DNA from: Acidimicrobiales bacterium
GTDB lineage: Bacteria; Actinomycetota; Acidimicrobiia; Acidimicrobiales; Aldehydirespiratoraceae
NCBI GenBank assembly: GCA_029263175.1
Contig: JAJCXZ010000095.1
Coordinates: 1 to 40,975 of the forward strand
Reading direction: 5' to 3'
Length of the DNA stretch: 40,975 nucleotides
This document shows positions 1 to 40,975 of this stretch, piece after piece (the first letter of the stretch is position 1; each line of letters starts with the position of its first letter). Both the position numbers and the translations under genes were made by a program. Below the pieces are notes generated by a model. The model did no database searches. It was not told the origin of the DNA and worked only from the letters and a program-made list of their open reading frames with translations.

Positions 1-2235
1 GGCCACCCGGAACTCGAAGGTCCGCGATGTGCGCGAACGCGGAAGTCGTTCGCGCACCGGCTGAGCGACGATCTTCTCGACGATCTTCTCGACAACCCGG
101 ACCGGAGCGGCGGCCGTCTCGTCGTTGGACTCGGTGCCGTCGCCCGCCGACATCGGCTGAGCCACCTTGCAATTGTCGCGGTACAGGGCCACTGCCTTGA
201 GGCCGAGTCGCCACGATTCGATGAGCAGCAGTTCGATCTCTTCGATCGAGGCCTCTTCGGGGAGGTTCACGGTCTTGGAGATGGCGCCGGAGAGGAACGG
301 CTGCACCGCTCCCATCATCTTCACGTGACCGAGGTAGTGGATCGTGTTGTCGCCGAGTGAGCAGGCAAAGATGTCGGTGTGCTCGGCCTTGAGGCCGGGA
401 GCGCCGAGAACGGTGTGGTTCTCATCGATATGAGCGACGATGCCGTCGACTTCGTCAGGCGAGTAGCCGAGATGACGCAACGCCCGCGGAACGGTGCGGT
501 TGACGAAGCTCATCGAGCCACCGCCGACCAGACGCTTGAACTTGACCAGGCCGAGATCTGGTTCGACACCGGTGGTGTCGCAGTCCATCAGCAGACCAAT
601 CGTGCCGGTGGGGGCGAGAACGGTGGCCTGCGCATTGCGGACGCCGTCTGAGACCGCACGCTCGCACGCGTCGTCCCACGCCATTCGAGCGGCGTCGAGG
701 ATGCTGGTCGGAGCGAGGTCCTCATCGATCTCAGCAGCCGCGCCGCGGTGTTGTTCGAGCACACGAAGCATGTGCTCGCGGTTGGCGTGGAAGCCGGCGA
801 AGGGTCCCATGCGTTCGGCGAGCTTGGTGGACGTGCGGTACGCCTCACCCGTCATGAGCGCTGTGACCGAACCGGCGACAGCTCGACCGCTGTCGGAGTC
901 GTAGGGCAATCCGAGAGCCATCAACATGGCGCCGAGGTTGGCGTAGCCGAGGCCGAGCTGGCGGAATGCGCGGGTGGTCTCGGCGATCTTTTCCGTTGGG
1001 TAGTCGGCGTTGCCGACCAGGATCTCCTGGGCCGTGAACACGACCCGCACCGCGTGCGAGAACCCTTCGACATCGAAGCCGTCGGCCCCCAGCTCCTCGG
1101 GGCCGGTGAGGAAGCTCAAGAGGTTGAGCGAGGCGAGATTGCAGGCTGAATCATCGAGGTGCACGTATTCGCTGCAAGGATTGCTGCCGTTGATTCGGCC
1201 GGTGTTGGCCGCGGTGTGCCAGTGGTTGATCGTGGTGTCGAACTGCACACCCGGGTCAGCACATTCCCAGGAGGCTTCGGCAACCTGGCGGAAGAGCGCA
1301 CGGGCCTTCACCGTGGCAATCGTGTCGCCGTTCATGCGACCAACGAGGTCCCAGTCGGCATCGTTGACAACGGCTTCCATGAACTCATCGGTGACTCGCA
1401 CCGAGTTGTTGGCGTTTTGGTACTGGACCGAATGGATATCGGCACCATCGAGCGACATGTCGAAGCCGGCCGCCTCGAGGGCGCGTGCCTTGCGTTCTTC
1501 ACGTGCCTTGCACCAGATGAACTCTTCGATATCGGGGTGATCCGCGTCGAGGATCACCATCTTGGCGGCGCGGCGAGTCTTGCCGCCCGACTTGATCGTG
1601 CCGGCCGACGCGTCAGCGCCCCGCATGAAGCTGACCGGACCGCTCGCCGTGCCCCCACCGTCGAGCAATTCGGCGGAGCCGCGAATGTTGCTGAGGTTGA
1701 CACCGGCGCCACTGCCACCCTTGAAGATGCGGCCTTCTTCGGCGTACCAGTTGAGGATCGAGTTCATGTTGTCGTCGACCGAGAGAATGAAACAAGCCGA
1801 CGCCTGCTGAGGAACACCCTCGACACCGATGTTGAACCACACCGGAGAGTTGAAGGCGACTTTCTGTGCGACCAGGAGATGGGTGAGCTCGGCTCGGAAG
1901 GCTTCGGCCTCGGCGCGGTCGACGAAGTATCCGTCGCGCTCGCCCCAGGTGGCGATGGTGCCGACGATGCGGTCGATCACCTCACGAAGCGATCCCTCGC
2001 GCCCGCGTGTGCCTGGCGTCCCGCGGAAGTACTTCTGGGCGAGGATGTTGGTCGCGTTGACCGACCACGTCGACGGAACCTCGACCCCCAGCTGCTCGAA
2101 GGCGACGGAGCCGTCCAGGTGATTGATCAGCCGAGCGTCGCGGCGTTCCCACTCGACGTCGTCGTAGGGGTTGCGGCCTTCAACGGTGAAGCGACGGCCG
2201 ATGTCGAGGCCGGCGTGCTGCGGGGCGAGAGCCAT
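1..2235 (-). CDS. nrdJ: Vitamin B12-dependent (class II) ribonucleotide reductase, 3' end cut by the window edge
   Basis: Reduces ribonucleotides to deoxyribonucleotides using adenosylcobalamin to make the thiyl radical. The frame stays open from the ATG at 2235 to base 1, giving 745 residues of a family usually around 900-1000 residues long, so the C-terminal domain lies outside. Seen: the N-P-C-S-E-Y active-site loop at residues 352-357, then C-N-L-A-S-L-N-L at 365-372, and a T-T-G-V-E-P-D segment followed by K-R-L-V-G-G-G-S further on, all typical of NrdJ. The start follows a modest AAAGG-like ribosome binding site. The visible end reaches the R-x-R-x-S-R-T stretch that precedes the C-terminal domain in this family. 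The long leader upstream carries a cobalamin-riboswitch-like structure. No class I reductase genes are in the window. Confidence 0.95.
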   Translation of the reverse strand, partial: MALAPQHAGLDIGRRFTVEGRNPYDDVEWERRDARLINHLDGSVAFEQLGVEVPSTWSVNATNILAQKYFRGTPGTRGREGSLREVIDRIVGTIATWGERDGYFVDRAEAEAFRAELTHLLVAQKVAFNSPVWFNIGVEGVPQQASACFILSVDDNMNSILNWYAEEGRIFKGGSGAGVNLSNIRGSAELLDGGGTASGPVSFMRGADASAGTIKSGGKTRRAAKMVILDADHPDIEEFIWCKAREERKARALEAAGFDMSLDGADIHSVQYQNANNSVRVTDEFMEAVVNDADWDLVGRMNGDTIATVKARALFRQVAEASWECADPGVQFDTTINHWHTAANTGRINGSNPCSEYVHLDDSACNLASLNLLSFLTGPEELGADGFDVEGFSHAVRVVFTAQEILVGNADYPTEKIAETTRAFRQLGLGYANLGAMLMALGLPYDSDSGRAVAGSVTALMTGEAYRTSTKLAERMGPFAGFHANREHMLRVLEQHRGAAAEIDEDLAPTSILDAARMAWDDACERAVSDGVRNAQATVLAPTGTIGLLMDCDTTGVEPDLGLVKFKRLVGGGSMSFVNRTVPRALRHLGYSPDEVDGIVAHIDENHTVLGAPGLKAEHTDIFACSLGDNTIHYLGHVKMMGAVQPFLSGAISKTVNLPEEASIEEIELLLIESWRLGLKAVALYRDNCKVAQPMSAGDGTESNDETAAAPVRVVEKIVEKIVAQPVRERLPRSRTSRTFEFRVA

Positions 2236-2311
2236 GATGGGCGGCCTTTCAGGCAGAAATTCAGAGGAGTTCGAACGAGAAACCACAGTAGCGTAATTTC
2301 ATCGGTGTTGT

Positions 2312-2339
2312 ACAGAGAATAGTCATCCAACCACTCTGT
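2312..2339 (-). repeat. Inverted repeat in the nrdJ leader, between the B12-box element and the start
   Basis: ACAGAG at 2339-2334 and CTCTGT at 2317-2312 are exact inverted copies separated by 16 nt. The position, downstream of the aptamer-like element and about 75 nt before the start codon, would suit part of an expression platform or a protein operator. It does not match an NrdR box. Confidence 0.35.
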
Positions 2340-2390
2340 GTGAAAAGTGCCTGAGTCCGTTGAAGATGCTGTTGGTTCTTGACTTGAGCG

Positions 2391-2535
2391 GCTGCAGAGG
2401 GCGGATCTCCTGGGTCAGAGGGCAGCACATCGTGCAGCTTCCCCACACCGCCGGTGTAGGGCCCCCAAGGGACTGATTCGACTCACCTACCGAGACGCTT
2501 CGCCACCACCATCCTGGCGACCCGACCTCCACAGC
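2391..2535 (-). promoter_or_regulatory. Candidate cobalamin-riboswitch-like leader RNA of nrdJ
   Basis: Read on the minus strand, 2416-2400 is GACCCAGGAGATCCGCC, which matches the classic B12 box AGCCAGGAGACCTGCC at 13 of 16 positions. Directly 3' of it, 2400-2391 can pair with 2535-2526 over 10 bp (two of them G-U), closing the whole element as P1 does in cobalamin riboswitches. Inside it, 2523-2519 (GGGTC) pairs with 2416-2412 (GACCC) as a P2-like stem. Smaller hairpins ACACC/GGTGT and GCAC/GTGC lie in the arm region. The G-T-G-A-G-T-C-G-A-A-T-C stretch resembles the core of the family. The fit to the standard consensus is imperfect, so this may be a variant or a separate nrdJ-associated RNA class. 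Confidence 0.55.
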
Positions 2536-2542
2536 ACCTCCG

Positions 2543-2548
2543 ACACTA
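2543..2548 (-). promoter_or_regulatory. Possible -10 element of the nrdJ leader
   Basis: On the minus strand the hexamer is TAGTGT, which fits TANNNT. It would start transcription near 2536, exactly at the 5' strand of the proposed P1 stem of the leader RNA. That would give a leader of about 300 nt. No clear -35 is visible. Confidence 0.4.
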
Positions 2549-2648
2549 GGGTTCAGGGGTGTGGATCGGAAGGGGAACGGGTGTGGATTGTTGGTGGATT
2601 TCGCCGACTCTTTCCACAGTCTTTCCCCACCCGTAGTGCGAGGGCCGG

Positions 2649-2654
2649 TAGCGT
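2649..2654 (+). promoter_or_regulatory. -10 element of a probable leaderless transcript
   Basis: TAGCGT lies 7 nt before the GTG at 2662, so transcription would start at the start codon. There is no Shine-Dalgarno sequence, which agrees with leaderless translation. Confidence 0.5.
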
Positions 2655-2661
2655 CTCTCGT

Positions 2662-3411
2662 GTGCGACAGCTCCTGCCGAACCTGCTTGTGGATGTCGAC
2701 CCATTGGCCGTGTATCCCTACGATGCGCGGCCAACACCGCCTGACCGCCCGTGGGTGATGCTCAACATGGTGGCAAGTGTTGATGGCGCCATTGCGATCG
2801 ACGGACTCAGTGGCGGCCTCGGTGGACCCGGCGATACGCAGACGTTTCGGGCCATTCGTGCCAGCTGCGACTGGATTCTGGTGGCCGCGGGAACGGCGAG
2901 GGCCGAGCGCTACCGCGTGCCTCGCCCGGCCCCCGATGTGACCGAGGTACGCGTTGCTACCGGCCGATCCAGAGCGGCCCGCCTCGCGGTGGTGACCGCA
3001 TCGGTCGAGCTGGATCCCAGCCTGCCGATGTTCGCCGTCCAGGAGCCCGACGATGAGCTCCCGCTGATCATCACGGGTGCGACCCCGCCGCAGGATCGCG
3101 TTGCCAGGCTGGCAGGCATGGCGGAGTTCGTGCACCTCGACGCCGAGCGTCCCTCCCCACGGATGGTGATCAAGGAACTTCACAGCCGCGGCGCCTCCGT
3201 TGTGCTGGCCGAAGGCGGGCCGACGTGGAACGGCCAGCTGGCGGAAGCGGGATTGATCGATGAGCTGTGCCTCACGATTTCGCCGCACCTCGTGGGTGGT
3301 ACATCCCCCGGGATCATTGGCCATTCACCCGTTTCTCACGTGAGCGGGCTCACCCTCGAGCGCGTGCTCGAACACGGGAGTGCGCTCTTCGTTCGCTACG
3401 TGCGAGTCTGA
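2662..3411 (+). CDS. RibD C-terminal-domain-like (DHFR-fold) pyrimidine/flavin-type reductase
   Basis: A 249-residue protein with the RibD_C fold signature: M-L-N-M-V-A-S-V-D-G-A-I-A near residue 33 and a V-L-A-E-G-G-P-T-W-N segment near residue 191, followed by L-I-D-E-L-C-L-T-I-S-P-H-L-V-G-G. In this family the domain binds NADPH and reduces pyrimidine or related carbonyl intermediates. No deaminase domain and no other riboflavin genes are nearby, so the substrate is unknown. I chose GTG 2662 because a TAGCGT hexamer sits 7 nt before it. An ATG-initiated extension from 2581 would cross that promoter and carries non-conserved sequence. It is divergent from nrdJ and ends 4 bp from the LysM gene on the other strand. 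Confidence 0.8.
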   Translation: MRQLLPNLLVDVDPLAVYPYDARPTPPDRPWVMLNMVASVDGAIAIDGLSGGLGGPGDTQTFRAIRASCDWILVAAGTARAERYRVPRPAPDVTEVRVATGRSRAARLAVVTASVELDPSLPMFAVQEPDDELPLIITGATPPQDRVARLAGMAEFVHLDAERPSPRMVIKELHSRGASVVLAEGGPTWNGQLAEAGLIDELCLTISPHLVGGTSPGIIGHSPVSHVSGLTLERVLEHGSALFVRYVRV

Positions 3412-3415
3412 TCTC

Positions 3416-3799
3416 TCAACCCGCGGCGGTCGCGGGAACGATGATGCGTTGACCGGGCTGCAGTACGGCGCCATCGGTCAGGTCACTCAGCGTGCTCACG
3501 AGGGCACGGTGATCACCCTCCGGCTGCAGAGTGCGGGCGATGGTCCACAGCGTGTCGCCCGGCTGGACAACGACGACAGTCGCCTCGGCGGCCGCAACCG
3601 GATCGGGTGACGCATCGGCCTGGCGGCCGAAGGACAGGAGGCCGAGAATCATCCCGAGCGCCAGCGCCAGAACAACCAGGCGACGACGACGATAGACGGC
3701 AGCATCCAGCGGACGAACCCGGTGCGCTGCGTGCTCGACGGCGAATCCGTCGCCGGCGATGGTGGGCTGGAAGGTGTTGGGAAGAAGCGCTGCGGTCAT
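3416..3799 (-). CDS. LysM-domain membrane protein, probable SOS-induced cell-division inhibitor (YneA/Rv2719c-like)
   Basis: A 127-residue protein with a basic R-R-R-R stop before one membrane segment (about residues 41-57), a short linker, and an extracytoplasmic LysM domain (about 74-121, with V-Q-P-G-D-T-L-W-T-I-A and L-Q-P-G-Q-R-I-I-V-P). LysM binds peptidoglycan. The same architecture, divergent from lexA, is known for YneA in Bacillus and Rv2719c (ChiZ) in Mycobacterium, which delay division during DNA damage. Three SOS boxes lie in the 265-bp divergent region to lexA, which supports LexA control. Function is inferred from context; no catalytic domain is visible. Confidence 0.8.
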   Translation of the reverse strand: MTAALLPNTFQPTIAGDGFAVEHAAHRVRPLDAAVYRRRRLVVLALALGMILGLLSFGRQADASPDPVAAAEATVVVVQPGDTLWTIARTLQPEGDHRALVSTLSDLTDGAVLQPGQRIIVPATAAG

Positions 3800-3891
3800 G
3801 TTTTACATTCTGCTGAGAGGGTGTGACAGTGCCGGTTGGACGGAGCCTGCCAACGGTGCTGGGGGAGAGATTTCGATGAGGTACTTGACAC

Positions 3892-3905
3892 CGAACGAAT
3901 GTTTC
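3892..3905. promoter_or_regulatory. LexA (SOS) box 1, lexA/LysM intergenic
   Basis: CGAACGAATGTTTC fits the Gram-positive CGAAC-N4-GTTYG pattern with one end mismatch. It is nearest to the LysM gene. Confidence 0.7.
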
Positions 3906-3921
3906 ACGAACATGTGTCCGA

Positions 3922-3935
3922 CGAACAATCGTTCG
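3922..3935. promoter_or_regulatory. LexA (SOS) box 2, lexA/LysM intergenic
   Basis: CGAACAATCGTTCG has perfect CGAAC/GTTCG arms around a 4-bp spacer. It is 30 bp from box 1 centre to centre. Confidence 0.85.
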
Positions 3936-3947
3936 TTCAGTTAACAC

Positions 3948-3961
3948 CGAACACCCGTTCG
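3948..3961. promoter_or_regulatory. LexA (SOS) box 3, lexA/LysM intergenic
   Basis: CGAACACCCGTTCG is a perfect-arm SOS box and is identical, all 14 bases, to the one upstream of recA at 14387. It is 26 bp from box 2, so LexA dimers could sit on roughly spaced faces of the helix. Confidence 0.88.
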
Positions 3962-3972
3962 TTGTCAACAGG

Positions 3973-4014
3973 TCATCCACAAGGCTCGTTCTCATCATCC
4001 CCAGCTCATCCACA
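3973..4014 (+). promoter_or_regulatory. Two TCATCCACA direct repeats (DnaA-box-like) in the lexA leader
   Basis: TCATCCACA occurs at 3973-3981 and at 4006-4014, 33 bp apart. Each differs from the DnaA box TTATCCACA by one base. They lie between SOS box 3 and the lexA start. DnaA binding is a guess; they could be chance or another regulator's site. Confidence 0.3.
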
Positions 4015-4064
4015 GGGGCTCACCCCTCACCGTGGACGCGGCTCCGCAATCGGAGGAAACAGAC

Positions 4065-4694
4065 ATGTCCGACGTACTCACCCCCCGCCAGCGCCAGATC
4101 CTCGACGTCATCGTCGAGCATCAGAATCAGCACGGCTATCCCCCGTCGGTGCGCGAGATCGGGGTGGAGGTCGGCCTGAAGTCCCCTGCCACCGTCAAGG
4201 CCCATCTCGACAACCTCAAAGACGCCGGCTATCTCATCCGAGACCCGTCAAAGCCCCGTGCCATCCAGGTCCGCTACGAGGGCCAGTCCGGCGCGGCCGC
4301 CGAGCGTCGCCCCGTGCGCCACGTGCCTCTGGTCGGCGATGTGGCCGCCGGCACCGGTGTGCTCGCCGAGGAGAACATCGAAGAGATCGTGCCGATGCCG
4401 TCGGACCTCACCGGGGATGGTGAGCTCTTCATGCTTCGGGTTCGTGGTGAGTCGATGATCGACGCGGGCATCTTCGATGGCGACTTCGTGGTGTGCCACA
4501 GCCAGACCATCGCCGACAAGGGCGACGTGGTCATTGCCGGTATACCCGGCGAAGAGGCAACGGTGAAGACCTACGACGAGCGTGCAGGCAAGATCGTGCT
4601 CGTTCCGGCGAACGAGACGCTCACCGACATGGTGTTCGCGCCGAATGAAGTGCAGATCTACGGCCGTGTGGTCACGGTGATGCGCAAGCTCTGA
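4065..4694 (+). CDS. lexA: LexA repressor
   Basis: SOS repressor that blocks DNA-damage genes until activated RecA triggers self-cleavage. The 209-residue protein has the winged-helix DNA-binding domain at about residues 1-70 (T-P-R-Q-R-Q-I-L start, P-P-S-V-R-E-I-G recognition region). The peptidase half carries the Ala95-Gly96 cleavage bond and the Ser130/Lys168 catalytic pair (G-E-S-M and V-K-T-Y). The ATG at 4065 is preceded by GGAGG at 4052-4056; an upstream ATG at 4032 has no such site. It is divergent from the LysM gene with three SOS boxes between them, so it should autoregulate. It ends 15 bp from dapE, which converges on it. Confidence 0.97.
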   Translation: MSDVLTPRQRQILDVIVEHQNQHGYPPSVREIGVEVGLKSPATVKAHLDNLKDAGYLIRDPSKPRAIQVRYEGQSGAAAERRPVRHVPLVGDVAAGTGVLAEENIEEIVPMPSDLTGDGELFMLRVRGESMIDAGIFDGDFVVCHSQTIADKGDVVIAGIPGEEATVKTYDERAGKIVLVPANETLTDMVFAPNEVQIYGRVVTVMRKL

Positions 4695-4709
4695 GCGTGC
4701 GGCGGGCGC

Positions 4710-5789
4710 TCAGGCGCCGTTCACCACGAGGTCCTCTACGGCACGGAATGTGTCGAGCAAGTTCTCGCGCTCGAGGTACTCACCCTGGGTGTGGGCGATC
4801 GTTGGGTCACCGGGCCCGAAGTTCGAGGCCGGCACACCTCGTTCTGCGAAGAAGGCCACGTCGGTCCACCCGAGCTTGGCGCGCACCTCGAGCTGATTCC
4901 GCTCGACCAGAGCGGCGATCATCGGATCCCCGAGTCCGGGGCGAGCGGACGGCGACAGGTCCGTCAACTCCACGGTGTCCCCCTCCGCCAGCGCGGGCGC
5001 GAGTACCTCACGGACGTGCGCCTCGGCGTCTGCGCCGGAGCGGTCCGGGGCAAAGCGGTGATTGATGAGCACAGAGGCCTCATCGGGAACGACATTGCCG
5101 GCCACTCCCCCGCTGACATCAACCGCCTGCAGTGCCTCGCAGTATTCGCAGCCATCGACCATTGGTCGCCGTGCTTCATATGCGGTCAGGATGTCGAGCA
5201 CGTCGCCGAGACGATGGATCGCGTTGCGCCCCATCCACGGGCGTGCGGTGTGGGCCCGAGCGCCGGCCATGGTGACCTTCACACGGAGCGTGCCCTGACA
5301 TCCCGCTTCGAGGGCACCCAAGGTTGGTTCGCCGAGCAGCGCCACGTCGCCGTCGAGTAGCTCGGGCCGCTCCGCCTCGATCTCGCGCAATCCGTTGTGT
5401 CGAACCGCTACCTCCTCACGGGCGTAGAAGACATAACTGACATCGACGGCAGGCTCCGTCACGGTACGGGCGAGCTCCAACATGATGGCGACGCCACCTT
5501 TCATGTCGGTCGAGCCGCATCCGTAGAGCCGGCTTCCATCGACACGAGACGGCAGGTTGTCGTTGATCGGCACCGTGTCGGTGTGACCTCCGAGTACCAG
5601 TCGACGCCGTCGGCCGAGCTGGGTTCGGGCGATGAGGTTGTCGCCGACACGATCGACGGCAAGGTGCGGGCATGCCCGCAGCTCGGCCTCCAGGAGCGTC
5701 ACGATCTCCTGTTCGTTGAAGCTCTCGGACTCGATGTCGACAAGTGCAGCGGTGAGCCCGAAGACATCACCGGACGGGAGGGCAACCAT
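4710..5789 (-). CDS. dapE: Succinyl-diaminopimelate desuccinylase
   Basis: Hydrolyses N-succinyl-LL-diaminopimelate to LL-diaminopimelate and succinate in lysine/peptidoglycan synthesis. It is a 359-residue M20-family metallopeptidase of the actinobacterial length. Metal and catalytic residues are visible: G-G-H-T-D-T-V-P with His69 and Asp71, bridging Asp95 in S-T-D-M-K-G-G, and the Glu125-Glu126 pair in Y-A-R-E-E-V. L-L-G-E-P-T follows. The ATG at 5789 lies 7 bp after the dapD stop, so dapD and dapE are probably co-transcribed from the dapD promoter. The open frame continues upstream to 5948, but that part is only the antisense-like reading of dapD's end and lacks family similarity. Confidence 0.95.
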   Translation of the reverse strand: MVALPSGDVFGLTAALVDIESESFNEQEIVTLLEAELRACPHLAVDRVGDNLIARTQLGRRRRLVLGGHTDTVPINDNLPSRVDGSRLYGCGSTDMKGGVAIMLELARTVTEPAVDVSYVFYAREEVAVRHNGLREIEAERPELLDGDVALLGEPTLGALEAGCQGTLRVKVTMAGARAHTARPWMGRNAIHRLGDVLDILTAYEARRPMVDGCEYCEALQAVDVSGGVAGNVVPDEASVLINHRFAPDRSGADAEAHVREVLAPALAEGDTVELTDLSPSARPGLGDPMIAALVERNQLEVRAKLGWTDVAFFAERGVPASNFGPGDPTIAHTQGEYLERENLLDTFRAVEDLVVNGA

Positions 5790-5796
5790 GATCGAC

Positions 5797-6621
5797 TCAG
5801 GTGGCCTGGCCGTGATCGCGCAGAAACTGGTTGAGCGCTGACTTGTCGTGGCGCTCGCCCTCGGTGAGCCGCTTGATGACAAGAATGGCGGGCAGGCCGA
5901 ATTCGCCGCCGGGGAAGCTCCGAGGTCGGGTGCCGCCAACGGCGACACACCAGGACGGAACCTCGCCGCGGCTGATCTCTTCGCCGGTCTCCACGTCGAT
6001 CACGGGGACCGAGCCAGTGAGAATGGCCCCGGCTCCGAGCATCGTGCCTTCGCCCACTCGGGCACCCTCGGCCACGATGCACCGGCTGCCGATCATGCAT
6101 TCGTCTTCGATGATGACAGGCGCGGCCTGGGCGGGCTCGAGCACGCCGCCGATACCGACACCACCGCTGAGATGCACGTTCTTGCCGATCTGAGCGCACG
6201 AACCGACCGTGGCCCACGTGTCGACCATGGTGTTCTCGTCGACGTAGGCGCCGATGTTGGTGTAGCTCGGCATCATGACGACACCAGGAGCCTGATAGCT
6301 ACCCCAGCGAGCCTGGGCGCCGGGTACGACCCGCACGCCGCGCGCCATGTAGTTCGTCTTCAGCGGGATCTTGTCGGCGTATTCGAACGGCCCGTTCTCG
6401 ATGGTCTCCATCTCGGAGACCTTGAACAACAACATCACCGCGTACTTGCACCACTGGTTGACCGTCACACCGCCCTGGTCGTTGATCTGGGCGACGCGGG
6501 CCACCCCGGTGTCGAGCGCGTCGATCGCTTCGTGGACCGTGGCGATGATCTCGGGATCCTTGGTGTCAAGGGTGTCGCGCCCTTCCCAGAGCGTCTCGAT
6601 ACGGCTTTGGAGGTCAGACAT
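5797..6621 (-). CDS. dapD: 2,3,4,5-tetrahydropyridine-2,6-dicarboxylate N-succinyltransferase (E. coli-type DapD)
   Basis: Transfers succinyl from succinyl-CoA to tetrahydrodipicolinate, committing to the succinylase route. The 274-residue protein has a left-handed beta-helix core with M-P-S-Y-T-N-I-G-A-Y-V-D and M-V-D-T-W-A-T-V-G-S-C-A-Q-I-G-K-N-V-H-L-S-G-G-V-G-I-G-G, nearly the same as E. coli DapD from my memory of that protein. Its length also fits the E. coli type (about 274) rather than the longer, divergent DapD of mycobacteria and corynebacteria (about 317). It heads the dapD-dapE pair. A TAACCT hexamer ends 6 nt before the ATG and there is no ribosome binding site, so the message is probably leaderless. 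Confidence 0.95.
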   Translation of the reverse strand: MSDLQSRIETLWEGRDTLDTKDPEIIATVHEAIDALDTGVARVAQINDQGGVTVNQWCKYAVMLLFKVSEMETIENGPFEYADKIPLKTNYMARGVRVVPGAQARWGSYQAPGVVMMPSYTNIGAYVDENTMVDTWATVGSCAQIGKNVHLSGGVGIGGVLEPAQAAPVIIEDECMIGSRCIVAEGARVGEGTMLGAGAILTGSVPVIDVETGEEISRGEVPSWCVAVGGTRPRSFPGGEFGLPAILVIKRLTEGERHDKSALNQFLRDHGQAT

Positions 6622-6627
6622 GGCCGC

Positions 6628-6633
6628 AGGTTA
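6628..6633 (-). promoter_or_regulatory. -10 element of leaderless dapD transcript
   Basis: TAACCT on the minus strand, 6 nt before the dapD ATG. It lies in the 38-bp gap after dapC, so dapDE can be transcribed separately from the upstream mia-dapF-hflX-dapC run. Confidence 0.5.
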
Positions 6634-6659
6634 GCGGCCCATCGCAGGCCCCCGTCAGC

Positions 6660-7769
6660 TCAGCTCACCCGTTCGAGCGCCTTGCGAAGATCCTCGGTGG
6701 GTTGCACCGCAGCGAACCTCACATGGTTCGGCGAACTGCTGCCGTAGAAGTCGCCGGGGCTGAGGATGACACCCGACGATTCGGCCACCCGGCGAGCCAA
6801 GGCCCAGCCATCGCCCTCCTCGGATTCAGCCCAGAGGTAGAAGCCGCCACGGGGCAACTCGACCTTCGCACCGGCAGACCGGAGCAACTCGAGGCCGATC
6901 TCCAGGCGTTCCCGATAGATCGCCCGTTGGGCAATGACATGCGCCTGATCGCTCCATGCCGCGACGGCTGCGGCTTGTACGGGACCGGGCACGATCATGC
7001 CGCCGTGCTTGCGCGTTTCTTGGAGAAAGCGAACGATCTCGGGGTCTCCGGCATAGAACCCGGCCCGGACGCCGGCGAGGTTGGACCGCTTCGACAGCGA
7101 GTGAACGGCGATGACACCCTCCATGCCGCTGGAGAGGATCGTGCGACCAGGGCCATCCCAGGTGAACTCGATGTAGCACTCATCACTCAGGATCAGCACA
7201 TCGTTGGCGCGGCCCCAGTCGGCGATCGCGTCGAGGTCGTCCAGCCCGCCGGCAGGGTTTCCCGGAGTGTTGATCCACAGGCACACCGCTCGCGCCGCGT
7301 CGGCGGGGTCGATCGACTCGATATCGATCCCCCAGTGTTCGTTGACACCCACCGGCACGGCGCGACAGCCGGCGAATGTGGCGCCCATCTCATAGGACGG
7401 ATACGAGATCGCAGGGTAGAGAATCGTGTCGCGGTCAGGGCGGCGCATCTTCAGGAAGTGGGGGGTGCCGGCGACGAACTCCTTCGTGCCGACGGCGGCC
7501 CCGATCTCGGTGTCGGGATCGATCGTGACGCCGAACTCTCGCTGCATCCAGTCCACGGCCGCTTGGCGGTAGGCGGGCCGGCCGTTCGCCGGCGGATAGC
7601 CCCGCTCGTCGTTGGAGGTGCTCAGCGCCTCGATCACCGCGGCTGGTGGAGCGTCGATCGGCGCGCCGATCGAGCAGTCGATCATTGTGCCGAACTTCTC
7701 CACCGCCCCTGCCCGGAATTCGTCGAGCAGATCGTAGGGGTAGGCGGGTGGAACAAATCCTTGGGTCAT
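6660..7769 (-). CDS. dapC: Succinyldiaminopimelate transaminase (actinobacterial DapC)
   Basis: PLP-dependent class I/II aminotransferase that converts N-succinyl-2-amino-6-ketopimelate to N-succinyl-LL-diaminopimelate. Seen in 369 residues: N-T-P-G-N-P-A-G-G (cofactor/substrate loop), L-S-D-E-C-Y-I-E-F (Asp contacting the PLP ring), the S-L-S-K-R-S-N motif with Schiff-base Lys227, and A-G-V-R-A-G-F. The R-G-Y-P-P-A-N-G start region is typical of DapC. Its ATG overlaps the hflX stop by 4 bp (ATGA), which suggests translational coupling. Neighbouring dapD and dapE support the assignment over a generic aminotransferase. Confidence 0.93.
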   Translation of the reverse strand: MTQGFVPPAYPYDLLDEFRAGAVEKFGTMIDCSIGAPIDAPPAAVIEALSTSNDERGYPPANGRPAYRQAAVDWMQREFGVTIDPDTEIGAAVGTKEFVAGTPHFLKMRRPDRDTILYPAISYPSYEMGATFAGCRAVPVGVNEHWGIDIESIDPADAARAVCLWINTPGNPAGGLDDLDAIADWGRANDVLILSDECYIEFTWDGPGRTILSSGMEGVIAVHSLSKRSNLAGVRAGFYAGDPEIVRFLQETRKHGGMIVPGPVQAAAVAAWSDQAHVIAQRAIYRERLEIGLELLRSAGAKVELPRGGFYLWAESEEGDGWALARRVAESSGVILSPGDFYGSSSPNHVRFAAVQPTEDLRKALERVS

Positions 7770-9196
7770 GAAGGGGCAGTCTCCTCGATGGGAGCATCGC
7801 TCCCAGATTCGTGTTGGACGAGATAGTCGCGCAGTGCACCCATGGACGCCGGCTCCAGGCGAGCCTTGAGACGCATCCCGGATTCCTCCGGCGACTCACT
7901 CAGTACTTGGCCTTCGCGGTGAACCGAGGCGAGAACATCGCCGCGATCCCAGGGGATCAACAGTTCGGCCAGCTCCGTCATCGACCGCAGGCGGTCGCCG
8001 ATCTTCTCGAGAAGGAGGTCGAGGTTCTGGCCGCTGATTGCGGATGCGGCCACGGACCCCTCGTAGCGCTCGGCCAGGATTCGTGACGTGTCGCCGCGAT
8101 CTGACTTGTTGAACACGAGAAGCTCGGGCACGTCTCCCGCGCCGATCTCCTCGAGTACATCTCGCACCGCATCCATCGACCCCACCGGGTCAGGGCCGCT
8201 GCCATCCACCACATGAACCAGCAGATCAGCGTCGCGCACGACATCGAGCGTGGTCTTGAATGCCGTGACCAACTGATGGGGCAGCTTGCGAATGAACCCG
8301 ACCGTGTCGGTGGCGAACACGGTCTCGCCACCAGGAAGCGGGAGCCGACGCGTGGTGGCGTCGAGCGTGGCGAAGAGGCGGTCCTCGACAAGGACGTCGG
8401 CATCCGTCAGGCGGTTGAGGAGCGAGGACTTGCCGGCGTTGGTGTAACCCACGAAGGCGACCGCCCGATTGCGCGTGCGCGAGCGCTGCTTGGACTGGGT
8501 GGCCCGGTGCGACTGGACTTGACGAAGGTCGGCCTCGAGTTTGTGGACCCGACGCACGAGGCGACGGCGGTCGACCTCCAGCTGGGTTTCACCGGGACCC
8601 CGTGTGCCGATGCCGCCACCCTGCTGACTCAGCTTGCGACCTGAGCCCCGCAGTCGGGGCAGCCGGTAGCGCAGCTGGGCCAGCTCGACCTGCGCCTTCC
8701 CTTCGAGCGTGCTTGCGTTCTGAGCGAAGATGTCGAGGATCACCGCGGTGCGATCGAGGGCGGTGCGACCCAGGATCTTCTCGAGATTGAACTGCTGAGC
8801 GGGGCTCAGTTCGTCGTCGAATACGACCGTGTCGCAGTCGACCGCCTCCGCCAACTCCTTCATCTCCTGCACCTTGCCCTTGCCGATATAGGTCGCCGGG
8901 TCGGGCGACGCACGGCGTTGATGGACTCGCTTGACCGCGTCAGCTCCTGCGGTATCCACGAGAAGCGCGAGCTCATCGAGCATCGCGTGGGTCTCTTCGT
9001 CGTCGCCACCATCGAGAGTGACGCCAACCAGGATGATGCGCTCCCGGAAGGTTCGTTCGATGAGACCGCCGCTCTCGCCGCCGTAGCCGCCGAATGCGCC
9101 ACGATGACTTTCTTCTTCCTCGATTGGATCCCCCGGCTCGTCCCATCCATCGACCGGCCACAAGTCGCTCGAAGGAGAGTCCTCGGAGTCAGGCAT
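7766..9196 (-). CDS. hflX: GTPase HflX
   Basis: Ribosome-associated GTPase that splits stalled ribosomes under stress. The 476-residue protein has the N-terminal HflX domain (T-Y-I-G-K-G-K-V and F-D-D-E-L-S-P-A-Q-Q-F-N-L-E), a coiled linker after the G-G-x-G-T-R-G-P-G-E-T-Q-L-E signature, then the G domain with V-G-Y-T-N-A-G-K-S-S (about residues 246-256), D-T-V-G-F-I-R-K-L-P and F-N-K-S-D. I chose the ATG at 9196, which overlaps the dapF stop by 8 bp. An in-frame ATG at 9220 would add eight residues and overlap more. The N-terminal acidic, low-complexity part is variable in the family. It sits between dapF and dapC in one apparent operon. Confidence 0.95.
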   Translation of the reverse strand: MPDSEDSPSSDLWPVDGWDEPGDPIEEEESHRGAFGGYGGESGGLIERTFRERIILVGVTLDGGDDEETHAMLDELALLVDTAGADAVKRVHQRRASPDPATYIGKGKVQEMKELAEAVDCDTVVFDDELSPAQQFNLEKILGRTALDRTAVILDIFAQNASTLEGKAQVELAQLRYRLPRLRGSGRKLSQQGGGIGTRGPGETQLEVDRRRLVRRVHKLEADLRQVQSHRATQSKQRSRTRNRAVAFVGYTNAGKSSLLNRLTDADVLVEDRLFATLDATTRRLPLPGGETVFATDTVGFIRKLPHQLVTAFKTTLDVVRDADLLVHVVDGSGPDPVGSMDAVRDVLEEIGAGDVPELLVFNKSDRGDTSRILAERYEGSVAASAISGQNLDLLLEKIGDRLRSMTELAELLIPWDRGDVLASVHREGQVLSESPEESGMRLKARLEPASMGALRDYLVQHESGSDAPIEETAPS

Positions 9197-10001
9197 ACGG
9201 GATTTCGAGATCGGCGACATGGGTGGCGGGACCGGTCAGGGTGACCGGCCCGTTCAGGTCGACAAGCGCATCGCCGCCGGGCATCCGCACGACGACCTTG
9301 TTGCCGACCAGCCCCCAGTCGCGAAATATGGAGGCCGCAACAGTTGCGCCGGTGCCGCAGGCATCGGTGATGCCGGCGCCCCGTTCCCAGACACGGACCA
9401 TCAATTCGTTGAGCCCGCTGACGGTCACGAAGTGCACGTTGACACCCTCGGCAAAGTGGGCCTCGACCGCCGGTCCCGCCACTGCGAGGTCGATTGCGTC
9501 GGGGTCGTCGACCTCACACACCACGTGAGGGTTTCCGATGTCGCCACTCTCCCACCGCTTCACGGCCAGGGCCGGCGCTCCGACGGCCCCCATCAAGTCA
9601 TCGACATCAGGATCGGGGCCCGGGCAGACGACACCCATGTCCACGGTGGCGACCACGGTGGATGGGTCGGCTGAGGCGTGGACGCTGCAGTGCCGAATGC
9701 CTGCCGGCGTCTCGACATCGAGTTCGAGGGTGTTGGCATCCTGCGAGCGCGCCACCGCTTGGCCGAAGCAGCGCAGCCCGTTGCCGCTGAGTTCGGCTGC
9801 GCTGCCATCGCTGTTCAGCAGGCGCATCGAAATGTCGCCGGTAATGCTGGGAAGCCCGAAGATCAGCCCGTCGGCGCCAATACCGGTGCGACGATCACAC
9901 CACTCGACGGCCTTCGTGGACGCGTCAAGGGGCAGATGATCGACAAGCGCGACGAGGAAGTCGTTCCCGAGTCCGTGGTGTTTCGACAGGCGCTGTGACA
10001 T
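9189..10001 (-). CDS. dapF: Diaminopimelate epimerase with Ser in place of the first catalytic Cys
   Basis: Interconverts LL- and meso-diaminopimelate, the last step before peptidoglycan precursors and lysine. The 270-residue protein has the two-fold DapF fold: K-H-H-G-L-G-N-D-F start, N-S-D-G-S-A-A-E, and the second active-site motif D-A-C-G-T-G-A with Cys215. The first motif, normally C-G-N-G, reads S-G-N-G: codon AGC at 9788-9786 gives Ser72 where the acid/base Cys73 of the Haemophilus enzyme sits. A ribosome binding site (GGAAGGG) precedes the ATG at 10001. It lies 29 bp after miaA and overlaps hflX by 8 bp. No other dapF copy is in the window, so I infer it is functional. Confidence 0.9.
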   Translation of the reverse strand: MSQRLSKHHGLGNDFLVALVDHLPLDASTKAVEWCDRRTGIGADGLIFGLPSITGDISMRLLNSDGSAAELSGNGLRCFGQAVARSQDANTLELDVETPAGIRHCSVHASADPSTVVATVDMGVVCPGPDPDVDDLMGAVGAPALAVKRWESGDIGNPHVVCEVDDPDAIDLAVAGPAVEAHFAEGVNVHFVTVSGLNELMVRVWERGAGITDACGTGATVAASIFRDWGLVGNKVVVRMPGGDALVDLNGPVTLTGPATHVADLEIPYA

Positions 10002-10030
10002 AGCCCTTCCATTGTCGCAGATCCGAGGCC

Positions 10031-10957
10031 TCAAGAGGCAGGAGTTCCTCGAACTCGGTCCCAGATTTCGATGACCGAGTCGACGTCGGCCGGCGCATCG
10101 ATCCAGGTGATTCTTGGATCGCGGCGAAACCACCGCTCCTGGCGGCGAGCAAACCGGATCGTTCGTCGGATTGCCTCGTCAAGGGCATCCTCCAGCGAAA
10201 CCTCGCCACGGAGGTGGGCCAGGAGCTCGCGATAGCCGAGAGCCTGGGCGGCTGTGCGCGACGGACCAACCTCGTTCAACCATCGAACCTCGTCGAGGAA
10301 GCCGGCATCCATCTGGCGTTCGTAGCGTTGGGCAATGCGACGATCGAGCTCCGCTCGGTCCCACCGAATCGCCACCTGCACGAATTGGGTCGGCGGATAG
10401 GCCTCCATACCGGGGCCGTACGAGGAGAACCGTCGACCGCTTCCCTCGCAAACCTCCAGGGCTCGTACGACGCGGCGCCGGTTCGTGGCTTCCATGCGAC
10501 CAGCGGCGACCGGGTCGAGGGCGAGGAGCCGAGCGTGGAGCAGCTCAGTGTCCGGTTCCGCCTCCAGTTCGGCCCGGACGTCCAAAAACTGCGGCGGCAG
10601 TTCGAGATCGTCGATCACCGAACGCAGATAGAGACCGGTGCCACCGACCAGCACGGGTACCTTCGCCCGCGACCGGATGTCGGCCAGCACAGCGCGAGCC
10701 CGCCGCTGGAACTCGCCGACGGTGAAGGCCTCATCCGGCGGTACGAGGTTGATCAAGTGATGCGGGACCTGTGCCCGCTCGTCAGCGCTCGGTGTGGCAG
10801 TGCCGACATTCATGCCTTCATAGATCTGCATCGAGTCGATCGAAACGAGCTCGACATCGCGGAGGCGCTCCGCCACCGCGAGAGCCAACCCCGACTTGCC
10901 CGAAGCCGTGGCCCCGAGGATGGCCAAGGGGCGCTCAGCGGGCGAGGTGCCGGTCAT
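10031..10957 (-). CDS. miaA: tRNA dimethylallyltransferase
   Basis: Adds dimethylallyl to A37 of tRNAs reading UNN codons, making the substrate for MiaB. The 308-residue protein begins with the P-loop G-A-T-A-S-G-K-S at residues 15-22, followed by S-I-D-S-M-Q-I-Y, G-T-A, P-H-H-L-I-N, V-G-G-T-G-L-Y-L and the C-terminal R-R-T-I-R-F-A-R-R-Q segment, all family hallmarks. Its start overlaps the preceding phosphotransferase-like gene by 4 bp (ATGA), so miaB, that gene and miaA form a tight run. Confidence 0.97.
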   Translation of the reverse strand: MTGTSPAERPLAILGATASGKSGLALAVAERLRDVELVSIDSMQIYEGMNVGTATPSADERAQVPHHLINLVPPDEAFTVGEFQRRARAVLADIRSRAKVPVLVGGTGLYLRSVIDDLELPPQFLDVRAELEAEPDTELLHARLLALDPVAAGRMEATNRRRVVRALEVCEGSGRRFSSYGPGMEAYPPTQFVQVAIRWDRAELDRRIAQRYERQMDAGFLDEVRWLNEVGPSRTAAQALGYRELLAHLRGEVSLEDALDEAIRRTIRFARRQERWFRRDPRITWIDAPADVDSVIEIWDRVRGTPAS

Positions 10958-11544
10958 GAGGTCAGCAGGTGTACGAGGAGTTGGAACGCATCGAGCCGAA
11001 GTGCTTCAACGTTGTCGAGTCCGTAGGCGTCGAAGAATGGGCCGGCCACCGCGTAACCGTAGGTGTCGCCCAGGAGCCGGGCTCCCATGGCGAGATCGAG
11101 ATGGCGGTCGCCCACTCCAGAGTCGGCCCACGACGTGATCGCGAGACCCGTCTCGGGGTGGAACCAGACGTCGGATGCCGTGAGCGAGCCATGCACGAGA
11201 ACCGATCGATCGTCACCGAGTCCAGCCATCTGCTCGTTGAGGATGTCGACCAGTCGTCCTGGGGACAATCCTCGGTAGGGACCTTCGGTCGCCGTGACGA
11301 GCTCAGCGTTGGCACGGATCCGAGCCTCCGACAGCAAGACGTCCACCCCTCGGGTCGGGAAAGGGAAGTCGTCGACCGCAAGCGCATGGAGCTCGGCCAA
11401 GGCACCGCCGAGCGTGCGGCTCATCGATTCAGGGTCGACGGGAATGCCGCCGGCCAGGCACATTGCACCGTCGGGCACCGACCTCGCCACCGCCAGTCGC
11501 TCCGCCAGCCATACGTGGCGGCGGTCTTCGTCGGCCGCCGTCAT
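10954..11544 (-). CDS. Phosphotransferase (APH)-like protein, short and lacking catalytic residues
   Basis: 196 residues. The segment V-H-G-S-L-T-A-S-D-V-W-F-H-P-E-T-G-L followed by S-W-A-D-S-G-V-G-D-R-H-L-D-L-A aligns with the aminoglycoside-phosphotransferase/choline-kinase motif H-G-D-x4-N ... D-W-x-D-x-G-x-G-D-x-x-x-D-L-A. Here the catalytic Asp is Ser, the metal-binding Asn is Asp, and the second metal Asp (normally I-D-W) is Ser. The N-terminal nucleotide-binding lobe is also largely absent. I read it as a pseudokinase or binding protein. It starts 1 bp after the miaB stop and overlaps miaA by 4 bp, so it is co-translated with tRNA-modification genes. Role unknown. Confidence 0.7.
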   Translation of the reverse strand: MTAADEDRRHVWLAERLAVARSVPDGAMCLAGGIPVDPESMSRTLGGALAELHALAVDDFPFPTRGVDVLLSEARIRANAELVTATEGPYRGLSPGRLVDILNEQMAGLGDDRSVLVHGSLTASDVWFHPETGLAITSWADSGVGDRHLDLAMGARLLGDTYGYAVAGPFFDAYGLDNVEALRLDAFQLLVHLLTS

Positions 11545-11545
11545 A

Positions 11546-13012
11546 TCAGCCGGAAGCGACGGGGATCCGAGTCCGGTGCCGGGCCGGGACAGTGATCTCG
11601 CGAAGCTCGCCCAGCATGTGGTTGACGCTTGCGTGCGTGATCTCGACCGTCACGTAGGACCCGGGCCTGATCGGGGCATCGCTGGCGAAGTGGACGAGCG
11701 TGTTCCACCGAGTGCGACCGGTGAGGACCGCCGGGTCCTTCTTGCTCGGTCCTTCGACAGTGACCTCCTCGACGAGGCCGATCCGTTGTTCGTTGGCCAG
11801 GCGGCTCGAGCGCTCGACCACGCGACGGAGGCGTTCGTAGCGTTCCACCGCGACATCGTGAGGCACGAAGTCGGCCTCCATGTCTGCGGCTTCAGTGCCA
11901 GGGCGGGGCGAGAAGACGAAGGTGAATGCGGCATCGAACCGAGCCGCGGCGGCGACCTCGAGAGTCCGCTCGAAGTCGTCTTCAGTCTCACCGGGGAAGC
12001 CGACGATGATGTCGGTTGTGACAGCCAGGTTCGGGATGGCGGCGCGGGCTTCGGTCAACTTCTCCAGGTAGCGCTCCGCGGTGTAGCCACGATGCATCGC
12101 GCTCAGGATGCGGTCGCTCCCGGACTGAAGCGGGAAGTGCAGGTGTTCACATACGGCCTTCGTCTCGGCCATCGCGGCGAACGTCTCGGTACGCATGTCC
12201 TTTGGATGAGGGCTCGTGTAGCGCACCCGGTGGATGCCTTCGATCTCACCGACGACTCGCAGCAGGTCACCGAACAGCGGGCGGGCCCGACGATCATCGG
12301 TCCAGTTGTCGCCACACCACCAGGCGTCGTTGCCCAGATCGTCGTTGACGACGTCGCCGCGACGGGCCAGAGCAAGGTCACGGCCGTAGCTGTTGACGTT
12401 TTGGCCGAGCAGGGTGATCTCACTCACGCCGTCGGCGGCCAGCCGCTCGACCTCAGCCACGAGCTCGCCGAACGGTCGGCTCATCTCCACGCCTCGCACG
12501 GAGGGCACGATGCAGAACGCACACTTGTTGTCGCAACCGATCTGGATCGTGACCCAGGCGGCGTAGTCGACTTCGCGACGGGTTGGAAGCGCCGACGGGA
12601 AGGCCTCGTTGTCGTCGCGGACGGCTTCTTCGAGAATCTCGACAATGGGGCCGTGCTCGGCCGCATGGTCGAGGAGTTCGACGGCCCGGTGCACGTTGTG
12701 GGTACCGAACACGACGTCGACGTGCGACGCCCGTTCACGGATGGTGTCACGGTCCTTTTGGGCCAGACAGCCGCCGACCACGATCTGCAGATCGGGGTTC
12801 TCGGCTTTCAGCGCCTTCAGATTGCCGAGCGCCCCGTAGAGCTTGTTGTCAGCGTTCTCGCGAATGCAGCACGTGTTCAAGACGATGACGTCGGCAACGG
12901 ATTCGTCATCCGCGCGGCGCATCCCGTCGGCTTCGAGAAGGCCGGCGATCCGTTCCGAGTCGTGCTCGTTCATCTGGCATCCGTAGGTACGGATGGAATA
13001 CGACTTGCTCAC
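11546..13012 (-). CDS. miaB: tRNA-2-methylthio-N6-dimethylallyladenosine synthase
   Basis: Radical-SAM methylthiotransferase that turns i6A37 into ms2i6A37. Seen: N-terminal cluster cysteines in Y-G-C-Q-M-N, N-T-C-C-I-R-E-N and G-G-C-L-A-Q-K; the radical-SAM G-C-D-N-K-C-A-F-C-I-V-P triad; L-G-Q-N-V-N-S-Y-G; and a C-terminal TRAM domain. Between Y-G-R-D-L and the usual P-L-F there is an insertion of roughly 25-30 residues (about 217-243) rich in Asp, Trp and one Cys (W-W-C-G-D-N-W). I prefer the GTG at 13012 because a TATCCT hexamer ends 8 nt before it. A GTG at 13036 would lie upstream of that promoter. Length from 13012 is 488 residues. Confidence 0.95.
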   Translation of the reverse strand: MSKSYSIRTYGCQMNEHDSERIAGLLEADGMRRADDESVADVIVLNTCCIRENADNKLYGALGNLKALKAENPDLQIVVGGCLAQKDRDTIRERASHVDVVFGTHNVHRAVELLDHAAEHGPIVEILEEAVRDDNEAFPSALPTRREVDYAAWVTIQIGCDNKCAFCIVPSVRGVEMSRPFGELVAEVERLAADGVSEITLLGQNVNSYGRDLALARRGDVVNDDLGNDAWWCGDNWTDDRRARPLFGDLLRVVGEIEGIHRVRYTSPHPKDMRTETFAAMAETKAVCEHLHFPLQSGSDRILSAMHRGYTAERYLEKLTEARAAIPNLAVTTDIIVGFPGETEDDFERTLEVAAAARFDAAFTFVFSPRPGTEAADMEADFVPHDVAVERYERLRRVVERSSRLANEQRIGLVEEVTVEGPSKKDPAVLTGRTRWNTLVHFASDAPIRPGSYVTVEITHASVNHMLGELREITVPARHRTRIPVASG

Positions 13013-13020
13013 AAGGATCG

Positions 13021-13026
13021 AGGATA
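13021..13026 (-). promoter_or_regulatory. -10 element of probable leaderless miaB transcript
   Basis: TATCCT on the minus strand, 8 nt before the GTG at 13012. It lies downstream of the recA terminator, so it gives the mia operon its own promoter. Confidence 0.45.
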
Positions 13027-13103
13027 CCGCCCGCACGTTTTCTGACGCCTTCGGCCCTACTTGTCGAGCCGCAGGTGGCAGAGATCCTTTGGGGAAAACG
13101 AGA

Positions 13104-13132
13104 CACGGGCCGCCCGTGGTGGGCGGCCCGTG
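13104..13132 (-). terminator. Rho-independent-type terminator after recA
   Basis: A perfect 12-bp GC-rich stem (13104-13115 with 13121-13132) with a 5-nt loop. On the minus strand it is followed within a few bases by TTTT. It lies 50 bp after the recA stop and separates recA from miaB. No recX gene is present in the gap. Confidence 0.8.
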
Positions 13133-13181
13133 ATCCGACTGGTTGCTCTACTGGGGGAAGTAGCCGCCGTCGGAGATCCCG

Positions 13182-14249
13182 CTATTCCTCGAGGGCGATG
13201 GGCAGATCGTCAGCGTCGGAGAACTCTTCGTCCTCGGACAGATCGATCTCTGCTGCCGTTTCCTCGATCTCTGGCATCACGGCCTTCCAGACCCGGTCGG
13301 AAATCTCGACCATGACCTCAGGGTTTTCGGTGAGGTACTTCTTGGCGTTTTCTCGGCCTTGGCCGAGTTGCTCACCGTCGTACGTGTACCACGCACCGGA
13401 CTTCTTGACGATGCTTTCATCGACGGCGAGGTCGAGCACGGAACCCTCACGGGAGATGCCGTGGCCGTACATGATGTCGAACTCGGCCTGCCGGAACGGC
13501 GGGGCGCACTTGTTCTTGACGACCTTCACACGGGTGCGGTTGCCGACAACTTCGACGCCGTCCTTGATCGCTTCGATGCGACGAATGTCGAGTCGAACCG
13601 ATGAGTAGAACTTCAGTGCACGGCCGCCCGGGGTGGTCTCGGGCGAACCGAACATCACGCCGATCTTCTCTCGCAGCTGGTTGATGAAGATGCAGACGGT
13701 GTTGGACTTGTTGAGGTTGCTGGTGAGCTTGCGCAGCGCCTGCGACATGAGGCGAGCTTGCAGACCAACGTGGGTGTCGCCCATTTCGCCTTCGATCTCG
13801 GCGCGAGGAGTGAGGGCGGCGACGGAGTCGATCACCACAACGTCGAGCGCACCGGAGCGGATCAACATGTCGCAGATCTCGAGCGCCTGTTCACCCGTGT
13901 CGGGCTGCGAGATCAACAGCTCGTCGATGTCGACACCGATCGCCTTGGCATACACCGGGTCCATCGCGTGCTCAGCATCGATGTAGGCACAGATGCCGCC
14001 GTTGCGCTGAGCCTCGGCCACCACGTGGGTGGCGAGGGTGCTCTTACCGGATGACTCCGGGCCGAAGATCTCGGTGACACGGCCACGGGGCAAACCGCCG
14101 ATTCCGAGAGCCAGATCCAGTGCCAGTGCGCCGGTGGGAATCGATTCGATCCCCAGCGAGCTCTTGTCGCCCATCTTCATGACCGAACCCTTGCCGAACT
14201 GCTTCTCGATCTGCCCGAGGGCTACGTCGAGTGCCTTGTCTCGTTCCAC
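13182..14249 (-). CDS. recA: Recombinase RecA
   Basis: Strand-exchange ATPase and LexA co-protease. 355 residues: Walker [10 protein letters not shown] at 63-71, [10 protein letters not shown] Walker B, the L1 region around E-G-E-M-G-D, and the acidic C-terminal tail. The start is GTG 14249 with AGGAG 7 nt upstream. An SOS box lies 138 bp before the start (14387-14400), identical to one at lexA. A strong terminator follows the gene, so it is transcribed alone. recX, often directly downstream of recA, is not here. Confidence 0.98.
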
Positions 14250-14386
14250 TGTTTGCTCCTGTGCTTCTTCGCTGTGCGCCGCTGAGTGCTTCGCAGGGTG
14301 TTGGGGGTGTGGCTTCTTGCTAGGGCTCGAACATACGGAAGGGGTGTGACAGTCTTCCGGCCGAACGAATTACAAGAACGTAACTC

Positions 14387-14400
14387 CGAACACCCGTTCG
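14387..14400. promoter_or_regulatory. LexA (SOS) box of recA
   Basis: CGAACACCCGTTCG, identical to SOS box 3 of lexA. A half-site CGAAC at 14362 lies 25 bp away. The site is in the 279-bp divergent gap to msrB, but msrB is not a usual SOS gene, and the box is 128 bp from its start. Confidence 0.88.
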
Positions 14401-14528
14401 GTCAAGCATTCAGGGTGAAGAAAACCGACCAGAACGTCCGCGGCGCCGATTGAAAAATCATCGGAATTCGGAAACGATTCTCGAGCACAGGGCGTTTATG
14501 CGATAGACCGTCCCAGCGAGGAGTCCAA

Positions 14529-14933
14529 ATGACCGAGAGCACCTTCACCGACGCGGAACTACGCGAGCGCTTGTCCGCCGATCAGTACACGGTTACCCAG
14601 GAGTCCGGCACCGAACGGGCCTTCACCGGCGAGCACTGGGACTGCCACGACGACGGCACCTACCGTTGCGTCGTCTGCGATGCGGCGCTGTTCAGCAGCG
14701 AGACGAAGTTCGAGTCCGGTTCCGGATGGCCGAGCTTCTTCGACACCGTCGGTCAAGACGTCGTCACCATCGAAACCGACACCAGCCACGGCATGGTCCG
14801 CGAAGAAGCCGTTTGCACAGCGTGTGGGGCCCACCTCGGCCACCGCTTCCCTGACGGCCCGGCCCCCACCGGCGCCCGCTACTGCATGAACAGTGCATCG
14901 CTGCGGCTGGACCGAGAAGCCAGCGAAGGCTGA
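14529..14933 (+). CDS. msrB: Peptide-methionine (R)-S-oxide reductase
   Basis: Repairs oxidised methionine (R-sulfoxide) in proteins. 134 residues with the zinc site C47-x2-C50 and C96-x2-C99, the S-G-S-G-W-P-S-F motif at about 63-70, G-H-R-F-P-D-G at 104-110, and the catalytic Cys119 in R-Y-C-M-N-S-A-S-L. A GAGGAG ribosome binding site precedes the ATG. A stand-alone MsrB, with no MsrA fused or nearby. Confidence 0.96.
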   Translation: MTESTFTDAELRERLSADQYTVTQESGTERAFTGEHWDCHDDGTYRCVVCDAALFSSETKFESGSGWPSFFDTVGQDVVTIETDTSHGMVREEAVCTACGAHLGHRFPDGPAPTGARYCMNSASLRLDREASEG

Positions 14934-15029
14934 ATCGGCCAGGAGTGCGGGCCAAACGGGTACCCTGACAGCCGCATCGGACAACGTCGCGGGCCACCGC
15001 CACCGACCATCCCGCTGCCGGAGAGCCCG

Positions 15030-16484
15030 ATGGCCCCCACCTTCGCCGATCTCGGCGTGCCCGAGTCGATCTGTGCTGCCCTGCGTGACGCCGGCATCAC
15101 TTCCCCATTTCCTGTCCAGGCTGCGACCATTCCCGACCTCCTCGCGGGGCGCGATGTCGTTGGCCGGGCCCCAACCGGCTCCGGCAAGACGCTCGCCTTC
15201 GGCGTGCCGCTCGTGTGTATGGTGCCGAAGGCTGAGCCCAAGCTGCCAAGCGCACTGGTGCTCGCGCCGACCCGCGAACTCGCCGCCCAGATCGCGCTCG
15301 AGCTCCAGCCGCTGCTTGCTGTGGCCGACCGTCGAGCGCTCGCCGTCTACGGCGGCGTCGGCCTCGACCCGCAGATCAAGAAGCTGCGCCGCGGCGTCGA
15401 CGTGCTCGTCGCCACCCCGGGCCGGCTCGAAGATCTCATCTCTCAGCGAGTCGTGAGTCTCGAGAACGTCTCCATTGTGGTCGTGGACGAGGCCGACCGG
15501 ATGGCCGACATGGGCTTCCTCCCAGTCGTTCGTCGCCTCCTCAACCAGACGCGAACCGAACGCCAGACGGTCCTCTACTCGGCCACGCTCGACGGCGACG
15601 TCGGCAAGATCATCCGCGAGTACCAGCATGACCCGGCTCGTCACGAGGTCGGCGCTGCGACCCCTGACCTGTCCACGATGACCCACCTCTTCTGGAAGAT
15701 CCCTCGGTCCGAGCGGATCCCGCTGTGTGCGTCGGTGATCCAGACCTTCGGCCGCACCATCGTCTTCAGCCGAACCCGCCACGGCGCTGACCGAGCCACC
15801 CGTCAACTCGCCAAGCTCGGCATCCATGCCGCGGCCATCCACGGCAACCGATCACAGGGTCAGCGGCAAAGGGCACTGTCGGAATTCAGCGCCGGCAAGG
15901 TGCAAGCACTCGTCGCCACCGATGTCGCCGCCCGCGGGATCCACGTCGACGCGGTGGAGTGTGTGCTGCACTTCGATCCCGTCGACGAAGACAGCGCCTA
16001 TGTCCATCGCTCTGGTCGCACCGCCCGAGCCGGCGCCAGCGGACACGTCATCTCCTTTGTGGACCCTGGCCAGGTGGCCGATGTCCAGAAGATGAAGAAG
16101 CGGCTCAATCTCCCGCAGGAGATCACGAACCCACCGGAGAACGACGGGTTCGCGCTCCCCAACCTCCCTGCCGGCGATACGCCGAAGCCTCGCGTCGAGC
16201 AGCGCCAGGGCCAACAGCAGCATCGCCAGAGCGGCGAACACCGCTCGGGCGAACACCGCTCGGGCGAGAAGCGCGAACGGGGCCAGCGCGGTCCAAAGAA
16301 GAAGAAGCCGCAGGCTGCGGGCGAGCAGCGTTCCGAGGGCGGCAAACGACCGGCCAAGAAGGCGGCAAAGAAGCCCGGCAAGTCTCGGAAGCAGAGAGCT
16401 CAGCGCAACCAGTCCAAAGGCGCGCCGCGAAAGCGAGCGAGCGGCGGCGGGGCCAAGGCGTCGCAGCAGCGCCGCTCCAGTTAA
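15030..16484 (+). CDS. DEAD-box RNA helicase (RhlE-like) with basic C-terminal tail
   Basis: ATP-dependent RNA unwinding or remodelling. 484 residues: Q motif (P-F-P-V-Q), A-P-T-G-S-G-K-T, P-T-R-E-L, T-P-G-R, D-E-A-D, S-A-T, and the helicase C-domain H-R-S-G-R-T-A-R-A-G near residue 330. The last about 110 residues are a lysine/arginine/glutamine-rich disordered tail with a tandem E-H-R-S-G repeat, likely an RNA-binding extension. The start follows GGAGAG. An alternative TACCCT hexamer far upstream (14959) suggests a leader of about 65 nt. The gene converges with the ferredoxin gene, leaving 44 bp between them with a weak short hairpin (16502-16516). Confidence 0.93.
   Translation: MAPTFADLGVPESICAALRDAGITSPFPVQAATIPDLLAGRDVVGRAPTGSGKTLAFGVPLVCMVPKAEPKLPSALVLAPTRELAAQIALELQPLLAVADRRALAVYGGVGLDPQIKKLRRGVDVLVATPGRLEDLISQRVVSLENVSIVVVDEADRMADMGFLPVVRRLLNQTRTERQTVLYSATLDGDVGKIIREYQHDPARHEVGAATPDLSTMTHLFWKIPRSERIPLCASVIQTFGRTIVFSRTRHGADRATRQLAKLGIHAAAIHGNRSQGQRQRALSEFSAGKVQALVATDVAARGIHVDAVECVLHFDPVDEDSAYVHRSGRTARAGASGHVISFVDPGQVADVQKMKKRLNLPQEITNPPENDGFALPNLPAGDTPKPRVEQRQGQQQHRQSGEHRSGEHRSGEKRERGQRGPKKKKPQAAGEQRSEGGKRPAKKAAKKPGKSRKQRAQRNQSKGAPRKRASGGGAKASQQRRSS
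16236..16265 (+). repeat. Two tandem 15-bp repeats inside the helicase tail
   Basis: The unit GAACACCGCTCGGGC occurs twice with no spacer and encodes E-H-R-S-G twice. It is a recent in-frame duplication by its identity. Confidence 0.85.
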
Positions 16485-16528
16485 CTGATCTCGTCAACAG
16501 AGATGGCGACGCCATCGGTAATGTGCCT

Positions 16529-16762
16529 TCAGACCTCGATGAAAATGCACTCTCCGGGGCATTCTTCGGCGGACTCGATGACGGCTTCCAGCTGTGCGTC
16601 GCTGACCGGGGCGAGCCCTTCAGGGCCCCCCGGTTCACTCAGGATGCGGTCACCGTCTTTGACGTATGCAAGACCATCATCGAGCATCGTGAAGACGTCC
16701 GGGGCAATCTCCTCGCAGAGGCCGTCGCCGGTACACAAGTCCTGATCGATCCAAACCTTCAT
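16529..16762 (-). CDS. Small [3Fe-4S]-type ferredoxin
   Basis: 77 residues, M-K-V-W-I-D start. Cysteines at 10, 16, 68 and 72 in C-T-G-D-G-L-C and E-C-P-G-E-C. The second position of the usual C-x2-C-x2-C motif is Asp13, which fits single-cluster [3Fe-4S] ferredoxins such as those that serve cytochromes P450. No P450 is in the window. The gene starts 1 bp after the stop of the YgfK-like oxidoreductase (TGAGATG), so the two are co-translated, and the ferredoxin is probably its electron partner. Confidence 0.88.
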   Translation of the reverse strand: MKVWIDQDLCTGDGLCEEIAPDVFTMLDDGLAYVKDGDRILSEPGGPEGLAPVSDAQLEAVIESAEECPGECIFIEV

Positions 16763-16763
16763 C

Positions 16764-18551
16764 TCAGTGTCCTTCGGTCGTGTCGGCTGACTGCATCGGG
16801 AGCGGTAGCCCCTCCGCAGAGTTGAGCAATGCCACCAGTGTGCCGACATGCTCGTCGGCCCCACCAGCGGGAGTTGCGGTGACCTCACCGGCGCCACCGA
16901 GGAGGAACCTCGGCCCGTCGGCGGCGTCGAAACGCCCCTCATCGAGGTAGAGCCGTGGCTTGATCTGTGCGGGATCGCCATCCTCTGGGCAGAAGGTCAT
17001 GCAGTTCCCGCACTCGTTGCACAGCTCGCTGAACAGAAGGTACTGCTGTCGCCCCTCGAGCCCCTCCATGCCCGCGGTCGGAATCTTGAAGAACGCATCG
17101 TTGGGGCACACGGTGACGCAGAAGTTGCACGCCACACAACCCCATGTCTCGAGCTCGTGGTCGACCGAGCGAGGAAGCTTGGAGTTGCCTTCGAGCGCAT
17201 AGCGGTTCTTGTCATCGCCCAGGACACGCTCGAGGTGAACGGCTACCAGATCCCGGTGCCCGTCTCGGGCCGCGATGGAGAGTCGTTCGGTTCGCCAAGA
17301 CTCGAGATCCGTGGCCCCTTCGGCGCGAACCACGTCCGTGAGCGTGCGAAGCATCGGGGCGAGGCGGCCATAGCCACCGGGTTTCAGGAGGTCCGAACAG
17401 ATCGTGGCCGGCCGCACTCCCATGGCGATGGTGTCCACCAGGTTCTCCTTGGCAACCCCAGCGGAGAAGCTGACTTGTATGTCTCCATCGTGGCCGGGCA
17501 GCATCAGCTGCCCAGGGAGCGCGTCGGCGAGCTTGTCCGCGAGCGCAGTCGCGAGCACATGGAGCGGCGGGCCCGACAGGTACATCGTGTCTTCGGGCAT
17601 CCACTGTTTCTCGTTCGCAACGACAAGCGTGTTGGTGAGCTTGATACCGAACCGGTGTCCACGATCCTTCGCGTACTGGTTGAGCTCCCCGATGAGGCTG
17701 ATCGCCCGGTCGAACTGGAGGTCCGCATCAAAAGACGACGGCACGAGAACGACACTGTCGTAGCCGAGTTGTGTGTTCATGATGTCGCTCGCCCGTTCGA
17801 AGCCGAGCAGGGTCGGATTGAGCTTCACGATCACATCGACATCGTGGTCGTCGAGCAGGTGTTTCGTGATCGCCTCGATCTCATCGGGGGGACACCCGTG
17901 GAAGGTCGACAATGTGACGCTGTCGGAGACCGTCGGAGGGAACTCGATATCGGCGAGGTCACCGAAGACAGCCGGAATCTCCGGGCGGAGGCGTTCGATC
18001 TCCGCCGACGCGTCGCCCATCGCACGAATGAATCCCGCGACCTTGTCGCTCTGAATACCTGCGAGGTCGTAGCCGACCGAGAGGTCGAACACGTGAGGAC
18101 CGGTGTCGGGGCCGAGGTGCTCGGCAAGCGGTTCCCAGCGGCGCAGGATCTCGATGATCATCCACGCCTTGACGTACTCCTCGAGGCTCTGGTGGACCTC
18201 CAGTTCCTGGCTCCACTCGATGTTGTAGCCGATGGTCTCCATGTCGATACAGGGCCGGGCGATGTCGAGGTCGTCGAGGATCTGAACGGTCTTGAGTTCG
18301 AACAATCGAGAGCCGCCAAGCCATGCCAACACGATGTTCTGCGCCATCTGACTGTGGGGCCCTGCCGCGGGGCCGATCGGCGACGCCGCGGGGCGACCGA
18401 GAAACTCAAACGACAGGTCAATGTCGTCGGCCGGCGTCCAGATACGGGCCGAGGGGAGGTCGAAGATGCGCTGCCGCGATGTCCACTCATGATGTACGCG
18501 TCGCAACAATTCATTCAGCGACATCGGTGTGAGCGGCGGGGCTTCTGACAT
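16764..18551 (-). CDS. Shortened YgfK-like flavin/iron-sulfur oxidoreductase
   Basis: 595 residues. The N-terminal part (about 1-460) resembles the dihydropyrimidine/dihydroorotate-dehydrogenase-like domain of E. coli YgfK, called a putative selenate reductase subunit: G-P-A-A-G-P-H-S-Q-M-A-Q-N-I-V, F-E-L-K-T-V-Q-I-L-D, S-T-F-H-G-C-P-P-D-E-I-E-A-I and K-L-N-P-T-L-L-G. The C-terminal part matches YgfK's two-cluster ferredoxin end: C-V-A-C-N-F-C-V-T-V-C-P at about 471-481 and C-N-E-C-G-N-C-M-T-F-C-P at about 508-518. The roughly 400-residue FAD/NAD(P)H domain between these in YgfK (about 1030 residues) is absent. Electrons must therefore come from a partner such as the ferredoxin encoded next. 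GAAGGAA precedes the ATG. Substrate unknown. Confidence 0.82.
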   Translation of the reverse strand: MSEAPPLTPMSLNELLRRVHHEWTSRQRIFDLPSARIWTPADDIDLSFEFLGRPAASPIGPAAGPHSQMAQNIVLAWLGGSRLFELKTVQILDDLDIARPCIDMETIGYNIEWSQELEVHQSLEEYVKAWMIIEILRRWEPLAEHLGPDTGPHVFDLSVGYDLAGIQSDKVAGFIRAMGDASAEIERLRPEIPAVFGDLADIEFPPTVSDSVTLSTFHGCPPDEIEAITKHLLDDHDVDVIVKLNPTLLGFERASDIMNTQLGYDSVVLVPSSFDADLQFDRAISLIGELNQYAKDRGHRFGIKLTNTLVVANEKQWMPEDTMYLSGPPLHVLATALADKLADALPGQLMLPGHDGDIQVSFSAGVAKENLVDTIAMGVRPATICSDLLKPGGYGRLAPMLRTLTDVVRAEGATDLESWRTERLSIAARDGHRDLVAVHLERVLGDDKNRYALEGNSKLPRSVDHELETWGCVACNFCVTVCPNDAFFKIPTAGMEGLEGRQQYLLFSELCNECGNCMTFCPEDGDPAQIKPRLYLDEGRFDAADGPRFLLGGAGEVTATPAGGADEHVGTLVALLNSAEGLPLPMQSADTTEGH

Positions 18552-18577
18552 CAGATTCCTTCGGATTTGATCGAAGA

Positions 18578-18605
18578 ATCCTACAATAGCACGACGTCTT
18601 TACAA
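18578..18605 (-). promoter_or_regulatory. Candidate promoter of the YgfK-like/ferredoxin pair
   Basis: Minus strand: TTGTAA (18605-18600), 16-bp spacer, TAGGAT (18583-18578). A small palindrome ACAAATTGT (18602-18610) overlaps the -35. The region is visibly AT-rich compared with its surroundings. Confidence 0.45.
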
Positions 18606-18638
18606 ATTGTTAAGCACCGGACACGCTGACACCAGGCC

Positions 18639-21602
18639 TCACAAATTGGCGGTCAGCGAGGCGATTCGTTGCTGAACGAACGTAACGATTTCGCGGTCCT
18701 TCATCGCCGCCCCCTGGCGGACCGCCTCGGCGAAACTGGCGGCACCAAGTTGGGACTGAACATGGCGCACACCTTCGGAGAGCCGCTCGGCATCAGCAGG
18801 AGTGCCGGGCATCGCTTGGGCGGCCCCCATTGCAGTCAGCGCCCCGTGCAGGACGGCAGCAAAAACGTACTCTCCCAACTCTGCGAAGATCCCGAGCACT
18901 CGCCGTAGCGACAACCATTGGTTGGCCCAGTCGCCGCCTCGATACCAGAGATCGATGACATCGGCGTACCCCGACAACGCGGCACGAAGGTCACCCTGCT
19001 GCGCACCGAGCGAATGAACCTCGGTGAGAGCGAACGCCTCCATCCAACGATTACCGACACCACCCGCAATCACACTTGCTCGCTGCAAGAGGACGAGTGC
19101 CTCCTCCGGTTCGACACCCTCGAGCGCGAGCCCCAACGCGAAGTCAGCTCGTGCATGAGCCGTCGGGGAGTTGGAGGCATCTGCGGCTGCACGCGCCTCG
19201 CCGGCAAGCACTGCACCACGTATCCCGTCACCGATTGAGGTGTAGGCAACCGACAGCATGAATGTGTTCTGGGCAAGCCGACCGTGGGCCTCATCGCGTC
19301 GCGACGAGAGCAGCATTCGGTTCATCCACTCGAACGCGACGTCTGTTTCGGCGAGATAGAAATGGGCGTTTCCGAGAGTCCGCTCCGCGAGACCGGTGTC
19401 CGACAGCTCCGAAGCCTTCCGGTGTTCGAGCGATCGATGGCCAAGATCGATCGCGCCCCGCATGTCGCCAACGACGAATCTGCCATACGCAACGATGGCG
19501 AGAGCCGTCGAGAAGTCAGGATGCTCAGCGGCACCTTCGAGTTCCGTCGATGCACCGGCCCACGATGTGATCTCATAGTTCACGCGCCGGAATGCGAACT
19601 CCCGCAGCGCTTTCACGAGGCGGAGCGCGCTGTCGAAATCCTGGAACCGCACCGCCGCGAGGTGGGCCGACCGATAGTTGTCGTAGTCGCGGAGGAGTTC
19701 AGACGACCAGCGGGCCTCATCGGCGGTGTCGAGACCGACTGCGCCGGCCTCGGCGCGATCGAGGAACCAGGCGACATGTCGTCGCTCTGCGGCCTCGAGG
19801 GCCCCTCGCGCGCGGAGATGGTCGAGGCCGAACTCTCTCAACGGTTCGAGGAGTCGGTAGCGCGAGGTCTGCCGATCGAGCAGGACCATGGACTTGTCGA
19901 CGAGGCTGGCAATCAAGCCCAGCACGGAATACCGGTCGCTACTGACCGTGCAGACTGCTGCGGCCGCTGCGTGTTCGAAGCCGCCGGCGAAGACGGCCAG
20001 CTGCTCGAAGAGCTCCTGTTCCTCCGTTGTCAGTAGCTCGTAGGACCACAGCACCAGGTCATGAAGGCTGCGCAGACGGCCATCCGCTCCACGCTGCATC
20101 TGACCTGGCATCTCGATGCGATCGTTGAGGCCCTGTGCAAGTGACGCCTCGCTCATCGTCCGGAGGCGAGCGGCCGCCAACTCAATGGCGAGAGGCAAGC
20201 CCTCAAGCCGTCGACAGATCGCGGCAACCGACTCGGCGTTGTCGTCGGTGAGTGCGAATCCAGGGGTGGTCGCCGCCGCGCGCGAGACAAACAGCTCGAC
20301 CGCGGGGCAAGATCCGATCTCCTCCAGCTGCGTGGCATCCGCTGGAGGGGTTGCCAACGGATCGAGCGCTTCGATGTACTCACCGGCGAGACCTAGCGAG
20401 GAACGGCTGGTGGTCAGAATCCTCAGTCGAGGACAGGACGATCGAAGCCGATCGACCAGCGGTGCAATCGTGTCAATGAGATGCTCGCAGTTGTCCAACA
20501 CGAGAAGGGTCTGGGTGGGAGCGAGGAATTCCTCCAGCGTGGTCTCGATCGAGCGGTGCGGTTGCTGCTGAACATCGAGTGCGCGCGCGATCGCTTGTGC
20601 CGCGCTGGACGGGTCGCTGTGCGCCGCCAGCTCCACGACCGTGAGCCCATCCTCGAAGTCGCCCATTGCTTTGGCTGCAGCTCGAAGCGCCAGGCGAGTC
20701 TTGCCAACACCCCCAGGCCCGGTGATGGTGACGAGTGGTTGCTGTTCGATCGCTGTTGTCAGCGCTGTCAGGTACGGATCGCGACCAACGAACGAGGTCA
20801 CGCCATCGAGCTGCTGCCTGGTGCTGGTGACCGCCGACGAGCGTGCCGGCTCGTTGGGCGCCAACAGTGACGGATCGTCCGCGAGAATCCTCACTTCGAG
20901 CTCGCGGGCACTTGCCGATGGATCGAGCCCGGCTTCAACCCGGAGGATCGTTCGGAACTCGCTCGCCCGTCGAAGCGCGTCAGCCTGTCGGCCGGCCCGG
21001 TATAGCGCCAGCATGAGCAGTCTCCAATAGGTCTCGCGGAGCGGATGCAGTGTGACCAACGACTCGAGCTCACCCACCATCGATGCGGGATCGCCCGATT
21101 CCATGCGCGCCTCGGCCCACTCGTCGGTGGCCACCAGCCGCAGCTCATCGAGCCTGCGGGCTTCGCCCTGCACCAAGGGAGTTTCCGCGCAGTCACCGAA
21201 GGCGGGGCCGTGCCACAGACCCAACCCTGATTCGAGAATCGGTAGCGATGCGGCGGATCCTGCGGCTCGAGCCCGGGCGAGAGCTGCTTCGAAGCGGGCC
21301 GCGTCGATCTCACCATCGCGGACCTCGAGTCGATAGCCGCCGGATGCGAATGCGATGGCGAAGTCCGGCTCGAGAATCGTCCGGAATCGCGAGACCAGAC
21401 TCTGCACGGTACCCACCGCTGACTTCGGGGGTTCGTCGCGCCAGAGCGCGTCGACCAGGCGTTCGATCGACATCAGGGTGTCGCGGTGGGCGACGAGAAC
21501 CGAGAGCAGGACTTGCGCCTTCGGGCCTCCGAGCGCGACGTCCTCCCCGTCTCGATGGAGGGCCATACCGCCAAGTACTCGTAGTTCGCTCCCGTCGGTC
21601 AT
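18639..21602 (-). CDS. AfsR/SARP-type regulator: winged helix, BTAD, NB-ARC-type ATPase, TPR-like C-terminus
   Basis: A 987-residue signal-responsive transcription factor. Domains: OmpR-like winged helix (about 1-90, with L-G-G-P-K-A-Q-V-L-L-S-V-L), bacterial transcriptional activator domain (about 95-240, with R-E-T-Y-W-R-L-L-M-L-A-L-Y-R-A-G-R-Q-A-D-A-L), a STAND-type ATPase with P-loop G-P-G-G-V-G-K-T near 292 and L-V-L-D-N-C-E-H-L Walker B, then a helical TPR-like repeat region. Known relatives activate specialised or stress genes. I chose ATG 21602 because M-T-D-G-S-E-L-R-V is the normal domain start; ATG 21632 is possible. It is divergent from the DUF1326-DUF2182 pair, with SARP-like repeats between them, so that pair is the likely target. 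Confidence 0.9.
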   Translation of the reverse strand: MTDGSELRVLGGMALHRDGEDVALGGPKAQVLLSVLVAHRDTLMSIERLVDALWRDEPPKSAVGTVQSLVSRFRTILEPDFAIAFASGGYRLEVRDGEIDAARFEAALARARAAGSAASLPILESGLGLWHGPAFGDCAETPLVQGEARRLDELRLVATDEWAEARMESGDPASMVGELESLVTLHPLRETYWRLLMLALYRAGRQADALRRASEFRTILRVEAGLDPSASARELEVRILADDPSLLAPNEPARSSAVTSTRQQLDGVTSFVGRDPYLTALTTAIEQQPLVTITGPGGVGKTRLALRAAAKAMGDFEDGLTVVELAAHSDPSSAAQAIARALDVQQQPHRSIETTLEEFLAPTQTLLVLDNCEHLIDTIAPLVDRLRSSCPRLRILTTSRSSLGLAGEYIEALDPLATPPADATQLEEIGSCPAVELFVSRAAATTPGFALTDDNAESVAAICRRLEGLPLAIELAAARLRTMSEASLAQGLNDRIEMPGQMQRGADGRLRSLHDLVLWSYELLTTEEQELFEQLAVFAGGFEHAAAAAVCTVSSDRYSVLGLIASLVDKSMVLLDRQTSRYRLLEPLREFGLDHLRARGALEAAERRHVAWFLDRAEAGAVGLDTADEARWSSELLRDYDNYRSAHLAAVRFQDFDSALRLVKALREFAFRRVNYEITSWAGASTELEGAAEHPDFSTALAIVAYGRFVVGDMRGAIDLGHRSLEHRKASELSDTGLAERTLGNAHFYLAETDVAFEWMNRMLLSSRRDEAHGRLAQNTFMLSVAYTSIGDGIRGAVLAGEARAAADASNSPTAHARADFALGLALEGVEPEEALVLLQRASVIAGGVGNRWMEAFALTEVHSLGAQQGDLRAALSGYADVIDLWYRGGDWANQWLSLRRVLGIFAELGEYVFAAVLHGALTAMGAAQAMPGTPADAERLSEGVRHVQSQLGAASFAEAVRQGAAMKDREIVTFVQQRIASLTANL

Positions 21603-21625
21603 GACCTGCAGTGTCGCCCAGATCC

Positions 21626-21643
21626 CTTGCATGCCGCTTGCAA
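21626..21643. promoter_or_regulatory. Heptamer direct repeats (SARP-like operator candidate) upstream of the regulator and DUF1326
   Basis: CTTGCAT (21626-21632) and CTTGCAA (21637-21643) are 11 bp apart, meaning heptamers with a 4-bp spacer. This is the geometry described for SARP binding sites. A further TGCAAG occurs at 21659. On the minus strand a GACACT hexamer lies 7 nt before ATG 21602. The match in spacing is seen; binding is inferred. Confidence 0.4.
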
Positions 21644-21759
21644 GCGCCCGGAGTCGTCTGCAAGTGACCCGAGATCAGACTGCACGGGTACCCCTTCACG
21701 ATGAAAAACATCCGGCAACTCAACACTGAGTGGCCGTACAGAGAAACGGAGAAATGAGC

Positions 21760-22356
21760 ATGTCCTGGAATGTGTCGGGTACCTATTTCGAATCGTGCAA
21801 CTGCGAGGCCGCGTGCCCGTGTGTCTTCCTCAGCCCCCCGACAGAGGGCGACTGCACGGCCGTCCTCGGATGGCATATCGACAGTGGCGAGTTCGACGGT
21901 CTGTCAATCGACGGACTCAACGTCTCGCTGGCCGTCTATGCCGGCGGCCACATGGCCAACGGTGGATGGCGAGTCGCCCTCTACGTCGATGACCGCTCCT
22001 CGGAGGCGCAAGTCGAGGCGCTCGGAGCGATCTTCTCCGGCGCCGCCGGCGGCCACCCTGCAGTGCTCGCAGGCTTCATCGGTGAGGTGATGGGTGTTGC
22101 ACCCGCAGCAATCACGTTCGACGCTGATGCCTCATCGCTGTCGTTCACGGTCGGCGGGATCACCGACGTACACCTCAAGGCGATTGAGGGTCAGGGAGGA
22201 GCGCTGGTCACTGTGGGCAATCATCCGTTGGCGGTTTCGCCGAGCAACGACGCTGTCGTTGCTCGCTCCGAACGGCTCACCTACAGCGACCATGGCTACG
22301 AGTGGGAAATCACCGGCCGCAACGGATTCTTCTCGCCATTCCAGTACGAGGGCTGA
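21760..22356 (+). CDS. DUF1326-family protein
   Basis: 198 residues, function unknown. The N-terminus has the family's cysteine signature C-N-C-E-A-A-C-P-C (C-x-C-x3-C-x-C) near residue 12, followed by another Cys in G-D-C-T-A-V-L-G-W. The rest has alternating hydrophobic strands and no membrane segment. I chose ATG 21760 because GGAG (21748-21751) is 8 nt before it; ATG 21754 is too close. It is followed after 3 bp by a DUF2182 gene. The two families are often found as a pair, which suggests a shared, perhaps metal- or thiol-related role. Confidence 0.85.
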   Translation: MSWNVSGTYFESCNCEAACPCVFLSPPTEGDCTAVLGWHIDSGEFDGLSIDGLNVSLAVYAGGHMANGGWRVALYVDDRSSEAQVEALGAIFSGAAGGHPAVLAGFIGEVMGVAPAAITFDADASSLSFTVGGITDVHLKAIEGQGGALVTVGNHPLAVSPSNDAVVARSERLTYSDHGYEWEITGRNGFFSPFQYEG

Positions 22357-22359
22357 GCC

Positions 22360-23124
22360 ATGACGGCGCTGAGCACTCCGACACGAACCCGAGGCAGCCT
22401 GACCGTTCCGGTCGCCCTGATCGGGACGACCGCGCTCTGCTGGGCCTATCTCGTCTTGCTCAGCGTGCGCATGGGCGACATGGGATCACCGCTGGCGATG
22501 CCCATGACCTCAGCGTGGACCCGAGCCGACGTGTTGCTCATGTGGACGATGTGGTCGGTGATGATGGCGGGGATGATGATTCCGTCGGCAACGCCGATGA
22601 TCCAGAGCTATGCCACGACCATCAAATCCGATCGGACGCCACACCGGGGCTCGACTCCCTTCTTTGTGGCGGGATATCTCGTTGCCTGGGCGGGCTTCGC
22701 AGCCGCAGCCACGGCGGCGCAATGGTTGTTGCACGATCTGGCTCTGGTCAACGCCATGGGCACGTCGACGAGCCAGTCGCTCGGTGGTGTACTGCTCTTC
22801 GGGGCGGGGGCATATCAGTTCACCGGCGTGAAGGACCGCTGCTTGAGTAGGTGCCGGTCTCCCCTGGGCTTTCTCCTGAGCAGTTGGCGCGACGGAAGTG
22901 CGGGGGCATTCGTCCTCGGAACGCACCACGGCTCCTTGTGCATCGGCTGCTGCTGGGCGCTCATGGCGCTGCTGTTTGTGCTCGGCGTCATGAACCTGTG
23001 GTGGATTGCGCTCGTCGCTGCCGTCGTACTTGTCGAGAAGGTGACCGCCAGTCGTGCACCTTCACAGCTGCTCGGTGTTGGCCTCATCGGTTGGGGTGCC
23101 GCCGTGATCGTCGGTGTCGCGTAG
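22360..23124 (+). CDS. DUF2182 integral membrane protein (predicted metal binding)
   Basis: 254 residues with about six membrane segments. The conserved Met-rich signature M-W-T-M-W-S-V-M-M-A-G-M-M-I-P-S lies at about 67-82. Later Cys motifs C-L-S-R-C and C-I-G-C-C-W-A-L-M, plus T-H-H-G, fall near membrane edges. Met, Cys and His at membrane faces are why the family is called predicted metal-binding; no activity is established to my knowledge. The start is 3 bp after the DUF1326 stop. A strong hairpin terminator follows the gene. Confidence 0.85.
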   Translation: MTALSTPTRTRGSLTVPVALIGTTALCWAYLVLLSVRMGDMGSPLAMPMTSAWTRADVLLMWTMWSVMMAGMMIPSATPMIQSYATTIKSDRTPHRGSTPFFVAGYLVAWAGFAAAATAAQWLLHDLALVNAMGTSTSQSLGGVLLFGAGAYQFTGVKDRCLSRCRSPLGFLLSSWRDGSAGAFVLGTHHGSLCIGCCWALMALLFVLGVMNLWWIALVAAVVLVEKVTASRAPSQLLGVGLIGWGAAVIVGVA

Positions 23125-23131
23125 CGAGGCC

Positions 23132-23164
23132 AAGTAACGCTGGGGTCTGTCCCCAGCGTTACTT
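23132..23164. terminator. Bidirectional hairpin terminator between DUF2182 and methyltransferase genes
   Basis: A perfect 14-bp stem (23132-23145 with 23151-23164) with a 5-nt loop. It overlaps the last codons and stop of the methyltransferase on the minus strand. The core CTGGGG-TCTGT-CCCCAG resembles a palindrome common in REP-like repeats. Confidence 0.75.
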
Positions 23165-24226
23165 GCGGACCTCGTAGTACCGGTTGGTGACGTCGACCTC
23201 ATGCTCGTAGGTCTGGACCACGCGAAGGCCGGCGGCGGTGGTGAGCTCGCCGAAGACCTCCTCGGTGAGCCCCAGGGTGCCGAGACCGGCGCCGCCAGGC
23301 TCCGACATCGCCGACGACATGCAGTACAGAATCGACATTCCGTAGAACAGCGGAAGCATCGGCATCCGCCGGTTCTCCTCGAGACCGCCCTTGGTCCGGA
23401 TGTCGGCCACGATCCAGACACCGTCGTCGGCCAGACACGAGGCCGCCGAACGAACCGCCGCACCCGGGCGCGCAAGATCGTGGATCACGTCGAGCGTGAG
23501 CAGGAGCCCGACGTCTTCGAGCGCGTCGAGGTCATCGAACATCCCCTCGCGGAATTCCAGATTGGACAACCCCGCCGCCTGGGCTCGCTTGTTCGCTTCT
23601 TCGATCGCCAGCGACGAAGGGTCGATCCCGATGACCACGGAGTTCGGATAGGCCTCGGCGACAACGCTGGCGGCAACGCCGACACCGCAGCCGATGTCGA
23701 CCACGGTGATGCCCTCGGTCAGCTTGTCGGTCATCCCTTCGATGCTGCCGAGCATCACCGGGGCCAGGAATGCCCTCTGTCCGGCGGCGCCCATCGCCGC
23801 CTGGAAGTGACACGTGTCAGGGCCGTGCTCATCCCACGTCATGCCGATGCCGGTCGAGAAAGCCTCGATCGTGCGGTCGATCTCGCGATGCGTGATCGGT
23901 GGACCGAAGACGCCGACCAGTGAGCCGGGGAAGTCAGGGTTGACGAGCGCAGCGGTCGCTTCAGGCGTGAGGCCGAAGACGCCGTCGGCGTGCTCGGCCA
24001 GGTCGGCTGACGCAATCGCGGCCAACCACTCGCGAATCCAACGCTCGTGAAGGCCGGTTGATCCGGCGAGCTGTTCAGACGAGCACGGTCCGTGCTCGGC
24101 CAGCGACGCGAACAGGCCCAGTCGCTCGCCGATGTGGATGACGGCCGCCATCACTTCACCCTGCTTTTGCGTGAACAGTGCCTGGACGGTCTGCTTGTAG
24201 AGCTCGACGTCGAATTCGGTACGCAT
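23159..24226 (-). CDS. SAM-dependent methyltransferase with winged-helix N-terminus (Rv2258c-like)
   Basis: 355 residues. The N-terminal about 100 residues form a winged-helix dimerisation-type domain (E-R-L-G-L-F-A-S-L-A, T-G-L-H-E-R-W-I-R-E-W-L). The class I methyltransferase fold follows with V-V-D-I-G-C-G-V-G-V near residue 178, G-I-D-P-S near 202 and L-T-L-D-V-I-H-D-L near 245. Mycobacterial Rv2258c has this arrangement; its substrate is unclear, so none is assigned here. I chose ATG 24226 because GGGGA lies 4-9 nt upstream; ATG 24238 is an alternative. It lies 24 bp from cinA, on the same strand, and may be read from the cinA side. Confidence 0.82.
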   Translation of the reverse strand: MRTEFDVELYKQTVQALFTQKQGEVMAAVIHIGERLGLFASLAEHGPCSSEQLAGSTGLHERWIREWLAAIASADLAEHADGVFGLTPEATAALVNPDFPGSLVGVFGPPITHREIDRTIEAFSTGIGMTWDEHGPDTCHFQAAMGAAGQRAFLAPVMLGSIEGMTDKLTEGITVVDIGCGVGVAASVVAEAYPNSVVIGIDPSSLAIEEANKRAQAAGLSNLEFREGMFDDLDALEDVGLLLTLDVIHDLARPGAAVRSAASCLADDGVWIVADIRTKGGLEENRRMPMLPLFYGMSILYCMSSAMSEPGGAGLGTLGLTEEVFGELTTAAGLRVVQTYEHEVDVTNRYYEVRK

Positions 24227-24250
24227 GTTGGTCCCCATGAAAAGACGGTC

Positions 24251-25498
24251 TTACGAGGCGAGCAGACGGGTGCGCAACAGGTTGAGTGCCGCGATGCAGG
24301 TGAACTGTCGGATCCGCTCACGATCGAACGGCAGATTCAACAAGACAGCTTCGGTTCGGCCCTGGATGCTTATCGCCGCCCAAACGGTGCCAGGCTCGTT
24401 GCCCTCATGCGGCTCAGGCCCCGCTACCCCAGTGACAGCAATGCCACAATCCGCGTTGAGCGTTCGGCATACACCCTCGACCATAGCGATGGCCATCTCT
24501 TCACTGACTGCGGGAACGTCTGGCGTACCGAGAAGCTTGACCTTGAACTCGCGGTCGTAGGGCACAATCGCTCCCCTGAAGACATCGCTGCATCCGGGGA
24601 TACCCGTGATCCGGCTGCCGATGAGCCCGCCCGTGAGCGACTCTGCGAGGCCAAGGGTGAGACCACGCTCACGGAGGATCTGAAGCAGCACCGATTCCAT
24701 CGTGTCGTCGTCGACACCGAAGACGATGTCGCCCACGATTTCGCGCACGCGTGCCTCTTCGGCAACGAGCGCGGCCTCGACCTCATCCTCGCTGTCCGCT
24801 TTCGCGGTGATTCGGACCTTGAGTCCTTCCCAGCCGCTCGCCAGGAATGCGATCGTGGCTTCGCCGCTCTCGTCGAGCCGATTGATCTCGTCGTCGAGTT
24901 CTTCGGCAAGCCCCGATTCCGACTTGCCCCAGGTACGAAGGGTGCGGCTCTTGATCACGGACGTGATTCCTGCGCGCGCTTGGAGATCGGGAAGGATGCC
25001 CTCGGTCATCATCTGCTTCATCTCCCACGGCACCCCGGGAACGGCGTAGATGATCTTGCCATCGTGATCGCCGAGGAGGGGGCAGATCAGCCCGGGCGCG
25101 GTGCCCGGCATCGCGGGGTTCACGGTCGCACCGACCGGAATGTCGGCCTGTCGGAGATTGTTCTGCGGCATGTCTCGGCCCCGGCTCCCGAACATCGCTC
25201 GGATGCGTTCGACGATCGCTTCGTCACGCACCAGCTCGACACCCATCACGTCGGCGATGGCTTCGCGAGTGATGTCGTCCTGCGTCGGTCCGAGCCCACC
25301 GCACACGATCACTGCGTCGCTTCGACTCAGTCCGAGTTCCAGCACGGCAACCATCCGGTCATGGTTGTCACCGACCTTGGTCTGATGGTGCGAGTCGATC
25401 CCGACGAGGGCCAACTGTTCGCCGATCCAGGATGAATTGGTGTCGACTATCTGGCCGAGCAGCAACTCTGTGCCGACAGCAACCACTTCACACTTCAC
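24251..25498 (-). CDS. cinA: CinA-family nicotinamide-nucleotide amidase/competence-damage protein
   Basis: 415 residues with the two usual parts. The N-terminal MoCF/COG1058 domain (E-V-V-A-V-G-T-E-L-L-L-G-Q, G-G-L-G-P-T-x-D-D) hydrolyses ADP-ribose-type pyrophosphates in characterised members. The C-terminal CinA domain (L-A-E-S-L-T-G-G-L-I-G-S, V-T-G-V-A-G-P) is an NMN amidase in others. GTG start 25498 with GGAAGG upstream. In many actinobacteria and firmicutes cinA lies between pgsA and recA; here it is next to pgsA, but recA is 10 kb away. Confidence 0.95.
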   Translation of the reverse strand: MKCEVVAVGTELLLGQIVDTNSSWIGEQLALVGIDSHHQTKVGDNHDRMVAVLELGLSRSDAVIVCGGLGPTQDDITREAIADVMGVELVRDEAIVERIRAMFGSRGRDMPQNNLRQADIPVGATVNPAMPGTAPGLICPLLGDHDGKIIYAVPGVPWEMKQMMTEGILPDLQARAGITSVIKSRTLRTWGKSESGLAEELDDEINRLDESGEATIAFLASGWEGLKVRITAKADSEDEVEAALVAEEARVREIVGDIVFGVDDDTMESVLLQILRERGLTLGLAESLTGGLIGSRITGIPGCSDVFRGAIVPYDREFKVKLLGTPDVPAVSEEMAIAMVEGVCRTLNADCGIAVTGVAGPEPHEGNEPGTVWAAISIQGRTEAVLLNLPFDRERIRQFTCIAALNLLRTRLLAS

Positions 25499-25541
25499 AC
25501 TGACCTTCCAGACATGCAGACCCCTCTGATGCGATGACGGG

Positions 25542-26120
25542 TTACTCGCCCGTCGTGTTCAGGGCATTCTGCCCGTCCAACAGGTATTGGACCCCACTGA
25601 ATACCGTCCACCCCACCGCAAGCCACAGCATCACGGCCAACAGAGTGTCTTCGTCATTGAGCGACGGCATCACCGCCATCGACAGGGCCAACCCCTGGAT
25701 GAACGTCTTGTACTTCGCCGACTTGCGGGCCGGCAACGACAAGCCCGACCGGGCCCACCGGCTCCGCCATGCGGTGATACCAATCTCGCGAATGGCGATG
25801 ATCGTGACCGGTAGCCACCAGTAGCGATCCACGGAGACCAGGCAAGCGGCCGACCCGAGGATCACGACCTTGTCGGCCAGCGGGTCGAGAAAGGCGCCGC
25901 TGCGGCTGACAACGTTGGCCCGGCGTGCGACCTTACCGTCGAGGAAATCCGTGCTGGCGAGGACGACACCGAGGCCGAACCCGGCCCATGAGGCTCCCCG
26001 CTCCGGCTCGGCATCGAGCAGGAGCCAGAACAGCAGAGGGGCGAAGATCAGACGCGCAATGGTGAGAAGATTGGCGGGATGGGTGATGCCGGCCTGGCGC
26101 GGAGAGGCGATCTCCGTCAC
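25542..26120 (-). CDS. pgsA: CDP-diacylglycerol--glycerol-3-phosphate 3-phosphatidyltransferase
   Basis: Membrane enzyme that starts phosphatidylglycerol synthesis. 192 residues with several membrane segments and the full CDP-alcohol phosphotransferase signature D-G-x2-A-R-x8-G-x3-D-x3-D in D-F-L-D-G-K-V-A-R-R ... S-G-A-F-L-D-P-L-A-D (about residues 60-84). The N-terminal P-A-N-L-L-T-I-A-R motif is also typical of PgsA. It overlaps the rimO stop by 4 bp (ATGA). The glycerol-phosphate specificity is inferred from the rimO-pgsA-cinA neighbourhood, which is common. Confidence 0.92.
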   Translation of the reverse strand: MTEIASPRQAGITHPANLLTIARLIFAPLLFWLLLDAEPERGASWAGFGLGVVLASTDFLDGKVARRANVVSRSGAFLDPLADKVVILGSAACLVSVDRYWWLPVTIIAIREIGITAWRSRWARSGLSLPARKSAKYKTFIQGLALSMAVMPSLNDEDTLLAVMLWLAVGWTVFSGVQYLLDGQNALNTTGE

Positions 26121-27409
26121 CGGATGGCCTCGAGATCGGGTCCGATCGCCGCCGTCACCGTCACCGTCTGGAACGTTCCCACCGGTAGATCATGGGGCAC
26201 AGAAATGATGCCGTCGATCTCCGGCGCTTCTCGGTGGGTTCGGCCAACCCCTGATTCATCCACGAGAACTTCGACCTCGCGACCGAGCAGAAGGTCACGT
26301 CGAGTGGCCGTAATTGTGTCCTGCATCTCCTGCAGCTCGTTGAGACGGTCCGATCGAAGCCCGGGATCGACCTTGCCATCGAGGTCGACGGCGTACGTGC
26401 CGTCCTCCTCGGAGTAGGCGAAGAAGCCGCACCAATCGAGTTGCGCTGCCTCGACGAAATCGAGCAACGCATCGTGGTCTTCCTCGGTCTCGCCCGGATA
26501 GCCGACGATGAAGTTCGAGCGGAACGCCGCATCGGGCTCACGATCTCGGATGGTGGCAATGCGTTCGAGAAACACCTCGCCCCTGCCCCAGCGCCGCATG
26601 CGTCGCATCAGCGGCGGTGATACGTGCTGGAGCGACAGGTCGAAGTACGGCACGCCGGTGTTGCAGATCGTGTCGATCAGCTCATCGGTCAGATCCGATG
26701 GGTAGAGGTACAGCAGCCGGACTCGGTCCACTTGGTCGGCCACCTGGTTGACCAACGGCACAATCAAACGTTCGCCGACTCCCTGGTCCCGCCCGTAAGC
26801 GGCAAGATCCTGGGCCACGAGCACGATCTCGCGAGCATCGAGCTGGTCGACCTCGGCAAGGATCTGGTTGATCGTCCGGCTGCGTTGTGGTCCCCGGAAC
26901 GAGGGAATGGCACAGAATCCGCACGCACGGTCACAGCCTTCGGCGATCTTCACATATGCCCACGGACGAGAGGATGCGGGGCGCGGCAGGTTGAGCAGGT
27001 CGAAGTCCGGGGCACGACGGGTGGGGCCGAGGCTCACCGGCACAGCACTGCTCGTCGTCAGGGTCGTCGTCGGGGTGGCCAAGGCGACCCCGAACGGTGC
27101 GATCTGGTCGATTTCTGGCAGCTCGGCGGCGAGCTCGTCTCCGTGGCGCTCGGCCAGGCAACCGGTTACCACCAGCTTGGCGCCATCGCGACGCTGCGCC
27201 GAAAGCGACAGGATGGTCTCGATCGATTCCGTCCGAGCCTCCTCCACGAAGGCGCAGGTGTTGACAACCACCACGTCGGCATCGTCGGGCGACCCAGCGG
27301 CCACGAGGCCATCGGCAATCATGGTGCCCTCGAGCTTGTCGGAGTCGACCTGGTTCTTCGGACACCCGAGAGTGACGATGGCGTAGGTCGAGGGCTCGGC
27401 CGGAGGCAT
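26117..27409 (-). CDS. rimO: Ribosomal protein S12 (aspartate-C3)-methylthiotransferase
   Basis: Radical-SAM enzyme that methylthiolates an Asp of ribosomal protein S12. 430 residues: T-L-G-C-P-K-N-Q-V-D-S-D (which separates RimO from MiaB), N-T-C-A-F, T-G-C-L-A-E-R, the radical-SAM C-D-R-A-C-G-F-C-A-I-P, R-G-P-Q-R-S-R, and a C-terminal TRAM domain. A TAGAGT hexamer ends 6 nt before the ATG without a ribosome binding site, so the transcript is probably leaderless. It heads rimO-pgsA-cinA. It is a paralogue of miaB, also in this window. Confidence 0.96.
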   Translation of the reverse strand: MPPAEPSTYAIVTLGCPKNQVDSDKLEGTMIADGLVAAGSPDDADVVVVNTCAFVEEARTESIETILSLSAQRRDGAKLVVTGCLAERHGDELAAELPEIDQIAPFGVALATPTTTLTTSSAVPVSLGPTRRAPDFDLLNLPRPASSRPWAYVKIAEGCDRACGFCAIPSFRGPQRSRTINQILAEVDQLDAREIVLVAQDLAAYGRDQGVGERLIVPLVNQVADQVDRVRLLYLYPSDLTDELIDTICNTGVPYFDLSLQHVSPPLMRRMRRWGRGEVFLERIATIRDREPDAAFRSNFIVGYPGETEEDHDALLDFVEAAQLDWCGFFAYSEEDGTYAVDLDGKVDPGLRSDRLNELQEMQDTITATRRDLLLGREVEVLVDESGVGRTHREAPEIDGIISVPHDLPVGTFQTVTVTAAIGPDLEAIR

Positions 27410-27415
27410 CGATCC

Positions 27416-27421
27416 ACTCTA
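27416..27421 (-). promoter_or_regulatory. -10 element of leaderless rimO transcript
   Basis: TAGAGT on the minus strand, 6 nt before the rimO ATG. It is back to back with the promoter of the permease gene 26 bp away. Confidence 0.5.
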
Positions 27422-27447
27422 CGGTCACGACGTGTCCAGCCGTGTTC

Positions 27448-27453
27448 TACGAT
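27448..27453 (+). promoter_or_regulatory. -10 element of probable leaderless permease transcript
   Basis: TACGAT, 5 nt before the ATG at 27459. Confidence 0.45.
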
Positions 27454-27458
27454 GCCGG

Positions 27459-29546
27459 ATGCCTCATGCTGACGGGGACCGCCAGCTCACCCGCTCGCTC
27501 GGACTACGACACGTCTTTGTCCTGAGCACGGGCGCGATGCTCAGCTCTGGCCTCTTCCTCTTGCCCGGTCTGGCCGCGGCCGAGGCCGGCCCCAGTGCGA
27601 TCGTTGCGTACCTGATTGCCGGCGCTCTGGCCGTTCCAGCCATGCTCGCCGTCGCAGAGTTGTGCACCGCCATGCCACGAGCCGGCGGCGCCTATTTCTT
27701 CCTCGAGCGGGCGCTCGGCCCGGCCGTGGGCACGGTCGCAGGGATGGCGACATGGTTGTCGCTCGTGCTCAAGGACGCCTTCGCTCTCGTCGGCACGAGC
27801 GCCTACCTGAACATCGCGTTCGACATACCGGCCAAACCCCTGGCGGTTGTGCTCATCGCGGTGTTCACCGTGATCAACATCCTCGGCTCGAGAGCCAGCG
27901 CCGCGTTGCAGATGTTCCTCGTCACCTTCGTACTGGTCGTCTTGGCCTGGTTCATCGGCGCTGGGTTGCTCGAGGTGGGTGACGGTGCCGGTGAGATGAG
28001 TCCGTTCTTCACGGAAGGCACAAGCGGACTCGCCGCGGTCGTCGGCCTCGTCTTCGTCTCGTACGGGGGACTCACAAAGGTGGCGTCGGCCGCAGAGGAG
28101 ATCGAAGACCCCTCACGCAACATTCCCCTGGGGATGTCGCTGTCGTTGTTCGTGAGCACGATGGTCTACACGCTGGGCGTCTGGGTGGCAGTTGCCGTCG
28201 TTCCCGCTGATCAGCTCCACAATGACTTGGCGCCGATCCACACCGCAGCCGAGGCGATCCTTCCCGCCTTCGGCGCCGTACTCGTGGTGATCGCGGCGAT
28301 CGCGGCGTTCTCGTCGGCCACCAACGCCGGGATTCTGGCCGCCGCCCGCTACCCGCTTGCCATGAGTCGTGACGGCTTGATGGCGGCTCGCTTCCAAAAC
28401 CTGACCCGTTTCAACACGCCGATCTGGGGGATCTTGCTGACGGGCGTCGGTATGGCGGTCGTGGTCGTCGCATTCGACGTGTCGGGCATCGCCAAGCTCG
28501 CCAGCGCCTTCGTGCTGCTGACGCTCGGCCTCGTCAACGCGGCCGTCATCGTGCTTCGAGCGGCGCGGATCTCGTCGTACGCGCCGGGATTCAAGGCTCC
28601 GCTGTTCCCATACCTTCAGATCTTCGCCATCGCCGTCGACGTCTTCTTGATCATCGAACTCGGGGCTCTCGCGTTGATCCTCACGGGTGCGTCGATCGCC
28701 ATCGGCATCGCCTGGTATCTCTTCTACGGCCGCAAGCGAGCACAACACAACGGTGCGATCTACCACGTGTTCGAGCGATGGGGGCAGCTGGTCGACAGGG
28801 GTATCGACCGCGACCTCAGTCACGCCATGCAGAGCCATGGCCTCCGGGCCGACGACGAGTACCCGGGACTGATCGCTCGTGCCACCGTGCTCAGTGTGCC
28901 CGCCGGCGAGGACATTCAGGAAGCGGCGCTACGAGCTTCAGAGATCCTCAGCCGCCGAATGGGGGTCGACGTCGAACTCGTCACCGCGAAGTTTCTCGAG
29001 ACCGAATCACTGTGGATCCAACCCTCCGAAGTGCATCCCACGGCGACGCCGATCGCGTTCTTCGACACCCCCGACGAGCACCTCGTGATCGTGCGGGCCG
29101 AGACACCCGTGCCGATTCCCCGAGCCTGGGGTGGCCGTGGTGAGCGGGTCAACGCCTTGTTCTTTCTTGCGGGTTGCGCGGAGAAGCCCGGCCGATCGCT
29201 GCGACTCGCAGGCGAACTGGCCGCGTATCTCCACGGCGAAGAAAGTGCTGCCGCAGCCGTTGCCGAGGCGGCGTATGAGTCCGAGGTCAAGGAGGCGTTG
29301 CTCCCGGAGCTGTCGATCGGCCAATACGCCCTGCTGCCGGAGCTCTCGACCGCAGCGCTGATCGGTCACCGCGTCGGCGAGCTCAGGATCGACGAAGGCT
29401 TCGGTGTTGAGGCAATCCGACGCGACGGTGTGGTGATCCGCGCCGATGCCGACACCGTGCTCGAGGCCGACGATCAGATCACCCTGATCGGACCTGAGGG
29501 CCAACTTCCGGAATTCGATGATCTGGCTCGGCTCCTGAACGGCTGA
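27459..29546 (+). CDS. APC-family amino-acid permease with fused EIIA-like and TrkA-C (RCK-C) domains
   Basis: 695 residues. The first about 430 form an amino-acid/polyamine/organocation transporter with about 12 membrane segments, beginning G-L-R-H-V-F-V-L-S-T-G-A-M-L-S-S-G-L-F and containing E-I-E-D-P-S-R-N-I-P. A soluble region follows. Residues about 510-600 resemble a PTS IIA type 2 domain (N-A-L-F-F-L-A-G-C-A-E-K-P-G-R-S-L-R-L-A-G-E-L-A). The end, about 620-690, is a TrkA-C domain (I-G-H-R-V-G-E-L-R ... V-V-I-R-A-D-A-D-T-V-L-E-A-D-D-Q-I-T-L-I-G). RCK-C domains bind small ligands and gate transport, so uptake may be allosterically controlled. I chose ATG 27459 from the adjacent TACGAT. 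Substrate unknown. Confidence 0.85.
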   Translation: MPHADGDRQLTRSLGLRHVFVLSTGAMLSSGLFLLPGLAAAEAGPSAIVAYLIAGALAVPAMLAVAELCTAMPRAGGAYFFLERALGPAVGTVAGMATWLSLVLKDAFALVGTSAYLNIAFDIPAKPLAVVLIAVFTVINILGSRASAALQMFLVTFVLVVLAWFIGAGLLEVGDGAGEMSPFFTEGTSGLAAVVGLVFVSYGGLTKVASAAEEIEDPSRNIPLGMSLSLFVSTMVYTLGVWVAVAVVPADQLHNDLAPIHTAAEAILPAFGAVLVVIAAIAAFSSATNAGILAAARYPLAMSRDGLMAARFQNLTRFNTPIWGILLTGVGMAVVVVAFDVSGIAKLASAFVLLTLGLVNAAVIVLRAARISSYAPGFKAPLFPYLQIFAIAVDVFLIIELGALALILTGASIAIGIAWYLFYGRKRAQHNGAIYHVFERWGQLVDRGIDRDLSHAMQSHGLRADDEYPGLIARATVLSVPAGEDIQEAALRASEILSRRMGVDVELVTAKFLETESLWIQPSEVHPTATPIAFFDTPDEHLVIVRAETPVPIPRAWGGRGERVNALFFLAGCAEKPGRSLRLAGELAAYLHGEESAAAAVAEAAYESEVKEALLPELSIGQYALLPELSTAALIGHRVGELRIDEGFGVEAIRRDGVVIRADADTVLEADDQITLIGPEGQLPEFDDLARLLNG

Positions 29547-29676
29547 GGGCTCGTCGGGCCGCGCGGAGCGGTTGCAGCAGGGGCAGTGTCATCGGTTGGT
29601 GCGCCTCCGCGGGGTCGGGTGTTCCGGCGCCGTGGCACTGGACGTCAATCAGCGCGCGAAACGTGTCGGTGAGCGG

Positions 29677-30660
29677 TCAGAACCCGCCGAAAGAGCCACC
29701 GGTCGCTTCGACGCTCTCGCCCCCAGCGAGCACCACGACGGACGTGACCCAGAGGAAGAACAGAATGAATCCCTTCGTCCGGCCGACGCTCGCTCGGTGC
29801 ACCATGAACGCCGCGCTGATCAAACAGATGATGACCATGAGCAAAGCGCCGGTCTCGCCCAGCGTCGAGTCTGGGATCACGCCCGGGCCGACCAGGCCGA
29901 TGATGCCACCGACGGCGAGACTGTTGAACACATTGCTGCCGAGCAGATTGCCGACCAGGAGGTCGGTCTCGCCCTGACGAGCGGCCTGGACGCTGGTCAC
30001 GAGTTCGGGCGCCGACGTGCCCAACGCAACAAGGGTGAATCCGACAAAGCCGCCGGACAGATCGAGCGCCTCGGCGATGAGATCCGCTCCTTCGACGATG
30101 AACCATGACGAGGCCACCACCGCAACCAGGCCCACCCCGGCTCTGAGGAACTCGCGCCGGGTGTCGACCACCGTGTCACCCGTGAACGTGGCGATCTCTT
30201 CGTCGAGCTCCTGCTCGGCCCCAGACGACTTGAGGGTCGAGTAGAGGAAGAGTCCGATCATCGCTGCCAGCAGCGCCCCCTCCCATCGCTCGATCGTGCC
30301 CTGGATCAGCAAGGCGAAGACCGCCACCGACGCAACCGATATGGGGATCTCTCGGCGCACCGTGCGGCTGTTCACCGGAATGACCGCCACCGACGTAGCG
30401 GCGGCCAGCACCAAGGAGATATTCGCCACATTGGAGCCGATGATGTTGCCGACGCCGATGTCGAGTCGTCCCTGACCGGCGGCGATACCCGAGACCACCA
30501 TCTCCGGAGCGCTGGTGCCGAAGCCGATCAACACAGCGCCGACCACCACCGGCGACACTTGATAGTGCACCGCGAGCCGCGCCGCGCCCTTGACGAAGTG
30601 ATCGGCGGCAATGGTGAGCACTCCGAGCCCGCTCAGCGCGAAGAGGAGACCGAGCAACAT
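29677..30660 (-). CDS. CaCA-family sodium/calcium exchanger-like protein
   Basis: 327 residues with about ten membrane segments and the two inverted alpha-repeats: G-F-G-T-S-A-P-E-M-V-V-S with G-N-I-I-G-S-N-V-A-N, and A-L-G-T-S-A-P-E-L-V-T-S with G-N-L-L-G-S-N-V-F-N. The conserved Glu in each G-T-S-A-P-E binds the cation in this family. A cytoplasmic loop with acidic residues separates the halves. It is 28 bp downstream of ftsK and may share its transcript. It converges with the permease gene; the 130-bp gap (29547-29676) shows only a weak GCGGAG/CTCCGC inverted repeat. Confidence 0.92.
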   Translation of the reverse strand: MLLGLLFALSGLGVLTIAADHFVKGAARLAVHYQVSPVVVGAVLIGFGTSAPEMVVSGIAAGQGRLDIGVGNIIGSNVANISLVLAAATSVAVIPVNSRTVRREIPISVASVAVFALLIQGTIERWEGALLAAMIGLFLYSTLKSSGAEQELDEEIATFTGDTVVDTRREFLRAGVGLVAVVASSWFIVEGADLIAEALDLSGGFVGFTLVALGTSAPELVTSVQAARQGETDLLVGNLLGSNVFNSLAVGGIIGLVGPGVIPDSTLGETGALLMVIICLISAAFMVHRASVGRTKGFILFFLWVTSVVVLAGGESVEATGGSFGGF

Positions 30661-30688
30661 CGTGAACGAAGGTATCGGGCCGAGAAGC

Positions 30689-33073
30689 TCAGCCGTTGCG
30701 GCGGGCTTCGAGTTCCTCTGGCGAGATCAACACGTCACGAGCCTTGGAGCCGGTCGACGGACCGACGATGCCGGACTCCTCGAGGAGATCCATGATTCGT
30801 CCGGCGCGGGCGAACCCGACGCGCAGCTTGCGTTGGAGCATCGACGTCGACCCGAGCTGGGTTTGGACCACCAACTCCATGGCCTGACCGAGCAATTCGT
30901 CGCCGTCCTCGTCCGGGGTGGGAGGAGCGTCGGTGATCCCCAAACTCGGCGGAGTGTGGGTGACCCCACCCGGTGCGGGTATCGGCGACCGGCTCGGCTC
31001 GGGCATGCCCTCGCCTGGCGTGGCAGCTTTGACCGTTTCGTCAGCCGTGAACTCGGGAGCCTGGTCGATCCAGTGCTTGACGATCGCGCGGACTTCGGTC
31101 TCCTCGACCCAACAGCCCTGCACACGATGAGCCGTGGACGACGAAGGGCCGAGCATGAGCAGATCACCCTTACCCACGAGTCGCTCAGCACCCGGTTGAT
31201 CGAGGATCACCCGTGAGTCGGTGAGGCTCGAAACGGCGAACGCGAGGCGGGCGGGCACGTTGGCTTTGATCACGCCGGTGATGACGTTGACCGACGGACG
31301 CTGGGTCGCGATCACGAGGTGGATGCCCACCGCACGCGCCATCTGGGCGATTCGGGCGATCGAGTCCTCGACGTCGCGAGCCGCCACCATCATGAGATCG
31401 GCGAGCTCATCGACCACAATGAGCATGAATGGGAGACGCTTGTACTGGAGCGGTTCGCCGTCTTCGTCGATCTCGCCGAGCCCTGGCTCGATCGAACCGG
31501 CATCGACCGCGTTGTTGTAGCCGGTGATGTCGCGGAAGCCCACCTTGTGAAGCAGGTCGTAGCGGCGTTCCATTTCGCGCACTGCCCAGGCCAGCGCGTT
31601 CGCGGCTTGCCGGGGATCGGTGACGGGGGCCGTGAGGAGATGCGGCACCTTGTCGTACTGGCCCATCTCGACCCGCTTGGGATCAATGAGGATCATGCGC
31701 ACCTGCTCCGGCGTCGTCCGCATGAAGATCGAGGTGAGGAGCGAGTTGAGGCACGACGACTTACCGGCGCCGGTGGCGCCGGCGATCAACACGTGAGGCA
31801 TCGTGGCCAGGTTCACCATGACGTTGCGACCGTTGATGTCGCGACCGATCGCCACCTCGAGCGGGTGCTTGGCGTGACGCGCTTCCTTCGACGACAAGAT
31901 GTCGCCAAGCGCGATGATCTGACGGTCGGAGTTGTGGACCTCGACACCGATCGCACGACGACCAGGGATCGGGGCGAGGATCCGAACGTCGGGTGATGCC
32001 ATCGCGTAGGCAATGTCCTTGCGCAGGCTCTCCAGCTTGGAAACTTTCACACCTTCACCGAGCTCGAGCACATAGCGGGTGACGGTCGGACCCACGATCG
32101 GTTCGAGGAGTGTGGTCTGGACGCCGAACTGGTTGAGCGTGAACTGGAGCAGCCGGCCCCGTTCGGCAACCTCCAGCTGGTCGACTGATCGCTCTTCGGA
32201 CCGTGATAGCAGCGTCATCGGTGGCAGTTTCCACTTGCCGTTGTTGGCCGGGAGTGTCAGCGACTGTTGTTCGGCCTCGTTCACCGGTTCGGCCACACCG
32301 GCCTTCCTGCGCTTGGCCTTGGGCTTCGGTTCGGATTCCGGTTCTTCCACCGGCGGCGCCACCTCGGCGACGTCCTGATCAAACGGCTGCTCCCGCAGAT
32401 CGATCGCGGCTTCGCCGGTGGTCGGGTCGGAGAACAGGGCGTGCACGCCGCGACCGAGGAAGTCCGGGATCGGCCGCACGAGCTTGTATGCGACGCTGCC
32501 AACCGCTCGGGCTGACGAGCCCGTGAGAACGATCGCACCCACGAGTCCGATAGCCCCGAGGATCAAGACGCTGCCCACGCTTGCGGTGAGCGCATGGAGG
32601 GGTCCACCGACGGCCATGCCCAGCGCGCCACCCGCGGCACCGATCTTTTCGACCGGGTCGTCGATTCCGGGGCGGCCGCGACCGACGTGGAGCAAACCGG
32701 TGGTGGCGATGAGCAAGAGGATGCCGCCGACGGCGCCGCGAGCCATCCGTTCGACGTCGTCATCCTCCACGTCACCTCCCCGCACCAGCAAGATGCCGAT
32801 GGCGATGAGCCCGATCGGAATGATCACGCGGGCAAGACCCATCCCCAGCGCGAGGCCATCATCGAGAACTTCACCGACGATGCCGGCGGCACCCAACCAA
32901 ACCGAGGCGGCGGCCAGGAGCCCGACCAGGATCAGTCCGACACCCCAAACGTCGGCTCGATGGTCGGCCATGACGGAGTTGACGGCCGATCCCGCCCGCG
33001 GTGCAGCCTTCGTTGGAGCTTTCTTGGCCGCCCGCTTTGCGGGCGACTTCTTCGAGCGCGCTTTGGTAGCCAC
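30689..33073 (-). CDS. ftsK: DNA translocase FtsK/SpoIIIE
   Basis: Septum-anchored ATPase that pumps chromosomal DNA at division. 794 residues: a Lys/Ala/Pro-rich N-terminal tail, about four membrane segments within residues 40-190, an acidic/basic linker, the alpha-beta motor with Walker A I-A-G-A-T-G-A-G-K-S-S at about 427-436 and L-I-V-V-D-E-L-A-D-L-M Walker B, and a C-terminal gamma winged helix (L-L-G-Q-A-M-E-L-V ... L-Q-R-K-L-R-V-G-F-A-R-A-G). A proline-rich insertion of about 55 residues separates the motor from gamma. GTG start at 33073, with TAGCGT 9 nt before it and no ribosome binding site. The CaCA gene follows 28 bp downstream. Confidence 0.95.
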   Translation of the reverse strand: MATKARSKKSPAKRAAKKAPTKAAPRAGSAVNSVMADHRADVWGVGLILVGLLAAASVWLGAAGIVGEVLDDGLALGMGLARVIIPIGLIAIGILLVRGGDVEDDDVERMARGAVGGILLLIATTGLLHVGRGRPGIDDPVEKIGAAGGALGMAVGGPLHALTASVGSVLILGAIGLVGAIVLTGSSARAVGSVAYKLVRPIPDFLGRGVHALFSDPTTGEAAIDLREQPFDQDVAEVAPPVEEPESEPKPKAKRRKAGVAEPVNEAEQQSLTLPANNGKWKLPPMTLLSRSEERSVDQLEVAERGRLLQFTLNQFGVQTTLLEPIVGPTVTRYVLELGEGVKVSKLESLRKDIAYAMASPDVRILAPIPGRRAIGVEVHNSDRQIIALGDILSSKEARHAKHPLEVAIGRDINGRNVMVNLATMPHVLIAGATGAGKSSCLNSLLTSIFMRTTPEQVRMILIDPKRVEMGQYDKVPHLLTAPVTDPRQAANALAWAVREMERRYDLLHKVGFRDITGYNNAVDAGSIEPGLGEIDEDGEPLQYKRLPFMLIVVDELADLMMVAARDVEDSIARIAQMARAVGIHLVIATQRPSVNVITGVIKANVPARLAFAVSSLTDSRVILDQPGAERLVGKGDLLMLGPSSSTAHRVQGCWVEETEVRAIVKHWIDQAPEFTADETVKAATPGEGMPEPSRSPIPAPGGVTHTPPSLGITDAPPTPDEDGDELLGQAMELVVQTQLGSTSMLQRKLRVGFARAGRIMDLLEESGIVGPSTGSKARDVLISPEELEARRNG

Positions 33074-33179
33074 AGTACGCGAACGCTACCAGCGCGCCCC
33101 TCGCCCCCTCGGGCACCCCGGGTTGCAGCACGTGCTCCGAGCAACGCTGCATCTTTGGGATCCAACACTCGTCGAGGGC

Positions 33180-33185
33180 TACGGT
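33180..33185 (+). promoter_or_regulatory. -10 element of leaderless GST-like transcript
   Basis: TACGGT, 6 nt before the ATG at 33192; no ribosome binding site. Confidence 0.5.
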
Positions 33186-33191
33186 CACTCC

Positions 33192-34223
33192 ATGACGCAT
33201 CCCCTCGCGCTTGTCGGCAACACCGGATCGCCATACTCACGCAAGATGCGGGCCGTCCTGCGGTACCGCCAGATCCCATTCCGGTGGCTCCCCAAGGGTT
33301 CGCGTTGGCACACCGGGATCCCCGCCGTGAAGGTGCCGATCATCCCCGTACTCGCCTTCCCCGACGGCTCGGGTGCCTATGTGGAGGCAATGACCGACTC
33401 CAGTCCACAAATAATGGTGCTGGAGGAGCGCTTCTACGGTCGCAGCATCGTCCCGGCTGATCCTGTGGTGGCGTGTCTCGACCACCTCATCGAGGACTAC
33501 GCCGGCGAGTGGGTCACCAAGGCGATGTATCACTACCGCTGGCACCCTCCCGAAGCCCGGGACAAAGCGGGGAAGCTGCTCCCCCTTCAGGCCGGCATCA
33601 ATCTGGCGGACGACGACTGGACCCGAATGCGGGACTGGATCACGAATCGTCGGGTCGATCGTCTCAGCCTGGTCGGGTCGACTCCCTCCACCGTGCCGGT
33701 GATCGAGGCGAGCTACCGGCGACTGCTCGAGATCCTCGATGCACATCTGCGGACCTCAGAGTTCGTGCTCGGCGGGCGCCCATCTCGGTGCGACTTCGGA
33801 CTGTTCGGACAGCTGTCGCAATTGACGTGGTTCGACACCGAAGGCGTCGACGTGGCAGTTGAGGTCAGCCCTCGCACAGTGACCTGGGTAGAGCGCGCCG
33901 ACGACCTCTCGTGGTTCGAGCCCGATGATTCAGAACCATGGTTCACGCGAGACGATGTCTCGCCCTCTCTCACCGCGCTCCTCGGCGAGATCGGCCGTAC
34001 ATACGCGCCGTTCATGATCGCGAACCATCGGGCGTTTGAAACCGACAGTGATGTTGTGCGCTACGAGGTCGACGGCGTGACATGCGAACAGGGCCCGTTC
34101 GCCTACCAACGCAAGTGTCTCGACTGGCTGCGGGATATCTACCACGGGATGGAAGCCGGGGATCGAGCAGCTGTCGACGACATCCTCGCCGGCACCGGAT
34201 GTGAGGCGCTTTTCGTTGACTAG
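33192..34223 (+). CDS. Glutathione S-transferase-like protein (thioredoxin-fold N-terminus)
   Basis: 343 residues. The N-terminal about 80 residues look like a GST thioredoxin-type domain (A-L-V-G-N-T-G-S-P-Y-S-R-K-M-R-A-V-L-R-Y, V-P-I-I-P-V-L, a Ser/Tyr instead of a C-x-x-C pair). The rest is helical with R-P-S-R-C-D-F-G-L-F-G-Q-L, typical of GST C-domains. It is longer than normal GSTs (about 210), with extra C-terminal helices. Actinobacteria generally lack glutathione, so its thiol partner or substrate is unknown. The open frame extends upstream to 32418, but that part is antisense to ftsK and not real. The PaiB-like gene follows within 9 bp. Confidence 0.8.
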   Translation: MTHPLALVGNTGSPYSRKMRAVLRYRQIPFRWLPKGSRWHTGIPAVKVPIIPVLAFPDGSGAYVEAMTDSSPQIMVLEERFYGRSIVPADPVVACLDHLIEDYAGEWVTKAMYHYRWHPPEARDKAGKLLPLQAGINLADDDWTRMRDWITNRRVDRLSLVGSTPSTVPVIEASYRRLLEILDAHLRTSEFVLGGRPSRCDFGLFGQLSQLTWFDTEGVDVAVEVSPRTVTWVERADDLSWFEPDDSEPWFTRDDVSPSLTALLGEIGRTYAPFMIANHRAFETDSDVVRYEVDGVTCEQGPFAYQRKCLDWLRDIYHGMEAGDRAAVDDILAGTGCEALFVD

Positions 34224-34226
34224 CGT
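34221..34226 (+). promoter_or_regulatory. -10 element of leaderless PaiB-like transcript, overlapping the previous stop codon
   Basis: TAGCGT, 6 nt before the ATG at 34233. Its first three bases are the TAG stop of the GST-like gene. Confidence 0.5.
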
Positions 34227-34232
34227 CGACGC

Positions 34233-34847
34233 ATGCTGATTCGCGCCCACGACGACGCCTCCGCTGACGAGGACCGATGGCGTTCGTTCGTCGCAGGCCA
34301 AGGGTTCGGTCATCTCGTCGCCGCCGGGTCGGGTCGCGACGTGCCGGTCGTGGTGCCGACCCAGTTCATCCTGCAGGGCGACACGGTCCTGCTGCACTTG
34401 GCCAAGCCGAATCCGGTGTTCCCCGCGCTCGCGGAGAACGACCAGGTCGTCCTGAGCGTGGCCGGAGACTGGGCCTACATCCCGGGCGCATGGAAGGCCG
34501 TGGGGGACGAGGATCCGCGGATCGGCGTGCCGACCACCTACTACGGAGCCGTACAACTCACCGGCACCGCCTCGGTAGTCGACCGGCCCGCGGATACCGC
34601 CGCCGTGTTACGAGAACAGTTGGGTGCGCTCGAACCTGACGGCGACTACGTCGACCCCATCGAGCACGACGCCAAGCTGGCGGCAATTCGCGGCATCTCG
34701 ATTGTCGTGACCGAGGTGCGAGCCAAGTTCAAATACGGCGGCAATGTCGATGAGGCGCACCGAGCCCACGTTGCCCGGCAACTGGCGGCACGCCGCGGTC
34801 CGGGCGATGCCGCCGTGCTTCTACAGATCGAGCTGCCCGACAACTGA
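34233..34847 (+). CDS. PaiB-family FMN-binding protein
   Basis: 204 residues of the split-barrel flavin-binding fold: H-L-V-A ... V-P-V-V-V-P-T-Q-F-I-L near the start, L-L-H-L-A-K-P-N-P, and V-P-T-T-Y-Y-G-A-V-Q-L-T-G. Bacillus PaiB is described as a negative regulator of sporulation and protease genes. Most relatives are simply flavin/heme-binding proteins of unknown role, and no DNA-binding domain is visible here. It follows the GST-like gene and has its own leaderless promoter. Confidence 0.82.
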   Translation: MLIRAHDDASADEDRWRSFVAGQGFGHLVAAGSGRDVPVVVPTQFILQGDTVLLHLAKPNPVFPALAENDQVVLSVAGDWAYIPGAWKAVGDEDPRIGVPTTYYGAVQLTGTASVVDRPADTAAVLREQLGALEPDGDYVDPIEHDAKLAAIRGISIVVTEVRAKFKYGGNVDEAHRAHVARQLAARRGPGDAAVLLQIELPDN

Positions 34848-34878
34848 GTACCGATCCCAGCTCGAATCGAGCGGAAGA

Positions 34879-34906
34879 TGCAGCACACCTCGGAGCCCGT
34901 GCTGCA
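34879..34906. terminator. Hairpin terminator between PaiB-like gene and rnj
   Basis: TGCAGCAC (34879-34886) pairs with GTGCTGCA (34899-34906) around a 12-nt loop, 1 bp from the rnj stop. The genes converge, so it may serve both. T-runs are poor. Confidence 0.6.
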
Positions 34907-34907
34907 A

Positions 34908-36569
34908 CTAGCCCTCGCGGATGACGGGAACGATCATGGGGCGGCGGCGGGTGCGGTCGTTGACCGTGCGGCCGGCGGCTCGACGGGCGACCTGGCCGAG
35001 CTTTTCGATCGTGACGTCGCGATCGTCGAGCGCCTTCATGAGGTCCTGTTCGACCGCATCGGCCACTGCGGTTTCGTGACCGACGAGTGCGGGGACCTCA
35101 ACCCAGCCTCGCGACACCACATCGGGACCGGCAATGATCTCGCCGCGCTCCAGATCGACATGGACAACAATGGCGCAGAAGCCGTCATCGCCGAGGACCC
35201 GCCGGTCGCCGAGCACCGCGCTGCCGAGGTCGCCGACGGTGCCATCGACATACAGATGATCGCCGCCGATCGAGCCGAGGTGCTCGATGCCGTCGTCACT
35301 GATCTCGATCTGATCGCCGTCCTCACAGAACACGATGCGGTCATCGGCCATTCCCATCTTGCGAGCGAGATCGGAGTGAGCGACCAGGTGGGCGTATTCG
35401 CCGTGGACCGGAACAAACCACTCCGGTACTGCCACCGAGTGCAGCGTTTGCAGCTCCTGCTGCTTGCCGTGGCCACTCGTATGGATGTCGAGCATCCCAC
35501 TGTGGAACACCTTGACCCCATGGCGAGCGAGCCCGTTGCGGACGGTGGCGACAGCCGCCTCGTTTCCGGGGATCGGGTGCGAGCTGAAAACCACGGTGTC
35601 GTTGTCGTCCAGCTTGAGCCAGCGGCTGGCGCCAATCGCCATTTGTGTGAGCGCGGCCCGCGGCTCGCCCTGCGAGCCAGTGCACACGACGAGGACTTTG
35701 CTCTGGTCGAGATCCTCGAGATCGTCGATATCGCGGATCGAGTGGTCGGGAACCCGCAGAATCCCGAGGTCGCGTGCCAGCTTCACGTTGCGCTTCATCG
35801 ACAGACCAAGCGTCACGAGCGTGCGACCGGTGGCGACCGCCGCATCAGCGAGCTGCTGGATGCGATGAAGATGGCTGGCGAACGACGCGACGATGACGCG
35901 GCGCCCTTCCTGGCCCCGGATGAGGTTGGCGAGGTTGGCGCCGATCTCGGTCTCCGACTTCGACATTCCCGGGCTGTCGGCGTTGGTCGAGTCGGCCATC
36001 AACAACCGGATGCCGGGCTCGTAGGCCAGCGCACCGATACGGGCGAGGTTCGTACGTCGTCCGTCCACCGGGGTGAGATCGAGCTTGAAGTCGCTCGAGT
36101 GCAGGATCACGCCCTGCTTTGTATGCAGCGCAGTGATGTTGCCCGAAGGGATCGAGTGGGTGACCGGCAGAAACTCACAGTCGAACGGGCCGACGTCCAT
36201 CCGGTCGTTGTCGTTCACCAGCCGCAACTCGGCCTTGTCGAGGAGACGGGATTCGCGCAGCTTGTGCTCGATCATGCCCAGCGTGAACGCGGAGCCATAG
36301 ATGGGGAACGACACGTGCTCGAGAAGATGCGGCAAGGCCCCGATGTGATCTTCGTGCGCGTGGGTTGCGATGCACGCCTCGATGCGGTCGCCATTCTCGA
36401 TGAGATAGCTGAGGTCAGGGAGAACCGCGTCGACGCCGGGGAGGTCGTCGCCACCGAACATCTGGCCACAGTCGAGGACGACGATTCGGCCCTCGGTCTC
36501 GATCGCCATGCAGTTGCGGCCGATCTCACCGAGGCCACCCAGGTACGTGATCTTTACGGGAGGAGCCAC
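34908..36569 (-). CDS. rnj: Ribonuclease J
   Basis: Metallo-beta-lactamase-fold 5'-3' exo/endoribonuclease for mRNA decay and rRNA maturation. 553 residues: Y-L-G-G-L-G-E-I-G-R-N start, metal site H-A-H-E-D-H at 70-75, D-S-T-N-A-D-S-P-G beta-CASP region, G-S-Q-G-E-P, V-H-G-E-Y-A-H-L and the C-terminal domain. I chose GTG 36569, which begins 1 bp after the dapA stop. An apparent ATG at 36671 would lie inside dapA and adds sequence without family similarity. The dapA-rnj pairing is common in actinobacteria. Confidence 0.96.
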   Translation of the reverse strand: MAPPVKITYLGGLGEIGRNCMAIETEGRIVVLDCGQMFGGDDLPGVDAVLPDLSYLIENGDRIEACIATHAHEDHIGALPHLLEHVSFPIYGSAFTLGMIEHKLRESRLLDKAELRLVNDNDRMDVGPFDCEFLPVTHSIPSGNITALHTKQGVILHSSDFKLDLTPVDGRRTNLARIGALAYEPGIRLLMADSTNADSPGMSKSETEIGANLANLIRGQEGRRVIVASFASHLHRIQQLADAAVATGRTLVTLGLSMKRNVKLARDLGILRVPDHSIRDIDDLEDLDQSKVLVVCTGSQGEPRAALTQMAIGASRWLKLDDNDTVVFSSHPIPGNEAAVATVRNGLARHGVKVFHSGMLDIHTSGHGKQQELQTLHSVAVPEWFVPVHGEYAHLVAHSDLARKMGMADDRIVFCEDGDQIEISDDGIEHLGSIGGDHLYVDGTVGDLGSAVLGDRRVLGDDGFCAIVVHVDLERGEIIAGPDVVSRGWVEVPALVGHETAVADAVEQDLMKALDDRDVTIEKLGQVARRAAGRTVNDRTRRRPMIVPVIREG

Positions 36570-36570
36570 G

Positions 36571-37473
36571 TCAGGCCCGTCCGAGACCGGCGAGCACGGC
36601 TTTGGCATCGGACGCCACCCAGTCGGGCTCGGGACCCATCGGCAAACGGGTGGGGCCGCCGGGCAGTCCAAGCACGCGCATCATCGCTTTCGTCGGAATC
36701 GGATTGGGGGCTTCGTCGCCAGTCTCGAACTCGTACGACGGCATCATCAGCCGGTTGAGCGCCGTGGCGCGCACGACGTCACCGGAGAAGAATGCGTTCA
36801 TCATGTCGCGGGTCTCATTGCCCACCCAGTGGGTGGCGACGCCGATCGTGCCGACGGCGCCGATCGACAGCAGCGGCAGGGTAACTCCATCGTCCCCGCT
36901 GTAGACCTCGGTGCCCTCGGGGGCGTTGCGCAGCAGGCGAGCGGTCTCGCCCGGACTGCCTGAGGCATCTTTCACGCCGAGAATGTTGGCGACGTTGGCG
37001 AACAGGTCGATCATCGTCTCGGTTGCGATCTTGCGACCGGTGCGACCAGGAATGTCGTACAGCAGGACCGGCTTGTCAGTGGCGTCCGCGCAGGCTCGGA
37101 AATGCTCGTACAAACCGGCCTGTGAAGGGCGGTTGTAGTACCCGGCCACGTGGAGGATGCCTGCTGCACCAGCGCCGGTGCAGCGCTCGGTCAACTCGAC
37201 GGCAGCCTTGGTGTCGTTGCTGCCCGCGCCGGCGATGACCGGCACGTCGACAGCCTCGACGACAGCTTCGACGAGCGAGATCTGCTCGTCGTGGGTCAGC
37301 GTGGGTGACTCGCCCGTGGTGCCCGCGATGACAAGCCCGTCATTGCCGCCATCGGTGGTGAGGTACTGGGCCAGCTTTTGTGCTCCGTCGAGATCGAGGG
37401 CCCCATCAGCGGTGAACGGAGTCACCATTGCCGTGAGCACCCGGCCGAACGTGGCGATGGGAGCGGTAGTCAT
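36571..37473 (-). CDS. dapA: 4-hydroxy-tetrahydrodipicolinate synthase
   Basis: Condenses pyruvate with aspartate semialdehyde, the first step specific to diaminopimelate/lysine. 300 residues of a TIM barrel: A-M-V-T-P-F start, G-T-T-G-E-S-P-T-L, A-G-Y-Y-N-R-P-S-Q, L-Y-D-I-P-G-R-T-G and Schiff-base Lys168 in L-G-V-K-D-A-S. It lies directly before rnj and after the dapB-SURF1-hypothetical run. Overlapping inverted repeats sit immediately upstream of the ATG. Confidence 0.96.
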   Translation of the reverse strand: MTTAPIATFGRVLTAMVTPFTADGALDLDGAQKLAQYLTTDGGNDGLVIAGTTGESPTLTHDEQISLVEAVVEAVDVPVIAGAGSNDTKAAVELTERCTGAGAAGILHVAGYYNRPSQAGLYEHFRACADATDKPVLLYDIPGRTGRKIATETMIDLFANVANILGVKDASGSPGETARLLRNAPEGTEVYSGDDGVTLPLLSIGAVGTIGVATHWVGNETRDMMNAFFSGDVVRATALNRLMMPSYEFETGDEAPNPIPTKAMMRVLGLPGGPTRLPMGPEPDWVASDAKAVLAGLGRA

Positions 37474-37500
37474 GCACCAATGGTGCCACGATTCGGCACC
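37474..37500. promoter_or_regulatory. Overlapping inverted repeats abutting the dapA start
   Basis: GCACCAATGGTGC (37474-37486) is a palindrome around a central A. The same GGTGCC (37482-37487) also pairs with GGCACC (37495-37500) across 7 nt. The two hairpins are mutually exclusive. They could be a repressor operator or alternative RNA folds over the start codon. Confidence 0.4.
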
Positions 37501-37524
37501 GATGCGGTCAGCTTTCTGCGGGAA

Positions 37525-38091
37525 CTATCGCTCGCCGGAGCGGTCCCGCCCGAGCGTCGCCAGCAGATGTTCGTGGAGTTCGAACCACACGGTGTGGACG
37601 GAATCCAAACTCGGGGAGTCCACCCAGCGGGGATCCAGCTGGGCCTCGTCGAGTGCCGCCTCGAACCGCGAGGCGTAGGACCCGAAGCGGGGTCGAGCCT
37701 CGGTCAAGGCATCGAGGACTGGGGTGAGTTCGACGATCAGGCGCACCAGTTCGTGGAGGTCGACATCACCGTCCTGCCAGCCGACACACCCGGCAAGGAA
37801 CGCCCTGTTGATGGGCAAGAAGGCCTCGTATGCAGTGGTGATTTCAGCCCGCGCGCCGTCGTCCCTGGCGAGGTAGGCCGCCAGCTCTGCCTGGCCGGCG
37901 CTGGTGAGTGAGATCCGGCCCTCACCACCTCGAATCCGCACCTGCTCGAGCCTCACCGCTCCTGCCAGCTCATCGTCGATGGCAACCGAGGCGTCGCCGA
38001 CGAGGTCGCCAACGGTCAGCCGCACAGCCTCAGCATCACCGCGGCTTCTCAGGCGCACCGCCAAGAGCGTCAACAGCTGAAGGTCATCCAT
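37525..38091 (-). CDS. Hypothetical protein, possible winged-helix regulator
   Basis: 188 residues, not recognised with certainty. The first half (L-Q-L-L-T-L-L-A-V-R-L-R-S-R-G-D-A, then V-G-D-L-V, then I-S-L-T-S-A-G-Q-A-E-L) has the helix-helix-wing rhythm of MarR-like winged helices. The second half is helical with W-Q-D-G-D-V-D and several Leu-rich stretches. It has no membrane segment. ATG 38091 overlaps the SURF1 stop by 8 bp, so it is translated with SURF1, and dapA follows after 51 bp. It might regulate its neighbours, but that is only a guess from position. Confidence 0.65.
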   Translation of the reverse strand: MDDLQLLTLLAVRLRSRGDAEAVRLTVGDLVGDASVAIDDELAGAVRLEQVRIRGGEGRISLTSAGQAELAAYLARDDGARAEITTAYEAFLPINRAFLAGCVGWQDGDVDLHELVRLIVELTPVLDALTEARPRFGSYASRFEAALDEAQLDPRWVDSPSLDSVHTVWFELHEHLLATLGRDRSGER

Positions 38092-38818
38092 CGCCGTCCA
38101 TCTTGGCCAACTCACGGAGCTTGCGCCGAACGATCAACCCGTACACCACGATGCCGCCGCTCGAGAAGAAGAACCACTGGAAGGCATACGACAGATGCGG
38201 TCCCTCTCCCAGCGGGGGCGGGGGCACAGGAATCGGGAGGTCGAGAACCTCGGGGACCTGGAGCTCGATCTGTATCCAGATGTCGGCGACGTCGCGTCCG
38301 ATTGCCTCCTCGACAATCGACAGATCCATTCGGCTCACCTCGGCCAGCGCGTCGGTACCGGTCCCCTCGCGACCGCCCCCCACCGACTCGAAGATGCGAC
38401 CGACGAGTTCGACGTCGGCCGGGGTCTCGACCACGCGGGGATCATCGCCGGTCACCCAGAGCCGCGGCACCCAGCCACGAGCGACCACCACGACGCGCCC
38501 GTCGTCGAGCTCGACCGGCGTAGCCAACCAGCTACCGGCCTGGGCCTGAAACGAACGATTCGCAACCAAGAACGAGGAGTCGTCGAGGTAGTGGCCCCGC
38601 ACGATGGCTCGCCGATGCTCGACGATCGCCTCGGTGCCGTCGAGGAACGCCTCGATCTCGGCCGCGGGTTGCTCCGCGGCCGCCGCGATTTCGTCGTTGG
38701 AGCGTTGACGTTCGCCCCGCCGTTCGAGCTGCCAGAAGCCAAGGCCGAGCATGACCAGGACCATCGTCAGCACAAAGAGGTGCGACAGGATCCAGCGGGG
38801 GGTGAAGAGACCGCGCAC
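38084..38818 (-). CDS. SURF1-family cytochrome oxidase assembly protein
   Basis: 244 residues with membrane segments at about 9-29 and near the C-terminus (about 213-230). The extracytoplasmic loop carries the family pattern F-W-Q-L-E-R-R, V-R-G-H-Y-L-D, V-V-V-V-A-R-G-W-V-P and H-L-S-Y-A-F-Q-W-F-F-F. SURF1 proteins help insert heme a into cytochrome c oxidase. It starts 8 bp after dapB, with no other respiratory genes nearby, so the placement within a dap cluster is positional rather than functional. Confidence 0.88.
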   Translation of the reverse strand: MRGLFTPRWILSHLFVLTMVLVMLGLGFWQLERRGERQRSNDEIAAAAEQPAAEIEAFLDGTEAIVEHRRAIVRGHYLDDSSFLVANRSFQAQAGSWLATPVELDDGRVVVVARGWVPRLWVTGDDPRVVETPADVELVGRIFESVGGGREGTGTDALAEVSRMDLSIVEEAIGRDVADIWIQIELQVPEVLDLPIPVPPPPLGEGPHLSYAFQWFFFSSGGIVVYGLIVRRKLRELAKMDGDG

Positions 38819-38826
38819 AGTCTGGT

Positions 38827-39555
38827 TCAGAGACCGAGGTAGCTATCGAGTCCGACAGTGACACCGGGATGGTTCGCCACATTCTTCACCCCGACAAGAA
38901 CACCCGGCAGGAACGAGGTGCGATCCATGGTGTCGTGACGGATCGTGAGGGTCTGACCGGTCGTGCCGAGGATGACTTCCTGATTGGCCACCGCACCGCG
39001 CATACGTACGGCATGGACGTGAATGTCGCCGGGTCCGACACCCCCGCGGGCGCCCTCGTAGACCTGATGGGTGGTGGGATCGTCGGCCCACTCGGCGGAC
39101 GCGGCAGCCATTCGTTCGGCGGTGTGGGTCGCCGTGCCGGAAGGCGCGTCGACCTTCTTGTCATGATGGATCTCGATGATCTCGGCCGTCTCGAAGTGAG
39201 GGGCGGCCAGCTCGGCGAAACGAATCATCAAGACCGCACCGATCGCGAAGTTGGGGGCGATCAACGCGTTCGACGTCGTGAACGCGGTACGGAATCCGGC
39301 GAGATCCTCGTCAGAGAATCCCGTGGTGCCGACAACGGCATGGATGCCATTGGCCGCCGCGAATGCCAGTGTCTCCCGAGCAACGCTGAGCACGGTGAAG
39401 TCGACGACCACATCGACGGCGGCTTCAGTGAGTAGCTCCAGGGAGTCGCCGAGATCGACCCGGGCAACCAACTCCGTCGTGGGGTCCCCGTCGATCGAGC
39501 GACAGACCTCCTCGCCCATTCGACCTGCTGCGCCAACGACACCGACTCGGATCAT
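38827..39555 (-). CDS. dapB: 4-hydroxy-tetrahydrodipicolinate reductase
   Basis: NAD(P)H-dependent second step of the pathway. 242 residues: V-G-V-V-G-A-A-G-R-M-G nucleotide loop, V-V-D-F-T, G-T-T-G-F, A-P-N-F-A-I-G, the catalytic E-I-H-H-D-K-K-V-D-A-P-S-G-T-A, and the C-terminal G-L-D-S-Y-L-G-L. A TAGCCT hexamer ends 6 nt before the ATG, so it is probably leaderless and heads dapB-SURF1-hypothetical. It lies 50 bp after the M16 peptidase gene. Confidence 0.96.
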   Translation of the reverse strand: MIRVGVVGAAGRMGEEVCRSIDGDPTTELVARVDLGDSLELLTEAAVDVVVDFTVLSVARETLAFAAANGIHAVVGTTGFSDEDLAGFRTAFTTSNALIAPNFAIGAVLMIRFAELAAPHFETAEIIEIHHDKKVDAPSGTATHTAERMAAASAEWADDPTTHQVYEGARGGVGPGDIHVHAVRMRGAVANQEVILGTTGQTLTIRHDTMDRTSFLPGVLVGVKNVANHPGVTVGLDSYLGL

Positions 39556-39561
39556 GGCGTC

Positions 39562-39567
39562 AGGCTA
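39562..39567 (-). promoter_or_regulatory. -10 element of leaderless dapB transcript
   Basis: TAGCCT on the minus strand, 6 nt before the dapB ATG. Confidence 0.5.
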
Positions 39568-39605
39568 TTCGGTCAAGCATCACTCGCCCGTCGAAATCGA
39601 GCGAA

Positions 39606-40847
39606 CTAGGAGTCTTCGGGGCCGACGACCGAGCACACCCGGGCCCCGGCCAGAACCTCGCCCAGCACTCGTCGGACATCTTCGGCGGTGACGGCACGCA
39701 CCGCATCCAGGTACTCGTCGACGGGAATGACACGGTCGCGGATCAACACGTTGGTGGCCAGCCGGGCCATCCGAGAACCCGTGTCCTCGAGACCGAGCAC
39801 GGTGGCACCCTCGAAGCCGCCGCGGGCGATCTCGAGCTCGCGCTCGCCGGGGCCGTTCTCGACGAGATCAGCGAGCTGCTCGTCGACCACGCCGCGCAGA
39901 ACATCGAGGCGATCGGGCGAGGTGGCGGCGTACACCGTCAGTGCACCACTGTCGACATAGCTGCCGACAGACGAGAACACCGTGTAACTGAGTCCACGCT
40001 TCTCACGGATCTCCTGGAAGAGCCGGCTCGACCAGCCGCCGCCGAGGAGCTGACTGGCCACCGCGAGCACGTAGCGATCGTCGCTCTGTTGGCTCGGCGC
40101 TCGCCAGCCCTGGGCGAAGTGTGACTGCTCGATCGGTCGAGCGTTGAAGAGCTCTGCTCGTTGTGCCACCGTCGGGGCTGTTCGTTCGGTGCGCTGCCCT
40201 GGTTTGAGCGCGGTGATGGCGGAGTCGACCTTGGCGACTACTTCGTCGTGGTCGATTGCGCCGACAACTGAAACCACCAGGTTCGAACGGCAGTACCACT
40301 CTTGGTGGAATTCACGGACCGCGGCAGCGCTCATGCCCGTCACGGAGTCCTCGCTGCCGAGCACCTCCCAACCAAGCGGGTGATCGGGAAACAGGCTTTC
40401 GGCGAGCGCAGTGTGAACGACATCGTCGGGTGTGTCGTTGCTCCAGTGCAGCTCTTCGAGAATGACCTGGCGTTCAGCGTCGACGTCTGCGTCGCTGAAC
40501 CCGGGGTCGACGACGACATCGAGCAATGTGTCAAGACCGAAGTCGAGGTCCCAACCGGGCACACGGGCATGGAAGGCCGTGTACTCCTTTGATGTGAACG
40601 CGTTGAGATCGCCGCCGACGGCACCAATCCCTTCGGCGATGTCGCGCGCCGAACGCGTGGAGCTCCCCTTGAACAGGAGATGCTCGAGAAAGTGAGACGC
40701 GCCGGCCAGCTCGGCCGGTTCGTCACGGTTTCCCACACCGACCCACACGCCGACGGCAGCAGACCGCGACTGGGGATCTGCTTCGGTCACAACGCGAAGT
40801 CCGCCGTCGAGGCGAGACACGCGTATGTCGGCGTCAGGTGAAATCAT
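39606..40847 (-). CDS. M16-family zinc metallopeptidase
   Basis: 413 residues of the insulinase/mitochondrial-processing-peptidase family. Inverted zinc motif H-F-L-E-H at 52-56, the third metal Glu region E-R-Q-V-I-L-E-E about 75 residues later, and the C-terminal half with L-L-G-G-G-W-S-S-R-L-F-Q-E-I-R-E-K-R-G-L-S-Y. I chose ATG 40847 (M-I-S-P-D-A-D-I-R), since the upstream extension to 40943 reads through the hairpin region. In many actinobacteria this gene follows pnp; the hairpin upstream would fit a pnp end, but pnp itself is outside. Confidence 0.92.
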   Translation of the reverse strand: MISPDADIRVSRLDGGLRVVTEADPQSRSAAVGVWVGVGNRDEPAELAGASHFLEHLLFKGSSTRSARDIAEGIGAVGGDLNAFTSKEYTAFHARVPGWDLDFGLDTLLDVVVDPGFSDADVDAERQVILEELHWSNDTPDDVVHTALAESLFPDHPLGWEVLGSEDSVTGMSAAAVREFHQEWYCRSNLVVSVVGAIDHDEVVAKVDSAITALKPGQRTERTAPTVAQRAELFNARPIEQSHFAQGWRAPSQQSDDRYVLAVASQLLGGGWSSRLFQEIREKRGLSYTVFSSVGSYVDSGALTVYAATSPDRLDVLRGVVDEQLADLVENGPGERELEIARGGFEGATVLGLEDTGSRMARLATNVLIRDRVIPVDEYLDAVRAVTAEDVRRVLGEVLAGARVCSVVGPEDS

Positions 40848-40896
40848 GGGTGGAAAGCATGGTCGGCAAGTGGTCGACCGGAATCGACGAGTGGTT

Positions 40897-40929
40897 GAGT
40901 CGCCCGGCCCGAAATGGGCCGGGCGACTC
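40897..40929 (-). terminator. Strong hairpin upstream of the M16 gene
   Basis: A perfect 14-bp GC-rich stem (40897-40910 with 40916-40929) around GAAAT. No T-run on either side. It is probably an end or processing site of the gene upstream on the minus strand (outside). Confidence 0.6.
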
Positions 40930-40956
40930 CCACCGACTACCAAACGACGTCCGCGG

Positions 40957-40975
40957 CCCCCCCCCCGACCCCCCC
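40957..40975. other. C-homopolymer runs at the window end
   Basis: Ten Cs, GA, then seven Cs. Such low-complexity sequence at the edge looks like a contig-end sequencing or assembly artefact. Confidence 0.5.

Follow-up and report, generated by a model that had tools for sequence, protein, structure and literature searches.

Why should a large regulator stand back to back with two genes of uncharacterised families, and what might such a pair do? In the window, the 40,975-nucleotide stretch of an Acidimicrobiales genome analysed here, the divergent layout described by the initial annotation is real: all three open reading frames are present, with an AfsR-type activator on the minus strand opposite the genes for a DUF1326 and a DUF2182 protein on the plus strand, the latter two separated by 3 bp. 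That annotation read the locus as a regulated metal- or thiol-handling module, and held that neither DUF had an established function. We posit that the locus is a module for Cu(I) delivery under SARP control, with the DUF2182 protein (now PpoB2) metallating its DUF1326 neighbour, a reading that we hold at roughly even confidence. If true, the two DUFs would become parts of a copper route open to testing: one partner comes from a family in which a copper role is known, and the other has five cysteines that are retained without exception, together with a predicted fold. It would also put a SARP, a type of regulator best known from antibiotic clusters, in charge of metal handling.

It is the membrane protein that brings copper into the argument. 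The 254-residue product of 22,360..23,124 (plus strand), which contains 15 Met, 6 Cys and 4 His as its first description implied, matches PF09948 (COG5486) over profile positions 1-187 of 188 (E-value 1.3e-64; 218 bits against a cut-off of 28.7), and Pfam names this family PpoB2, copper chaperone, after a Marinomonas protein. According to the Marinomonas report, PpoB2 supplies copper to its operon partner, the tyrosinase PpoB1, and not to another oxidase (PMC2855505). The view that no function was established was therefore wrong for DUF2182; for DUF1326, we found no paper on function in the open-licence literature, a scope outside which subscription papers mostly fall. As in the M. mediterranea PpoB1-PpoB2 pair (PMC2855505), the gene for a PpoB2-family membrane protein has a single soluble partner directly linked to it, a likeness drawn by family; in the window, however, the partner is DUF1326 and not a tyrosinase, and a SARP stands divergent. 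By analogy with this one studied PpoB2, copper would also be the metal here. The target would have to be another protein than a tyrosinase, which we could rule out in the window's own genome (97% complete) as it holds no match to PF00264, the same search being positive in 20 of 296 phylum genomes. The PF09948 profile itself does not demand a tyrosinase partner.

The pairing with DUF1326 is not a peculiarity of this locus. PpoB2 occurs in 62, DUF1326 in 53 and both in 48 of 296 sampled phylum genomes (Fisher p 1e-36), and the two genes adjoin in 85 of 119 mapped loci, on the same strand in 82, by open reading frame calls from our own, error-prone caller. Counting against copper delivery are 21 of the 119 loci, some of them contig-cut, where DUF1326 has no PpoB2 within the stretch. 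Where DUF1326 is not beside it, PpoB2 is adjoined by a tyrosinase, by DUF899 (which takes the DUF1326 place in two loci and is thioredoxin-like by a weak AhpC-TSA match) or by an HMA-type P-ATPase (in L175). Almost every member of each partner class retains the core Met and Cys residues of PpoB2, with M73 present in 99 of 99 sequences, and the L077 protein carries His/Met repeats in its outer loop. We favour Cu(I) delivery because PF09948 is a copper chaperone family whose members adjoin DUF1326 and exchange partners, because these Met and Cys residues are kept, as are the five cysteines of DUF1326, because C161, H190 and C197 of PpoB2 go with DUF1326, and because of the L077 repeats. The exchange of partners hints at a general bacterial scheme, with one membrane copper carrier and different receivers.

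On a manual topology based on helices and charges, PpoB2 would pick up Cu(I) through a Met-rich loop on the outer side, pass it across the membrane via M68, M72, M73, C194, C197, C198 and M202, and bring it to C161 and C165 on the cytoplasmic side, from where it would be handed to DUF1326. If so, DUF1326 would thus take the place that PpoB1 holds in Marinomonas, that of a dedicated receiver, and could act as a copper carrier or buffer, or as a copper protein active in its own right. Structural comparison of PpoB2 gave no informative match (best Foldseek E-value 0.81; best Z 5.5, to helical receptors), which we do not read as a new fold. A bolder version, put forward tentatively, would make PpoB2 a modular Cu(I) conduit on varied receivers and DUF1326 the founder of a class of copper proteins, in which the chemistry of an acetoacetate-decarboxylase-like barrel has been replaced by a five-Cys Cu(I) site, with the SARP sensing a non-metal signal.

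The soluble partner (21,760..22,356, plus strand) matches PF07040 at 2.6e-52 (177.9 bits against a cut-off of 25). Its reading frame is open from 21,730 and offers an alternative ATG at 21,754; we prefer the start at 21,760 because the nearest homologue begins at the equivalent MxWNVSG. Numbered from the ATG at 21,754, the C-x-C-x3-C-x-C motif noted initially comprises C15, C17, C21 and C23, and is followed by a fifth and last cysteine, C34. Each of the 60 homologues that the profile picked up in phylum regions retains all five. The count was redone on this set, conservation in alignment A5 being biased by 58 loci found via peptide patterns that included YFESCNCE. Long DUF1326 frames, considered as fusions, look like over-extended starts. 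The predicted model resembles 12 acetoacetate-decarboxylase-like entries (Z 10.1-11.4 over 149-161 residues, 7-15% identity), with a Foldseek E-value of 4e-5 but low TM-scores of 0.39 and 0.44; sequence searches of the PDB yielded no relative with a meaningful E-value (best 0.53 in one, none in the other). We therefore predict an acetoacetate-decarboxylase-like barrel, with the five cysteines probably in and beside one loop.

Does such a barrel make DUF1326 an enzyme? In this alternative, the barrel pocket has been kept, the Schiff-base lysine has given way to a Cys-bound metal, PpoB2 serves as the dedicated metal insertase, and a small metabolic step is under SARP control. Besides the structural matches, D79 and G45 are, like the cysteines, invariant across the 60 homologues, and enzyme genes recur near the pair, with BBE-type FAD oxidases in nine loci. 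Acetoacetate decarboxylase catalysis proceeds through a Schiff-base lysine, and we reject its chemistry for DUF1326, whose alignments hold no conserved Lys (the single one in the window protein, K142, is not conserved); the five-Cys set is found instead, and the alignments likewise lack conserved histidines of the kind that form a type 3 copper site. The neighbouring enzymes vary by clade, histidinol dehydrogenase, SDR, BBE and M16 genes each being limited to some clades and so rejected as constant parts, and BBE shows no significant downstream enrichment (5 of 105 genes; no more than 2 of 136 among the controls; p 0.24). The one known PpoB2 client is itself an enzyme (PMC2855505), and on balance we consider an enzymatic DUF1326 somewhat unlikely.

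Decidedly unlikely, in our view, is a module for another thiophilic metal (Ni, Zn, Cd or Hg) or for a redox thiol signal, with PpoB2 as a paralogue of changed specificity. It would accommodate the thioredoxin-like DUF899 in the place of DUF1326, and the tyrosinase-linked PpoB2 proteins, which differ in their cysteines and form a separate branch in a quick tree. That branch counts against copper delivery, and so does the lack of a tyrosinase in this genome. C161, H190 and C197 are present in 80, 78 and 86 of 87 DUF1326-linked members and absent in four of four tyrosinase-linked ones, two of these four loci having been added after the tyrosinase search. The 60 phylum PpoB2 genes are a non-random set, from regions picked for matches to either family. 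Also counting against copper is a SCO4226-like gene (PF14026) that follows the regulator in three loci (L124 by Pfam, L125 and L130 by clustering), from a family in which SCO4226 binds nickel (PMC4186839). Against another metal stands the Met-rich PpoB2 core common to all classes. Thioethers favour Cu(I). The P-ATPase in L175 points the same way, although HMA domains are no proof of copper.

What, then, of the control of Cu(I) delivery? The regulator (18,639..21,602, minus strand) is the 987-residue ATP-binding activator originally described when read from the ATG at 21,602, an in-frame ATG further upstream giving 997 residues. It combines a wHTH domain (residues ~26-91; Trans_reg_C 1.4e-5, at 25.5 bits slightly below the cut-off of 26.2), a BTAD (99-240; 1.2e-32) and an NB-ARC ATPase (~286-486; 9.7e-8) with a P-loop at 295, and its C-terminal half has no Pfam match, TPR included. 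This is the wHTH-BTAD-ATPase build of the large SARPs AfsR and PimR, with a length close to the 993 residues of AfsR (PMC10936776, PMC5930380), but the putative target here is a metal pair and not an antibiotic gene, and orthology to AfsR is ruled out (NF053617 score 176.9 against an equivalog cut-off of 1430 bits). Its six cysteines are scattered, and we rejected it as a clear Cys-based metal sensor. We suggest a STAND-type switch, whose C-terminal half would sense the signal and whose wHTH-BTAD part would bind phased YTGCA boxes, recruiting RNA polymerase to the DUF1326-PpoB2 operon.

Such boxes are present in the shared promoter. Four of them, TTGCATG at 21,627, TTGCAAG at 21,638, CTGCAAG at 21,658 and CTGCACG at 21,680, form an array (21,627..21,686, read on the plus strand) with steps of 11, 20 and 22 bp, and a looser fifth box, CTGCAGT, lies at 21,606. 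SARP operators described in the literature consist of direct repeats with a spacing of 11 or 22 bp, and the heptamer plus 4 bp recalls the PimR operator (PMC10936776, PMC5930380). The array is thus a candidate SARP operator, with a single match in the 4.4-Mb genome even with up to two mismatches, giving the controller a defined putative site. With its start 25 bp away from the first box, the regulator may also be autoregulated. Counting against this reading are the step of 20 instead of 22 bp, and the promoter's lack of an identified -10 element.

The nearest relative, L061, keeps the array with the same steps. Whole boxes are not significantly better kept there than spacers (22 of 28 positions against 19 of 32, p 0.16), whereas the TGCA core by itself, in a post hoc comparison, is significantly better conserved (16 of 16 versus 25 of 44, p 0.001). 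A lag of 11, spotted by eye prior to counting, occurs in 8 of the 11 promoters linked to a regulator and in 12 of 53 others, the first figure being 6 of 9 (p 0.014) without the window and L061; L125, L130 and L150 yielded no upstream stretch for this test, and four alphaproteobacterial promoters with repeats are mutually related. By shuffling, two copies at lag 11 reach p <0.05 in 3 of 11 regulator-linked promoters and 2 of 53 others, the window's own pair not being significant (p 0.11), and three copies at 11+11 do so in 5 of 11 (L061, L062, L064, L066, L082), again without the window (0.068).

How far does the regulator travel with the pair? Its expected conservation with the pair is borne out in the pair's own clade, where a homologous regulator adjoins in five of eight members, in three different layouts; most pairs elsewhere have no SARP alongside. 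The 119 collected loci contain 17 SARP-type regulators in all, and nine of these fall in the zone within 500 bp of the pair, which makes up 7.7% of the DNA (the p of 1e-6 is optimistic, the loci being related). The metal-handling proposal is supported by PpoB2 identity, clade linkage and the promoter array, with a limited regulatory link: a BTAD or wHTH-TPR regulator lies within 500 bp in 14 of 119 mapped loci. Upstream of the pair, BTAD is borderline (7 of 102 genes, p 0.04 to 0.10, against at most 2 of 136 controls, or 3 of 137 with a dropped regulator added back, counted from the 25 commonest families), and Trans_reg_C occurs in 12 of 102, or 9 of 102 (p 0.011 to 0.033) without hand edits, the L061, L082 and L124 genes, all with wHTH domains, having been hand-placed over small spurious frames. 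L065 and L168 were omitted from the 104 upstream genes; of 140 control genes drawn, 136 were scanned, those dropped being one each from L088, L103 and L157 and the BTAD regulator L119:3-2477. That the regulator is a chance neighbour of an unrelated metal pair, one of many SARPs in a genome with 12 BTAD matches, is highly improbable given this clustering and an array unique in the genome, and it is because of the linkage, the array and the SARP-like lag of 11 that we favour SARP control.

Similar control may have a counterpart in the Alphaproteobacteria, where wHTH-TPR regulators of CadC/HilA-like type differ in their ~510-540 residues (where uncut), in TPRs without an ATPase and in clustering apart from SARPs, but stand divergent from the same pair at less than 200 bp in five loci, some with ATCTCA-type repeats at 11 bp.

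The divergent module comprises three genes. The minus-strand regulator, which starts at 21602 and ends at 18639, carries BTAD and NB-ARC domains in Pfam; the initial annotation gave it 987 residues, a length borne out here. By architecture this is probably a large SARP; it is not AfsR, and its six cysteines are scattered along the protein. On the plus strand, the soluble DUF1326 protein (21760-22356; PF07040 in Pfam) and the membrane protein PpoB2 (22360-23124; PF09948 in Pfam, whose current name is PpoB2, copper chaperone) lie 3 bp apart, and 157 bp separate the regulator from DUF1326 when the preferred starts are used. The window's own genome holds one PF09948 gene. We posit, with roughly even confidence, that a signal would open the regulator, by analogy with AfsR, whose SARP part is held back by its ATPase and TPR parts (PMC10936776); the opened regulator would then bind the boxes in the shared promoter and switch on the operon, and PpoB2 would carry Cu(I) inward to DUF1326 as its receiver. 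A 595-aa Fe-S protein (16764-18551, minus strand) lies 87 bp behind the regulator and gives a partial match to YgfK, a subunit of selenate reductase, scoring 437 bits where the cut-off is 835; in the map of L061, another Acidimicrobiales contig, no counterpart adjoins the regulator.

The pairing of DUF1326 with PpoB2 exceeds chance. In a single draw of 296 genomes from the phylum, 62 encode PpoB2, 53 DUF1326 and 48 both (Fisher p 1e-36). We assembled 119 loci (58 found because they resemble the DUF1326 protein, 60 taken as regions out of the phylum draw, and the window), and both genes are present in 89 of them, window included; they adjoin in 85, and in 82 also share a strand, with DUF1326 first in 67 of these 82. 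The other loci hold DUF1326 alone (21), PpoB2 alone (7) or neither (2). In three loci PpoB2 is directly followed by an additional DUF1326 gene, which belongs to a different subtype (YYEACNCxAVCPCRR; L062:1866, L064:4589 and L066:6254).

To our knowledge, the PpoB2 family has one studied case. The predicted model of the window's PpoB2 has nine helices (pLDDT 89.9), of which perhaps seven would cross the membrane, and loop charges suggest an inside N-terminus, with the Met-rich loop 38-57 outside and loop 154-182, bearing C161 and C165, inside. M68, M72, M73, C165, C194 and M202 are kept in nearly all members of every partner class. Beside DUF1326, PpoB2 also keeps C161 (80/87), H190 (78/87) and C197 (86/87), residues found in none of four tyrosinase-linked proteins, which form one branch. 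Within 900 bp of 60 PpoB2 genes from the phylum regions, each of at least 150 residues, the neighbour is DUF1326 in 49 cases, tyrosinase in four, DUF899 in two, an HMA-type P-ATPase in one and none of these in four. The tyrosinase loci, which are actinomycetotal and lack DUF1326 (L174, L176, L180, L181), match the arrangement in Marinomonas mediterranea, where PpoB2 passes copper specifically to the same-operon tyrosinase PpoB1 and not to another copper oxidase (PMC2855505, a review). Other possible partners adjoin PpoB2 elsewhere: DUF899 (L142, L161), XdhC/CoxI (L173) and the HMA-type P-ATPase (L175). In the PpoB2 of a Kofleriaceae contig (L077:2488-3471), the outer loop between helices 1 and 2 carries a His/Met-rich run of GHDMTGHQ/E repeats, likely a metal-catching loop.

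DUF1326 itself appears unstudied, as far as our literature search reached, and no paper found by that search links a SARP and such an array to the pair, assigns the barrel fold, or describes the five-cysteine set or the partner exchange. All 47 aligned relatives keep the five cysteines, in a sample skewed by the pattern used to find it. All 60 profile-found homologues keep them as well; there the intervening residues vary, and G45 and D79 are likewise kept. In the confident predicted model (pLDDT 93.4), four cysteines follow the first strand and the fifth opens the second. In structure the model comes closest to relatives of acetoacetate decarboxylase, with Z 10.1-11.4 across 149-161 residues and 8.7 for the next row; two of these relatives also head the Foldseek results (E 4e-5 and 1e-4) with low TM-scores. 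This likeness in predicted fold would suit an enzyme, a reading we consider unlikely although worth weighing; DUF1326 has no conserved lysine.

That the module handles a metal other than copper seems to us rather improbable. The best hint against copper alone is an SCO4226-like gene directly after the divergent SARP in three relatives (L124:8866-9126, assigned by Pfam; L125:6735-6998 and L130:13735-13998, by clustering); SCO4226, which gives this family its nickel link, binds that metal (PMC4186839).

The regulator's place beside the pair is very improbably a matter of chance. L061 repeats the divergent layout, with 63% identity in the regulator, 76% in DUF1326 and 67% in PpoB2. The window's PpoB2 clade (SH-aLRT 99 in a quick tree) has eight members, the window, L061, L062, L064 and L066 among them, and a regulator adjoins the pair in five of the eight; measured between longest ORFs, the gaps are 0-98 bp. 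The regulator of L064 and L066, at 32% identity, precedes the pair in the same orientation, and in L062 the regulator is downstream and convergent. Of other members, L063 carries a distant SARP at 1.6 kb from the pair, L133 shows no regulator within the 15.5 kb read, and L065 is cut off 460 bp before its DUF1326 begins. SARPs that are more distant still sit no farther than 500 bp from the pair in L124, L125 and L130 (all divergent) and in L150, and a wHTH-TPR regulator is divergent at under 200 bp in five alphaproteobacterial loci (L071, L076, L078, L079, L082). Overall, a regulator of either type is close to the pair in 14 of the 119 loci. Trans_reg_C is the commonest Pfam family in 102 immediate upstream genes (12 of them, or 9 if the hand edits are undone), whereas among 136 control genes far from the pair it occurs in 2 at most, and 9 of 17 SARP-type matches fall within 500 bp of it, a zone making up 7.7% of the DNA; p-values for this enrichment are too small because the loci are related. 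The SARP at L150:88-3609, next to a DUF1326 tandem, also contains a guanylate cyclase domain, flanked by BTAD and the ATPase.

Between the divergent starts lie four boxes, TTGCATG (21627), TTGCAAG (21638), CTGCAAG (21658) and CTGCACG (21680), whose steps of 11, 20 and 22 bp are identical in L061. The TGCA cores agree in 16 of 16 letters between the two promoters and the other letters in 25 of 44; whole boxes keep 22/28 against 19/32 for spacers, a difference that is not significant. With up to two mismatches, the four-box pattern has a single match in the genome, at this promoter, and the reversed control pattern has none. The letters differ in L062, L064 and L066 (TTGAC/TTGAA-type repeats) and in L079 and L082 (ATCTCA-type), and the step remains. 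Among lags 6-35, lag 11 best separates regulator-linked from other promoters, with a 7-mer repeat of at least six matches in 8 of 11 against 12 of 53. SARPs recognise direct repeats spaced by 11 or 22 bp; for AfsR these are a pair of 11-bp repeats that overlap the -35 element (PMC10936776). The sites of PimR are CGGCAAG heptamers separated by 4 bp (PMC5930380), a build matched by our first two boxes. The array is a candidate SARP operator from its sequence, short of proof because one step is 20 bp and no -10 element was recognised in the window's divergent promoter.

Other genes recur beside the pair elsewhere. Two M16-type peptidase genes stand directly upstream of DUF1326 in 11 loci, mostly deltaproteobacterial or Binatota contigs (L083, L084, L086, L087, L089, L096, L097, L098, L099, L102, L106; two members Pfam-scanned, the others assigned by clustering), with an additional called ORF in between in L089. 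A BBE-type FAD oxidase gene (clusters c36 and c48; two Pfam-scanned) is close to the pair in L119, L122, L124, L129, L130, L131, L135, L150 and L155.
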